Shown piece by piece: positions 1 through 52,335 of a stretch of DNA of 52,335 nucleotides; the first letter of the stretch is position 1, and each line of letters begins with the position of its first letter. This DNA comes from Alphaproteobacteria bacterium UBA4588 (GTDB taxonomy: Bacteria; Pseudomonadota; Alphaproteobacteria; Rhodobacterales; Rhodobacteraceae). Both the position numbers and the translations under genes were made by a program. The stretch lies in the NCBI GenBank assembly GCA_905182195.1, contig CAJJAW010000001.1, positions 256,254 to 308,588 of the forward strand, in the 5' to 3' direction. The notes below the pieces were generated by a model. That model saw only the letters and a program-made list of their open reading frames with translations. It was not told where the DNA came from and did not search any database.

Positions 1-455
1 AGGTTTCAGACGGTGACATGCTGGAGCATGCCCATGTTTTCGGCAAGTTTTATGGCTCTCCAAAAGGACCAGTTGAGGCGGCTATCAGCAAGGGTCAGGA
101 CGTGTTATTTGATATTGATTGGCAAGGCGCACAGCAAATTTCTAACTCGGCGCTTCAAAAACATGTGCTATCAATTTTTATACTTCCGCCTTCAATTATG
201 GAGCTGGAGCGCCGATTAAAGGTTAGGGGGCAAGACACTCCCGAGGTTATCACCAAGCGGATGCAGAAAAGCTGGGATGAGATCAGCCATTGGTCAGGTT
301 ATGATTATGTGTTGATAAACGATGACATTGACGCCACAGAGGAAAAACTAAAATCGATTCTGGCAACCGAACGGTTAAGGCGCAGTCAGCAGCCCGGATT
401 ATTGGATCATGTGCGGGCATTACAATCAGAATTTGAGAAAAAAAATGATTTATGA
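1..455 (+). CDS. gmk: Guanylate kinase, 5'-truncated by the window edge
   Basis: This is the C-terminal part of guanylate kinase, the cytoplasmic enzyme that converts GMP and ATP to GDP and ADP. The frame is open from the first complete codon at position 3, so the N-terminal P-loop lies outside the window. The visible part starts in the GMP-binding domain: acidic and aromatic residues followed by a YGSPKGPVE stretch, which matches the family's YGTP-K segment. Next come the [14 protein letters not shown] strand and the lid-region arginines ([11 protein letters not shown]). The terminal helices are complete, and the gene ends at TGA. It overlaps the next gene by 11 bases, suggesting co-transcription. 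Identification is firm despite the truncation. Confidence 0.93.
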
Positions 456-972
456 GTTGGATGGGCTCGCCCCCAAATTCCCTACAGACGGAGATTATTG
501 GGTAGCCGCAGATGCCAATCTGATTGGCCGTGTTCGGTTGTTATCAGCAGCTTCGGTTTGGTTTGGTGCTACATTGCGCGGTGACAATGAGCTTATTGAG
601 GTGGGCGCAGGCTCCAATGTGCAAGAAAACTCTGTTTTGCACACGGATATAGGCTTTCCGCTGATCATTGGTGCCAATTGCACGATTGGTCACCAGGCCA
701 TGCTGCACGGCTGCACGATTGGGGATCAAAGCCTGATCGGCATGGGGGCTATAGTTTTGAATGGGGCTAAAATTGGCTGCAATTGTTTGATCGCGGCAGG
801 GGCTTTGGTGACCGAAGGTAAGATTATCCCAGACAACTCCTTGGTCGTAGGCGCGCCAGGTAAAGTGGCAAGGGTACTGAGTGAGGCAGAGGTTCTGGGC
901 CTACTTAAATCCGCGCAGGGCTATCAAGCCAATATGCGACGCTTCGCCAAGCGCTTGAAAGTCTTAGGCTAG
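445..972 (+). CDS. Gamma-carbonic anhydrase family protein (YrdA/PaaY-like hexapeptide repeat)
   Basis: A 175-residue left-handed beta-helix protein of the gamma-carbonic-anhydrase-like superfamily. Hexapeptide repeats run through most of its length ([20 protein letters not shown], then repeated IG-x4 units). Three histidines that would hold the active-site metal are present, one in VLHTD and two in [10 protein letters not shown] chose the ATG at 445 because family members begin close to a YxLDG-x-P segment; an in-frame start at 409 would add 12 residues lying inside gmk. The gene overlaps gmk by 11 bases. Members of this group are often annotated as carbonic anhydrase or acyltransferase, and the real substrate is usually unknown. 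I would not claim proven CO2 hydration. Confidence 0.88.
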
Positions 973-983
973 GCTTTAGAGCT

Positions 984-2015
984 ATGATTGAATTCAATCA
1001 CATCCTGAACGCCCTGCCTTGGCCGTCTTTGCTTGTTGGACCAGACTTGCGGGTTGGCAAATTCAATTCTGCGGCCCAATCCATGTTTAGGTTGGAAGGA
1101 TCTGACACCCTCTTAGTCAATATCATGCGACACCCCAGCGTGCTTGAAGCTGTTGATGTGAGCCTTACCGCTCAAATTGAGCAGAAAACGCGGTATGTGC
1201 AGAGGCAAATCGAGGGTGAAACCGTATTTAAGGTTCATATTCGCCCAGTGGACCCCACAGCTGGAGTGATGGTCTGTTTTGAAAACATCCAAGCCGCAGA
1301 GCTATTGAACCAGCAGCGTCGTGATTTTGTGGCTAATGTCAGCCATGAACTGCGCAGCCCGTTGACGGTCATGATCGGGGTCCTGGAGACCCTACAGGGC
1401 CCGGCAAAATCTGATCCGTTGGCACAGGAAACATTTCTGGCGATAATGGCGGCTGAGGCGGATCGGATGCGTCTGTTGATCAAGGATTTTCTTGCCCTCA
1501 GCCAAGTTGAGGATTTGCAACGTCAAAGGCCCCAAACGGAAATCAGTATAGCTGCAGTCATTGCGCAGGCCTGCGGCCACGTTGAGCATGCCATGAAGGT
1601 TGCTGGTGTGGAATTTATCTCAAGCGCAGGGGTGGCACTGCCGGCGGTGCTGGGGGACCACACACAATTGGTACAAGTCTTCGTAAATCTTCTGGAAAAT
1701 GCCATTGCCTATGGCGCAGGCGCTCAGAACCCTCGTGTCCGGCTCGACGTTGAAATAGTTGAGTTTGATTTGGAACTTCACATCCCAGTCCTTCGGATTT
1801 GCGTATCGGATACAGGCCCCGGAATTCCGGCGCATTTGGTGCCTCGGTTGACCGAGCGGTTTTTCCGAGTGGATGCACACCGTAGTCTCAACGCAGGTGG
1901 CACAGGGCTTGGTCTGGCTATTGTAAAACATATTCTACAGCGTCACCGCGGGCGCTTGGATATCACCAGTGTTGAGGGCTCAGGCACGACATTTGCTGTT
2001 GTTCTGCCTTTGTGA
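984..2015 (+). CDS. phoR: Phosphate-regulon sensor histidine kinase PhoR, soluble type
   Basis: A 343-residue histidine kinase that would phosphorylate PhoB under phosphate limitation and act as phosphatase when phosphate is plentiful. Residues 1-105 resemble a degenerate PAS fold. The H-box lies around residues 114-127 (FVANVSHELRSPLT, phospho-acceptor His121). The ATPase domain follows with an N-box (NLLENAIAYG), a D-box (DTGPGI) and a G-box (GTGLGLAIVKH). I see no hydrophobic membrane segment, unlike enteric PhoR, so sensing must depend on partners such as PstB and PhoU. It is directly upstream of the pst operon, and its stop codon is only 3 bases before the Pho box. The assignment rests on context plus domain layout and is strong. 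Confidence 0.92.
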   Translation: MIEFNHILNALPWPSLLVGPDLRVGKFNSAAQSMFRLEGSDTLLVNIMRHPSVLEAVDVSLTAQIEQKTRYVQRQIEGETVFKVHIRPVDPTAGVMVCFENIQAAELLNQQRRDFVANVSHELRSPLTVMIGVLETLQGPAKSDPLAQETFLAIMAAEADRMRLLIKDFLALSQVEDLQRQRPQTEISIAAVIAQACGHVEHAMKVAGVEFISSAGVALPAVLGDHTQLVQVFVNLLENAIAYGAGAQNPRVRLDVEIVEFDLELHIPVLRICVSDTGPGIPAHLVPRLTERFFRVDAHRSLNAGGTGLGLAIVKHILQRHRGRLDITSVEGSGTTFAVVLPL

Positions 2016-2018
2016 GCT

Positions 2019-2036
2019 TTGTCACAAAACTGTTAC
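2019..2036 (+). promoter_or_regulatory. Pho box (PhoB binding site) upstream of pstS
   Basis: Two 7-base direct repeats, TTGTCAC at 2019-2025 and CTGTTAC at 2030-2036, are separated by AAAA. This is the 11-base period of the classical Pho box (consensus CTGTCAT repeated with a 4-base AT-rich spacer). It begins just after the phoR stop codon and about 80 bases before the pstS ATG, the expected place for a PhoB-activated promoter driving pstSCAB-phoU-phoB. Confidence 0.85.
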
Positions 2037-2117
2037 AAGAATCGCCTATGACGTCTTCAGATCAATATTGATCTCGCCTCATCAAGATCGGGCGCAATCC
2101 ACCTCGGAGAAGACGTT

Positions 2118-3143
2118 ATGTCAATCGCAAAAACAACTATTTCCACACTTACCGTTTGTGCGCTTGCGGGTTCCGCATACGCGCGCGATAATGTGCAAGT
2201 TGCTGGCTCGTCCACAGTATTACCATATGCTTCAATTGTTGCAGAAGCCTTTGGTGAAAATTTTGATTTTCCAACACCAGTCGTTGAATCTGGCGGATCC
2301 TCATCAGGGTTAAAACGCTTTTGTGAAGGTTTGGGCGAGAACACCATCGACATCGCCAACGCCTCACGTGCGATTAAAGAAAAAGAAGTCAAAGCCTGCG
2401 CTGAAGCTGGTGTTACCGACATTATCGAAGTGCGCATCGGGTATGACGGCATTGTGTTTGCCTCCGGCATCGAGGGTAACCGGTTTGCTTTTACACCGTC
2501 TGATTGGTTTTTAGCTTTATCCGACACTATCTTGGTTGATGGCGCGATGGTGCCTAACACCAACACAACCTGGGCCGATGTGAATTCAGTCATGCCGACG
2601 CAGCCTTTGCAGGCATTTATTCCTGGGACCAAACACGGCACACGCGAAGTTTTTGAGGAAAAAGTGATCTTGGAAGGGTGCAAAACCACGGGCGCACTTG
2701 ACGCTTTGGTCGCGACCAATGGGGGCAATACAAAACAAGCTGAGAGTGATTGCATGGCACTTCGCACAGATGGTGTTTCGGTTGATATCGACGGTGACTA
2801 CACTGAGACCTTGGCGCGCATCGAAGCCAATCAAGATGGAATTGGCGTATTTGGCTTGGCGTTTTACCAAAACAACACCAACAAGTTGCAAGTGGGCACT
2901 ATGTCCGGCGTTGTCCCAAGTGTTGAAAGCATTTCATCTGGTGAATATCCTGTATCACGGCCTTTGTACTTCTACATCAAAGCGGCACACCTGGACGTGA
3001 TCCCTGGTCTGAAAGACTTCGCAGAATTCTTCGTCTCCGACGACATCGCGGGTCCTGATGGTCCATTGGCCGAATATGGTTTGGTCTCTGATCCCAATTT
3101 GGAAGCCACCCAAGAACTTGTGGCAACCGAAACAAAAATGTAA
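2118..3143 (+). CDS. pstS: Phosphate ABC transporter, periplasmic phosphate-binding protein
   Basis: A 341-residue periplasmic binding protein for inorganic phosphate, the capture component of the high-affinity Pst transporter. A signal peptide covers about residues 1-22 and ends with an AYA-R type cleavage site. The mature protein opens with QVAGSSTVLPYA, the phosphate-binding loop of the family. It is followed by the ESGGSSSGLKRFCEG segment and by IDIANASRAI, which also contact the anion. Length is normal. The ATG at 2118 sits 8 bases after a GGAG ribosome-binding site. The gene is the first of the pst operon behind the Pho box, and a hairpin follows it before pstC. Confidence 0.95.
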   Translation: MSIAKTTISTLTVCALAGSAYARDNVQVAGSSTVLPYASIVAEAFGENFDFPTPVVESGGSSSGLKRFCEGLGENTIDIANASRAIKEKEVKACAEAGVTDIIEVRIGYDGIVFASGIEGNRFAFTPSDWFLALSDTILVDGAMVPNTNTTWADVNSVMPTQPLQAFIPGTKHGTREVFEEKVILEGCKTTGALDALVATNGGNTKQAESDCMALRTDGVSVDIDGDYTETLARIEANQDGIGVFGLAFYQNNTNKLQVGTMSGVVPSVESISSGEYPVSRPLYFYIKAAHLDVIPGLKDFAEFFVSDDIAGPDGPLAEYGLVSDPNLEATQELVATETKM

Positions 3144-3153
3144 AGAACGCGAT

Positions 3154-3177
3154 CGGGGAGGGCAAGTGTCCTCCCCG
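3154..3177 (+). promoter_or_regulatory. Intercistronic hairpin between pstS and pstC
   Basis: CGGGGAGG at 3154-3161 is a perfect 8-base inverted repeat of CCTCCCCG at 3170-3177 with an 8-base loop. No T-run follows, so it is not a standard intrinsic terminator. Its place just after the pstS stop suggests 3'-end protection of a pstS message, or partial attenuation that makes binding protein exceed permease. That role is inferred. Confidence 0.7.
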
Positions 3178-3212
3178 CGTCTACGTCGCAACTACTCTGT
3201 TAGGATGATGCT

Positions 3213-4427
3213 TTGGTCTCACTATCATTTCCCTTTGGAGTGACTTTATTTCTTGCCGTGATTGGTTTCTTCGCCGGCAGAGCAAAAGCTACCTCCTCCG
3301 TGAATGGAAATTTTCGGCTGCTGCAAGCTCTCCCGAAGGCTTACGGCCAAACTGTTTTGTTTTCGACCTTAATACCCGCAAGCCTCCTGCTATTCGGTTG
3401 GGCTTTCGTGGTGCGGATCCTGGGGCCAGACTTTGCTGTCCTCCCGGACGTTGTGTTCCAAGGTCTTGTGATTGCGATTGCAACCATTGGCGCTGGGGTT
3501 TCCTACCATTTGATCAAGCCCAGCCAGAGGGCGCGGGCAATCAGTGAACGGTGGATCATGGGTTTGCTAATTGCAGCCTCCGCCCTCGCGATTGTCACTA
3601 CCATCGGCATTGTCCTATCCATGTTGTCAGAAAGCGCTAATTTTTTTCGCCAGCATTCTTGGACTGACTTTTTTTTTGGGGCCGTCTGGGCGCCAAATTT
3701 TAGGGGCGGCAGTGAGCTCAGCATTCTACCGCTGCTTTGGGGGACGCTATATATCAGTTTGATCTCCCTCATCGTAGCCGTCCCAATCGGGCTATTTGCC
3801 GCTATTTATCTGTCTGAATATGCGGGCACGCGGCTGCGCTCTGTAGCAAAACCCGCGATCGAGATTTTGGCAGGCATTCCCACCATCGTTTACGGCCTGT
3901 TTGCCCTGATTACCGTCGGACCAATGCTGCGTGATTTTTTTTCTCAACCTCTGGGGCTCGGCGGCTCATCCTCGTCAGTCATGACCGCGGGTTTGGTGAT
4001 GGGTGTGATGTTGATCCCCTTTGTGTCCTCTTTGTCTGACGATATAATCAACGCCGTCCCACAAGCGATGCGAGATGGATCTTTAGGCCTTGGGGCCACT
4101 AAATCTGAAACCATCCGTCAAGTTGTTGTGCCTGCCGCATTGCCAGGCATTGTGGGCGCTGTGCTGTTGGCCGGATCTCGAGCTATTGGGGAAACCATGA
4201 TCGTCGTTCTGGGAGCCGGGGCTGCGGCACGGTTTGACCTGAATCCTTTTGAAGCCATGACCACTGTCACCGTAAAAATTGTATCTCAGCTCACCGGTGA
4301 CACTGATTTTGCCAGCCCTGAAACGCTGGTGGCATTTGCTTTGGGGCTCTCACTCTTCGTGATCACATTGGGTTTGAATATCGTCGCCCTTGTCATTGTT
4401 CGAAAATATAGGGAGCAATACGAATGA
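3213..4427 (+). CDS. pstC: Phosphate ABC transporter permease PstC
   Basis: A 404-residue inner-membrane permease of the Pst phosphate importer. The N-terminal 150 residues hold three to four hydrophobic helices, an extension found in alphaproteobacterial PstC. The core binding-protein-dependent transport domain follows, with the EAA loop around AMRDGSLGLGATKSETIRQV and the GSRAIGETM segment typical of phosphate permeases. The first possible start in this frame is TTG at 3213: a stop precedes it at 3201-3203, and AGGA lies about 7 bases upstream. GTG at 3240 is the alternative. The stop overlaps the pstA start (ATGA), so the two permeases are translationally coupled. Confidence 0.93.
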   Translation: MVSLSFPFGVTLFLAVIGFFAGRAKATSSVNGNFRLLQALPKAYGQTVLFSTLIPASLLLFGWAFVVRILGPDFAVLPDVVFQGLVIAIATIGAGVSYHLIKPSQRARAISERWIMGLLIAASALAIVTTIGIVLSMLSESANFFRQHSWTDFFFGAVWAPNFRGGSELSILPLLWGTLYISLISLIVAVPIGLFAAIYLSEYAGTRLRSVAKPAIEILAGIPTIVYGLFALITVGPMLRDFFSQPLGLGGSSSSVMTAGLVMGVMLIPFVSSLSDDIINAVPQAMRDGSLGLGATKSETIRQVVVPAALPGIVGAVLLAGSRAIGETMIVVLGAGAAARFDLNPFEAMTTVTVKIVSQLTGDTDFASPETLVAFALGLSLFVITLGLNIVALVIVRKYREQYE

Positions 4428-5764
4428 CTGCCCACAGTACAAAAAAACATGGCTCATTGCTGGTTAAAGATGCGCGGACCCAGCGGCGCAATAACGCAGA
4501 GTTGCGGTTTAGAGCCTATGGCCTCACAGCCGTAATCGTTGGCATCCTAGCGCTGATCGTGCTTTTGGTATCTATATTTAGCAATGGAATATCAGCTTTT
4601 CAGCAAACCAAACTCATGATCACACTTGAGCTACCTGAGGCAAAATTGGATCAAAAGGGTCAGCGCGATTTGGATGTTATGAAAAAAGTCACCACCATTG
4701 GTTATTCAAAAGTTTTAGGCAGTGGTCTGATTGATCAGTTGGATCGATTGGGTGTTGCCACAAATCTCAAAGACAAAGATCTGCGTGAAATTCTCTCGAA
4801 GGAGAGTGCTGCCACTTTGCGAGATGTGGTGCTGGCTGATCCCAGTTTGATCGGGACCACTGTGACAATGGAATTCTTAGCTAATGGTCGTATTGATGGC
4901 TATTTTAAGGGCCGCGTCGATCGTGCCTCAGCGGAATTGGACAAAAATGTGGAGCCGGGCCAACTCGATATAGCTGACGCTTTGGCCGAGCACGGCTTGA
5001 TGTACACTCGGTTTAATTTGGATTTCATCCTCGCGCCGGATGCGTCAGATCAAAGACCAGAAGCTGCCGGCTTGGGCGTCGCCATTCTAGGTTCGATCTA
5101 CATGATGTTGGTGGTCCTGTTTGTGGCGTTGCCCGTGGGCGTAGCGGCCTCCATATATCTAGAAGAATTTGCACCTAAAAACCGTCTAACTGACGTCATA
5201 GAGGTGAATATCTCAAATTTGGCAGCGGTTCCGTCGATTGTTTACGGGATTTTGGGCTTGGCTATTTTTATCAATATGGCGCAGTTCAATCAATCCTCAC
5301 CACTGGTTGGCGGGCTGGTTCTGACGCTCATGACCCTACCGCGTATTATCATCCCGGCGCGCGCTGCGCTCAAGTCAGTTCCACCATCCATTCGTGATGC
5401 AGCTTTGGGGGTGGGGGCGTCACGTATGCAAACAGTGTTTCACCATGTGCTGCCTCTCGCCGCGCCCGGAATTCTCACGGGGGTAATCATTGGCTTGGGT
5501 CAAGCCTTAGGTGAAACAGCACCCTTGCTGCTCATTGGAATGGTTGCCTTTGTCCGTGAATACCCCGCAGCCTTCACGGCAGATGCCGGACTTTTTGGCG
5601 AAGCCTCCACAGCTCTGCCAGTGCAGGTGTTCAATTGGACCCAAAGGGCCGACCCGGCTTTTGTCGAGAGGGCGTCTGGTGCCATCATCGTGCTGCTGGT
5701 ATTTTTGCTTATTATGAATGCACTCGCGATTGTCTTACGGAGGCGTTATGAACGTCGCTGGTAG
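4424..5764 (+). CDS. pstA: Phosphate ABC transporter permease PstA
   Basis: A 446-residue partner permease to PstC. One transmembrane helix near residues 35-55 is followed by a long hydrophilic region (about residues 60-215). The transport domain then begins near residue 220 (LGVAILGSIYMMLVVLFVAL). The EAA-type loop (IRDAALGVGASRMQTVFHHV) and the GLGQALGETAPLLLIGM segment are conserved PstA hallmarks. The extra domain before the permease core makes it much longer than enteric PstA (about 296 residues) and is a known alphaproteobacterial form. The start overlaps the pstC stop by 4 bases. The gap to pstB is 33 bases. Confidence 0.94.
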   Translation: MTAHSTKKHGSLLVKDARTQRRNNAELRFRAYGLTAVIVGILALIVLLVSIFSNGISAFQQTKLMITLELPEAKLDQKGQRDLDVMKKVTTIGYSKVLGSGLIDQLDRLGVATNLKDKDLREILSKESAATLRDVVLADPSLIGTTVTMEFLANGRIDGYFKGRVDRASAELDKNVEPGQLDIADALAEHGLMYTRFNLDFILAPDASDQRPEAAGLGVAILGSIYMMLVVLFVALPVGVAASIYLEEFAPKNRLTDVIEVNISNLAAVPSIVYGILGLAIFINMAQFNQSSPLVGGLVLTLMTLPRIIIPARAALKSVPPSIRDAALGVGASRMQTVFHHVLPLAAPGILTGVIIGLGQALGETAPLLLIGMVAFVREYPAAFTADAGLFGEASTALPVQVFNWTQRADPAFVERASGAIIVLLVFLLIMNALAIVLRRRYERRW

Positions 5765-5797
5765 CTTCAACATCACTCCGCAAAGGGTTTCCCGCCT

Positions 5798-6566
5798 ATG
5801 ACTAATTTGCCCATCAAAATTTCGGCTCGTAACGTAGATGTATTCTACGGGGCCACCCATGCAATCAAGTCAGTAAATGTCGAAATTGCCGATAAAATGG
5901 TGACGTCGTTTATTGGACCATCTGGATGCGGCAAGTCTACTTTTTTAAGATGTATCAATAGGATGAACGATACAATTGACGTATGTCGGGTGACGGGTGA
6001 TATATTGATCGATGCGGAAGACATCTATGATCGCCGGGTTGATCCTGTGCAGCTGCGTGCCAAAGTGGGCATGGTGTTTCAAAAACCAAACCCATTCCCC
6101 AAATCGATTTACGACAATGTGGCCTACGGTCCAAAAATTCATGGCATGGCGAGCAATCAGGTCAGAACTAGATGAAATTGTTGAAAAATCTTTACGTCGG
6201 GCGGCGCTATGGGATGAAGCCAAGGACCGGCTCCAAGAACCTGGGACCGGTTTGTCCGGCGGCCAGCAGCAACGTCTGTGTATTGCACGGGCTGTGGCAA
6301 CCGAGCCGGAGGTACTGTTGATGGATGAGCCATGCTCCGCGCTAGATCCCATCGCCACTGCGCAGATTGAACAATTGATTGACGAGTTGCGCAGCTCCTA
6401 TAGCGTTGTTATTGTTACCCACTCGATGGCGCAGGCCTCACGTGTGAGTGACAGAACCGCATTTTTCCACCTTGGGGAATTGGTCGAATATGGCGATACA
6501 AGCCATATTTTCACCAATCCAAGTGACCAACGCACTGAAAGTTACATCACCGGACGGATCGGATAA
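5798..6566 (+). pseudogene. pstB: Phosphate ABC transporter ATPase PstB, interrupted by a +1 frameshift
   Basis: This encodes the ATPase that powers the Pst importer and also signals to PhoR. The first segment (5798 to about 6160) has Walker A (GPSGCGKST) and the Q-loop (VFQKPNPFP). The second, in the next frame, has the signature motif (LSGGQQQR), Walker B (LLMDEP), D-loop (SALDP) and H-loop (VTHSM), ending ESYITGRIG as in normal PstB. Removing one G at about 6161 joins HGMASNQ to [11 protein letters not shown] and restores an ordinary family sequence. As written, the frame stops at 6173-6175. Everything around it is intact and this is probably the only pstB, so a sequence error is more likely than real loss. 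Confidence 0.9.
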
Positions 6567-6570
6567 AACC

Positions 6571-7275
6571 ATGCAAGAACAGCATATTTCAACAGCATTT
6601 GATCGAGATTTAGAGGCCATACAATCGAACATCATGAAAATGGGCGGCTTAGTCGAAGCTGCTATGACAGACAGCGCCAGGGCTTTGAACAACCGCGATG
6701 TTGAGCTGGCAGAACGGGTGCGCGCCGATGACAAGAAAATTGACGCGCTCGAGATGTTGATCAATGAAGAGTGTGCGCGGTTGATTGCCTTGCGTGCACC
6801 GATGGCGTCAGATCTGCGGGCGGTGCTTTCTGTGATGAAAATCGCTGGCGCATTAGAACGGGTAGGGGATTACGCTAAGAATTTGGCCAAGCGGACCGCT
6901 TTGCTAATTGGAAGCGCAAAGATTGAAGGGTCAGAAGGTAGCTTGTTACGGATGATCAATGAAGTGGTAGCTATGCTGGGCGATGTTTTGAACGCCTATG
7001 TGTCCCGCGATACCGATTTAGCCGAAGCCGTGCGTCTGCGAGATCATACGGTCGATCAGATGTATAACGGGTTGTTTCGTGAGATTTTGACCCATATGAT
7101 GGAAGATCCGCGCAATATTTCGACCTGTATGCATTTGCACTTCATTGCAAAAAATGTTGAACGTATGGGCGATCATGTGACCAATATCGCCGAACAGGTG
7201 ATTTATGCGGTGATTGGTGAGCTGCCTGAGGATGCGCGGCCCAAGGGCAATCTGGCTGTCGCAGATGATCTGTAA
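6571..7275 (+). CDS. phoU: Phosphate transport system regulator PhoU
   Basis: A 234-residue cytoplasmic all-helical protein that connects Pst activity with PhoR and limits phosphate uptake. It has two PhoU repeats, each with a three-helix bundle and acidic metal-cluster residues. The first is around LRAVLSVMKIAGALERVGDYAKN, shown here only by its E-x-x-G-D-Y core. The second is around the ERMGDHVTNI segment near the C terminus. I chose the ATG at 6571, four bases after the pstB stop, because the protein then starts with the usual helix (FDRDLEAIQSNIMKMG). Earlier in-frame codons lie inside pstB. The stop abuts the phoB start with no gap. Confidence 0.94.
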   Translation: MQEQHISTAFDRDLEAIQSNIMKMGGLVEAAMTDSARALNNRDVELAERVRADDKKIDALEMLINEECARLIALRAPMASDLRAVLSVMKIAGALERVGDYAKNLAKRTALLIGSAKIEGSEGSLLRMINEVVAMLGDVLNAYVSRDTDLAEAVRLRDHTVDQMYNGLFREILTHMMEDPRNISTCMHLHFIAKNVERMGDHVTNIAEQVIYAVIGELPEDARPKGNLAVADDL

Positions 7276-7962
7276 ATGAGCCTGAAGGCCCGCATCTTAA
7301 TTGTTGAGGATGAAGCCTCACAACTGGCTGTGCTGGAGTATAATCTTACCTCTGCAGGATATGAGGCTGTGAAAGCCACAGATGGGCAGGAGGCGCTGCA
7401 ACTGATTGACGAGCAGATGCCTGACTTGATCTTGCTTGATTGGATGCTGCCGGGTATTTCTGGGATTGAGATTTGTCGTCAGCTCAAGGTACGAAAAGAC
7501 ACGCAGGCCGTTCCGATCATCATGCTCTCGGCGCGTTCTGAGGAAGTGGACAAGGTGCGCGGCTTGGAAACTGGCGCGGATGATTACCTGCAAAAACCCT
7601 ATGGCATTAAAGAACTTCTGGCGCGGGTCAGGTTGCAGCTAAAGCGTGCACGACCAGCCACAACGGGTGCGGAACTGTGGCACGGTGATTTGCGGATGGA
7701 CACGGCGGGGCAGCGCGTGTGGTGCGCGGATCATGAGATTGTGCTGGGGCCACGGGAATATGCATTGTTGCTTGCTTTGATGGAACGGCCCGGCAAAGTG
7801 TTTGGGCGTGGCGCTTTGCTGGATCAGGTTTGGGGGCGTGAGTGTGATGTTGAGACGCGCACTGTGGACGTTCATATCGCGCGCTTACGTAAAGCTTTGA
7901 TAAAATATAAAGGTGAGAATATAATCCGTACAATAAGGGGATCCGGTTACTCATTGTTTTAA
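7276..7962 (+). CDS. phoB: Phosphate-regulon response regulator PhoB
   Basis: A 228-residue OmpR/PhoB-family transcription factor that binds Pho boxes when phosphorylated by PhoR. The receiver domain spans about residues 5-120, with acidic pair Glu11-Asp12, phospho-acceptor Asp55 (LLDWMLPG), a conserved Ser/Thr region (MLSARSE) and Lys in LQKPYG. The winged-helix domain follows (about 130-228), with the recognition-helix region ETRTVDVHIARLRKAL and the terminal IRTIRGSGYSL. It starts directly after the phoU stop, so it is the last gene of the pst-pho unit. Its natural targets in this window are the Pho boxes at 2019 and 16135. Confidence 0.94.
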   Translation: MSLKARILIVEDEASQLAVLEYNLTSAGYEAVKATDGQEALQLIDEQMPDLILLDWMLPGISGIEICRQLKVRKDTQAVPIIMLSARSEEVDKVRGLETGADDYLQKPYGIKELLARVRLQLKRARPATTGAELWHGDLRMDTAGQRVWCADHEIVLGPREYALLLALMERPGKVFGRGALLDQVWGRECDVETRTVDVHIARLRKALIKYKGENIIRTIRGSGYSLF

Positions 7963-8213
7963 TGCTATTAATAATTTAACATAATACTAATTATGACATT
8001 TGTAAGTTGAGCCATAGGCGAGCGATGATATGTAGGTCCCCCTGCATCGTGTTTGCATATGAAGAGGTATTAGTTCAAAATTTTTCATACGAAAACTATA
8101 TCTCTCTAAATTAGCGCGCGATTATCAATACGCTAGAAAGTCCAAAATTGTGGTCAGTGAGATAATGAACAGCAAACAGCCATGTATTTGGCTTAGCACT
8201 ACACATCGAATAC

Positions 8214-8243
8214 AAAAAAGACGCCACTGGGGGCGCCCTTTTT
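8214..8243. terminator. Bidirectional intrinsic terminator between phoB and tsf
   Basis: GACGCC at 8220-8225 pairs with GGCGCC at 8232-8237 (one G-U type pair in the minus-strand RNA). A six-base A-run lies on the left and a T-run (8239-8243) on the right. It is 17 bases beyond the tsf stop on the minus strand and is its likely terminator. It could also stop readthrough from phoB. The preceding 250 bases (7963-8213) are AT-rich and show no gene or clear RNA. Confidence 0.75.
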
Positions 8244-8260
8244 ATTATTAAAGGAACTGT

Positions 8261-9136
8261 TTAGCCCTTCATAGTTTTGGCAACTTCGGCTGCAAAATCT
8301 TCGGCAACTTTCTCGATGCCCTCGCCTACTTCTAGGCGGACAAAACCTGTAATTTCTACACCAGCTTCTTTAGCGGCTGCCGCTACAGTTAAGTCTGGGT
8401 TAACTACAAATGCCTGACCCATCAGGGTCGACTCAGCCATGAACTTTTTCATTCTACCAATAATCATTTTTTCGATCACTGCTTCTGGCTTACCACTCTC
8501 ACGGGCTATATCCATTTGAACTTGCTTTTCCTTTTCTACCATTGCTGGATCTAAAGAAGCTTCGTTCAAAGCTGTCGGGTGCGCAGCTGCGATATGCATC
8601 GCAACTTGTTTACCGAAGGCTTCGTTACCTGTCGACATTCCAACCAAAACGCCAATTTTACCCATACCGTTGGTAACCGCATTATGGACGTATGAAACGA
8701 CTAAGTCGCCTGAAACAGAAGACATACGGCGCAGAGACATATTCTCGCCAATAGTTGCGATAGCGTCGGTTATCAGTTCTGAAACGGGTTTACCCTCAAC
8801 AGCAGTGCTAGCCAAAGCTTCTACTGTATCGGCGCCTAAGGCGACAGTTGCTATTTTGGCAACCATTCCTTGGAAATCAGCGTTTTTCCCAACAAAGTCA
8901 GTTTCGGAGTTTACTTCAACAGCAACACCTTTACCGTTAGAAACCGCAACGGCAACAAGGCCTTCAGCGGCGGTACGACCTGATTTTTTGGCAGCCTTGG
9001 CCAAACCTTTAGTACGCAACCAATCCATGGAAACTTCCATGTCGCCATCATTTTCAGTTAACGCTTTTTTAGCGTCCATCATGCCTGCGCCAGATTTCTC
9101 ACGCAGTTCCTTCACCATTGCAGCTGTAATCGCCAT
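8261..9136 (-). CDS. tsf: Translation elongation factor Ts
   Basis: A 291-residue guanine nucleotide exchange factor that regenerates EF-Tu-GTP. The N-terminal UBA-like domain is clear ([19 protein letters not shown]), as is the [10 protein letters not shown] motif that contacts EF-Tu near residues 80-90. The C-terminal half carries the coiled-coil and subdomain C of the normal family. The ATG start at 9136 follows a purine-rich stretch (AAAGGAACACG). It lies 64 bases downstream of rpsB on the same strand, the nearly universal rpsB-tsf order, and is followed by the terminator at 8214-8243. Confidence 0.96.
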
Positions 9137-9200
9137 AATCGTGTTCCTTTATCTATAAGAGAATGGAGTCGGGTGCGTTTAATCACACCCGAGACATATC

Positions 9201-10028
9201 TTAAGCTTTTGCTTCAGCTTCTACGGCCTGCGCTTCTTCTGCAACAGCTTCAACAACAGCTTCTACGGCGGGTACTTCTTCTGCAACAGCCTCTTCTGCT
9301 GGGGCATCATCCATCGCACCCAAGTCAACGCCAGCGGCGCCCAATTGAGTGGACATGCCTTCCAGAGCCGCTCGAGCAGCTAGGTCGCAATATAAAGCAA
9401 TAGCTCGCGCTGCGTCATCATTTCCTGGGATCACATAATCAATACCATCCGGTGGACAGTTGGTATCAACGATTGCAACAACTGGAATACCCAGCTTTTT
9501 AGCTTCTGCAATTGCCAAATCTTCTTTGTTAACATCAATGACAAACAAAAGGTCAGGCACACCGCCCATCTCACGTATGCCGCCCAACGAGGCTTGCAAT
9601 TTTGTTTGGTCACGCTCCATGCCTAAACGTTCTTTTTTAGTTAGACCCTCAAAGCCCATCTCCATTTTCTCATCGATTTCCTTTAAACGGCTAATCGATT
9701 TAGAAACTGTCTGCCAATTTGTAAGCGTCCCACCTAGCCAACGGTGGTTCATGTAGTACTGCGCACATTTTTCTGCGGCTTCTGCTACTGGGTTTTGTGC
9801 CTGGCGCTTAGTACCAACGAACAAGATGCGACCGCCTTTAGCCACCGTGTCCTGGATTGCTTTCAAAGCGGCGTCAAGCATCGGAACTGTCTGTGTTAGA
9901 TCCATTATATGGATGCCATTACGCTCGCCATATATGAATTGACCCATCCGAGGGTTCCATCGTTGTGTTTGGTGTCCAAAGTGAACGCCAGCTTCCAAAA
10001 GCTGACGCATTGTGAAATCTGCGGCCAT
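9201..10028 (-). CDS. rpsB: 30S ribosomal protein S2
   Basis: A 275-residue S2 protein of the small ribosomal subunit. The start ([20 protein letters not shown]) and the GGTLTNWQT segment are diagnostic. The coiled-coil region around residues 100-155 and the [20 protein letters not shown] strand follow. The last 45 or so residues form a low-complexity Ala/Glu/Val tail, longer than in Escherichia coli and common in alphaproteobacterial S2. On the DNA this tail appears as imprecise GCTTC/CTTCTGC repeats between about 9205 and 9300. The gene is first in the rpsB-tsf unit and lies behind a structured leader. Confidence 0.96.
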
Positions 10029-10054
10029 GCCATTTCCTTTCCGGTTTAAGCCTC

Positions 10055-10127
10055 GGTGGGGATGTCAGAGATTGCTCTCAACCGGCGGACACAAGAGGAT
10101 TTCTCCCTCAAAGGCCCAAACCCCACC
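10055..10127 (-). promoter_or_regulatory. Structured 5' leader of rpsB, probable autoregulatory RNA
   Basis: In the minus-strand transcript a perfect 7-base pairing closes the element: plus-strand GGTGGGG at 10055-10061 and CCCCACC at 10121-10127. Two small internal stems are possible (GAGA-ttgc-TCTC near 10068-10079 and GAGG with CCTC near 10096-10109). It ends 26 bases before the rpsB start. Leaders of rpsB in other phyla bind S2 and repress translation, and I infer the same role here. The rest of the gap, 10128-10299, presumably holds the rpsB promoter; I cannot pinpoint it. Confidence 0.55.
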
Positions 10128-10299
10128 TGCGAAGTGAGATTTCTTTAGTCTTCCCCCTGCCCGATGGCAAGGCAAAAGCTAGGTAAAATTCAGAAAAATA
10201 AATGATTTTGGTCATAACAGCATAATTGCTGCGAACTGTCAGGAGGAAACTTGGCTTCAGCCAGATTCGCTAACGCTATCCACCGCCTGCTGAAATTTG

Positions 10300-10327
10300 A
10301 AAAGGGCACACCGTTATAGATGCGCCC
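10300..10327 (-). terminator. Intrinsic terminator of the cold-shock gene
   Basis: On the minus strand GGGCGCA (plus-strand 10321-10327) pairs with TGTGCCC (10304-10310), including one G-U pair, and is followed by TTTT (10300-10303). It lies 48 bases after the stop of the cold-shock gene and separates it from the rpsB leader. Confidence 0.72.
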
Positions 10328-10374
10328 TACGAATTATTTAGAATAGATATCATTTCCAAAAATGGAAAAAAACC

Positions 10375-10581
10375 TTACACCAATACGATGTTTGACGCGC
10401 TTTCGCGGCCATCGCGGCCAGGTTCAATATCGAAAGTTACTTTCTGGTCGTCATTAAGACCAGTAAGACCTGCTTGCTCAACGGCAGAGATGTGTACAAA
10501 TACATCTTTGCTGCCGCCATCGGGAGCTATAAAGCCGAAGCCTTTTGAAGTGTTAAACCATTTGACGGTGCCAGTAGCCAT
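10375..10581 (-). CDS. Cold-shock protein, CspA family
   Basis: A 68-residue single-domain cold-shock protein, an RNA chaperone that binds single-stranded nucleic acid. Both RNP motifs are present: KGFGFIAPD near residues 13-21 and VFVHISAVE near residues 27-35. The N-terminal TGTVKWFN strand is also typical. The length is standard. A GGAG ribosome-binding site sits 7 bases before the ATG. A long AT-rich upstream region follows to the psuK side, but I cannot show a cold-responsive 5' leader. Which csp paralogue this is cannot be told from sequence alone. Confidence 0.94.
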   Translation of the reverse strand: MATGTVKWFNTSKGFGFIAPDGGSKDVFVHISAVEQAGLTGLNDDQKVTFDIEPGRDGRESASNIVLV

Positions 10582-10822
10582 CGCCGTTCTCCTTGTTTAG
10601 TCTGCCCACGGAATGCGGCAGTTTGGCTAAGTCAGTGTTAGATCGAAAGACTGAGCCATAAGGAGCAGTGATGCCGATAGATGTAACGTCGCAAATTTTG
10701 ATAGAACATTTAGAAGCTAATTGCAATACTTTCCATTAATAGCGGTATGTTATAACCTATATTCTCAAAATTTGATGAGAGTTGCATGCTAAAATAAATA
10801 TTTTATAAAACGTACTACCTAT

Positions 10823-10845
10823 TTTTTCAAACAAATTTTGAAAAA
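10823..10845. promoter_or_regulatory. 9-base perfect inverted repeat, possible operator before psuK
   Basis: TTTTTCAAA at 10823-10831 and TTTGAAAAA at 10837-10845 form a perfect dyad around CAAAT, 67 bases before the psuK start. It has the size and symmetry of a dimeric repressor site. No regulator gene is adjacent. The surrounding gap, 10582-10911, is very AT-rich and must also contain the cold-shock and psuK promoters. I see no RNA gene or ORF of conviction there. Confidence 0.4.
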
Positions 10846-10911
10846 TGAATAAATACTTTAGCCTAGACTTAATCCACTTGTTTCTCCTAGGCGGCCTTGT
10901 CACAAGCAGAC

Positions 10912-11805
10912 ATGCAAAAGCCACCAGAAATATTATGTATAGGCTCGGTGCTTTGGGACGTCATAGGACGTTCCACCCAAGCTATGCAAGCTGGCTCCGA
11001 TGTTCCTGGGCGTGTCACACGTTTGCCGGGTGGCGTAGCCATGAATATTGCGATGACTTTACGACGTTTTGATTTACGCCCCGCTTTGTTATCTGTGGTA
11101 GGTCAGGATTCAGAAGGGATTGAGTTGATTAGAAAAGCTGAAGCGCTTGATCTAAATATGAATTTTTTGTATAGATCAGAGGACCTGCCAACAGATCAAT
11201 ATTTAGCAATAGAAGGCAGTAACGGCATGATTGCCGCGGTTGCGGACGCCCACTCGCTTGAAGCTGTTGGAGATAAGATACTAGCACCGCTTGAAAATGG
11301 GCTGCTTGGGACGGCAGAAAGGCCGTTTGAGGGATTGATTGCGTTAGATGGGAACTTAACTCTGGCATTGTTGGCACAAATAGCTGCCTCACCGCTGTTC
11401 ACTAAATGTGATTTACGTATTGCACCGGCATCACCAGGCAAAGCCGAACGTCTTTTGCCTCTATTAGGGCACAAAGGTGCTACTCTTTATGTTAATGTAG
11501 AAGAGGCAGAACTGTTGTGCCAACAAAGCTTCTCGGATGCGCAGGTGGCCGCACAGACTTTAGTGGCACGCGGTTCAAACCGTGTCTTGGTGACACATGG
11601 TCCTAAAGTTGCTGCGTTAGCGGATTCGCAGGTTTGTGTTTTGGCCGCGCCCCCTGCCGTACTACCCTCCCGTGTGACAGGCGCAGGTGACACTTTTATG
11701 GCTGCACATATTGCTGCTGAATTGCGAGGTTTGCGTGGAGTCAAAGCTCTGCAATCTGCCTCAAACTCCGCTGCCGCATATGTTGCCGGCAAGTCAGAAG
11801 GATGA
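10912..11805 (+). CDS. psuK: Pseudouridine kinase, PfkB family
   Basis: A PfkB-family sugar kinase of about 297 residues, expected to phosphorylate pseudouridine to pseudouridine 5'-phosphate. The N-terminal segment (ILCIGSVLWDVIGRS), the glycine-rich GGVAMNIAMTLRRF motif and the C-terminal RVTGAGDTFMAAH motif with the catalytic Asp are all PfkB landmarks. The pseudouridine assignment comes from the directly following psuG gene, three bases away, the usual partner. I prefer ATG at 10912; a TTG at 10897 would add five residues, and neither has a strong ribosome-binding site. A general ribokinase function is the alternative if context is ignored. Confidence 0.85.
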   Translation: MQKPPEILCIGSVLWDVIGRSTQAMQAGSDVPGRVTRLPGGVAMNIAMTLRRFDLRPALLSVVGQDSEGIELIRKAEALDLNMNFLYRSEDLPTDQYLAIEGSNGMIAAVADAHSLEAVGDKILAPLENGLLGTAERPFEGLIALDGNLTLALLAQIAASPLFTKCDLRIAPASPGKAERLLPLLGHKGATLYVNVEEAELLCQQSFSDAQVAAQTLVARGSNRVLVTHGPKVAALADSQVCVLAAPPAVLPSRVTGAGDTFMAAHIAAELRGLRGVKALQSASNSAAAYVAGKSEG

Positions 11806-11808
11806 GCA

Positions 11809-12732
11809 ATGCAATTTACTTTTAGTGCAGAAGTAGCAGGAATTCGCAGCGACAATAATTTCAATAAACCAGTAGTCGCATTAGAAAGCACAATTATCAC
11901 ACACGGCATGCCATATCCGCAAAACCTTGAAGTGGCGCGAGCGGTCGAGGACGTAGTCCGCCAGGCCGGCGCAGTCCCCGCTACAATCGCTATATTAAAC
12001 GGGGCATTGCATGTGGGTTTGGACCCCACTCGTCTGACTGATTTGGCACAGTCAGCCAACGTGGCCAAAGTATCTCGGGCCGATATGGCTTTTGTCATGG
12101 CTCAAGGGCGCACTGGTGCCACCACGGTTGCGGCTACCATGATTGTTGCGAATTTAGTGGGAATAGAAGTTTTTGCTACTGGTGGCATTGGAGGAGTCCA
12201 CCGGGGTGCCGAAATGAACTTTGACATCTCCGCCGACCTGCGTGAACTGTCACTTACTCCAGTTATAGTCGTGGCTGCCGGACCAAAGGCCATTTTGGAT
12301 ATACCAAAAACAATGGAAGTGTTAGAGACATATGGTGTGCCAGTAATTGCCTATGGACAGGATGTTATGCCTGCGTTTTGGTCTTCAACAAGTGATGTCC
12401 CTGCCCCGTTGCGCAGCGACAGCGCAGCTGAAATAGCTGCTGGCTTAAGGGCTCGCCAAGCTTTGGGTGTTTCTGGTGGGCAACTGATTGCAAATCCAGT
12501 GCCACAGATAGCAGAAATACCCGCCTCAGAAATCAGCCCACTTATAAAACAAGCTATCTATGAAGCCGATCAAGGTGGAATTTCAGCTAAAGACGTAACA
12601 CCCTTTCTATTAAACCGAATTTTTGAGCTGACCGATGGGAAATCTTTGACCACAAATATAGCTCTGATTAAAAATAACGCGAAACTGGCTGCTCAGATTG
12701 CAATATCTTGCCATAATTTACCTAAAACTTAG
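11809..12732 (+). CDS. psuG: Pseudouridine-5'-phosphate glycosidase
   Basis: A 307-residue enzyme that splits pseudouridine 5'-phosphate into uracil and ribose 5-phosphate, the second step of pseudouridine breakdown. Family features are the ALESTIITHGMPYPQN segment near residues 25-40, the ATIAILNGALHVGL strand, a GATTVAATM motif and the FATGGIGGVHRGAE glycine-rich loop. The length is normal. It follows psuK by 3 bases, so the two form one unit that recycles modified nucleosides from RNA turnover or from outside the cell. Confidence 0.93.
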   Translation: MQFTFSAEVAGIRSDNNFNKPVVALESTIITHGMPYPQNLEVARAVEDVVRQAGAVPATIAILNGALHVGLDPTRLTDLAQSANVAKVSRADMAFVMAQGRTGATTVAATMIVANLVGIEVFATGGIGGVHRGAEMNFDISADLRELSLTPVIVVAAGPKAILDIPKTMEVLETYGVPVIAYGQDVMPAFWSSTSDVPAPLRSDSAAEIAAGLRARQALGVSGGQLIANPVPQIAEIPASEISPLIKQAIYEADQGGISAKDVTPFLLNRIFELTDGKSLTTNIALIKNNAKLAAQIAISCHNLPKT

Positions 12733-12807
12733 AGAACGTCTGTTAATTGTTGTAACACTTCCACGCGCTGGCTACATCTTACAAGACAATTAGCTTTAGG
12801 GAATAAG

Positions 12808-13500
12808 ATGAACATACCACCAGACTACACTAGACGCCGACAGGGATGGGTTGGCACCATGCGGTCCAATTTTTTCACTGGGCTTGTTATCATCGCACCT
12901 ATAGCTCTGACTGCCTGGTTGATATGGTCTGTGGTGGGTTGGATCGACGCGCGCGTGTGGGCTATCGTACCGGATGGTTATCAACCTGATCGTTATATTC
13001 AAACCTTGTTTAACATTCAGTTGAGCGAGCAATACGACATTCGCGGTTTTGGACTTATCGTATTTTTGGTATTTACCTTTTTTGTAGGGTGGCTTGGTAA
13101 GGGGTTCGTAGGCAGATCTCTGCTGCGTTGGGCCGAGGGATTGGTTCACCGCATGCCAGTTGTTCGCACTATTTACAGTGGCGTCAAGCAAATTGCTGAG
13201 ACCGTGTTTAACCAAAAAAATAATAGCTTTGATAAAGCCTGCCTAATTCAATACCCACGCAAGGGCATTTGGGTGATTGGCTTTGTGTCCACACCTGTAA
13301 GGGGGGAATTAATAAGTCACGCTCCTGAGGGAGATACGTTAGTATCTATTTTTGTGCCCACCACTCCAAACCCAACATCAGGTTTTTTGTTATTTGTTCC
13401 GACCCGCGACATCACCGAGCTGGATATGTCTGTTGAGGATGCTGCCAAATTAGTAATCTCGGCAGGTCTTGTTTATCCTAATGACATAGTGACTAAATAA
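12808..13500 (+). CDS. DUF502 family membrane protein
   Basis: A 230-residue DUF502 protein of unknown function. Two hydrophobic helices are visible, about residues 17-47 (FFTGLVIIAPIALTAWLIW) and 72-95 (FGLIVFLVFTFFVGWLG). They are followed by the conserved HRMPVVRTIYSGVKQIAET segment, which is the family signature. The C-terminal soluble domain contains the FVPTTPNPTSGFLLFVP motif. The gene starts 75 bases after psuG and is followed within 6 bases by the exporter gene, so these two may be co-expressed. I do not assign a function. Confidence 0.9.
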   Translation: MNIPPDYTRRRQGWVGTMRSNFFTGLVIIAPIALTAWLIWSVVGWIDARVWAIVPDGYQPDRYIQTLFNIQLSEQYDIRGFGLIVFLVFTFFVGWLGKGFVGRSLLRWAEGLVHRMPVVRTIYSGVKQIAETVFNQKNNSFDKACLIQYPRKGIWVIGFVSTPVRGELISHAPEGDTLVSIFVPTTPNPTSGFLLFVPTRDITELDMSVEDAAKLVISAGLVYPNDIVTK

Positions 13501-13505
13501 AGTTG

Positions 13506-14108
13506 ATGCAGCCGTTCTTCACTGGTTTTATCTCTCTACTATCGTTGATCCTTGCCCTCGGAGCACAGAATGTCTTTGTGCTGCGTCAGGGGTTATTGCG
13601 CAACCATGTATTTGTTATCTGCCTATTTGCTTCAGTCTCCGATACCTTACTAATATGGACTGGCGTAATCAGTTTTGGTATGGTCTCTGACATTGCGCCT
13701 TGGATTGGGCAGTTTATGATGTGGGCTGGTGTATTGTTTCTGGGTGGTTATGGGACGTTAAGGTTTCGAGCAGCCTACCATGGCGAATATGAGTTGGAAC
13801 TTGGGCAAGGCACGCAAAGCTTAAGCAAAACAATGCTCACCTTGGCTGCTTTCACATTCCTCAATCCCCATGTGTATCTCGACACTTTAGGGCTAATAGG
13901 CGCAGTTTCGGCGCAGTTCATGTCCATGCCAGACAAATACTTATTCGCCGCAGGCGCTAGCCTCGGATCAGTGTTGTTTTTCTTTAGTCTTGGTTACGGC
14001 GCGCGGTCTCTGGCACCGATTATGGTATCCCCCTCAGCCTGGCGGATTTTAGATATTTGTGTGGGGGTCACGATGTGGGTGATCGCAGCCCTTCTCATAA
14101 TCTCATAA
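13506..14108 (+). CDS. LysE/ArgO-type amino acid exporter
   Basis: A 200-residue inner-membrane exporter of the LysE superfamily, predicted to expel basic amino acids. It starts with the diagnostic ILALGAQNVFVLRQGLLRN segment, followed by about five more hydrophobic helices and the FTFLNPHVYLDTLGLIG motif typical of the ArgO/LysE branch. The ATG at 13506 is preferred over TTG one codon earlier. It lies six bases after the DUF502 gene. No LysG-type regulator is next to it, so the inducing signal is unknown. The substrate (arginine or lysine) is inferred from the branch. Confidence 0.88.
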   Translation: MQPFFTGFISLLSLILALGAQNVFVLRQGLLRNHVFVICLFASVSDTLLIWTGVISFGMVSDIAPWIGQFMMWAGVLFLGGYGTLRFRAAYHGEYELELGQGTQSLSKTMLTLAAFTFLNPHVYLDTLGLIGAVSAQFMSMPDKYLFAAGASLGSVLFFFSLGYGARSLAPIMVSPSAWRILDICVGVTMWVIAALLIIS

Positions 14109-14114
14109 TTAAAC

Positions 14115-14143
14115 AAAAAAAACGCCAGCACGAAGCTGGCGTT
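14115..14143 (-). terminator. Strong intrinsic terminator facing the minus strand
   Basis: AACGCCAGC at 14121-14129 and GCTGGCGTT at 14135-14143 form a perfect 9-base stem with a 5-base loop. The A-run at 14115-14122 becomes a U-run in minus-strand RNA, making a textbook terminator in that direction. In the plus direction no T-run follows. All neighbouring protein genes for more than 2.7 kb downstream are on the plus strand. Confidence 0.75.
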
Positions 14144-14190
14144 AAGTTATTGAGGCAGGTTTCATACAGGCAAGAAACCTATCGAGCAGT
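14115..14190 (-). ncRNA. Candidate small RNA on the minus strand
   Basis: A possible minus-strand promoter has a -10 of TATACA (plus 14197-14202) and a -35 of TTGGAG (plus 14220-14225), with exactly 17 bases between. Transcription from about 14190 would give a roughly 75-base RNA. It would contain a 7-base hairpin (AGGTTTC at 14157-14163 with GAAACCT at 14174-14180) and end at the terminator 14115-14143. The hexamers match consensus only partly. Hfq is encoded in the window, so a trans-acting sRNA is conceivable. This is inference from structure. Confidence 0.35.
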
Positions 14191-14299
14191 AAAGTCTGTA
14201 TAAGCAATCTATCGCGCCGCTCCAAGCTAAAAGTTTGAAAAACTTAAATTCACCCTGTAGCCTCTCAAATATAAGCGCAAAATCGAAGGACATAATTAC

Positions 14300-16120
14300 A
14301 TGGCACATCACCTGGGTTTTATCCATTCATTTATTATAGCGACCTTCATTTGCATTTTGACACCAGTAGGAATAGCACAAGCTGGACCAAAACATGGCAT
14401 AGCTATGTACGGAGAGCCTGCTCTGCCACATGATTTTGTGTCTCTACCCTATGCAAACCCCAATGCACCAAAGGGTGGGACAGTGGTTTCAGCTGAGGGT
14501 GGAACCTTCACATCACTCAACCCGCATGTCCGTAAAGGCAGTGTACCCTGGCAGCTCAGATTTCTTGCTTACGAAAGCCTGATGGGCCGATCTTATGATG
14601 AACCATTTAGCCTTTATGGCTTATTAGCCGAATCAATTGAAACCGACGAGACACGGAGATGGGTTGAATTCTCAATACATCCCGACGCCCGATTCTCTGA
14701 TGGTAGTCCAGTCACCGTTGAAGATGTAATTTGGTCATATGAGACTTTGGGTACAGTTGGACATCCACGTTATCACGGTCTTTGGAAAAAGATTGAAACT
14801 GTAAGCCAAACAGGGCCACGTAAAGTAAAATTCACATTCACAGCTGATGATAGGGAGTTGGTGCTATTGGTTGGATTGCGGCCTATTTTGAAAAAAGCCC
14901 AATGGGACGATAAAGATTTCCAAAACTCCGGTTTGTCAGACATCCCAATAGCCAGTGCACCCTATGTAATTTCAGAATTTGATCCTGGTAATTTTGTACG
15001 CCTGACCCGAAACCCGGAGTATTGGGGCACAGGTATCAGTTTCCGTCGTGGAACCAATAATTTTGACGAAATACGGTTAGATTTTTATGCAGATGGATCA
15101 GTGCAGTTTGAGGCATTTAAAGCTGGAGAATCCTCGTCCTTTCGTGAACTTAATGCTGAGCGTTGGGAAAACTCATATGATTTTGACGCGGTCAGAGATG
15201 GTGACGTAATAAAATCGATTATTCCACATCAACGCCCGAGTGGTATTACTGGTTTCGTTATGAATACCCGACTGCCAAAATTCAAAGACTGGCGGGTGCG
15301 CGAAGCTCTAATTACCGCGTTTAATTTTGAGTTCATTAACCAAACCAATACCGGTGGCCGCCAAAATAGGATAACGTCTTATTATTCTAATTCTGTCTTA
15401 TCCATGCATCCAGGGCCGGCCAAAGGTCGTGAACTTGAGTTTCTAGCGCCGCATATCGCGGATCTTTTGCCGGGAACGTTGGAGGGATACACGCTGCCAA
15501 AATCAGATGGCACAGCCCGTAACCGCAAGAACATCCGCCGCGCCGATGATCTGCTGAATGAAGCGGGCTGGACTGTGCAAGACGGTCAGCGACGCAACGC
15601 GCAGGGCAACCCCTTCGAGATAACTACAATTTTGAAGCAGGGTGACACCGAGAGCCAGTCAATGATGGATATCTATCAGAAGTCGCTGGAGCGTTTGGGC
15701 ATACAACTTAATTCTGAAGTTTTAGATTCTGCCCAGTATAAAGAACGTACGCAGATCTATGATTTTGATATGGCTTATTACCGACGCGGGCTATCGTTAA
15801 GTCCAGGAAATGAGCAGATGCTTTACTGGGGTGCAGATGGAATTAAAAAACCAGGCACACGAAATTGGATGGGAATGAACTCCCCCGCCGCTGAAGACAT
15901 GATAAACCGGCTTGTCAGCTCTAAAAGTCATGATGACTTTCTGGCCGCCGCCCGAGCCTTGGACCGGATTTTAATTGCTGGACGTTATGTAATCCCAATC
16001 CACACCAGCGCCATCAGCCGTTTGGCTCACGTGAAAGAGATTAAATATCCGGGAACGCTGCCAATGTATGGCGATTGGATTGGGTTTTTGCCAGATGTGT
16101 GGTGGTATGAAACACAATAA
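14300..16120 (+). CDS. Extracellular solute-binding protein family 5 (YejA-like oligopeptide type)
   Basis: A 606-residue periplasmic binding protein of ABC family SBP_bac_5, for peptides or related solutes. A signal peptide spans about residues 1-28, ending AQA before GPKHG. The HGIAMYGEPALPHDF opening and the GTFTSLNPHVRKG segment resemble YejA rather than DppA/OppA. The long C-terminal lobe includes FDMAYYRRGLSLSPGNEQ and the WWYETQ end, also YejA-like. Usually yejBEF permease and ATPase genes follow. Here none does: the next gene is a channel, so this component is separated from its transporter or feeds one encoded elsewhere. Confidence 0.87.
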   Translation: MAHHLGFIHSFIIATFICILTPVGIAQAGPKHGIAMYGEPALPHDFVSLPYANPNAPKGGTVVSAEGGTFTSLNPHVRKGSVPWQLRFLAYESLMGRSYDEPFSLYGLLAESIETDETRRWVEFSIHPDARFSDGSPVTVEDVIWSYETLGTVGHPRYHGLWKKIETVSQTGPRKVKFTFTADDRELVLLVGLRPILKKAQWDDKDFQNSGLSDIPIASAPYVISEFDPGNFVRLTRNPEYWGTGISFRRGTNNFDEIRLDFYADGSVQFEAFKAGESSSFRELNAERWENSYDFDAVRDGDVIKSIIPHQRPSGITGFVMNTRLPKFKDWRVREALITAFNFEFINQTNTGGRQNRITSYYSNSVLSMHPGPAKGRELEFLAPHIADLLPGTLEGYTLPKSDGTARNRKNIRRADDLLNEAGWTVQDGQRRNAQGNPFEITTILKQGDTESQSMMDIYQKSLERLGIQLNSEVLDSAQYKERTQIYDFDMAYYRRGLSLSPGNEQMLYWGADGIKKPGTRNWMGMNSPAAEDMINRLVSSKSHDDFLAAARALDRILIAGRYVIPIHTSAISRLAHVKEIKYPGTLPMYGDWIGFLPDVWWYETQ

Positions 16121-16134
16121 TAATTTAGCCATGG

Positions 16135-16152
16135 CTGTCACGGAATTGTTAC
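16135..16152 (+). promoter_or_regulatory. Pho box upstream of the aquaporin gene
   Basis: CTGTCAC at 16135-16141 and TTGTTAC at 16146-16152 are separated by GGAA. This gives the same 11-base period as the pstS Pho box at 2019 and an equally good or better match to CTGTCAT repeats. It lies about 80 bases before the aquaporin start at 16232, like the pstS arrangement, and just downstream of the preceding gene's stop. A weaker third half-site may follow near 16157-16165. Confidence 0.72.
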
Positions 16153-16231
16153 ATAAAAGTTTTACATAAAACCAAATTTATTGATCCTAACTGGTGAGGT
16201 TTTAGCCCCTGTATATGGAATTGGAGCACTA

Positions 16232-16900
16232 ATGGGACGTATGATTTTTGCAGAGTTTCTTGGAACAGCCTTATTGCTCATAAGCGTTGTTGGCAGTGGA
16301 ATCATGGGCGAAACACTTGCAAATGGAAATGTAGCTATTGCCTTGCTTGCCAATGCGATTGCCACTGGCTGCATGCTTTATTGCATTATCACTTTATTTG
16401 GAGCTGTTTCTGGCGCACATTTTAATCCGGTTGTTACGTTAGCTTTTTTGTTGCGAGGTGAGCTACCGGCAATCACAGCGCTTTCTTTTGTGCTGTCGCA
16501 GGTTGCGGGCGGTGTCTGTGGTGTTTGGATTGCGCATTTAATGTTCGATCAATCGATATTACAGCTGTCACAAACTTCGCGCACTGGTCTCAATATTTGG
16601 AGTTCAGAAGTTTTTGCTACATTTGGTCTGTTGCTAGTGGTGTTTGGTGGGATGGCGCAAAACCCAAAAGCAATCCCCGCAATGGTGGGACTTTATATAA
16701 CCGGGGCTTACTGGTTCACCTCTTCTACTAGTTTTGCAAACCCTGCCGTTAGTATAGCACGCAGCCTAAGTGACACATTTTCCGGTATTTCTCCAACGCA
16801 TGTACCCATGTTTATTCTATGTCAGGCGATTGGTTTGGCTATCAGTCTGGTGGTAATTAAATTTGTGTTTACAGCCAAAACCAAAAACCTAGCCAAGTGA
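16232..16900 (+). CDS. Aquaporin/glycerol-facilitator family channel with an NPV first box
   Basis: A 222-residue major intrinsic protein with six hydrophobic helices and two pore half-helices. The first pore box is NPV (residues 65-67, within SGAHFNPVVTL) instead of NPA. The second is a normal NPA (170-172), followed by the selectivity Arg177 in NPAVSIAR. The STSFANPA...SDTFSGI region resembles, from memory, channels found in arsenic-resistance operons (AqpS group). I chose ATG at 16232, with GGAG 5 bases upstream; an upstream TTG at 16181 would add 17 atypical residues. A Pho box precedes it, predicting expression under phosphate limitation. Its last 12 bases overlap the convergent regulator gene. 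The solute is unproven; glycerol, urea or arsenite are candidates. Confidence 0.88.
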   Translation: MGRMIFAEFLGTALLLISVVGSGIMGETLANGNVAIALLANAIATGCMLYCIITLFGAVSGAHFNPVVTLAFLLRGELPAITALSFVLSQVAGGVCGVWIAHLMFDQSILQLSQTSRTGLNIWSSEVFATFGLLLVVFGGMAQNPKAIPAMVGLYITGAYWFTSSTSFANPAVSIARSLSDTFSGISPTHVPMFILCQAIGLAISLVVIKFVFTAKTKNLAK

Positions 16901-17512
16901 TGTTACCCAGAGGATAGTTGCATCTTCTGCGCTTACGGTCACCACATTATGTCCCATTGAAGCATCATAATATACACTATCACCACGACTTAATGCAATG
17001 GGCTCATAAAATTCGGTAAACAAACGAACCAGCCCAGTGAGTACATACAAGAACTCTTCCCCATCATGTCGCACCCAGCCGTCAAATTCATCCATCGACC
17101 TCGCCCGTATGACAGCACGGTAGGGCAACATCTGCTTTTTAGATAAATTATTTGCAAGCAGTTCATGCTCATACGTAACAGTCAGGTGGCTTTGACCTTC
17201 ACCAGCTTTTGTATGCGCCAACCGCCCGTTAATTTGATTATTAACCGGCGGTGTGAATAATTGCGGCACTGATATTTGGAGTCCAACTGCAAGTTTTTTT
17301 AAAGCGTCGTAAGTAGGCGACATTTGCCCATTTTCAATTTTAGATAAGGTGCTACGCGCTAAGCCAGCTTGAGAAGAAGCCTGTTCTAAGGTCCAGTTCC
17401 GCGCCTTGCGTAATTCCCTTACTCTGAGGCCCAAGTCTAGAGGCAGACCATTTTCAAAGCCACCACTTTCACGGGCAATACGTATGATAGATGTTGGGTC
17501 ATTGTCAGCCAT
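16889..17512 (-). CDS. XRE-family transcriptional regulator with C-terminal cupin domain
   Basis: A 207-residue regulator. A helix-turn-helix of the XRE/Cro type spans about residues 28-85 (LGLRVRELRKARNWTLEQAS, then GLARSTLSKIENG). A cupin_2 domain fills the C-terminal part (about 125-205), with the HDGEEFLYVLTG and GDSVYYDASMGHNV motifs that usually bind a small ligand or metal. It is divergent from the acyl-CoA-ligase gene at 17577 with 64 bases between, so that gene is its most likely target. Its 3' end overlaps the aquaporin gene on the other strand by 12 bases. The effector is unknown. Confidence 0.9.
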   Translation of the reverse strand: MADNDPTSIIRIARESGGFENGLPLDLGLRVRELRKARNWTLEQASSQAGLARSTLSKIENGQMSPTYDALKKLAVGLQISVPQLFTPPVNNQINGRLAHTKAGEGQSHLTVTYEHELLANNLSKKQMLPYRAVIRARSMDEFDGWVRHDGEEFLYVLTGLVRLFTEFYEPIALSRGDSVYYDASMGHNVVTVSAEDATILWVTSLG

Positions 17513-17576
17513 GTTTCAATCTTAAACTGCTGCATGACTGCTTGCAACAGATGCTTGCTCAGGCTAACCGCAGGAT

Positions 17577-19073
17577 ATGAAGTCAATTGTGGATTTTTTA
17601 CCACCCCCTACCTGTCCGGCAGAATTTAATTTGGCGGCGTATGTTTTGGCTGCTGGCCACGCCACGCCAGATAAAACAGCTCTAACGGTATATGAGGCTG
17701 GACAACCACGCCGCTACTCCTACGCCAAACTCATTCAAGCTGTTTTGGGTGCCGCGACGGGTTTGCGAGATGCGGGTGTGCGGGCTGGTGATCGTGTCAT
17801 GATAAGCATTGGCAATACTGTTGATTTTCCGGTGAGTTTTTTAGCATTGGCTTCATTGGACGCAATTGCCATGCCTATATCTATTGCCCTGTCGGAAAGC
17901 GAAACCTTGGCTTTGCTTGAGACGGCATCGCCAGCGGCAATAATTTTTGACCAAGCATTACCCTACCGTGGATTTAATGGACTGCAAATAAATGTGGACC
18001 AAATTGGATGCTTTGCCGCCTACCCTCCAGCCAGTCCAATTATGGGCGATCCCAACCGACCTTGTTATATAATTTTTACTTCCGGAACGTCGGGTCTTCC
18101 ACGCGCGGTGCTGCACGCCCATCGGGCCGTCTGGGCGAGACGCATGATGTGGAAGGGTTGGTACGATCTACGCTCAGATGACGTTATGATGCATTCGGGC
18201 GCGTTTAACTGGACCTATACACTTGGAACAGGGCTTTTGGATCCATGGGCCATCGGAGCTACAGCCATTATCCCAAATACGCAAAAAATAGAAGATGTTT
18301 GGGATATTATGCGGTCGGAGCAAGCAACAATTTTTGCAGCTGCACCTGGAATTTATAGACGCCTACTTACAACTCCAAACGCAGCTAATGTTCCCGCCTT
18401 ACGCCATGGATTAAGTGCTGGTGACGCATTGCCCAAAGCGATGCGAGCGGCATGGCACACTCATACCAATACGCCTCTGTGCGAAGCCTTTGGTATGACT
18501 GAATGTTCTACATTTCTGTCAGCACCACCCACAGCGCATGTCTCATTGGCAGTTCAACCAGGTCGCAGAATAGCAATTTTGGGTAGGCATGGATTGGTTG
18601 AGCGAGGCAAGCAAGGGTTCATTTCTATTGATAGAAACGATCCGGGGCTAATGCTAGGCTACGTTCAAGGGTCAGACCTTCAGTTGCCTCTGCGGGATGG
18701 CTGGTTTCAAACTGAAGATCAGGCTGTAATGCACCCAGACGGCAGCTTGTCTTTTACTGGGCGCAGTGGCGACATGATGAACGCTGGCGGCTACCGTGTA
18801 GCCCCTAGAGAAATCGAGCAGGTGTTAGAGGAGATATTGGGCGTACAGGAGGTTGGAGTAGCCGAAGTTGAGATTAAACCTGATGTTTGGGTGATAGCAG
18901 CTTTTGTAATTTGCGAGTTTGGTTTTAATGAGTCCCGGCTTATACATCTGGCGAAACAACATCTGGCGCGTTATAAACAGCCGCGCCTGGTGCAGCGGGT
19001 CACTAGCCTCCCACGAAACGCTAATGGTAAACTTATCCGGGCTGCCCTGCCCCAATTATGGAATTCAAAGTGA
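17577..19073 (+). CDS. Class I adenylate-forming enzyme (acyl/aryl-CoA ligase type)
   Basis: A 498-residue ANL-superfamily enzyme that would activate a carboxylic acid as acyl-AMP and then as a CoA thioester. Visible motifs are the P-loop (FTSGTSGLPRAVLHAH), the substrate-pocket region GAFNWTYTLGTGLLDPWAIG, the A5-type EAFGMTECS, the hinge (DGWFQTEDQA then TGRSGDMMNAGGYRVAP) and the C-terminal catalytic lysine in RNANGK. The layout resembles benzoate-CoA and cyclohexanecarboxylate-CoA ligases more than long-chain fatty acid ligases, but I cannot name the acid. It is divergent from the XRE-cupin gene and overlaps the FrnE-like gene by one base (TGATG), implying co-translation. Confidence 0.86.
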   Translation: MKSIVDFLPPPTCPAEFNLAAYVLAAGHATPDKTALTVYEAGQPRRYSYAKLIQAVLGAATGLRDAGVRAGDRVMISIGNTVDFPVSFLALASLDAIAMPISIALSESETLALLETASPAAIIFDQALPYRGFNGLQINVDQIGCFAAYPPASPIMGDPNRPCYIIFTSGTSGLPRAVLHAHRAVWARRMMWKGWYDLRSDDVMMHSGAFNWTYTLGTGLLDPWAIGATAIIPNTQKIEDVWDIMRSEQATIFAAAPGIYRRLLTTPNAANVPALRHGLSAGDALPKAMRAAWHTHTNTPLCEAFGMTECSTFLSAPPTAHVSLAVQPGRRIAILGRHGLVERGKQGFISIDRNDPGLMLGYVQGSDLQLPLRDGWFQTEDQAVMHPDGSLSFTGRSGDMMNAGGYRVAPREIEQVLEEILGVQEVGVAEVEIKPDVWVIAAFVICEFGFNESRLIHLAKQHLARYKQPRLVQRVTSLPRNANGKLIRAALPQLWNSK

Positions 19074-19711
19074 TGATAAAACTTGATATTATGTCCGACC
19101 CAATTTGCCCGTGGTGCTACATTGGAAAAACGCAGTTGGACAGGGCACTATCCACAAAATTATATCATCCTTTCGCCATTGAGTGGCACCCCTTTCAGCT
19201 TAACCCCGACATGCCTCCAGAAGGTATGGATCGACGCGCGTATCTTGAAGGCAAGTTTGGCGGCAAGGCAGCGGCAGTTCAGGTCTATGGCAATATTGAG
19301 ACCCAAGCTCAGGCTCTAGATCTTCCAATTAATTTTGCAGCAATGCAACGGACGCCCAACACCATAGATGCCCATCGTTTGATTCATTGGGCCGGTCTTG
19401 AGCAGAAGCAGCAGGTCTTGGTAGATGCGCTATTTGCGGCCTATTTTTGCAACGGGATTGATATTGGTGATCCGCAAGCACTTTGTGATTTAGCCGAAAA
19501 ATCAGGGTTAAAGCGTGACGTCATTGTCCGGCTACTCGACAGTGATGCAGATGTACAAATGATCAGAGACCGTGATGCACACAGCCGTACAATGGGAGTG
19601 AGTGCCGTGCCAACCTTTATTATAGCCAATCAGCATGCTGTACCTGGAGCTCAACCGCCTGAAGTTTGGGATTCCATTATTGCCGATTTACAATCAAAAA
19701 TAGAAGATTAA
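19073..19711 (+). CDS. DsbA family oxidoreductase, FrnE-like
   Basis: A 212-residue thioredoxin-fold protein of the DsbA/FrnE group, related to 2-hydroxychromene-2-carboxylate isomerase. The redox motif CPWC is at residues 12-15, after a DIMSDP strand. The helical insertion covers about residues 50-150, and the cis-proline loop is VSAVPTFII near residue 180. There is no signal peptide, so it should act in the cytoplasm, perhaps on small thiols or as an isomerase. ATG at 19073 overlaps the ligase stop by one base; 19058 is a possible earlier start. Its 3' end overlaps mfd by 4 bases tail to tail. Confidence 0.88.
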   Translation: MIKLDIMSDPICPWCYIGKTQLDRALSTKLYHPFAIEWHPFQLNPDMPPEGMDRRAYLEGKFGGKAAAVQVYGNIETQAQALDLPINFAAMQRTPNTIDAHRLIHWAGLEQKQQVLVDALFAAYFCNGIDIGDPQALCDLAEKSGLKRDVIVRLLDSDADVQMIRDRDAHSRTMGVSAVPTFIIANQHAVPGAQPPEVWDSIIADLQSKIED

Positions 19712-22700
19712 CCCGAGCGCTTCGCCTCAGAAGCGACCAACCCTGCTAAATCCTTGGCAATTGTAAAAGCTCCCTTGATTTTATCAGATGTGCGGGCCCA
19801 GTCACGGCGAACCACAATTTTGTTATCACGAATCTTGGCGAGCCCACGCTGATCCTCAAGGAAGGCGACCAGCCCTCCTGGCGAGGCGAACTTTTCGTTA
19901 TGAAATTGTATTGTGGCGCCTTTAGGCCCACCGTCAAGCTTAGAAATGCCGGCCTTACGGCACATAGCTTTAATTCGCACAATTAACATCAATGTATTGA
20001 CCTCTTTTGGTAAAGGTCCAAACCGATCAATCATTTCTGCAGCAAAACCTTCCAGCTCTACCTTGGTAGCAAGACTTGAGAGTCTGCGGTACAGGCCTAG
20101 CCGAACATCTAAGTCTGGCACATAAACAGCGGGTATTAGAACTGAAACACCAAGATTTATTTGTGGCGCCCATTGGTCATTGTCAAGGTTGGCTTCCGTT
20201 TCACCAGATCTAATCTTAGCGATCGCATCTTCAAGCATTTGTTGATAAAGTTCATATCCCACATCACGCATTTGGCCAGATTGTTCCTCACCCAGCAGGT
20301 TTCCTGCGCCACGAATATCGAGATCTTGGCTTGCTAAAGTAAATCCTGCACCCAATGAATCGAGAGAACCTAAAACCCGCAGTCGTTTTTCGGCGGTAGC
20401 AGTCAGTTTCCCCCGAGGTTTTGTAGTTAAATATGCAAAGGCTCGAGTTTTGGATCGCCCTACCCTGCCCCGAATTTGATACAGCTGCGATAGGCCAAAC
20501 ATATCAGCGCGGTGGATAATCATGGTATTAGCTGTTGGAATATCAAGCCCAGATTCGACGATGGTCGTAGCCAAAAGTACATCATACTTACCATCGTAAA
20601 ACGCGTTCATTTTATCATCAAGCTCGCCCGCTGGCATTTGTCCGTGTGCCACCACAACGCTAACTTCAGGTACGTGATCTCGCAGAAAAGATTCCATCTC
20701 AGGAATATCCCTAATGCGGGGTACTACGAAAAAGCTTTGGCCTCCTCGATAATGTTCCCTAAGCAAAGCCTCACGGAGGGCTATAGTGTCAAATTCACTA
20801 ACATACGTACGAATAGCTAGCCTATCGACCGGCGGAGTTGCAATAATCGAGAGATCACGCACCCCTGTTAGCGATAGTTGTAGTGTCCTTGGTATAGGAG
20901 TGGCAGTCAATGTAAGAACGTGGATGTCCGAACGCATCTGCTTCAAGCGCTCTTTATGCCCAACGCCAAAACGTTGCTCTTCGTCTATTACAAGTAAGCC
21001 AAGGTTTTTAAATTTCACTTGATCCGCCAACACTGCATGGGTGCCAATCACAATATCAACTGTTCCACGGGCTAGGCCTTCGCGGGTTTCATTGGATTCT
21101 TTGGTGCCTACAAAACGCGAAAGCTGTCGTAATTCTAGTGGAAACCCCCTGAATCTTTCCGCAAAGCTTTTTGCATGCTGGCGGGCAAGTAAAGTAGTGG
21201 GCGCGATCAATGCTACTTGTAGGCCAGAACAGGCTGCTACAAATGCGGCACGCATGGCAACTTCAGTTTTTCCAAAACCCACATCGCCACAAATCAACCT
21301 ATCCATAGGTTGTCCCGCTCCCAAATCCTCAACTACCTCTGCAATGGCAATTAGTTGGTCTTCTGTTTCCTGATATGGAAAACGGGCGCAAAATGTGTCC
21401 CACATGCCCAAAGGCGGATCTACAACAGGGGCTTTACGTAGGGCGCGTTCCGCCGCAACCCGAATGAGTTTTTCGGCCATCTCACGAATGCGTTCTTTGA
21501 GACGCGCCTTTTTAGCTTGCCAGGCCCCCCCGCCCAGTCGATCCAAAAGCCCTTCCTCATGACCATAGCGTGATAGGAGCTCAATATTCTCAACCGGCAA
21601 AAACAGCTTCGAATTATCGGCATATTCCAGTCGCAGGCATTCGTGATCAGCTCCGGCGGCGCTGATTATTTCCAAGCCCTTAAAACGTCCAACGCCGTGA
21701 TCCACATGCACCACCAAATCGCCAGGACCGAGGCTTTGGGTCTCGGTAAGAAAATTATCCGCCCGTTTGCGCTTCTTAGCGGGGCGAACGAGGCGATCCC
21801 CAAGAATATCTTGTTCAGAAATCACCAGAAGATCATCGGTTTCAAACCCATGTTCCAGCGGTGCCACGGCTAGATAGGTGCCGGCACCGCGCAAGCCGTT
21901 AATATCGTTGATATTGATCAGATCTGAGTGACCCTCGTCTTGCAACAGCCCCGACAGTCTTTCACACGATCCGCTGGAATATGAGGTAATCAATACGGTT
22001 TTTGTGCTGCGTTTTTGCTTGATGTAATCGGACACTGCACCAAACAGGCTCAAAGATTCGCTTTGCCGTTCGACCGCAAAATCGCGGCCAATACGCACGC
22101 CTGCATCCAAGGCCTTCAGCCCAGTGGGCTGCGGCAAGACAGAAAGTGACACTACCCGACGCCCTACAATGGCCTGCTTCCAAGTGGCATCATCCAAATA
22201 AAGCAGCTCCGGTGGTGCAGGTTTGTAGACCGTGTCTAAACGGTCCTTCTGATCCAGAGCCGTTTTGCGAGCATCATATTGGTCAGCAATAGTGTCCCAG
22301 CGGGCTAGCCGCGCGCCGGTGGATTGATCGTCCATAACCACAGAGGCCCGTGGCAGATAGTCAAACAGTGTTTCCATAGCTTCATAAAAAAACGGCAACC
22401 AATGTTCAACGCCCTGGTATTTTTTCCCCGCCGACACAGATTCATAAAGCGGATCGTCGGTGCCGGCCGCGCCAAACTCGATTCGGTAATTTTGCCGAAA
22501 CCTTCGGATTGATTCTTCATCTAGGATCACTTCTGAGACCGGAAAAAGCTCAACAGACTTGAGCGATTTTGTGGTCCGCTGCGTCGCAGAGTCAAATTGG
22601 CGAATACCGTCTAGCGTATCACCAAAAAAATCCAACCGTACCGGTCCAGTCTCCCCCGGTGGAAAAATATCTAGGATCCCGCCACGAACGGCATAATCGC

Positions 22701-23148
22701 CCGCTTCCATAACCGTAGGGGTTTGCACAAAGCCCATACGCACCAAAAATGCCCGTAAGGCCTTTTCGTCCACCCGGCTTTGCACAGATGCGTGGAACAC
22801 CGCATTTTTCAACGTGGCGCGCGCCGGCACCCTTTGGCAGGCCCCTGAAAGCGTGGTCAAAACTACATAGTTTTTCGGCATTGTATTGATGAAACTGGCC
22901 AAACTGGCCAGGCGGGTAGCACTGATATCAGCATTGGGTGACACACGGTCAAACGGCAGGCAGTCCCAAGCGGGAAAAATAAACACTGGTAAATCCGGCG
23001 CAAAAAAGGCGAGAGACGCTTGCATTGCCCGTAGGCGTCCCGCATCGCGCGCTACATGAATTACGCCCCCAGACAGGGCTTCTTTTTGCACAATAATTGC
23101 GTCAAAGCCTTCAGGCGCGCCGCTCATTAGGATGTGATTAGACGTCAT
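19708..23148 (-). CDS. mfd: Transcription-repair coupling factor Mfd
   Basis: An 1146-residue DNA translocase that removes RNA polymerase stalled at lesions and recruits UvrA. The N-terminal UvrB-homology module (about 1-350) is followed by the RNA-polymerase-interaction domain (GDLVVHVDHGVGRFKGLE near residue 480). The SF2 translocase has Walker A GDVGFGKTEVAMRAAF, the DEEQRFG box, TLTATPIPRTL and QIRGRVGRSKTRAFAYL. The C-terminal TRCF domain is complete. Length is normal. Nothing suggests damage. It meets the FrnE-like gene tail to tail without room for a terminator. Confidence 0.96.
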   Translation of the reverse strand: MTSNHILMSGAPEGFDAIIVQKEALSGGVIHVARDAGRLRAMQASLAFFAPDLPVFIFPAWDCLPFDRVSPNADISATRLASLASFINTMPKNYVVLTTLSGACQRVPARATLKNAVFHASVQSRVDEKALRAFLVRMGFVQTPTVMEAGDYAVRGGILDIFPPGETGPVRLDFFGDTLDGIRQFDSATQRTTKSLKSVELFPVSEVILDEESIRRFRQNYRIEFGAAGTDDPLYESVSAGKKYQGVEHWLPFFYEAMETLFDYLPRASVVMDDQSTGARLARWDTIADQYDARKTALDQKDRLDTVYKPAPPELLYLDDATWKQAIVGRRVVSLSVLPQPTGLKALDAGVRIGRDFAVERQSESLSLFGAVSDYIKQKRSTKTVLITSYSSGSCERLSGLLQDEGHSDLININDINGLRGAGTYLAVAPLEHGFETDDLLVISEQDILGDRLVRPAKKRKRADNFLTETQSLGPGDLVVHVDHGVGRFKGLEIISAAGADHECLRLEYADNSKLFLPVENIELLSRYGHEEGLLDRLGGGAWQAKKARLKERIREMAEKLIRVAAERALRKAPVVDPPLGMWDTFCARFPYQETEDQLIAIAEVVEDLGAGQPMDRLICGDVGFGKTEVAMRAAFVAACSGLQVALIAPTTLLARQHAKSFAERFRGFPLELRQLSRFVGTKESNETREGLARGTVDIVIGTHAVLADQVKFKNLGLLVIDEEQRFGVGHKERLKQMRSDIHVLTLTATPIPRTLQLSLTGVRDLSIIATPPVDRLAIRTYVSEFDTIALREALLREHYRGGQSFFVVPRIRDIPEMESFLRDHVPEVSVVVAHGQMPAGELDDKMNAFYDGKYDVLLATTIVESGLDIPTANTMIIHRADMFGLSQLYQIRGRVGRSKTRAFAYLTTKPRGKLTATAEKRLRVLGSLDSLGAGFTLASQDLDIRGAGNLLGEEQSGQMRDVGYELYQQMLEDAIAKIRSGETEANLDNDQWAPQINLGVSVLIPAVYVPDLDVRLGLYRRLSSLATKVELEGFAAEMIDRFGPLPKEVNTLMLIVRIKAMCRKAGISKLDGGPKGATIQFHNEKFASPGGLVAFLEDQRGLAKIRDNKIVVRRDWARTSDKIKGAFTIAKDLAGLVASEAKRSG

Positions 23149-23178
23149 TTACTGTTTAACACCTTTTATTTGTGAGGC

Positions 23179-23661
23179 TCATAACAGCACCTCATAGCCG
23201 TAGCCAAAAAAAACAGCCAACAACAGTGTGACAACACCTATTGCTTGAATTTTCCGATGTAAGTTATTGATATAAATTATGTTATCTGGACTAAAGGTTT
23301 GTAGATCACGTAGCTTAACCGCTGCCCTATACCCTAGTTGGAAAATTGCCATCTCTGGCAGGATCACTAAGAAAAGTGCCATAAATACCTCAATCTGATA
23401 CCAAAGCCCCAAAACCACAACGCACCAAATTGCTGTAAATATACCAGTGATCACAAGTAGATGCCGCCCCTCGACCAGTTCAACCTGTCGAGATATGCGC
23501 CATTTCATGATAGGGCTAACCTGATCCAAGTTACCCGTGCGTAGAATACTAATCGGAATCCCGATAACATTTAGGCTATGAGCAAACCGTTGCACTAAAA
23601 TTAGGGCCCAAAACCAACCACTGCCAAAGGCGTCCCATGAGAGCAGGTCACTGATGGTCAT
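23179..23661 (-). CDS. Conserved hypothetical membrane protein
   Basis: A 160-residue protein with about four hydrophobic segments (near residues 15-40, 68-90, 92-110 and 138-155). I do not recognise a domain. The region between the first and second helices carries charged residues (MKWRISRQVELVEGRH), and a second hydrophilic stretch (FSPDNIIYINNLHRKIQ) precedes the last helix. It lies 30 bases upstream of mfd on the same strand, and hemB starts 95 bases away on the other strand. The frame is well preserved and starts at ATG, so I accept it as a real gene. Short membrane proteins of this kind are widespread in Rhodobacterales, and function is unknown. Confidence 0.72.
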   Translation of the reverse strand: MTISDLLSWDAFGSGWFWALILVQRFAHSLNVIGIPISILRTGNLDQVSPIMKWRISRQVELVEGRHLLVITGIFTAIWCVVVLGLWYQIEVFMALFLVILPEMAIFQLGYRAAVKLRDLQTFSPDNIIYINNLHRKIQAIGVVTLLLAVFFGYGYEVLL

Positions 23662-23756
23662 TGAGGTTTATTTGAAATTGGAATTTGCATTTATGTCCTG
23701 CTACACCTAAGCCACTCAGAAGAAAACCCAAACAGTTTGTGCAAAAGAGGTCTACC

Positions 23757-24767
23757 ATGGCGCGTTCAGAAAATCAGGCTTCTTTTCCAGCTTACCGCCC
23801 CCGTAGGCTGCGAACCCAACCTACTATACGCGACATGGTTCGCGAAAATACCCTAACTCCAATGGATTTGATTTGGCCTGTATTTGTGATGGATGGTCAG
23901 GACGCTGCCCAGCCGATCTCCTCTATGCCCGGCATATCACGCCATACTATAGACCGGTTGCCCGCTTTGGCCGCACAGGCCCACGGCTTGGGTATTCCCT
24001 GCATATGCATCTTTCCCTACACTAATCCAGGGCTGAAAACACAAGACTGTGCTGAGGCGTGGAATCCTGACAATCTATCCAACCGCGCCATCAGGACTAT
24101 TAAAGCGGCCACGCCTGAGATAATAGTGATGACCGACATCGCACTGGATCCCTATAATATTAACGGCCATGACGGTATAGTGCGCGGCGGCAAGATTCTT
24201 AACGACGAAACGGTTGAGGCACTTGTGAAAATGGGGGAATCCCAAGCACAAGTCGGTGCTAACATTTTAGGGCCGTCCGACATGATGGACGGGCGCATTG
24301 CTGCAATACGTTCAATCTTAGAGAAAAAGGGGTTTTCTGATGTAAGTATCCTTAGCTATTCTGCTAAATATGCATCTGGATTTTATGGTCCGTTCCGCGA
24401 TGCGGTAGGCGCCACTAGTGCCCTAACAGGTGATAAAAATACTTATCAAATGGACCCGGCTAACAGCGATGAAGCTATGCGAATGATTGCGCGCGATCTC
24501 TCCGAAGGGGCAGATATGGTAATGATCAAACCGGGAATGCCCTATCTCGACATATGTCGAAGGGCAAAAACAGAGTTTCAGGTTCCAACCTTTGCCTACC
24601 AAGTGTCCGGCGAATATGCGATGTTAAAAGCAGCAGCCCAAAACGGTTGGTTAAATGAAGAGCAGGTGATGTTAGAAAGTTTGATTGCCTTCAAAAGGGC
24701 CGGCTGTGATGGTGTTTTAACTTATTTTGCGCCACAAGCAGCTGAAGTACTATTAAGTAAAATCTAG
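23757..24767 (+). CDS. hemB: Delta-aminolevulinic acid dehydratase (porphobilinogen synthase)
   Basis: A 336-residue enzyme condensing two 5-aminolevulinates into porphobilinogen in haem and vitamin B12 synthesis. Both Schiff-base lysines are present, Lys204 (SYSAKYASGFYGPF) and Lys258 (MIKPGMPYLD). The position that holds a zinc-binding cysteine cluster in E. coli and human enzymes reads IALDPYNINGHDGIV here, with no cysteines, so this is the magnesium-type or metal-independent form known from Rhodobacter. I placed the start at ATG 23757, 6 bases after AGAGG; an upstream in-frame start at 23685 would add 24 atypical residues. Confidence 0.95.
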   Translation: MARSENQASFPAYRPRRLRTQPTIRDMVRENTLTPMDLIWPVFVMDGQDAAQPISSMPGISRHTIDRLPALAAQAHGLGIPCICIFPYTNPGLKTQDCAEAWNPDNLSNRAIRTIKAATPEIIVMTDIALDPYNINGHDGIVRGGKILNDETVEALVKMGESQAQVGANILGPSDMMDGRIAAIRSILEKKGFSDVSILSYSAKYASGFYGPFRDAVGATSALTGDKNTYQMDPANSDEAMRMIARDLSEGADMVMIKPGMPYLDICRRAKTEFQVPTFAYQVSGEYAMLKAAAQNGWLNEEQVMLESLIAFKRAGCDGVLTYFAPQAAEVLLSKI

Positions 24768-24854
24768 TCGCTCCAACATGGTGACATGGGTGGGTTTTTA
24801 CTATAAATTTTTTGAACAACCGTGAAATTCTGATAAAATATAGGCAGAGCAGTC

Positions 24855-25412
24855 ATGACATCTACTAATCTACGTAATTTTTCATTGGCACTTTTGATTT
24901 TGTGTTTCGTAAACGCTTGTAGCAATGGCATTGGATCAAATAATACAGCCCAAATTGATGCCCGTGTTAATGCGACCTTAGACGCGATGTACGAGACTTA
25001 TCCAAGTACCCGACAACTTGCCGAAAAAGCGAGTGGCATGTTAGTTATGCCACTAGTTACTGAGGGTGGATTTGGCATTGGGGCAGGCTTTGGGCGCGGA
25101 GCACTGCGGGTTGGCGATAGTAATGTAGATTATTATGCTGCTACCAGTGCCAGTGCAGGGTTTCAGATCGGTGCGCAGCAATATTCCCATGTATTGTTTT
25201 TCATGACTGAAAATTCGTTAGAAAACTTCAGAAAATCAGGTGGTTGGGCTGTGGGAGCAAACGTTGAATATGTATTTAAGGATCAGGGGAATTCTTTGAC
25301 AGCTGACACCACCACGACATTGAGTTCTGTAGTTGCAGTTATTTTTGCTCAAGTAGGCCTTCGCCTAGGTGTCACTTTAGACGGAATCAAATATATGCGA
25401 ATAATTCCGTAA
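24855..25412 (+). CDS. SYLF (Ysc84-type) domain lipoprotein
   Basis: A 185-residue probable lipoprotein. The signal peptide ends in a lipobox (FVNAC, cysteine near residue 22), so it should be lipidated and held at a membrane. The rest matches the SYLF/Ysc84 lipid-binding domain. It has AEKASGMLVMPLVTEGGFGIGAG, shown here by its GMLVMP and GGFGIGAG cores, then YYAATSASAGFQIGAQ and the C-terminal VEYVFKDQGNSLTAD region. Function in bacteria is poorly known, and phosphoinositide binding is known only for eukaryotic members. It stands alone between hemB and the acylase gene, each separated by about 90-160 bases. Confidence 0.84.
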   Translation: MTSTNLRNFSLALLILCFVNACSNGIGSNNTAQIDARVNATLDAMYETYPSTRQLAEKASGMLVMPLVTEGGFGIGAGFGRGALRVGDSNVDYYAATSASAGFQIGAQQYSHVLFFMTENSLENFRKSGGWAVGANVEYVFKDQGNSLTADTTTTLSSVVAVIFAQVGLRLGVTLDGIKYMRIIP

Positions 25413-25576
25413 CCTGAGCATTAAGAACTTAAGTAAGCTTGAATATAAGCTGAATCTTTTTTTGGCCATGCTATTAAAAAACTATTATCGTCATAACAGA
25501 ACATTTCTTGACCCATGTGGATGCTATTTTTTTGAACCGTATTGGATGAAATAGTTATACTGAATGAAAGTACACT

Positions 25577-28054
25577 ATGGAACGCCTTTTTGGATGGCTC
25601 TTACGTATTACGATGAGCGTTGCAGCTTTTAGTATTATTGTATTGTTATTTTGTTATTTTTTAATTTCACAATCTTTGCCAGATTATAATAAAACTATTA
25701 AATTTTCGGATTTATTGTCAACGACAGAAATTGTTAGAGACGCTTCCAATGTACCGCATCTTTTTGGTGCCAGTGATCATGATACCTTGTTCGCTCTCGG
25801 ATATGTCCATGCACAAGATCGCCTGTGGCAGATGATGATGCTCCGTCGCACAGCCCAAGGGCGTCTTTCAGAGCTGTTTGGGGAGAAGACACTTTCTATC
25901 GATATGGTTATAAGAAGGTTGGGCATTTATCGAGCTGCACAAAGGTCCTTATCCGTACTCAGGCCTGACACCTTAGATAAATTGGAGGCATATTCCCTGG
26001 GAGTGAATGCGCGTTTGAGTGAAATTAATTTTGGCAAGCTGGGGCGCGGTGCACCTGAGTTTTTTATTTTCTCCAATGTTATTGCGCCATGGGATCCTGC
26101 TGATAGCTTAGCAATCATTAAGTTGATTGGGTTGCAAAACTCAAGTCACTTACAGAGTGAGGTGTTACGCGCCCGAGTGTCATTGGTTTTACGTGACGAC
26201 CGACTAAAGGACATCCTGCCCGATACTCCTGGAACTGGGGTGGCTGAGCTTAACGATTTTGCTGTTCTTTTTCCTAGTATTGAGAAACATCAACCCAGCA
26301 AATTAATGGAACAATCAGCAATGTCTCCTTTTAAGGCGATGGCGCTCTCGGGCGCCTCAAACGCATGGGCCGCAGTCCCAGGACGTAGTGCAAGTCAGGG
26401 CTCCCTCCTAGCCAATGATCCCCATGTAGGCCTTACAGCGCCATCTATTTGGTATTTAGCGAGATTGGAGCTAGCAACAGGTGGTGTGATTGGCGGTACA
26501 ATCCCCGGGCTTCCCGTGATTTTAGTTGGCCGTTCAGCTTATCTTGGTTGGGGATTAACTGCTGCAAACATCGATGATACAGATATTTATATTGAGAAGT
26601 TGAACCCCAACAATCCAAATCAATACCTTTCTATAGATGGCTTTAAACCATTTAAAACACAACAAACTATTATAAAAATAAAAAATAATCTGCCAGTAAC
26701 ACTCGATCTATTATGGACAGATAACGGTCCTATTTTACCGGCTAGCCATTACAATCTGGGAACCATAACGCCCAAAGGCCATGTGACGTCAGTCGCATGG
26801 ACCCTGCTCTCAGATAAGGACACCTCTATTGAGGCTGCATTAGACATAATGGAAGCACGCTCTGTTCAGGCGGCAATCCTAGCTTCGCGCTCCTATGTTG
26901 CTCCGGGGCAAAACCTTACCTTGGCGGACAAAAGCCAGGTTGCAATGAGGACCATTGGAGCCCTACCAAAGCGTGACGCGCGCCACCAATCTAAAGGTCG
27001 TATGCCAACAGCTGGTTGGATCTCTATAAATAGATGGCAGGGGGTGTTTGATCAATCTGTCAATCCTGTTTTTCTCAATCCTATAGGTGGGGTTTTAGGC
27101 AATACCAACAATAAATATATAGACCGTCCGTTCCCTGAACACATCACTTATGATTGGAGCGATACGCAACGGGTGCAGCGGTGGTCGCGCTTGATGCAAA
27201 ATAGAGAATCCCATACAAGAGATAGTTTTATTGACGCCCAGTTGGATACGGTGTCACCAACAGCCCGCTCCTTATTGCCTTTGATTGGTGCAGAGCTTTG
27301 GTTTCAATCGGCAACAGATTCCTCTAATATATTGTTACGTGACCGTCAGGTAGCATTGGAGCTCTTGGCCAACTGGAATGGCGACATGAATGAGCATTTG
27401 CCGGAACCGTTGATTTATTCTGCCTGGATCCAGACGCTGCAAAACCGATTGATTGTAGATGAGGTAGGATTATTGCGAGAGGAGTTCACTCAAATAAATC
27501 CAATATTCATTGAACGTGTTTTCCGTAATATAGGCGGCGCTAGCAAATGGTGTGACGTCGTGCAATCAACAAGGATAGAGAACTGCGCAGAGATGGCGCT
27601 CTCCAGCTTGGATGACGCTTTGGCAGGTCTGGTAAAAACTTATGGTGCAGACATTACCGCTCTACGTTGGGGGGACGCGCATCAGGCAACACATGACCAT
27701 CCAGCCTTAGGTAAAATTCCAATATTTAAGTGGTTTGTTAATATTAGACAATCCACCTCAGGCGGCGACAATACCCTCCAGAGGGGTAAGACCATTGGTA
27801 CGGGTCCAAACCCCTACCTTAATGTACATTCTGGTGCATACCGAGGGGTTTATGATTTTGGAGATCCTAATAGTTCAGTCTTTGTTATTTCAACGGGTCA
27901 GAGTGGGCACCCAATGTCACGCCACTACGATAATTTAGGGCAACTTTGGCGTCGAGGTGAATATGTTCCTATGTCGTTAGATAAAAGTTTGGCGCGCGCT
28001 GGGGCTATCGGAATTACTACTCTAATGCCTGTCACTAAAAGTGTTGATCATTAA
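25577..28054 (+). CDS. Penicillin acylase family protein (Ntn hydrolase)
   Basis: An 825-residue member of the penicillin G acylase / acyl-homoserine-lactone acylase family, made as a precursor that cleaves itself. An N-terminal signal or anchor helix covers residues 10-31. The A-chain region has VPHLFGASDHDTLFALGYVHAQDRLWQM in part (FALGYVHAQDRLWQM). The processing site is GASNAW, giving nucleophile Ser261 at the start of the B chain. The LANDPHVGLTAPSIWY segment and the later GNTNNKYID loop are also conserved. Possible substrates are amides such as acyl-homoserine lactones; I cannot choose. The last 20 bases overlap hflX tail to tail. Confidence 0.9.
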   Translation: MERLFGWLLRITMSVAAFSIIVLLFCYFLISQSLPDYNKTIKFSDLLSTTEIVRDASNVPHLFGASDHDTLFALGYVHAQDRLWQMMMLRRTAQGRLSELFGEKTLSIDMVIRRLGIYRAAQRSLSVLRPDTLDKLEAYSLGVNARLSEINFGKLGRGAPEFFIFSNVIAPWDPADSLAIIKLIGLQNSSHLQSEVLRARVSLVLRDDRLKDILPDTPGTGVAELNDFAVLFPSIEKHQPSKLMEQSAMSPFKAMALSGASNAWAAVPGRSASQGSLLANDPHVGLTAPSIWYLARLELATGGVIGGTIPGLPVILVGRSAYLGWGLTAANIDDTDIYIEKLNPNNPNQYLSIDGFKPFKTQQTIIKIKNNLPVTLDLLWTDNGPILPASHYNLGTITPKGHVTSVAWTLLSDKDTSIEAALDIMEARSVQAAILASRSYVAPGQNLTLADKSQVAMRTIGALPKRDARHQSKGRMPTAGWISINRWQGVFDQSVNPVFLNPIGGVLGNTNNKYIDRPFPEHITYDWSDTQRVQRWSRLMQNRESHTRDSFIDAQLDTVSPTARSLLPLIGAELWFQSATDSSNILLRDRQVALELLANWNGDMNEHLPEPLIYSAWIQTLQNRLIVDEVGLLREEFTQINPIFIERVFRNIGGASKWCDVVQSTRIENCAEMALSSLDDALAGLVKTYGADITALRWGDAHQATHDHPALGKIPIFKWFVNIRQSTSGGDNTLQRGKTIGTGPNPYLNVHSGAYRGVYDFGDPNSSVFVISTGQSGHPMSRHYDNLGQLWRRGEYVPMSLDKSLARAGAIGITTLMPVTKSVDH

Positions 28055-29315
28055 AACCTTTTTTTTGTCTCAACGTCCAACGCACCTGTACCACAAAACC
28101 GTCAACCGTTTGCTGCTCAGACACCACCACACCCTGTTCAAATAACCAAGCGCGCTCGCGACCCTCCGAAAACGCGAGTTTAATTTTAGAAGTTACCTTG
28201 TCTGGCGTCAAAATTAGCGACAAAGCATCTAAAAACTCAGAGACACCAGCACCAGTTAAAGCAGATGTCATGAAGATATTCTCAATACGTTCCACAGAAT
28301 TGGCCAAAGCGACTAATTCTTCAGCATTTAACATATCTGTTTTATTCCAAACCTCAATGCGCCGGACATCCCTAGACAACCCAAGGCTTTCCAAAATTGA
28401 TTCCACATCCTTAGCCTGGTCCACCGTTTCAGGGTGGGCAATGTCACGGATATGTACCACTAGATGCGCAGCAGTAACCTCTTCCAATGTAGCCCGAAAA
28501 GAGGCCACCAATTCTGTGGGCAATTCTGAAATAAACCCAACGGTGTCAGATACTATCACATCCATTCCACCTGGTAATTGCACAGCCCGCATTGTTGGGT
28601 CTAAAGTTGCAAATAGCATATCTTTCGCAAAAACTTGAGCACCAGTCATATAATTAAACAATGTGGATTTACCAGAATTAGTATAGCCCACCAACGCGAC
28701 AATAGGGTAAGGAACTTTAGCCCGTGCGTTGCGATGCAACTCACGAGTTTTACCAACTTTGTCCAATTGTTTTTGCAGACGTACGAGTTGGATATCAATA
28801 GCTCGCCTATCAGACTCAACCTGGGTTTCACCGGGCCCGCCAACAAATCCAAGTCCGCCACGTTGACGCTCTAAGTGTGTCCAAGCCCGAACTAAGCGCG
28901 TCCGTTGATAACTTAGTGCCGCCATCTCAACCTGAAGCACTCCTTCACGTGTGCGAGCGCGGTCTGAGAAAATCTCAAGAATTAAACCGGTTCGGTCAAG
29001 AATTTTTACTCCCCATTCTTTTTCTAAATTACGCTGTTGCACCGGTGACACATGGCCATCAATTAGCACAAGCTGAACCTCAACTGCTTTGAACAATTGT
29101 GAGAGCTCCGCAATCTTACCTTTACCAAAAAGCTTGCCTGGATGCGCACGCGGTAAGCGCACAACCATCTCGCCCATCACTTTAAGACCTGGTAACGCAT
29201 TAGCTAATGCAGTGGCCTCGGTCAACGCATCATGGGGAGAGCGACGCGAGCGATCTGTTTTGATGTCGGGGTGTAGTACCCAAGCGTGGGTTGCTATCTC
29301 AGGCGTGCTGCCCAT
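28035..29315 (-). CDS. hflX: GTPase HflX
   Basis: A 426-residue ribosome-associated GTPase that splits stalled or hibernating ribosomes. The N-terminal HflX domain has the GKGKIAELSQL and ILDRTGLILEIFSDRARTREG segments. The coiled-coil region has RGGLGFVGGPGETQVESDRR in part (GGPGETQVE). The G domain has G1 GYTNSGKST, G3 DTVGF and G4 NKTD. Length is normal. It follows hfq by 6 bases, the widespread hfq-hflX pair. Its 3' end overlaps the acylase gene on the opposite strand by 20 bases, which leaves no space for separate terminators. Confidence 0.95.
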   Translation of the reverse strand: MGSTPEIATHAWVLHPDIKTDRSRRSPHDALTEATALANALPGLKVMGEMVVRLPRAHPGKLFGKGKIAELSQLFKAVEVQLVLIDGHVSPVQQRNLEKEWGVKILDRTGLILEIFSDRARTREGVLQVEMAALSYQRTRLVRAWTHLERQRGGLGFVGGPGETQVESDRRAIDIQLVRLQKQLDKVGKTRELHRNARAKVPYPIVALVGYTNSGKSTLFNYMTGAQVFAKDMLFATLDPTMRAVQLPGGMDVIVSDTVGFISELPTELVASFRATLEEVTAAHLVVHIRDIAHPETVDQAKDVESILESLGLSRDVRRIEVWNKTDMLNAEELVALANSVERIENIFMTSALTGAGVSEFLDALSLILTPDKVTSKIKLAFSEGRERAWLFEQGVVVSEQQTVDGFVVQVRWTLRQKKGFNDQHF

Positions 29316-29321
29316 CAGATG

Positions 29322-29555
29322 CTATTCTTCTCCATCATAGAGGGAGATTGATTGCGCTGGCATGATTGTAGAAATTGCATGTTTATAGACCAGTTGCGAT
29401 GCACCGTCTCGGCGTAACAAAACACAAAAGTTATCAAACCAAGTTATTATACCCTGTAACTTGACCCCATTAATTAGGAAGATTGTAACTGGTACTTTAG
29501 CTTTGCGCACTTGATTGAGAAATGCGTCTTGTAAATTCTGTCTATCCGAAGCCAT
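29322..29555 (-). CDS. hfq: RNA chaperone Hfq
   Basis: A 77-residue Sm-like hexameric RNA chaperone that pairs small RNAs with target messages. The Sm1 motif lies around residues 20-50 ([20 protein letters not shown]) and the Sm2 motif YKHAIST around residues 57-63, including the Lys-His pair of the proximal RNA face. The short C-terminal tail is typical of alphaproteobacterial Hfq. It lies upstream of hflX in the ntr-trk-hfq-hflX neighbourhood. The 107 bases between it and trkH leave room for its own promoter. Confidence 0.96.
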
Positions 29556-29662
29556 TGTTTAGCCCTCTTTCTTGAAGAGATACACAAACCGATCTCTATT
29601 GATGTTCAATATGTAGTTTCTTTGGGGTAGGTTCCAGTACAAACCATTCATCACTTATTGTA

Positions 29663-31144
29663 TCAACGATAAAGATCAGGATTCAAGAGAGCTAAAAGTG
29701 CCAAAACCTCCATCCTACCAAAAACCATAGCAAAAACTAAAATCAGTTTTGCACTAGTTGCAAGTTCAATAACAGTATTTTCAGAATCACTAAACCCCGT
29801 TGCCAACGGACCCGTATTGGTCATCGTAGCCAGGGTAAGATACAAAGCTTCTCCGGCGGCACTGCCTGTCATAGTCAAGCTAAGAGAAATAGCTGAAAAC
29901 ACCAAAATAAACAGGATCAAAAAAACACATGCCAACATTGCGTTGGGGTAATTCATCGAAGTGAAACCACTTTCACCCTTTTTAACCTGCGACGGAGCAA
30001 CCAGGTGGTCGACTTCAGCCTTACAATGCCTTGCCAAAATGTAAACACGCAAAAGCTTGATGCCACCCGCAGTTGTGGCTACACCACCACCAACCGTTGC
30101 AAGTGCTAAAAAAATAATACCTGCCTGGCCAAATCCACGAAGCCCGTCTGGAACATAAGTTGAAGTGAGGCCCGTCGTTGTCAAAAATGAAACACTAGTG
30201 AAAAAAATTCCCCAAATTTTTTCCGCCCCGCCCACAACCCCCAAATCTTTACTCCAACTGAAACTTGTTAATATTAGGACCGCCATTGCAATTAGTATTG
30301 TCCCGACGCGGATCTCAGGATCATCTGAAAACCACCAGTTTCTAGTCTTGGGATGAGACCTAGAAAAAGTGCTTCGTGATAATGCAAAAACCATAACCAA
30401 AATCAATATGGCTTCAGTGGTCCAACCCACCCCTGGATGTCCGGGTAGATCGACACCAAAGGTCGCAATTGTTGACATTGCTCGCAAAACTGCAAAAAGA
30501 GGATCCCCGCTTAAAGCCATTAGAGATAAAGCCGCAACCGCTGTAATCAAAAAATAGACGGGGACCAACCTCGCAGCCTCCCGCCAAAACTTTTCGGCAG
30601 GCAATACTACTTTTTCAAGCGGTTTTTTGATACCATATACCCTTTCAGGGCTCTCCCCCCACAAATGTTTAAACCCACTTAGATTCAGCTGTGCAAATAC
30701 AGACCATGCAAAGACCCACATAAAAAATCCGCTGGTCCACCCCACGCACACGCGCCAAATTATAATAGTCTCACTTAAAGCATTAGTTGAAAAGACTGGT
30801 AAGCCAGTTGTCGTAATAACACTGACAAGGTCTAAGTAGGAATTAATTAAATTTTGAGTGGCCATGGCTTCATGAAATGGGATGGCCAAAAAAATTGGCA
30901 ATACACAGAAAAAGCAAAGACAGGACCAGAGCTGCGCATGCCGGTGCTTAAAGAGAGGTTTATCTAGAACCAAAAAACTTATAAAACCTAACAAAAATAA
31001 TCCCAAAAATACCGCATAAAGAAAAGTACGGCCTTGATACTCATCACCGACATAGAAACCATGCAGAGACGGAATCATCATCATCAATATAAAGATGGTG
31101 GGTATTGAGATTGCTAAAGGCAATTTCTTGAAGAAGACCAACAT
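29663..31144 (-). CDS. trkH: Trk potassium uptake protein TrkH
   Basis: A 493-residue inner-membrane potassium channel subunit with about ten hydrophobic helices. It has the four re-entrant pore loops of the family, for example VITTTGLPVFS, MSTIATFGVDLPGHPG, FLTTTGLTSTYVPDG and ATMTNTGPLATGF, each with the conserved glycine of the selectivity filter. The C terminus MEVLALLALLNPDLYR is typical. It follows trkA by 2 bases on the same strand, so channel and regulatory subunit are made together. Confidence 0.94.
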   Translation of the reverse strand: MLVFFKKLPLAISIPTIFILMMMIPSLHGFYVGDEYQGRTFLYAVFLGLFLLGFISFLVLDKPLFKHRHAQLWSCLCFFCVLPIFLAIPFHEAMATQNLINSYLDLVSVITTTGLPVFSTNALSETIIIWRVCVGWTSGFFMWVFAWSVFAQLNLSGFKHLWGESPERVYGIKKPLEKVVLPAEKFWREAARLVPVYFLITAVAALSLMALSGDPLFAVLRAMSTIATFGVDLPGHPGVGWTTEAILILVMVFALSRSTFSRSHPKTRNWWFSDDPEIRVGTILIAMAVLILTSFSWSKDLGVVGGAEKIWGIFFTSVSFLTTTGLTSTYVPDGLRGFGQAGIIFLALATVGGGVATTAGGIKLLRVYILARHCKAEVDHLVAPSQVKKGESGFTSMNYPNAMLACVFLILFILVFSAISLSLTMTGSAAGEALYLTLATMTNTGPLATGFSDSENTVIELATSAKLILVFAMVFGRMEVLALLALLNPDLYR

Positions 31145-31146
31145 CC

Positions 31147-32523
31147 TCAGAAAAAATCGATAGTAACTTGCAATAAGCGTTCAACTTCACCTACGTCGTT
31201 TGAAAGCGCAAACAAGACCACTTGATCGCCGTCCTCAATACGTAGAGATCCTGAGGGCTTTAGTATCTTGGTGCCTTTTTTTACAGCGCCTACTAACACC
31301 CCCTCTGGGAATTCAATATCGCGAATATAATGGCCAGCGATTGTTGAAGTTGAAAGAACTTGTGCTTCAATAATCTCTCCCTCAGCATCACCAATAGAAT
31401 AGGCTCTCTGCACCCTACCGTGTCTAATATGGCGCAAAATAGAGGAAACAGTGGTCGCCCTTGGGTTAACATATGCATCAATACCCATAGCTTGCAAAAG
31501 CGGCACCATAGAGGGATCATTTATCAAACATATTGCCAATGGGCAGCCCATGGATTTAGCCCGGATGGCTGCTAAAAGATTGGTTTTATCATCATCGGTC
31601 ACAGCTAGAATGGCGTCAGAACGCTCAATATTTGCTTCAATCAAAATTTCAGAATCTAGGCCATCCCCATGAAGAACAATTGTTCTTTCTAAAGCTTCTG
31701 CAGCATGTTCAGCAGTTACACGGTTTATCTCTATAACCTTTGCCCTGATGCGGCTACTTCGGTTTTCTAGATTTTGTGCGACGCCGAAGCCCACATTTCC
31801 ACCGCCTACAATCACTACTCGGTCTCGCGACGGTGTGGTTTTACCAAAAACCTCTAACGCACGTTGAACATCATGTTTTTGAACAAATATATAACATGAA
31901 TCTCCAACGAAAAGCTGGTCACCCGACCTGGGAACAAACAAACTGCCCTCACGTCTGATAGCCACAACTATAGCTGAAAGTGTAGAAAATAAATCAGATA
32001 ACTGTTTTAATGGCGTGTTCAAGACTGGGCATTTATCATCGAGTGTGATGCCTAACATCTGTATTTCACCATCAAAAAAAAACTCAGTTTCGAAAGCTGC
32101 TGGAGTATCTAAACGGCGCAAAGCAGCTTCGGTAACCTCTTTTTCTGGGCTTATAACAACATCAATTGGTAAATGATCACGACGATAAAGATCCGAATAA
32201 ATTACATCAAGATAGCTTTGTGAACGCAGTCGTGCTATCTTTCGCGGAATATTGAATACAGAATGGGCCACTTGGCATGTTACCATATTCACTTCATCAG
32301 AATGAGTGGCCGCTATAACCATATCCGCGTTATCTGCCCCAGCGCTTGCCAAAATATCAGGGTAGCTCGCAAAGCCTACAATACCCTGCACATCCAAGGT
32401 ATCGGTTACCCTGCGAACGAGATCAGGATTACGGTCTACTACCGTCACATCGTTTTTTTCACTGGCAAGATGACGCGCTATTTGCCAACCAACCTGACCA
32501 GCGCCACAAATGATCACTTTCAC
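31147..32523 (-). CDS. trkA: Trk system regulatory subunit TrkA
   Basis: A 458-residue cytoplasmic protein that binds NAD(H) and gates TrkH. Two tandem units are visible, each an RCK Rossmann domain followed by a TrkA-C domain. The first opens with ICGAGQVGWQIARHLA, the second near residue 235 with IVGGGNVGFGVAQNLE. The C-terminal LRIEDGDQVVLFAL segment ends the second TrkA-C domain. The length is that of two-unit TrkA. It lies downstream of ntrX and directly upstream of trkH, an arrangement conserved in alphaproteobacteria that couples nitrogen and potassium genes in space. Confidence 0.95.
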   Translation of the reverse strand: MKVIICGAGQVGWQIARHLASEKNDVTVVDRNPDLVRRVTDTLDVQGIVGFASYPDILASAGADNADMVIAATHSDEVNMVTCQVAHSVFNIPRKIARLRSQSYLDVIYSDLYRRDHLPIDVVISPEKEVTEAALRRLDTPAAFETEFFFDGEIQMLGITLDDKCPVLNTPLKQLSDLFSTLSAIVVAIRREGSLFVPRSGDQLFVGDSCYIFVQKHDVQRALEVFGKTTPSRDRVVIVGGGNVGFGVAQNLENRSSRIRAKVIEINRVTAEHAAEALERTIVLHGDGLDSEILIEANIERSDAILAVTDDDKTNLLAAIRAKSMGCPLAICLINDPSMVPLLQAMGIDAYVNPRATTVSSILRHIRHGRVQRAYSIGDAEGEIIEAQVLSTSTIAGHYIRDIEFPEGVLVGAVKKGTKILKPSGSLRIEDGDQVVLFALSNDVGEVERLLQVTIDFF

Positions 32524-32599
32524 GGGATAGGCCCCCTTGGGATCAGGAAAATCTCACACATGGTTTGTCAGACAAGAGAGTGAAGGTCAATTATTCGAT

Positions 32600-34000
32600 T
32601 CAAGTTTTGTCCAAGCGTGCCACGCGCCCACCACTTCTATTTGAAGTTACCACACCAAGCGATTTTAGCTTACGGTGCAACGCTGAACGTTCCATTCCCA
32701 CAAAGCTAGCGGTCCTGCTAATATTGCCGCCAAAACGATTAATTTGGGTTAGTAAATACTCTCGTTCAAATAATTCTCGCGCTTCACGCAAAGAGAACTT
32801 AGCTAGATTGCTGGATAACACAATTTGGCCATCTTTACTGTTACTAATATCATTACTGGTAGACAGTTCCTCTGCCTCAATAAAAGGGTCAAGTGGCCCC
32901 ATAATTAAAATACGTTCAATCGTATTCTTTAATTGACGGATATTTCCAGGCCAATCCATGCTTTCTAGAGTTGTTGCAGCATCGTCACTTAAGGCTCGTT
33001 TTGGTAGGCCAAATTTTTCGTTAAACTCTACCAGAAAATGCTTAGCCAGAATAATAATATCCTCTCGGCGTTCTATTAAACTTGGAATTGCTATTGGCAC
33101 AACATTCAAACGATGAAACAGCTCTTCTCGGAAGGCTCCAGCAGCAATTTCTTGAGACAAATCTCGAGATGTTGCTGAAATTACGCGGATATCAACCTTT
33201 TGAGCCAAAGAGCCGCCAACACGAGTAAAGCTTTGGTCCACCAAGACACGCAGGATTTTTCCCTGCGCAGATAATGGCAAATCCGCTATCTCATCGAAGA
33301 ACAATACGCCATTATGTGCTGCCTCCAAAATTCCATTTTGAAGGGTCTTCGAGCCAGATTCTACACCAAACAGCTTGGCGTCGATGTCATCACTTTCCAA
33401 CGATGCACAATTCACCACTACTAGTGGTGTATCGGCACGGCTCGAATTAGCGTGGATATAGCGTGCTGCAGTCTCTTTACCGACACCTGAAGGACCATTA
33501 AGTAAAACCCGTCCATTCGATTTAGTTACCTTATCCAGGTTGCTCTTGAGGGCCTTGAAAACGGCGCTGCACCCTGTGAGTTCGAGAGGATGATTATATT
33601 GATTGCGTAGGGCAGTATTCTCAATCCGTAGATTAGCTACTTCCATCGCTCGCCGTATTACTACGTTTAGTTGGTCTATGTTGAATGGTTTTTCTATAAA
33701 ATCAAAAGCGCCTTGCTTAATGGCCGCAACTGCAATCTCAATATTGCCATGCCCTGAAATAATTACCACCGGTATATCTGGATGATTAGATTTAACCAAC
33801 TTGAGTATATCTATTCCATCCATAGCACTGTCTTTTAACCAAATATCGAGGATCAACATGGCTGGACGTTCATCGGAAATTTGGCGCATAGCAGTATCCG
33901 ATGTGCCAGCCAAACGGGTCCTGTAGCCCTCATCAATCAGAATATCTGAAATAAGTTCTCGTATATCTCGCTCATCGTCTACAATTAGAATATAGCTCAT
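32600..34000 (-). CDS. ntrX: Nitrogen response regulator NtrX
   Basis: A 466-residue NtrC-family regulator with receiver domain (phospho-acceptor Asp52), AAA+ domain and Fis-type helix-turn-helix (RTASFVGMERSALHRKLKSL). Walker A is GPSGVGKETAARYIH and Walker B is LFFDEI, so ATP hydrolysis should be possible. The sigma-54 contact loop GAFTGA is absent where it would be expected: the LFGVESGSKTLQNG stretch runs straight on. The gene overlaps ntrY by 4 bases. NtrYX in alphaproteobacteria is linked to nitrogen, redox and envelope control, and the exact role here cannot be read from sequence. Confidence 0.94.
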   Translation of the reverse strand: MSYILIVDDERDIRELISDILIDEGYRTRLAGTSDTAMRQISDERPAMLILDIWLKDSAMDGIDILKLVKSNHPDIPVVIISGHGNIEIAVAAIKQGAFDFIEKPFNIDQLNVVIRRAMEVANLRIENTALRNQYNHPLELTGCSAVFKALKSNLDKVTKSNGRVLLNGPSGVGKETAARYIHANSSRADTPLVVVNCASLESDDIDAKLFGVESGSKTLQNGILEAAHNGVLFFDEIADLPLSAQGKILRVLVDQSFTRVGGSLAQKVDIRVISATSRDLSQEIAAGAFREELFHRLNVVPIAIPSLIERREDIIILAKHFLVEFNEKFGLPKRALSDDAATTLESMDWPGNIRQLKNTIERILIMGPLDPFIEAEELSTSNDISNSKDGQIVLSSNLAKFSLREARELFEREYLLTQINRFGGNISRTASFVGMERSALHRKLKSLGVVTSNRSGGRVARLDKT

Positions 34001-36255
34001 ACTGGTTTTCCTAAATTTATGTTTTGCTCAGTATTATGTTTCATTCCTGGTAATTTAATCACTGCTTTTGCGCCTACTTTAGAATTGTAGTCAAAGGGCT
34101 CTGCATCCGATAACGAAAAAGTGCCGCGGTGTTCTTCAATTATTTTTGCTACAATTGATAAGCCTAAACCTGTACCTGAAGCTCTATTGGTCACATAAGG
34201 TTCCATCAATCGCGACCTGTCCTGCGGTAAGCCAGCGCCATTATCCGATATCTCAAGTACAATTAATTGCTCTGTTTGAGACACTGAAACTCTGATCTCA
34301 CCTTCGTGATCTGGCGCTTCTTTAATGGCATCTTCAATGGATTCCCCTGCATTTTTAAACAAGTTTGTAAAAGCACGGCTAATCATTGATGCATCAGCAT
34401 CAATCCAAATATTTTTAGGGGGCAAATCTAATTTAAAAGTTACATTTGGTTGCCCACTGTCCTGCAGAAGTACAGTATCCTTAATAAGCTCTCTCAACTC
34501 AGTTGGTTGGCGGTCAGGTTCAGGCATCCTTGCAAATTGAGAAAATTCATCGACAATTCGCCGTAATTCTTCCGTTTGGCGAACAATTATATTAGTCATA
34601 CTCTCAAGTTGATCCGACTGGTCTCCAAGCTTAGGGGAAAATTTGCGTTTGATGCGTTCAGCGGACAGTCTGATTGGGGTTAACGGATTTTTAATTTCAT
34701 GCGCAATCCTGCGCGCGACATCCCCCCAAGCTGCCATGCGCTGTGCGCTCACTAGATCAGTGACGTCCTCAAAAGCAATTACATAACCCTCAGGTTCAGA
34801 TAGCTCGTTGGTCCTCAATGCAATACGCACCAAAAGGCTTTCAAGCTTGCCACGTCGCACCAAACGAATTTCGCGTTGCGCCACATCGCTAACTCCACTA
34901 CGAAAGTAATCCATCATCTCGCCAAACTCTGGAACCGAATCTGATAGTAGAGCAAGATCTGAGACCTCTGGTAGATCCAAAACCCGTTGCGCAGATTTGT
35001 TTAAAAAGGCGATGTGCCCTGTTTGATTTAACCCAATCACCCCTGATGTAACTGATGCCAAGACAGAATCAAATAATCGCCGCCTGCGGTCCGCTTGATC
35101 CGCACTCTGAATAAGAGTGTCGCGTTGTCCCTTTAGTTGGTGGGTCATTTGATTGAAATAGCGGGCTAGCATTGCTATCTCATCATCACCTTTAATATTT
35201 TCAATTCGTGCATCCAAATCACCAGCACCCACCTTTTTAGCGGCGGCTGCCATTCTTCCGACTGGACTAGCCAAGCGCTCAGCAAACCAAAGGCCCAACC
35301 AAGTAGCGGTCAGAATCAAGATTACTGCAAATGCCAGATACAAAAGCCCAAAATCAAATAATAAACGTCCTCGCTGAGACTCTAGTTGGTTATAGTAAAT
35401 TGCTGTTTCTGTAGTTTCTTCCAGTAGGCCTAAAAGTGAACCATCTACTATGCGCGTAAGATACAAATAATGATTTGAATAATTGCGTAATCGAACGAGC
35501 GACCGCATCTCATTGGCAATTAAATCTTCAATAATCAGTATATCTGGGCCTTCTGCTAACATCATCTGAGCACGGGTTGGTTTCTCATAGTCAAAAAGAT
35601 AAGATGATGGTCCGCGTAAACGTAAATCTCCGATGTTATTAATGATATACACTTCCTTTAAGCCGCGCTCAAATTCAGTTTGCAAGCGTGTAAGTTCAGG
35701 GCTCAATTGGCTGTCAGTGTCTATGTTGCCGGTTAACAACTTATTTTGGTTTAGGGCATTTAAGCGTTCCGCGAACACTTCCGTGTCAGCTATAACGCCT
35801 TTGCGCGTCTGAGTTTGATAGGCCTGAGCGGCACTTAGAGAAGCACCAACAGCATTTCGCACTCTTTCGGAAAACCAACCTTCCAAAGCCTGATTAACTG
35901 ATAATACTGCGAATATAGCCACAAGGATAGTAGGAAATAGTGCTATAGTCGCAAACGCAGTAGTTAGTCTAAAGTGCAGCCTCGAACCCGCGGATTCGGC
36001 GCGCCGCGCGGCAGCCAACTGGACTATTCTACGTATCAATAGCGTAGTAATAAACAAAATATAAACAAAATCAGCAGTTAATACAAAGCGTAGTGATGCA
36101 CGCCCCCCCTGAATAGGCTGCATCGCATAGAATGTAAGAAACACTAGCAAGGGTCCAATAATGACCAATGCAAAGGTTAGCCCTGAATTGGCAGACCTGT
36201 TTGTCCGGAGATCAGCAATCCTATCTAAAAGGGAACTGGCAAGACCATGGCGCAT
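33997..36255 (-). CDS. ntrY: Nitrogen sensor histidine kinase NtrY
   Basis: A membrane sensor kinase of about 752 residues, partner of NtrX. Several hydrophobic helices fill the first 110 residues, then a periplasmic sensor region to about residue 300 and another helix. A HAMP domain (AERLASPVGRMAAAAKKVG), a PAS domain, an H-box (ARRIAHEIKNPLTPIRLSAE), and ATP-binding motifs (NLFKNAGESIED, DNGAGLPQ, GTGLGLSIV) follow. I chose the ATG at 36255, preceded by AAAGG at about 9 bases. A TTG at 36291 would add 12 residues of unlikely sequence. The stop overlaps the ntrX start. Confidence 0.93.
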   Translation of the reverse strand: MRHGLASSLLDRIADLRTNRSANSGLTFALVIIGPLLVFLTFYAMQPIQGGRASLRFVLTADFVYILFITTLLIRRIVQLAAARRAESAGSRLHFRLTTAFATIALFPTILVAIFAVLSVNQALEGWFSERVRNAVGASLSAAQAYQTQTRKGVIADTEVFAERLNALNQNKLLTGNIDTDSQLSPELTRLQTEFERGLKEVYIINNIGDLRLRGPSSYLFDYEKPTRAQMMLAEGPDILIIEDLIANEMRSLVRLRNYSNHYLYLTRIVDGSLLGLLEETTETAIYYNQLESQRGRLLFDFGLLYLAFAVILILTATWLGLWFAERLASPVGRMAAAAKKVGAGDLDARIENIKGDDEIAMLARYFNQMTHQLKGQRDTLIQSADQADRRRRLFDSVLASVTSGVIGLNQTGHIAFLNKSAQRVLDLPEVSDLALLSDSVPEFGEMMDYFRSGVSDVAQREIRLVRRGKLESLLVRIALRTNELSEPEGYVIAFEDVTDLVSAQRMAAWGDVARRIAHEIKNPLTPIRLSAERIKRKFSPKLGDQSDQLESMTNIIVRQTEELRRIVDEFSQFARMPEPDRQPTELRELIKDTVLLQDSGQPNVTFKLDLPPKNIWIDADASMISRAFTNLFKNAGESIEDAIKEAPDHEGEIRVSVSQTEQLIVLEISDNGAGLPQDRSRLMEPYVTNRASGTGLGLSIVAKIIEEHRGTFSLSDAEPFDYNSKVGAKAVIKLPGMKHNTEQNINLGKPV

Positions 36256-36331
36256 TTTTGCAGACCTTTTATAGTTACACCAGCGGCTCAACTTTTAACT
36301 ATATTGTTAAAATACAACGTATGTTGCCCTT

Positions 36332-37690
36332 TTACATCATTTTGCGGTGGCGTGTCACGACAATTTCAAGTTCGTTGATTTTCTTACGCAAAGTATTTCG
36401 ATTGATACCTAAAAGATCCGCGCATTTTGCCTGATTTCCAGCGGAAGCAGCCAAAGTTATTTCAATAAGGGGCCGCTCAACCTCCGTTAATATCCTTTGA
36501 TAGATACCATTAGGAGGTAAACTTGCACCATGCAGGTCAAAATATCTTTGAACATGCTGTTCAACTGACTCTGATAGTTTTTCGGAGGATGCCATGCTGG
36601 TAACACTTGCGGAAAGAGCCGTACTTTTCAAAATCTCTACTACTGTCGAACCGTCATAAATAGTATTTTGCGATTCCATTATTAATTGCGACACAATATT
36701 CTGCAGCTGGCGCACATTGCCAGGCCAGTTAAACGACCGCAACGCCTCCGATCCTGCAGCGCTTAATTCGACTGGTGTTTCGAGAATAACCATTTTAAGA
36801 AAGTGTTCTACTAAAACCATAATATCATCTACCCTTTCACGTAAAGCGGGCACTGCCAGTTGCAAGCTAGATATGCGAAAAAAAAGATCGTTCCTAAAGT
36901 TGCCGTTTTGCACTTCCGATAGGATGTTGGGCCCTGCAATCGAAATCAAGCGCGCAGCTTGTTCACTGGGTTCTCCTAACGTGTGCAATATGCGTAATTG
37001 CGATGCGAGACTGAGGTCTGTCACGCCGTCTAAAACCAGTGTGCCTTCCTCAGCCCGTTGAATTGCATCTTTGATAAGAGACTGGCTCTCAGCCATTTCT
37101 GGGTGAATGATGACAAATGGCTGATCTGCTCGGTTGGAAAACTTATGCAAGCTGTTTGCTATTAATGACTTACCAGTGCCCGGCTCGCCTAAAACCAACA
37201 CTGGAATTGCAGCATTCATTGTCCGTGCCATATTTTGGTACAATTTCTGCATAGCGGGAGATTGACCAACCAAAGGGATTTCCACTTCTGAATTTGTCGC
37301 AGGCACTGCCCTTAGCGTCGCCGGTTGGCGACGTTCCAAAGCCTTAGCAGATCGGCGCATCAACTCTGGCAAATCAAAGGGTTTGGGCAAATAGTCAAAG
37401 GCCTTAGATTCATTAGCCCTAATAGCCGTCACTATAGTGTTTTGTGCAGATATAATGATCACAGGAAGATTTGGCCGTAATTTAATGATTTTGGGCAAGT
37501 TTTCTAAACCGTTCCCATCAGGCATAACCACATCGGAGACCACCAAGTCGCCCCTTCCATCCTCAACCCATCGCATTAACGTTGTTAATGATGAGGTCGC
37601 ATGAACTTTGCAGCCAGCTCGTGTGAAGGCCTGGGTCAACACGGTACGAATTGTACGATCATCATCAGCAATTAAAACCGTTCCATCCAT
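36332..37690 (-). CDS. ntrC: Nitrogen regulator NtrC, Rhodobacter type without GAFTGA
   Basis: A 452-residue response regulator of nitrogen assimilation. The receiver has Asp53; the AAA+ domain has Walker A GEPGTGKS (168-175); the C-terminal Fis-type helix-turn-helix is AKCADLLGINRNTLRKKINE. Two departures matter. The GAFTGA loop needed to touch sigma-54 is missing, and Walker B reads LVLDG with Gly222 in place of the catalytic Glu. Rhodobacter capsulatus NtrC, which lacks GAFTGA, is known to activate the housekeeping sigma-70 polymerase and to need ATP binding. I infer the same mode here. It lies 11 bases downstream of ntrB. Confidence 0.93.
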   Translation of the reverse strand: MDGTVLIADDDRTIRTVLTQAFTRAGCKVHATSSLTTLMRWVEDGRGDLVVSDVVMPDGNGLENLPKIIKLRPNLPVIIISAQNTIVTAIRANESKAFDYLPKPFDLPELMRRSAKALERRQPATLRAVPATNSEVEIPLVGQSPAMQKLYQNMARTMNAAIPVLVLGEPGTGKSLIANSLHKFSNRADQPFVIIHPEMAESQSLIKDAIQRAEEGTLVLDGVTDLSLASQLRILHTLGEPSEQAARLISIAGPNILSEVQNGNFRNDLFFRISSLQLAVPALRERVDDIMVLVEHFLKMVILETPVELSAAGSEALRSFNWPGNVRQLQNIVSQLIMESQNTIYDGSTVVEILKSTALSASVTSMASSEKLSESVEQHVQRYFDLHGASLPPNGIYQRILTEVERPLIEITLAASAGNQAKCADLLGINRNTLRKKINELEIVVTRHRKMM

Positions 37691-37701
37691 AATAATATTT
37701 C

Positions 37702-38760
37702 CTATTTTCTAATTTTAACCGGCAATGATATACGAAATGTGGTTTGCCCCGGACGTGATATAACACTCACCCAGGCGTTATGCTGTGCTACTATCTTTGA
37801 CACTAATGCGAGTCCCAAGCCTTTTCCATTAAGTTTGGACGACACAAAGGGATCAAACACATGTTTTGATATTGCTTCTGGCAACCCCGGCCCATTGTCT
37901 GTGATATCCACGTGAAGCGGCATCCGCTGCCTGTTGCTGTCCGGCATAACCAAGCGCAAAGAGGGATCGTAAAAGGTGCGAACCAAAATCTCACCCTCCT
38001 CGCCCAAAGCTTCACAGGCGTTTTTGATCAGATTAAGAAACACCTGCACCATTTGATTTGAATCTACCCGGACATTTGGCAGGGAGGGGTCGTAGTTTTT
38101 GGTAATCTTGATATTTCCTGCAAAGCCAAAGGTAGCAGACCGCGACGCTTGATCCAAAACGTCATGAACATTCACTTCCGCATAGTTAGGCGGTGTGACA
38201 TCACCAAATTGTTCAACCTGATCCAACAGAGCAACAATTCGCTTGGATTCCTCTACTATAAGATCGGTCATCTCATGTTCTTCCGGAGGCAGCGACATCG
38301 ACAGAAATTGAGCCGCTCCAGTGATACCTGCCAGTGGATTTTTGATCTCATGGGCCAACATCTCGGCCATGCCAATTGCAGAATGGGCGGCTGAGATTGG
38401 TGCGGTACCATTTCCTGAATTTCCCAATGTGTCATGGGGGATAATCAAAACCAAAATGTAAGGTTCAGCCCCACCTAACGGGCAGACATGCGCAGCACAT
38501 GGGAGCGGCTCAGTGTTGCGTCCATGGGCAAAGACGTCAGTGATCACAATAGGTTGCCCTATAGCGCGGGCACGGTTAATTCCCGCGGACAGTAGGTCCT
38601 CCCCGCGCAGGAAATTCCAAACATGATGCCCCAAAACCATTTTTGATGACACGCCCAGAAACTGTTCAGCGGCCATATTAACATCTAGAATGCTGTCGTT
38701 CAGCCCAATCATCAAACCCGGTATAGGCAATTGTGCCCAAAGATCTTGATAAAGCGTCAT
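37702..38760 (-). CDS. ntrB: Nitrogen sensor histidine kinase NtrB
   Basis: A 352-residue cytoplasmic kinase/phosphatase for NtrC, normally controlled by PII protein. A PAS domain fills about residues 5-110. The H-box is MLAHEIKNPLAG with phospho-acceptor His137. ATPase motifs are NLIKNACEALGEEG, DNGPGLPE and GKGLGLALV. No membrane segment is seen, as expected. Its ATG overlaps the dusB stop (ATGA) by 4 bases, so it is translationally coupled to dusB, the classical nifR3-ntrB-ntrC order of alphaproteobacteria. Confidence 0.95.
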   Translation of the reverse strand: MTLYQDLWAQLPIPGLMIGLNDSILDVNMAAEQFLGVSSKMVLGHHVWNFLRGEDLLSAGINRARAIGQPIVITDVFAHGRNTEPLPCAAHVCPLGGAEPYILVLIIPHDTLGNSGNGTAPISAAHSAIGMAEMLAHEIKNPLAGITGAAQFLSMSLPPEEHEMTDLIVEESKRIVALLDQVEQFGDVTPPNYAEVNVHDVLDQASRSATFGFAGNIKITKNYDPSLPNVRVDSNQMVQVFLNLIKNACEALGEEGEILVRTFYDPSLRLVMPDSNRQRMPLHVDITDNGPGLPEAISKHVFDPFVSSKLNGKGLGLALVSKIVAQHNAWVSVISRPGQTTFRISLPVKIRK

Positions 38761-39743
38761 GCCGCCACCTGTGTTCGGCCCTGCTGAACCGCCCGCCAGA
38801 TCAACTGATGAATTTCTGATAGATCAACAGATCTGAGTAGAGATTGCCGCAACTCCGGGGTAACCTGCAGTCCATCCAAGTACCAACCGAGATGTTTGCG
38901 CGCGTTTTTGACACCCAAAACCTTACCATAAAAATCCAGTATAGCTTGATGATGGCCAATGATGAGTTCACCCAATGGGTTACCGCGTGGGATTATCGGT
39001 TCAGGGGTGCCGTAAAGCTTAGAAGATATTTCAGCCAAGCGCCAAGGAGCGCCCTGTGCCCCACGGCCTACCATAATACCATCTGCCCCCGATTGCTCTA
39101 ACGCCAAACGTGCAGAAGCTACGTCAACAATATCGCCATTTGCTATCACTGGGATTGAAACGGCCGCTTTCACTTGAGAAATTGCAGCCCAATTGGCAGC
39201 ACCATTATAAAATTGGCAGCGCGTGCGGCCGTGGACTGTAATCATTTTTATACCAGCCGCTTCAGCTCTTGCTGCTATGTAGGGCGCATTTAGCGAGTTG
39301 TCATCCCAGCCCAGTCGCATTTTAAGCGTCACGTCCAAACTGGTAGCCTTAACCACTGCCTCCACAAGTTCTAAAGCAAAGTCAGGAGTCCGCATCAGCG
39401 CCGAACCGGATTGGCCGCTTGTCACCTTCTTGGCAGGACACCCCATGTTGATATCAATGATTTTTGCACCGTTTGACTCAATCATACGGGCTGCCTCCGC
39501 CATCCAATAGGCCTCCCTGCCCGCGATTTGCACCGAGGTACTGGCAATGCCAAAACCGAGCTCGGCACGTTCGCGTACGCCAGGCTTTTTCTGCACCATC
39601 TCGTGGCTTGCTACCATTTCAGAAACCACAAGCCCCGCCCCAAAAGATTGGACCAAATTTCGAAACGGCACATCTGTGATTCCAGCTAGTGGGGCAAGTA
39701 AAACCGGTGGGTTAATAACTTGATTACCTAATACTATACGCAC
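38757..39743 (-). CDS. dusB: tRNA-dihydrouridine synthase (NifR3/DusB type)
   Basis: An FMN enzyme of about 328 residues that reduces uridines in the tRNA D-loop. The TIM-barrel signature LLAPLAGITDVPFR is near the N terminus. The catalytic cysteine is in INMGCPAKKV. FMN-binding segments VTLKMRLGWDD, TVHGRTRCQFY and the GADGIMVGRGAQG phosphate loop follow. The start is likely GTG at 39743, with GGAG about 9 bases upstream; TTG at 39758, part of that same TTGGAG stretch, is the longer alternative. It heads the ntr gene block, as nifR3 does in Rhodobacter. Confidence 0.94.
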   Translation of the reverse strand: MRIVLGNQVINPPVLLAPLAGITDVPFRNLVQSFGAGLVVSEMVASHEMVQKKPGVRERAELGFGIASTSVQIAGREAYWMAEAARMIESNGAKIIDINMGCPAKKVTSGQSGSALMRTPDFALELVEAVVKATSLDVTLKMRLGWDDNSLNAPYIAARAEAAGIKMITVHGRTRCQFYNGAANWAAISQVKAAVSIPVIANGDIVDVASARLALEQSGADGIMVGRGAQGAPWRLAEISSKLYGTPEPIIPRGNPLGELIIGHHQAILDFYGKVLGVKNARKHLGWYLDGLQVTPELRQSLLRSVDLSEIHQLIWRAVQQGRTQVAA

Positions 39744-39906
39744 TATAGATTTCTCCAACTTGTCCGAGCAGGTGCATTCTATGCTAACACAAGCAAGTCC
39801 ATCTCAACATTAGGTACACATTTTTACTCGTTTGCACAAAAAATAGGCGGATAAGCAAGGCAAACGAAGGATTGCATGCAGAATATCAAAGGAATAACGA
39901 TGGGTC

Positions 39907-41049
39907 ATGAGCAACAAAGCGAAGATAATAGCCGTAGTTCTGGCGGCTGGGCGTGGTACGCGGGCGGGCGGTCCTATTTCGAAGCAATGGCAACCTTTAT
40001 TGGGTAAGCCACTAATTGCCTGGACCATAGAACCGTTTCTGGCCAATCCTTTGGTGTCGCAAGTTGTCGTTGTGCATCACCTTGATGATAAAAATCTGCT
40101 GTCAAAATTACCAACTAAAATCTTGTGCGTTGCCGGGGGGGCTAACCGCAATGACTCGGTACGTCGCGCCCTTGCAGCGATTAAAACGCTCGCGCCGGAC
40201 TTTGTTTTGATCCATGACGCAGCACGCCCATGCTTGGATCAAAGCCTTTTATCAAAATGTATTGCAGCAATGTTGGCAGACGGTGCCTCTGCGCCCGCGG
40301 TGGCCGTTCAGGATACATTATGGCGCAGCACAGATCAGGTTTTTGATACAATCAACCGCGCCAATGTCTTCCGGGCGCAAACCCCGCAATGCTTTGCCTA
40401 TGCACTGATCCAGTCCGCCCATAAATCCGTGCAAATCACCGCCACGGATGACGTTCAAATAGTCCAAGCCGCAGGGCATGTCGTTACAATTGTGGCTGGC
40501 AACGAAGATAATATCAAAGTAACACTGCCCGGCGATTTTGCGCGGGCTAAACAAATTTTGCGAGGCCGCATGAAAATACGCGTGGGTAATGGCTTTGATG
40601 TACATCAATTTGGAACAGGATCCGCACTTACGCTGTGCGGTGTTACACTGCCTTATAAGTCTAGATTGATTGGTCACTCTGATGCGGATGTGGGGATGCA
40701 TGCGGTGACAGATGCTATTTACGGCGCTTTGGCGCGGGGTGACATTGGCCAACATTTTCCTTCGTCAGATCCACAATGGAAAGGTGCAGCCAGTGATATT
40801 TTTCTCAAGCATTCGATTGCCTTGGCCAGAGACATGGGATTTCGGGTCGAAAATGTGGATTGCACTTTGATTTGCGAGTTCCCAAAGATTGGACCGCATG
40901 CACAATCTATGCGGGTTCAGATGGCGGAGATAATGGGATTGGATGTGGATCAAGTATCGATCAAGGCCACAACCTCTGAAACATTGGGCTTCACTGGTCG
41001 CGAGGAAGGTATTGCCGCCATGGCCTCTGCCAGTTTGGTGAGCCTATGA
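39907..41049 (+). CDS. ispDF: Bifunctional MEP-pathway enzyme IspD/IspF
   Basis: A 380-residue fusion for two non-consecutive steps of isoprenoid precursor synthesis. Residues 1-220 are the cytidylyltransferase IspD, with the glycine-rich LAAGRGTRAGGPISKQW loop (core AAGRGTRAG), the HDAARPCL motif and the C-terminal EDNIKVTLPGD segment. From about residue 222 is the cyclodiphosphate synthase IspF, with the zinc ligands of GNGFDVHQFG and HSDADVGMHAVTDA. The ATTSETLGFTGREEGI end is also conserved. Fusion of these enzymes is common in alphaproteobacteria. It overlaps the pgpA start by 4 bases. Confidence 0.95.
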   Translation: MSNKAKIIAVVLAAGRGTRAGGPISKQWQPLLGKPLIAWTIEPFLANPLVSQVVVVHHLDDKNLLSKLPTKILCVAGGANRNDSVRRALAAIKTLAPDFVLIHDAARPCLDQSLLSKCIAAMLADGASAPAVAVQDTLWRSTDQVFDTINRANVFRAQTPQCFAYALIQSAHKSVQITATDDVQIVQAAGHVVTIVAGNEDNIKVTLPGDFARAKQILRGRMKIRVGNGFDVHQFGTGSALTLCGVTLPYKSRLIGHSDADVGMHAVTDAIYGALARGDIGQHFPSSDPQWKGAASDIFLKHSIALARDMGFRVENVDCTLICEFPKIGPHAQSMRVQMAEIMGLDVDQVSIKATTSETLGFTGREEGIAAMASASLVSL

Positions 41050-41511
41050 GTCACATTATAGCCACATTTTTTTATATTGGTTATTTGCGCCCGGCCTCCC
41101 GGCTCTTGGGGCAGCTTGGTGGCATTATTAGTAGGATTTGCGATCATTCACACCACAGGTCTTTACGGGTTGTGTTTTGCCATATTAGCCAGTTTCGGTC
41201 TGGGCTGGTGGGCCACTACGTTACAGACTAAGGACCAGGTTGATCATGACCCGTCTGAAATAGTGATTGACGAGGTGGCGGGGCAATGGGTTTCCCTATT
41301 GCCCTTGGCCATCTGGCCGCAACAGTTTGATATTTCCATATGGTATTGGCTGCTCACATTTGGGGCGTTTCGAATGTTTGACATAACTAAGCCAGGCTTG
41401 GTCGGCTGGGCTGATAGGCAGCTCGGTCCGCTCTGGGTTATGCTAGATGATGTGATTGCCGGCATAATGGCTGCGGCAGTGATCGGTTTAGTCATGTTAA
41501 GTTTGTCATGA
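41046..41511 (+). pseudogene. pgpA: Phosphatidylglycerophosphatase A, interrupted by a +1 frameshift
   Basis: This encodes the inner-membrane phosphatase that makes phosphatidylglycerol from its phosphate. The expected start MSHIIATFFYIGYLRPA is read from the ATG at 41046, which overlaps the ispDF stop. PGSWGSLVALLVGF follows only in the next frame. Removing one base near T41097 joins LRPA to PGSWGSL, the normal family sequence. The rest is intact, with the acidic DPSEIVIDEVAGQ motif and FDITKPGLVGWADRQ...MLDDVIAG. The downstream frame read alone starts at a poor TTG at 41077. The shift lies in a G/C-rich stretch and looks like a sequence error in a functional gene. Confidence 0.88.
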
Positions 41512-41984
41512 GTCTGGCTGAAAAAATTGTAAACATGGCCAGCAGCGCAAAGGTAAAAATCACCTGCGCCGAAAGCTGCACAGGCGGGATGGTCAGCGCG
41601 GCTTTGACCGATATTGCAGGATGCTCTACCATTTTTGAACAGGGATTTGTTACCTATTCCAACACGGCAAAAACCAGAGTTCTTGGTGTGTCACAGGCAA
41701 CCTTGCAAGAATATGGCGCCGTGTCGGAGCCTGTTGCTGAGGAAATGGCTGTAGGAGCCTTGGCCGCTGCAAGCGCCGACATTGCTGTCTCAGTTAGTGG
41801 CATTGCAGGCCCGGGTGGATCAGATTTCAAGCCCGAGGGCCGAGTATGTTTTGGGCTTAAGTCATCGCAGATGGCTCATAGCGAAACTGTTGAATTTGGA
41901 GCCATTGGCCGCGCTGAAGTTCGAAAGGCCGCCACCAATCATGCCTTAGAATTAATCAATGAGCTTTTAAAAAAAGCTTACTGA
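41508..41984 (+). CDS. CinA-family nicotinamide-nucleotide amidohydrolase (PncC type)
   Basis: A 158-residue single-domain CinA C-terminal protein, expected to deamidate nicotinamide mononucleotide to nicotinate mononucleotide. Key segments are CAESCTGGMVSAALTDIAG near residues 18-36, the QGFVTYSNTAKTRVLGV strand, a GAVSEPVAEEMA helix start, and the glycine-rich SGIAGPGGS loop followed by PEGRVCFGL. The N-terminal molybdopterin-like domain of full CinA is absent, as in PncC. It overlaps pgpA by 4 bases, so ispDF, pgpA and this gene form one translational unit. This three-gene order is common in alphaproteobacteria. Confidence 0.92.
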   Translation: MSLAEKIVNMASSAKVKITCAESCTGGMVSAALTDIAGCSTIFEQGFVTYSNTAKTRVLGVSQATLQEYGAVSEPVAEEMAVGALAAASADIAVSVSGIAGPGGSDFKPEGRVCFGLKSSQMAHSETVEFGAIGRAEVRKAATNHALELINELLKKAY

Positions 41985-42122
41985 TTATACTGGCCTATCA
42001 TATAGTGCCTAATTTTTAAACAAATATGAAATGCGGGCCCTAAATGGCAGATTTTGAGTGTTTGAAACTTTTCTTTAAAGTTGTTTTCAATAGAAAATCT
42101 TCAACTAGTTTTGGGGGATAAC

Positions 42123-43310
42123 ATGAACGCAGCAGACACAGGTTGGATTATCGTCGCCACGGCATTAGTTCTATTTATGACTTTGCCCGGCCTTGCTCTG
42201 TTTTATGGGGGATTGGTACGGGCACGTAACGTACTCAGCGTCTTTATGCAGTGCTTTGGTATAGCCTGTCTAGTGAGTGTTCTTTGGCTCGCTTTTGGCT
42301 ATTCTATCGCCTTCGGAGATGGCAATTCCGGATATTGGGGCGGCCTTAGTCATATGTTCTTATATAATATTGATGTCTCAACTGTCCGCGATGGTACTAC
42401 ATTGCCAGAAGTATTGTTCTTCGCGTTTCAAATGACATTCGCCATTATAACACCTGCCCTGATAGTTGGCGCCTATGTGGAACGCGTGGGCTTTGGCTTT
42501 GTGATGACCTTCTCCGGCCTTTGGATGCTTGTATGCTATGCACCTGTTGTTCATTGGGTTTGGGGCGGCGGCATTTTGTCAGACGGTGGCTTGTTTGGGG
42601 AAACTGGCATAAAAGATTTTGCCGGCGGCGTCGTGGTGCATGAAACCGCAGGGCTGGCCGCATTGGTCATTGCTGTATTGTTGGGTGCTCGGCGCAACAC
42701 AACCACACCACCGCACAACCCAGGCTATGTGATGTTGGGGGCGGCGATGCTTTGGGTGGGTTGGTTTGGCTTTAACGGCGGCTCACAACTGGCAGCAGAT
42801 GGAGGTGCCGCAATGGCGCTAACCGTGACCCATATATCCGCTGCAGCTGCGTCGTTGACTTGGGCCCTTTGGGAGCGGATTAAATACGGAAAAGCATCGC
42901 TTGTGGGTATGGTTACAGGTACGATTGCAGGTCTGGCATCCATCACGCCAGCCTCGGGGTTTGTGGGTCCAATTGAGGCCTTAGTGATTGGCTCTGTGGC
43001 TGGCATCCTCTGTCAGGAAGCGGTCAATATAGTGCGTAACAACTTTAAAATTGACGATACTCTTGACGTCTTTGCGGTTCACGGCATTGGCGGTATTTTT
43101 GGGACCATAATGATTGCAGTCTTCGGTACAGGTACTTGGGCCGCACAGATCGGCAGTTTAGTTATTGTGGGTGTCTTTACGGTAACAGTGACATTCGCTT
43201 TGGTGAAACTGGTCGCACTCGTAGCGCCGCTGCGGGTCAGCGAAGAGGATGAGTACACTGGCCTTGACCTCTCAGCGCATGGTGAACGCGCTTACGATCA
43301 CTCGTCCTAA
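42123..43310 (+). CDS. amtB: Ammonium transporter, Amt family
   Basis: A 395-residue ammonium channel with eleven expected hydrophobic helices. The start MNAADTGWIIVATALVLFM follows a GGGGG ribosome-binding site at 7 bases, so I prefer ATG 42123 to an earlier in-frame codon at 42081. The twin pore histidines are in GGVVVHETAG and FAVHGIGGIFG. The signature DFAGGVVVHETAGLAALV (core AGGVVVH) is present, with GAAMLWVGWFGFNGGS after it. No glnK is adjacent, although amtB and glnK are usually paired. The 138-base gap upstream has no convincing sigma-54 promoter, in line with an NtrC that would use sigma-70. Confidence 0.94.
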   Translation: MNAADTGWIIVATALVLFMTLPGLALFYGGLVRARNVLSVFMQCFGIACLVSVLWLAFGYSIAFGDGNSGYWGGLSHMFLYNIDVSTVRDGTTLPEVLFFAFQMTFAIITPALIVGAYVERVGFGFVMTFSGLWMLVCYAPVVHWVWGGGILSDGGLFGETGIKDFAGGVVVHETAGLAALVIAVLLGARRNTTTPPHNPGYVMLGAAMLWVGWFGFNGGSQLAADGGAAMALTVTHISAAAASLTWALWERIKYGKASLVGMVTGTIAGLASITPASGFVGPIEALVIGSVAGILCQEAVNIVRNNFKIDDTLDVFAVHGIGGIFGTIMIAVFGTGTWAAQIGSLVIVGVFTVTVTFALVKLVALVAPLRVSEEDEYTGLDLSAHGERAYDHSS

Positions 43311-43330
43311 ATTTATTTATGTATTTTAAC

Positions 43331-43358
43331 GGCCCCCGCCTTTGGGGGCCTAATTTTT
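43331..43358. terminator. Intrinsic terminator after amtB
   Basis: GGCCCCC at 43331-43337 pairs with GGGGGCC at 43344-43350 around a short loop, then TAATTTTT follows. It is 20 bases after the amtB stop and 6 bases before the stop of the convergent gene, and would serve mainly the plus strand. Confidence 0.85.
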
Positions 43359-43800
43359 AGTTATAAAGAGATTCCGCTCGTGCTTCAAAAGCCAGCACAA
43401 TACGCTGCATTGCTTCGTTGAAAACCAGGCCAATGACACCTTGTAAAATTGCGTTCTTAAATTCAAAATCTACAAAAAAGGTGGCGGCACAGCCCTCGCT
43501 TAAACTCTCAAACTTCCAGGTTGATTTCATATGTTTAAACGGACCATCGAGATATTCAGTGTCAATGAAGAGTTGATTCGAGTGAAGAATTACCCGGCTT
43601 CCGAACCGTTCTCTGAACACTTTGAAAGAGATCACCAAATCCGCTTCCATAATCTGAGAAACGCCGTCTGGGGTCACAGATTTTATTCGTGCAGCGGCAC
43701 ACCAAGGTAAAAATTCCGGATAGGCTGCTACATCAGCAACTAAATCGTACATTTGCTGCGCCGAATGGCGTAAAATTTTAGTTTCATTGTGGGTTGGCAT
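43357..43800 (-). CDS. RatA/COQ10-type START-domain protein
   Basis: A 147-residue SRPBCC (START-like) protein. It reads [29 protein letters not shown] at the N terminus (core [17 protein letters not shown]), the common signature of COQ10 homologues and of RatA, the toxin that blocks ribosomal subunit joining. In alphaproteobacteria such genes are generally thought to be ubiquinone-binding chaperones, and no antitoxin partner (RnfH/RatB) is adjacent, so COQ10-like is my preferred reading. ATG at 43800 has a GGAAA upstream and gives the normal N terminus; a start at 43827 would add nine residues. It is divergent from hpt. Confidence 0.88.
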
Positions 43801-43865
43801 GGTATTTTCCGCTGACACTGTTAACAAAATGTCGTAGATATGTCGGGAAAGTTCAAGAGGACACT

Positions 43866-44402
43866 ATGTCACAAAAATCCTATGTCATCGACACTATGAT
43901 ATCCGCTAAGTCAATAGCTGCGCGTATTGAACAATTGGCCCATGAAATTGAAACAGAATTTTCTGATACTGATAAGTTGGTCGTCATTGGTCTTCTGCGT
44001 GGATCGTTTGTTTTTATCGCAGATCTTGTGCGTGAAATCAGCTTGCCTATTGAAGTCGACTTTCTTGAGGTTAGTAGCTATGGTGATAGTATGGAAAGTT
44101 CGCGTGAAGTCAGGATCCTAAAAGATCTTCGTGGCACTATTGAAAATCGCGATGTGTTGATAGTAGAAGACATTGTTGACACGGGCCACACTATGAAAAA
44201 TGTTACACAACATATTATGCGCCGCAATCCAAAGCGGATGAAAACTATTGCCTTGCTCGACAAACCGTCTAGGCGGGAGGTCGACATCAAGACAGACTTT
44301 TTAGGATTTGAAATCATTGATGAATTTGTTGTGGGGTATGGTATTGACTTCGCTCAACGTAACAGAAATTTACCGTATATTGGTAAGGTTCGCTTTACAT
44401 AA
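43866..44402 (+). CDS. hpt: Hypoxanthine phosphoribosyltransferase
   Basis: A 178-residue purine salvage enzyme that makes IMP (and GMP) from hypoxanthine (guanine) and PRPP. The PRPP-binding motif is [14 protein letters not shown] near residues 97-110. The flexible-loop region [15 protein letters not shown] and the C-terminal [13 protein letters not shown] with FVVGYGID before it are also typical. ATG at 43866 follows AGAGGA at 6 bases; in-frame codons from 43794 lie in the promoter region. It transcribes away from the RatA-like gene. The 178 bases after it are AT-rich and hold no recognisable feature. Confidence 0.93.
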
Positions 44403-44580
44403 ACCTGATAGCCTACACTAAGTTTAGAAAAATGGCGCTCCATCTACTTTAAAACATATTATTGTATCTTAAATTTTTAGTTTGCCATATCCTATGCCTT
44501 AATTGGAAAAGAACTGTTTCATATTTTTTAGTTCGATAGGTGTTAAACTTCGCCACGACAAATAATTATAAAGCAAAACT

Positions 44581-45537
44581 TTAACCGTTGGTTGCCAAGC
44601 GAGCCTTTTGCATTTTGGTGAAGTCATCTCCTGCGTGATAGGAGCTTCGGGTAAGTGGTGTCGCTGAAACCATCAAAAAACCCTTACCTTTTGCTGCTTT
44701 CCCATAGCTAGCAAATTCCTCCGGTGTCACAAACCTATCGACACGATGGTGTTTTAGTGTAGGCTGAAGATACTGGCCAATTGTTATAAAATCGATGTTT
44801 GCAGCCCTCATATCATCCATAACTTGATAAACAGATTGGCGATCTTCCCCAAGCCCCACCATGATACCAGATTTGGTAAACATCTTTGGATCTAATTCTT
44901 TGACCCGCTGTAAGAGCCGCAAAGAATGGAAATACCGTGCGCCGGGACGCACTTCAGGATAAAGTCTCGGAACAGTTTCGAGATTGTGATTAAACACATC
45001 AGGCTTAGCGGCCACAACAGTTTCTAAAACTTTATCATCACAGCGAATAAAATCGGGGGTCAAAATTTCTATTGTGGTATTTGGTGCCTGTTTTCTGATT
45101 GCGCGTATGGTTTGCGCAAAATGCTCCGCACCACCATCTTTTATATCATCACGATCCACTGAGGTAACAACAACATGATTTAAACCTAGTTTTTTCACCG
45201 CATCAGCAACTCGGCCAGGCTCAAATGCATTCAAGCCTTCAGAAGGCTTACCAGTAGCAATATTACAAAAAGTACAAGCGCGCGTGCAAACATCACCCAT
45301 AATCATCATGGTGGCGTGCCCTTGGTTCCAACATTCTCCAACATTAGGACAGCCAGCTTCTTCACAAACGGTTACAAGTTTGTGCTCCCGCATGATGTCA
45401 CGTGTTTTTTGGTACCCATTTCCCACGGGTGCTTTTACTCGGATCCATGATGGTTTTTTAGGTTGCGGATTGTCAGGACGTTTAGCCTTCTCCGGGTGCC
45501 TCTGCTGTGGTATTTTAAGATCGCGCATAATTGTCAT
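44581..45537 (-). CDS. lipA: Lipoyl synthase
   Basis: A 318-residue radical-SAM enzyme that inserts two sulfurs into octanoyl groups on lipoyl domains. The auxiliary 4Fe-4S cluster cysteines are in [13 protein letters not shown], and the radical-SAM CxxxCxxC is [10 protein letters not shown]. The family-specific [13 protein letters not shown] start and the [17 protein letters not shown] segment (core HNLETVPRL) are clear. The C terminus contains the RSSYHAGDD motif that holds the conserved serine ligand. The ATG at 45537 opens the frame. It lies downstream of the MttB-like gene on the same strand with 107 bases between, so shared transcription is possible but unproven. Confidence 0.96.
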
Positions 45538-45644
45538 CCTTAACTGCTTTCAATTTAACACAGACAGCCCAAACAACCACCCCTAGCAACGAATATGCAT
45601 ATTATATTACCACCCATAGTGTTTAAAACCTTAGTCTTAAAAAA

Positions 45645-47186
45645 CTAAACAAACGCGTCAGGCATGGCATTCTTTTTTTGGGCTACATAGTCCTCAAGCG
45701 CAGCTAAAATTTTAGGATCGAGTGGCGGTTGCTGGTAGGTTGCTAATTGATAAGCTACACGCTCTGCCGCCAGTGCATAGGTATCACGCGCGCCTTCTTC
45801 ATACCAAGTTTCAAACGGCTTATAATCAAACAAATTTGATCGCCAAAATGCTGCCTTAAAGTTATTTTGCGTGTGCTCACAACCAAGATAATGGCCACTT
45901 GGACCCACTTCCCGTATAGCATCCATAGCTTGACCGTTTTCATCTACAGAAACACCAATAGCCATTTTGTGCAATGTGCCAAGCTGATCTGCATCCATTA
46001 CGAATTTCTCAAAAGATGACACTAAGCCTCCCTCTAGCCAACCACAGGAGTGCAGCATAAAGTTGACTCCCCCCAGCAAGGCAGCATTCAACGTATTAGC
46101 TGTCTCATACGCAGCCTGAGCATCGGGTAATTTTGATCCACACAGCCCACCACCCGAACGAAAGGGTAGATCCATTCGGCGAGCCAATTGACCTGCACCG
46201 TATAGTATTTGACTGGCCTCAGGTGTCCCAAAAGTTGGTGCGCCCGAGTTCATATCGATTGAGGTAACAAATGTACCAAATATCACTGGGCAGCCTGGAT
46301 TTAAGATTTGGCTATAGGCTATGCCTGCCAAAACCTCAGCCAGCACCTGAGTCAATGTACCAATGATCGAGACTGGAGCCATTGCGCCACCAACAATAAA
46401 CGGGGAGATAATGCTGGCTTGATTGTTTTTAGCAAAAACTTCTAAGGCCCCCATCATCACACTGTCAAAGGTCAGTGGACTGTTAATGTTAATCAACGAG
46501 GTCATCACAGTATTTTTCTGAATGAATTCTTTCCCAAACAGAATTTCACACATATCAACCGAATCTTGTGCTCGGCTCGGTTCAGTAACAGATCCCATGA
46601 AAGGTTTATCACTATATACCATATGCGCCATTAGCATATCCAAATGACGCTTATTTACAGGTACATCTGTAGGTTCACAGACAGTTCCTCCTGAGTGATG
46701 CAGATATTTCGACATATAACCCAATTTCACAAATTTCTTAAAATCTGCAATTGTTGCATATCTGCGACCACCTTCGCGATCTCTCACAAATGGTGGACCG
46801 TAAACAGGCGCTGTCACTAGTGTTTTTCCACCTATTTCCACGTTGCGTGCTGGGTTTCGGGCGTGCTGAATGAACTTAGAAGGTGCTGTTTTGCACAGAT
46901 TTCGAGCTAAACCGCGAGGAATGCGTACACGCTCACCTTCAATTGTGGCGCCAACGGCGCGCCAGCGTTCTAAAGCCACAGGGCTATCGACAAAATTAAC
47001 ACCTATTTCTTCAAGAACAGTCTCAGCGTTGTACTCAATTAATTCTAGCGTTGCGTCATCTAAGAACTCATATAATGGAATATTGCGATCAATATAGCGC
47101 TCTGTTTCAATACTTACTGCCGTTCGCTCTGCACGCCGAGCGGCTCCCCCGCCGCTACGTGATCTCCGCCCTGCTGGTTCAGCCAT
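45645..47186 (-). CDS. Trimethylamine methyltransferase (MttB) family protein, non-pyrrolysine
   Basis: A 513-residue member of the MttB superfamily, whose known members transfer a methyl group from quaternary or tertiary amines to a corrinoid protein. The N-terminal basic stretch (GRRSRSGGGAARRAER) and the IPLYEFLDDATLELIEYNAETVLEE start (core LELIEYNAETVL) are typical of the alphaproteobacterial branch. The frame has no internal TAG, so no pyrrolysine is used. This fits the MtgB-like group, which contains glycine-betaine methyltransferases in anaerobes. No corrinoid-binding protein or RamA-type activator is next to it, so the acceptor is unclear. The gene is divergent from guaA with 154 bases between. 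Confidence 0.88.
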   Translation of the reverse strand: MAEPAGRRSRSGGGAARRAERTAVSIETERYIDRNIPLYEFLDDATLELIEYNAETVLEEIGVNFVDSPVALERWRAVGATIEGERVRIPRGLARNLCKTAPSKFIQHARNPARNVEIGGKTLVTAPVYGPPFVRDREGGRRYATIADFKKFVKLGYMSKYLHHSGGTVCEPTDVPVNKRHLDMLMAHMVYSDKPFMGSVTEPSRAQDSVDMCEILFGKEFIQKNTVMTSLININSPLTFDSVMMGALEVFAKNNQASIISPFIVGGAMAPVSIIGTLTQVLAEVLAGIAYSQILNPGCPVIFGTFVTSIDMNSGAPTFGTPEASQILYGAGQLARRMDLPFRSGGGLCGSKLPDAQAAYETANTLNAALLGGVNFMLHSCGWLEGGLVSSFEKFVMDADQLGTLHKMAIGVSVDENGQAMDAIREVGPSGHYLGCEHTQNNFKAAFWRSNLFDYKPFETWYEEGARDTYALAAERVAYQLATYQQPPLDPKILAALEDYVAQKKNAMPDAFV

Positions 47187-47340
47187 TTTGAAACCCCTAA
47201 TTAGTTACTAGATTTGTTTAAGGTTTTTTGTTTAACCCACGATGGTATTTTTCGCCCCTTCGGGAGTGAAAACGACATAAGAAGTAATTTGTTCTCATCT
47301 CTTGGGTTGATCCTTTTTATTGGTCAGAATATCGGGTGTT

Positions 47341-48896
47341 ATGGAATATACACATGAGAAGCTTCTGATCATCGATTTTGGCAGCCAAGTAACGCAACTT
47401 ATAGCACGGCGTTTACGCGAATTGAATGTTTACTGTGAAATCCATCCATTTCAAAAAATAACAAATAGTTTTTTGAAAAACTTCGCACCAAAAGCTGTAA
47501 TACTCTCGGGTGGCCCCGCCTCTGTAATTGACGAAGGCTCCCCATGTCCCCCAATGTCAGTTTTTGAAATGGGTGTTCCAGTTTTAGGCATTTGTTACGG
47601 CCAGCAGGTCATGATGAAATGTTTGGGCGGAGAGGTCGAACGCGGTCATGGCACCGCAGAATTTGGCCGTGCCTATGTGAGTCAAAAAGACAAGTTACCA
47701 TTGCTAGATGGTTGGTTTTCTAGCGGTGACGAGCAGGTATGGATGAGCCACGGCGACCATGTAAGCGCCATTCCTCCTGGGTTTGAAGTTTTTGCCACAT
47801 CTCCCAATGCCCCCTTCGCCGTGACGGCTGATCCGGTCACGGAGTTTTATGCGGTACAGTTTCATCCAGAGGTTCACCATACTCCTAAAGGCGCAATTTT
47901 ATTCCAGAACTTCATAAAACAAGCAGGGTTTTCGGGAGATTGGACTATGGGCACTTATCACGAGCAGGCTATTCAAGCCATTCGTGATCAAGTGGGGACT
48001 GAAAAAGTTATTTGTGGGCTGTCCGGTGGCGTAGACAGCTCCGTAGCCGCAGTTTTGATTCATGAAGCTATTGGCGATCAATTGACATGTGTTTTTGTAG
48101 ATCACGGATTGCTACGACGCGGTGAATCTGATGAAGTTATCAAACATGTTCCGCGATAACTATAATATGTCTTTTATTCATGCGGACGAACAAGAATTTT
48201 CCTTGGCGCTTGGACGGCCAATCTGATCCGGAAACTAAGCGTAAGATTATTGGTAAACTATTTATTGATGTGTTCCAAAAGCATGCGCTGCCGTTGGCGG
48301 TGCAAAGTTTTTAGCTCAGGGCACTTTGTACCCAGATGTCATTGAAAGTGTTTGCTTTTCAGGTGGGCCATCCGTTAACAATCAAATCGCATCATAACGT
48401 TGGTGGTCTGCCCGAAAAAATGGGCCTTGAGTTAGTAGAGCCATTACGCGAACTGTTTAAAGATGAAGTACGTGACTTAGGACGTGAACTCGGTCTGCCT
48501 GCATCCTTTATTGGTCGTCACCCATTTCCTGGTCCTGGCCTTGCTATACGGTGCCCTGGAGAAATTACTCGCGAAAAACTTGATATTTTGAAGATAGCCG
48601 ATGCTGTATATATAGATCAAATCCGAAAACACGGACTTTATGATGATATTTGGCAAGCCTTTGTCGCAATCTTACCGGTACGAACTGTTGGGGTTATGGG
48701 TGATAGTCGCACTTATGATTTTGCCTGCGCATTACGTGCAGTAACCTCTGTAGACGGCATGACCGCAGACTATTATCCATTCACACATGAGTTTCTTGGC
48801 GAAACGGCAACTCGCATCATAAATGAGGTCAAGGGTATAAACCGCGTCACTTATGACATAACCTCAAAACCTCCCGGAACGATTGAGTGGGAGTAG
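47341..48896 (+). pseudogene. guaA: GMP synthase (glutamine-hydrolysing), interrupted by five single-base indels
   Basis: This encodes the enzyme that aminates XMP to GMP. The glutaminase domain (GICYGQQVM with nucleophile Cys, HPEVHHT) and the ATP pyrophosphatase P-loop ([11 protein letters not shown]) are intact up to [15 protein letters not shown]. The C-terminal dimerisation domain ([34 protein letters not shown]) is also intact. Between 48145 and 48378 the frame breaks. An extra C lies at 48145. One T is missing at 48197-48200, another near 48210, and one base near 48300. An extra A lies at 48377-48378. Correcting these gives a normal 518-residue protein. Errors in the record are more likely than loss of a usually essential gene, but the cluster is striking. 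Start ATG 47341 gives the family N terminus. Confidence 0.9.
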
Positions 48897-48904
48897 TTAT
48901 TATA

Positions 48905-48942
48905 GTGTAAGTCATTGATTTAATTATATTAATTACTTACAC
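48905..48942. repeat. Inverted repeat just after guaA, possible terminator or recombinase site
   Basis: GTGTAAGT at 48905-48912 and ACTTACAC at 48935-48942 are perfect inverted repeats. The intervening AT-rich DNA (TTAAT-tat-ATTAA) can extend the stem. T-rich bases follow, so a guaA terminator is possible. The exact 11-base direct repeat TTGATTTAATT at 48915-48925 and 48969-48979 lies in the same 160-base gap, between guaA and the integrase remnant, as arm-type integrase sites would. Confidence 0.5.
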
Positions 48943-49057
48943 ATTTGTTTCACATATAAAATCAATCGTTGATTTAATTGAAGTTTTCTCGTACAGTTAC
49001 ACAGAATGTTGCACAAACGTGTGACTACTGAAAATAATAGTAACTCTGCGAGCAAAC

Positions 49058-49995
49058 TTGGCACTTAAAAAACAAAACTTTGCTGAAGGCGAAATAGCAA
49101 TATTTGATGAAGCTTGTGTGTACAAGCGAGGCGAGTATTGGCAGTTTCGCTTGTGGTTGCCTAAAGAGAACAAGTACGCACGTAAAAGCCTACGCACACG
49201 CAGCGAAAGCACTGCATGTAGAGCGTGGCAAAGCTGCTTACTTAGAGATTTACGGCAACTTACAGCAAGGTAAGAGTTACTTTTCGATTACCACCAAAGA
49301 AGGTGTTGAGAAGTACTTGAGCTTTCGCAAACGTGACGTTGAGCTTGGACACATAGTGAGTGGACGCTTAGCAACAATCGCAACACATCTACAGCACTTC
49401 CTTAGCTTCATTGGCAAAGACACTAAGCTCAAAGAACTCGAACGCACTGATTGCGAAAACTACTTCTACCATCGCCACAAAAGCCACCAACACCAAAGTC
49501 AAACAAGTCACAGTTCAAAACGAACAGAGCACTATAAATGCATTGATGAAGTGGCTGAATAAGAACGGCGAGACGCACATTGACAGCTTTGAATTTAAGA
49601 AACTGCCACGCTTAGACAAAGGCAATGAAGCGATACGCAGAGCAACGTTGACTAACGATGAATACGAAACACTCTATCGTGCAATGCGTACCTACTGTGC
49701 CAAACACAACAAGCTAGATGACGCTGAGCTTAGAGTGCGAAAAATCGTGCAGCACTATGTGCTAGTTGCAGCTAACAGTGGTTTACGTGTTGGAGAACAG
49801 CGACAGTTACGTTGGAGTGACGTGCAACTAGAGCGACACTCAGCCAACGGTAAGAATGCCATCGAACTAGCCAGCGAAGCTGATGTAGCTGATACACTTC
49901 GTAAGGTGCGAGAAGCTGCTGAACTTGGTGAGTTAGACGCACTGATTGAGCAACAAGCGCAGTTTGGCAGACGTTTGACACTGAAGAACAAGTGA
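49058..49995 (+). pseudogene. Tyrosine recombinase (phage-type integrase) remnant
   Basis: A site-specific recombinase fragment in three frames. The N-terminal arm-binding part begins ALKKQNFAEGEIAIFDEACV (49058), shifts frame at an extra T near 49217, continues through VERGKAAYLEIYGNLQQGK and the SAM-like domain, and shifts again at an extra A in the run 49479-49482. The third part contains ANSGLRVGEQRQLRW, the first catalytic arginine box. The HxxR and tyrosine boxes are missing. After NAIELAS the sequence no longer looks like an integrase (VREAAELGELDALIEQQ) and stops at 49995. So even with both shifts repaired it would be inactive. Its position right behind guaA suggests an old island integration. 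Confidence 0.78.
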
Positions 49996-50006
49996 ACAAA
50001 CGAACA

Positions 50007-50036
50007 GAAGAACGTGTATAATTCAGCACGTTCTTC
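50007..50036. repeat. 10-base perfect inverted repeat after the integrase remnant
   Basis: GAAGAACGTG at 50007-50016 and CACGTTCTTC at 50027-50036 pair perfectly around TATAATTCAG, 11 bases after the remnant's stop. No T-run follows on either strand, so it is not a standard intrinsic terminator. It may be a rho-independent-like stem, a protein-binding dyad or part of a former mobile element. The rest of 50037-50273 is AT-rich and shows no supported gene. Confidence 0.55.
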
Positions 50037-50273
50037 GTCGTACAATGTGCAAGTGCTGATTGCGTAAACTATTGAATTACAATAGGTTTTTTCGAAACAG
50101 AATTTGAAATTTTTCTCAGTCGACTCACAGGCTACTTACATACCCTTTAAAATAAAATGAAAACAATAACTTAAAAGTTATAAAAAGTGGGGTGAGAATG
50201 AGCAGAAAAATAAATATCAATGTCACAAGTTAAACTATGAAATTATTAAGCTATAATAACGTTAAGTGCCAAA

Positions 50274-50987
50274 CTACTTAAGTATTTTTTTCGTCAAACA
50301 AAAAATAAGTAGCCAAAATATTAGTGCTATAGCAGTCATTAGTGCGGCCATGGAAGCAAACGTATCAGGCGCTTTAAGCAAAGTCGTCATTAATGAATCT
50401 TGATAATAAAAATGCCACTGAGATTTGTTTGCAAATACCAATTCATGCAATTTATTAAATACTTCTAGGGGCCCTATAAAGATTATAGATCCAGTGATTA
50501 TAACAACAAAGCTAGCCATGCTGCATATTAACATTAGTAGACTTGGCGGAGCCCTTTTGTATCTCCAAGCCATAAGAGTTATAATAATGAGTATAATAAT
50601 GAATATAAAGGCTAGGTTATTCATCGACTGAACGAGAACACTAACATCTTCAAGATGGTCCACTTCTTCCAAAGTCAAAAAAAGATTAATCGGCACACCA
50701 TCTGTGTTAAAATATTGTATCGTTTTTAGGCCCACTCCGTTTGCATTAACAGTTCGCAAAATTTCCCCTACAATTCGGACCCGCTCGTCTTTCGAAGTGT
50801 GTTCAAAATTATTACGGTTTTGGCGATTTTGAGGAGCAAACTCATTAATATGGGATTCGATCTTATGCAGATCGTAAAGCCTATTAAAAAAAAAATTTAC
50901 CTTGGATAAAAAATGCCACGAAAAGACCAAACAGATGAAAAGTACTGCGGTTGCTAAAACGAATGATGTTATATATTTTTTTAACAA
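50274..50987 (-). CDS. DUF1461 (TIGR01906/Lit-like) integral membrane protein
   Basis: A 237-residue protein with four to five hydrophobic segments (about 7-28, 122-141, 150-172, 213-232). Two motifs point to DUF1461: LTLEEVDHLEDV (His111, Asp114) before the second helix, and NKLHELVF...WHFYYQDSLMTTLL (His181, Trp191, Asp197) before the last helix. This family includes Lit, which moves an acyl chain within bacterial lipoproteins in some Firmicutes. I make the family call from motif memory, and function here is inference. The gene is much more AT-rich than its neighbours, stands alone next to the integrase remnant and is probably acquired. Start ATG at 50987. Confidence 0.68.
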   Translation of the reverse strand: MLKKYITSFVLATAVLFICLVFSWHFLSKVNFFFNRLYDLHKIESHINEFAPQNRQNRNNFEHTSKDERVRIVGEILRTVNANGVGLKTIQYFNTDGVPINLFLTLEEVDHLEDVSVLVQSMNNLAFIFIIILIIITLMAWRYKRAPPSLLMLICSMASFVVIITGSIIFIGPLEVFNKLHELVFANKSQWHFYYQDSLMTTLLKAPDTFASMAALMTAIALIFWLLIFCLTKKILK

Positions 50988-51265
50988 ATGTCCAAAACCG
51001 TTAATCAGGGTAGCAATAGGTAACTGATGCTGCTGTAAAAAACTTATAGGCGTACTGCCTACACGGATAAACCCTCATTAAATTAATTTAATCTAATGCT
51101 TATAAATTAAGGCATAACTTATTTTTTGCATACAAGTTCGATTAGGCTGCTGGATCAAAGCCAAACACACAATACATTTAGGCTGTAAACACTTCACGTG
51201 CCGTTGTGTCTTGAATACAGCTCCAATATGGAAACGGTCTAGGCTTTAATCGTGAGGTTTCAAAG

Positions 51266-52113
51266 GTGTCACATACTGGTGCAGGACTATGGATGATTGG
51301 CGCAATCATTTCATTTACGTCAATGGCTGTTGCAGGCCGGGCTATATCTGGACAACTCGACACCTTTGAAATCATGCTTTACCGATCAATTCTGGGCTTT
51401 CTTATTGTAGTTAGCATGGCCGGGATAACGGGTACCTACTGCGAGATAAATTTCAAGTTTTTTCAATACATTTCATTCGAAATATTTTTCATTTTATTGG
51501 GCAAAATTTATGGTTTTTTGCATTACCTTTGATCCCGCTAGCACAATTATTTGCATTGGAATTCACTTCTCCAATCTGGGTTGTTCTCCTGGCACCATTT
51601 TTTCTTGGTGAAAAGTTGACCGTTAAAAAGCTAAGTATAGCCGCATTAGGCTTTTTTGGTGTTTTGGTTGTCGCACGGCCCGAGTTAAATGCACTTAATG
51701 TGGGCATTTTGGCTGGAGCAGTTGCCGCTATTGGTTTTGCAGGTGCTGCCATTTTAACTCGCAAACTAACTATCAATAATTCACTAACTAAAATCTTATT
51801 TTTTCTAACTGGGTTACAGGTATTATTTGGTTTGATCTGTGCAGGTTACGATGGTGACATCCAAATCCCCTCTTCAGAAACTTTTCCGTGGCTGACTTTA
51901 ATAGGGATAGCAGGCCTTACAGCACATTTTTGCATGACTAAATCACTCGCATTAGCCCCAGCCAGCATCATAATGCCAGTTGATTTTGCACGTCTGCCCT
52001 TAATTGCAGTGATAGGCATGCTATTTTACGGAGAAGCCCTAGATATCTACGTCGTACTGGGATCAGTTTTGATATTTATTGCTAATTATATAAACCTAAA
52101 ACAGCGCGAATAG
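51266..52113 (+). pseudogene. EamA/DMT-family transporter, interrupted by a one-base deletion
   Basis: A drug/metabolite-superfamily exporter of about 280 residues with ten expected helices. The first frame (from GTG 51266, or ATG 51293) reads AGRAISGQLDTFEIMLYRS and then diverges. The second carries HFIRNIFHFIGQNLWFFALP and IPLAQLFALEFTSPIWVVLL, then the second EamA domain (AAIGFAGAAILTRKL, MPVDFARLPLIAVIGM). Adding one T to the six-base T run 51458-51463 joins the frames into a normal protein. This is a typical homopolymer error site, so I regard the gene as probably functional. The substrate is unknown. It lies at the right-hand edge of the AT-rich accessory segment. Confidence 0.85.
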
Positions 52114-52177
52114 ATCAAGCCCTTTTCCAGAGTTTGATATTGGCCTATGAGTAAAGTGATAATGAGGAATATTTGTG

Positions 52178-52335
52178 ATGATCTACGAGACTGGGCTAGC
52201 TTGGGAAGAAGCCAAACAGAAGAAAGTCTTGCTGTTTGCAATGTCAGGCTTGGGCAAAACCCATGTCTCATCCATGCTGCGCTCTGGAGGTGACTGGTTC
52301 CATTACTCCGTAGATTACCGCATTGGCACCCGCTA
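52178..52335 (+). CDS. P-loop ATP-binding protein, 3'-truncated by the window edge
   Basis: Only 52 residues are visible. After a short leader (MIYETGLAWEEAKQKK), a strand leads into a Walker A motif (MSGLGKTHVSS), followed by a DWFHYSVDYRIGTR segment. It resembles a conserved Rhodobacterales ATPase of unknown role. ATG at 52178 is preceded by GAGGA at about 12 bases; GTG at 52175 directly before it is an equal alternative. It is 64 bases after the DMT gene on the same strand. Function cannot be assigned from this fragment. Confidence 0.7.
   Translation, partial: MIYETGLAWEEAKQKKVLLFAMSGLGKTHVSSMLRSGGDWFHYSVDYRIGTR

Follow-up and report, generated by a model that had tools for sequence, protein, structure and literature searches.

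Why should the gene for an aquaporin-type channel stand beneath a promoter element of the phosphate-starvation response? The question is raised by a 52,335-nucleotide stretch of Alphaproteobacteria bacterium UBA4588 DNA (the window), in which a 7-4-7 direct-repeat Pho box, CTGTCACGGAATTGTTAC, lies at promoter distance from such a gene (16135-16152, 79 nt 5' of the ATG at 16232). We consider it probable, from sequence comparison, that the gene encodes an AqpS-type arsenite channel belonging to the Pho regulon, and that PhoB would control it as part of an anticipatory detoxification of arsenate. The initial annotation had given the channel as 16135-16900; there is indeed a gene there, but its coding region is 16232-16900 only. 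The features of the locus are as follows.

14300-16120, + strand: gene for a family-5 ABC substrate-binding protein (SBP), the upstream neighbour
16136-16152, + strand: predicted Pho box core, TGTCAC-N5-TGTTAC (22-bp matrix site 16134-16155, 19.5 bits)
16147-16168, + strand: second Pho-box-like site overlapping the first (19.0 bits, to which AT-richness may contribute)
16163-16168, + strand: predicted -10 element TACATA, with its TA at a conserved distance from the box
16223-16226, + strand: GGAG, read from the sequence as a likely ribosome-binding site
16232-16900, + strand: aquaporin (MIP) gene, putatively AqpS-type, 222 aa from ATG 16232, with NPV and NPA motifs and Val after the second NPA
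16889-17512, - strand: gene for an XRE-cupin regulator, a convergent neighbour that overlaps the channel 3' end

The window also carries phoR, phoB and pst genes.

984-2015, + strand: phoR sensor kinase gene (best match TIGR02966, 262.9 bits; cut-off 334.2)
2020-2036, + strand: pstS Pho box, the reference site of the initial annotation, its core 81 nt 5' of the pstS ATG at 2118
2118-3143, + strand: pstS (its single match is TIGR02136, at 126.1 bits against a cut-off of 206.6)
7276-7962, + strand: phoB response regulator gene (TIGR02154, 298.9 bits, over the cut-off of 296.2)

After pstS come pstC, pstA, pstB and phoU, all within the window. The pstB gene is in two pieces that lie in two frames (5798-6566), with 5798-6175 covering profile positions 2-114 and 6012-6566 covering 114-248; this is either an assembly error or a real frameshift, and a real one could leave the Pho regulon switched on. 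Further along, at 10897-12732, a PfkB kinase gene is followed by an indigoidine-synthase-A-like gene, which we take to be a likely pseudouridine catabolism pair.

To score the box, we used a 22-bp matrix trained on the pstS-upstream boxes of 29 relatives in the family, with the window's own pstS box left out. The training boxes were drawn from the 30 best pstS matches (pstS was matched in 110 of 120 genomes), and the search for them was seeded with the window's own pattern, TGTCACN5TGTTAC. With this matrix the window's pst box (2018) scores 27.5 bits and the channel box (16134) scores 19.5; apart from the overlapping site at 16147, the highest score elsewhere in the window is 13.7. The channel box falls below 28 of the 30 pstS sites because its spacer, GGAAT, departs from the AAAAC consensus. 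In the 2.62-Mb genome the exact pattern occurs in two places, before pstS and before the channel; allowing up to one mismatch yields nine sites, against four for a reversed-pattern control. The earlier statement that the box lies about 80 bases before the channel, much as that of pstS does, is thus borne out (79 nt and 81 nt).

Could the match be a chance or AT-rich resemblance? The 111-nt intergenic region is 35% GC and much of the genus is boxless, but a score of 19.5 bits was reached by only one of 20,000 dinucleotide shuffles of that region, and the conservation of the box and the spacing of its -10 element, described below, also speak against an accident, which we judge very improbable. 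The background of the channel loci points the same way: among 1,562,400 positions on both strands, leaving out the 1.5 kb before the channel on its coding strand, none reached 17 bits and the highest score was 16.9.

The product of the gene is a MIP channel, which scores 88 bits against the PF00230 profile (curated cut-off 25). Among the matches listed, its closest named relatives come from Planktomarina/Rhodobacteraceae and are 76-77% identical over the whole protein; the protein at L034 reaches 81% over residues 1-198. The DNA therefore probably comes from a Planktomarina-like Roseobacter. Classical aquaporins have an arginine after the second NPA motif. Here an ANPAV-like signature, with Val at that position, is found in 143 of 145 scorable orthologues, whatever their regulator. 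Orthologues lie inside arsC/arsR gene groups, as expected for an AqpS-type ars channel. The window locus itself is no canonical ars operon: the neighbours of the channel are the SBP and XRE-cupin genes, no arsC is found there, and an ArsR query gave no match within 1.8 kb upstream.

We then compared 172 loci encoding 147 distinct proteins (101 from the family, 46 from other families), in a sample skewed toward close relatives. They comprise the best 30 matches from 295 genomes of the family (counting distant MIPs, 134 of these genomes had a match at E<=0.001) and the best 80 of 339 matches from named organisms. The 385 genomes of the class, 105 of which had a match at E<=1e-15, supplied 28 loci not already in the set from their best 30 and a further 20 that were fetched; the 20 genomes of the genus, 16 with a match, supplied another 14 new ones. 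Of the 101 family loci, 68 carry an ArsC-like gene within 400 nt upstream of the channel; ArsR is absent from 59 of these and present in nine. This linkage supports the arsenite-release hypothesis of the initial annotation, and nothing in the gene context supports its other option, glycerol or phospholipid turnover. The ArsC encoded in these operons has a catalytic Cys and both redox Cys that align with those of Bacillus subtilis ArsC; the best NCBIfam match of the subfamily is the thioredoxin-type arsenate reductase, at 45 bits, far under the cut-off of 174.3.

Family-wide, the box is conserved together with this gene order. With a line of 9 bits, which was picked once the scores were known, a Pho box precedes arsC in 49 of the 59 ArsR-less arsC-aqpS loci of the family, mostly 41-73 nt upstream of it. 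Family loci with neither arsC nor ArsR have one in nine of 33 cases, the window included (8/32 for the others); the 33 include a contig-cut fragment (L222, from genome G686) whose upstream region is unreadable. Outside the family, 7/15 ArsR-less arsC loci and 1/10 loci with neither gene reach the line. An earlier set of 63 loci had given 45 boxes of at least 10 bits and 31 of at least 14, compared with one and none on the reverse strand. Before neighbouring genes of the named loci, used as controls, 6/417 stretches reached 9 bits and 1/417 reached 11, the latter being the arsC site of L060 itself, caught through a spurious ORF. We also considered whether the box belongs to the upstream SBP gene; this was ruled out, as none of 73 SBP genes in named relatives had a site of at least 9 bits before it.

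The -10 element, whose TA was no part of the matrix, keeps a fixed distance from the box. When the 41 arsC promoters scoring at least 12 bits are aligned on their boxes, 98% have a T at position 29 and 98% an A at position 30. Among family sites of at least 9 bits, this TA is found in 45/49 with arsC and 8/9 without (window included), as against 30/1212 for other downstream positions; the counts in other families are 4/7 for arsC boxes and 1/1 without arsC. The window channel (TACATA, 16163) and the own pst promoter both obey the rule. Six of the ten ArsR-less arsC loci of the family that fall under the line also keep TA at the -10 position. In relatives, the pstS promoters have a tandem pair of boxes, and their TA is displaced downstream by 22 bp.

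If the box serves phosphate control, what has become of arsenic control? ArsR is linked to 30 loci, nine in the family and 21 in other families, and a box of at least 9 bits precedes arsC or the channel in none of them; a rescan of the stretches before arsR itself (69-250 nt) likewise found 0/30, with a maximum of 7.1 bits. The box-by-ArsR association has a Fisher p of 6e-14, although relatedness among the sequences makes the test overstate independence. On a quick tree both labels are dispersed. The two are exclusive at the level of sequence, and in arsC-aqpS operons the predicted Pho box would stand in for ArsR, the arsenic sensor.

Within the genus, gene order suggests how the window locus arose. 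Three genomes have the order SBP-box-arsC-aqpS (G681, 16.3 bits; G682, 11.4; G684, 9.4), and the window (19.5 bits) and G677 (14.3) have SBP-box-aqpS without arsC. Judged from these arrangements, the window species has lost arsC, and the predicted box that in most of the family stands before arsC-aqpS is now directly before aqpS. Traces of such a loss may be seen elsewhere: in the 250 nt upstream of the channel at L059, where the channel gene is open, a Pho box is followed by a decayed arsC start. An ATYGG stretch before the ATG, a candidate remnant of the arsC 3' end, occurs in six of 32 arsC-less loci as against 6% of shuffles, and doubles as a ribosome site. A separate observation is that, in the Planktomarina-genus genome G690, two arsC-like fragments (L207 and L208, C1:126095-126512) lie away from the channel.

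The check proposed earlier, conservation of the box before orthologues, comes out in favour of the Pho prediction for the family, where the fixed-distance -10 element adds to it; among near relatives the box is not universal, as only five of 15 readable genus loci have one. The ten boxless loci are six with an SBP-channel gap of 35-38 nt, G675 and G676, where the stretch is degraded, G690, and G683 with its seemingly truncated arsC; a further locus (G686), cut by its contig, is outside the 15. These boxless loci, like the loss of arsC in the window, would fit a box that is a vestige, left by recent descent before a channel that plays no part in the phosphate response and is either weakly expressed or transcribed from the gene upstream. 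However, the half-sites and the -10 TA are intact in both the window and L033, though the remaining intergenic sequence of the two aligns poorly. In addition, boxes before arsC-less channels occur in separate places of the quick tree (the P group has ten rows, and starred branches force at least four changes). We therefore regard a vestige as unlikely, even with one more observation in its favour, which concerns the reductase.

Although arsC is missing from the locus, the genome does encode an arsenate reductase, of the glutaredoxin (Grx) type and unlinked to the channel (108.0 bits, over the cut-off of 106.05). A Pho box on this gene was considered and rejected, as no site was found (best score -5.2 within 200 nt upstream); a vestige would predict as much, and PhoB would consequently not co-induce reductase and channel. 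In the annotated order of pCAR3, arsR-arsC-MIP-arsC(glutaredoxin)-arsH, both ArsC types flank the same channel, which makes substitution by the Grx enzyme plausible. Among 20 genomes of the genus, several of them incomplete and all related, 15 have both the channel and Grx ArsC and four have neither; the remaining one has the channel without Grx ArsC and an LMW arsC that is apparently truncated. Searches of the own genome for other arsenic genes gave no match to ArsB, one match to SBF/ACR3 (19.4 bits, under the cut-off of 24.3) and none to a Planktomarina LMW ArsC query. An LMW phosphatase at C4:44515 was examined as the missing ArsC and rejected, since, by eye, the two cysteines of the ArsC redox relay are missing from it.

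Taken together, the preferred reading of a PhoB-controlled arsenite channel would work as follows. When phosphate is exhausted, PhoR would phosphorylate PhoB, which would bind the box at 16136-16152 and recruit RNA polymerase to the -10 element at 16163, so that the channel is made. The Pst transporter, induced by the same PhoB, would import arsenate alongside scarce phosphate. Cytosolic ArsC, here the unlinked Grx-type enzyme and in most of the family the LMW type of the same operon, would reduce arsenate to arsenite, which would leave through the channel down its own gradient. Detoxification would be anticipatory and not arsenic-induced, because the operon has no arsenic sensor and has a box in place of ArsR. 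Such wiring would protect the cell while toxic arsenate enters along with scarce phosphate.

Arsenite as the substrate is suggested by the gene neighbours and the ANPAV-like signature, and a PhoB-controlled channel might instead carry something else, for example a methylated arsenical, glycerol, or a molecule like silicic or boric acid. MIP channels are often promiscuous, and Val in place of the classical Arg may indicate a wider pore. One relative, on a plasmid (L239, from Ruegeria sp. YS9), also stands beside ArsH, MalY/PatB and a dehydratase. However, the recurrent neighbours are arsC and arsR, and the ArsR-linked members carry the same Val signature in 29 of 30 loci; we regard another solute as unlikely. 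The L239 channel belongs to an ArsR-divergent group (565-5550) whose dehydratase is of the threonine/serine type and which also includes a desuccinylase-like gene; our guess is that its substrate may be an organoarsenical.

The arrangement proposed here can be set beside three known systems. In Sinorhizobium meliloti the gene order is presumably arsR-aqpS-arsC under ArsR-type arsenic control, whereas the window has a Pho box, no ArsR and, by the comparison above, a lost arsC. The likeness lies in an aquaporin as arsenite channel, putative in our case, which in S. meliloti is paired with ars genes, as it is in the relatives studied here; AqpS was described in the ars operon of that species (Yang et al. 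2005, as cited in PMC4435449).

The second system, in SAR11 ecotype 1a.3, has LMWPc_ArsC followed by AqpS, the same order as in the family studied here. According to the text searched of that study (PMC6426599), SAR11 arsC rises 2.3-fold in P-starved cells, and gene frequency is inverse to phosphate. The same source describes arsenate as a phosphate analogue and reports that arsenate/phosphate ratios rise where phosphate is depleted. Neither a Pho box nor a PhoB mechanism is given for the SAR11 pair in that text, in which the phrase 'Pho regulon' is absent, whereas here box and -10 element are conserved in another family, along with a solo channel. PhoB wiring would agree with the reported rise of SAR11 arsC in P-starved cells. 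Against the proposal, the arsenate reductase of MED4 is listed as unexpressed in the part of PMC5111396 that was covered.

The third comparison is with arsenite oxidation, where the passages seen of PMC4563254 and PMC7533571 describe PhoB control: Halomonas HAL1 has a Pho box before aioBA, and in Agrobacterium PhoB1 acts on the aioXSR promoter. There, as is predicted here, PhoB acts directly on arsenic genes; those systems oxidize arsenite, whereas the present one concerns the reduction and export limb, with the box in place of ArsR. ArsR/Pho cross-talk is reported in Agrobacterium (excerpts of PMC3834237, PMC7965956 and PMC4415409). The portion consulted of the RCA genome paper (PMC10675870) notes that some species are without phoBR. 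The main-text portions searched of PMC12981677, PMC8316502 and PMC8829014 had no match to 'arsen' or 'aquaporin', and that of PMC10675870 had none to 'arsen'. In the literature searched, mostly outside subscription journals, we recognised no report of a Pho box before arsC-aqpS or replacing ArsR. What appears already known, from the text seen of PMC6426599, is that arsC-aqpS is linked to phosphate limitation in SAR11; what appears new is the Pho box in place of ArsR.

If arsenite exit is wired to PhoB, detoxification would be predictable from phosphate status alone, and the presence of a Pho box as opposed to ArsR would be a promoter-level marker for those marine bacteria expected to release arsenite when stressed for phosphate. 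We lean, by a little, towards a broader model in which ArsR and PhoB promoters have been swapped repeatedly in marine Alphaproteobacteria, probably SAR11-like ones too, with the result that arsenate defence is feed-forward and responds to scarce phosphate. Several lineages would then have lost arsC and kept the promoter to drive only the channel, relying on another arsenate reductase that is not linked to it.

Two further observations concern more distant genomes. In family f98 (1.2 Mb, 28-30% GC), a Pho-like site with a -10 TA lies 44 nt before arsC in L184 and L186, and a third genome (L185) is without such a site; the genomes are possibly SAR11-like, and the boxes are only suggestive, as a Rhodobacteraceae matrix was applied to AT-rich DNA. 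Of 50,697 phage records, one, MT835669.1 from human faecal samples, encodes a relative of the channel with 43% identity (14775-15419).
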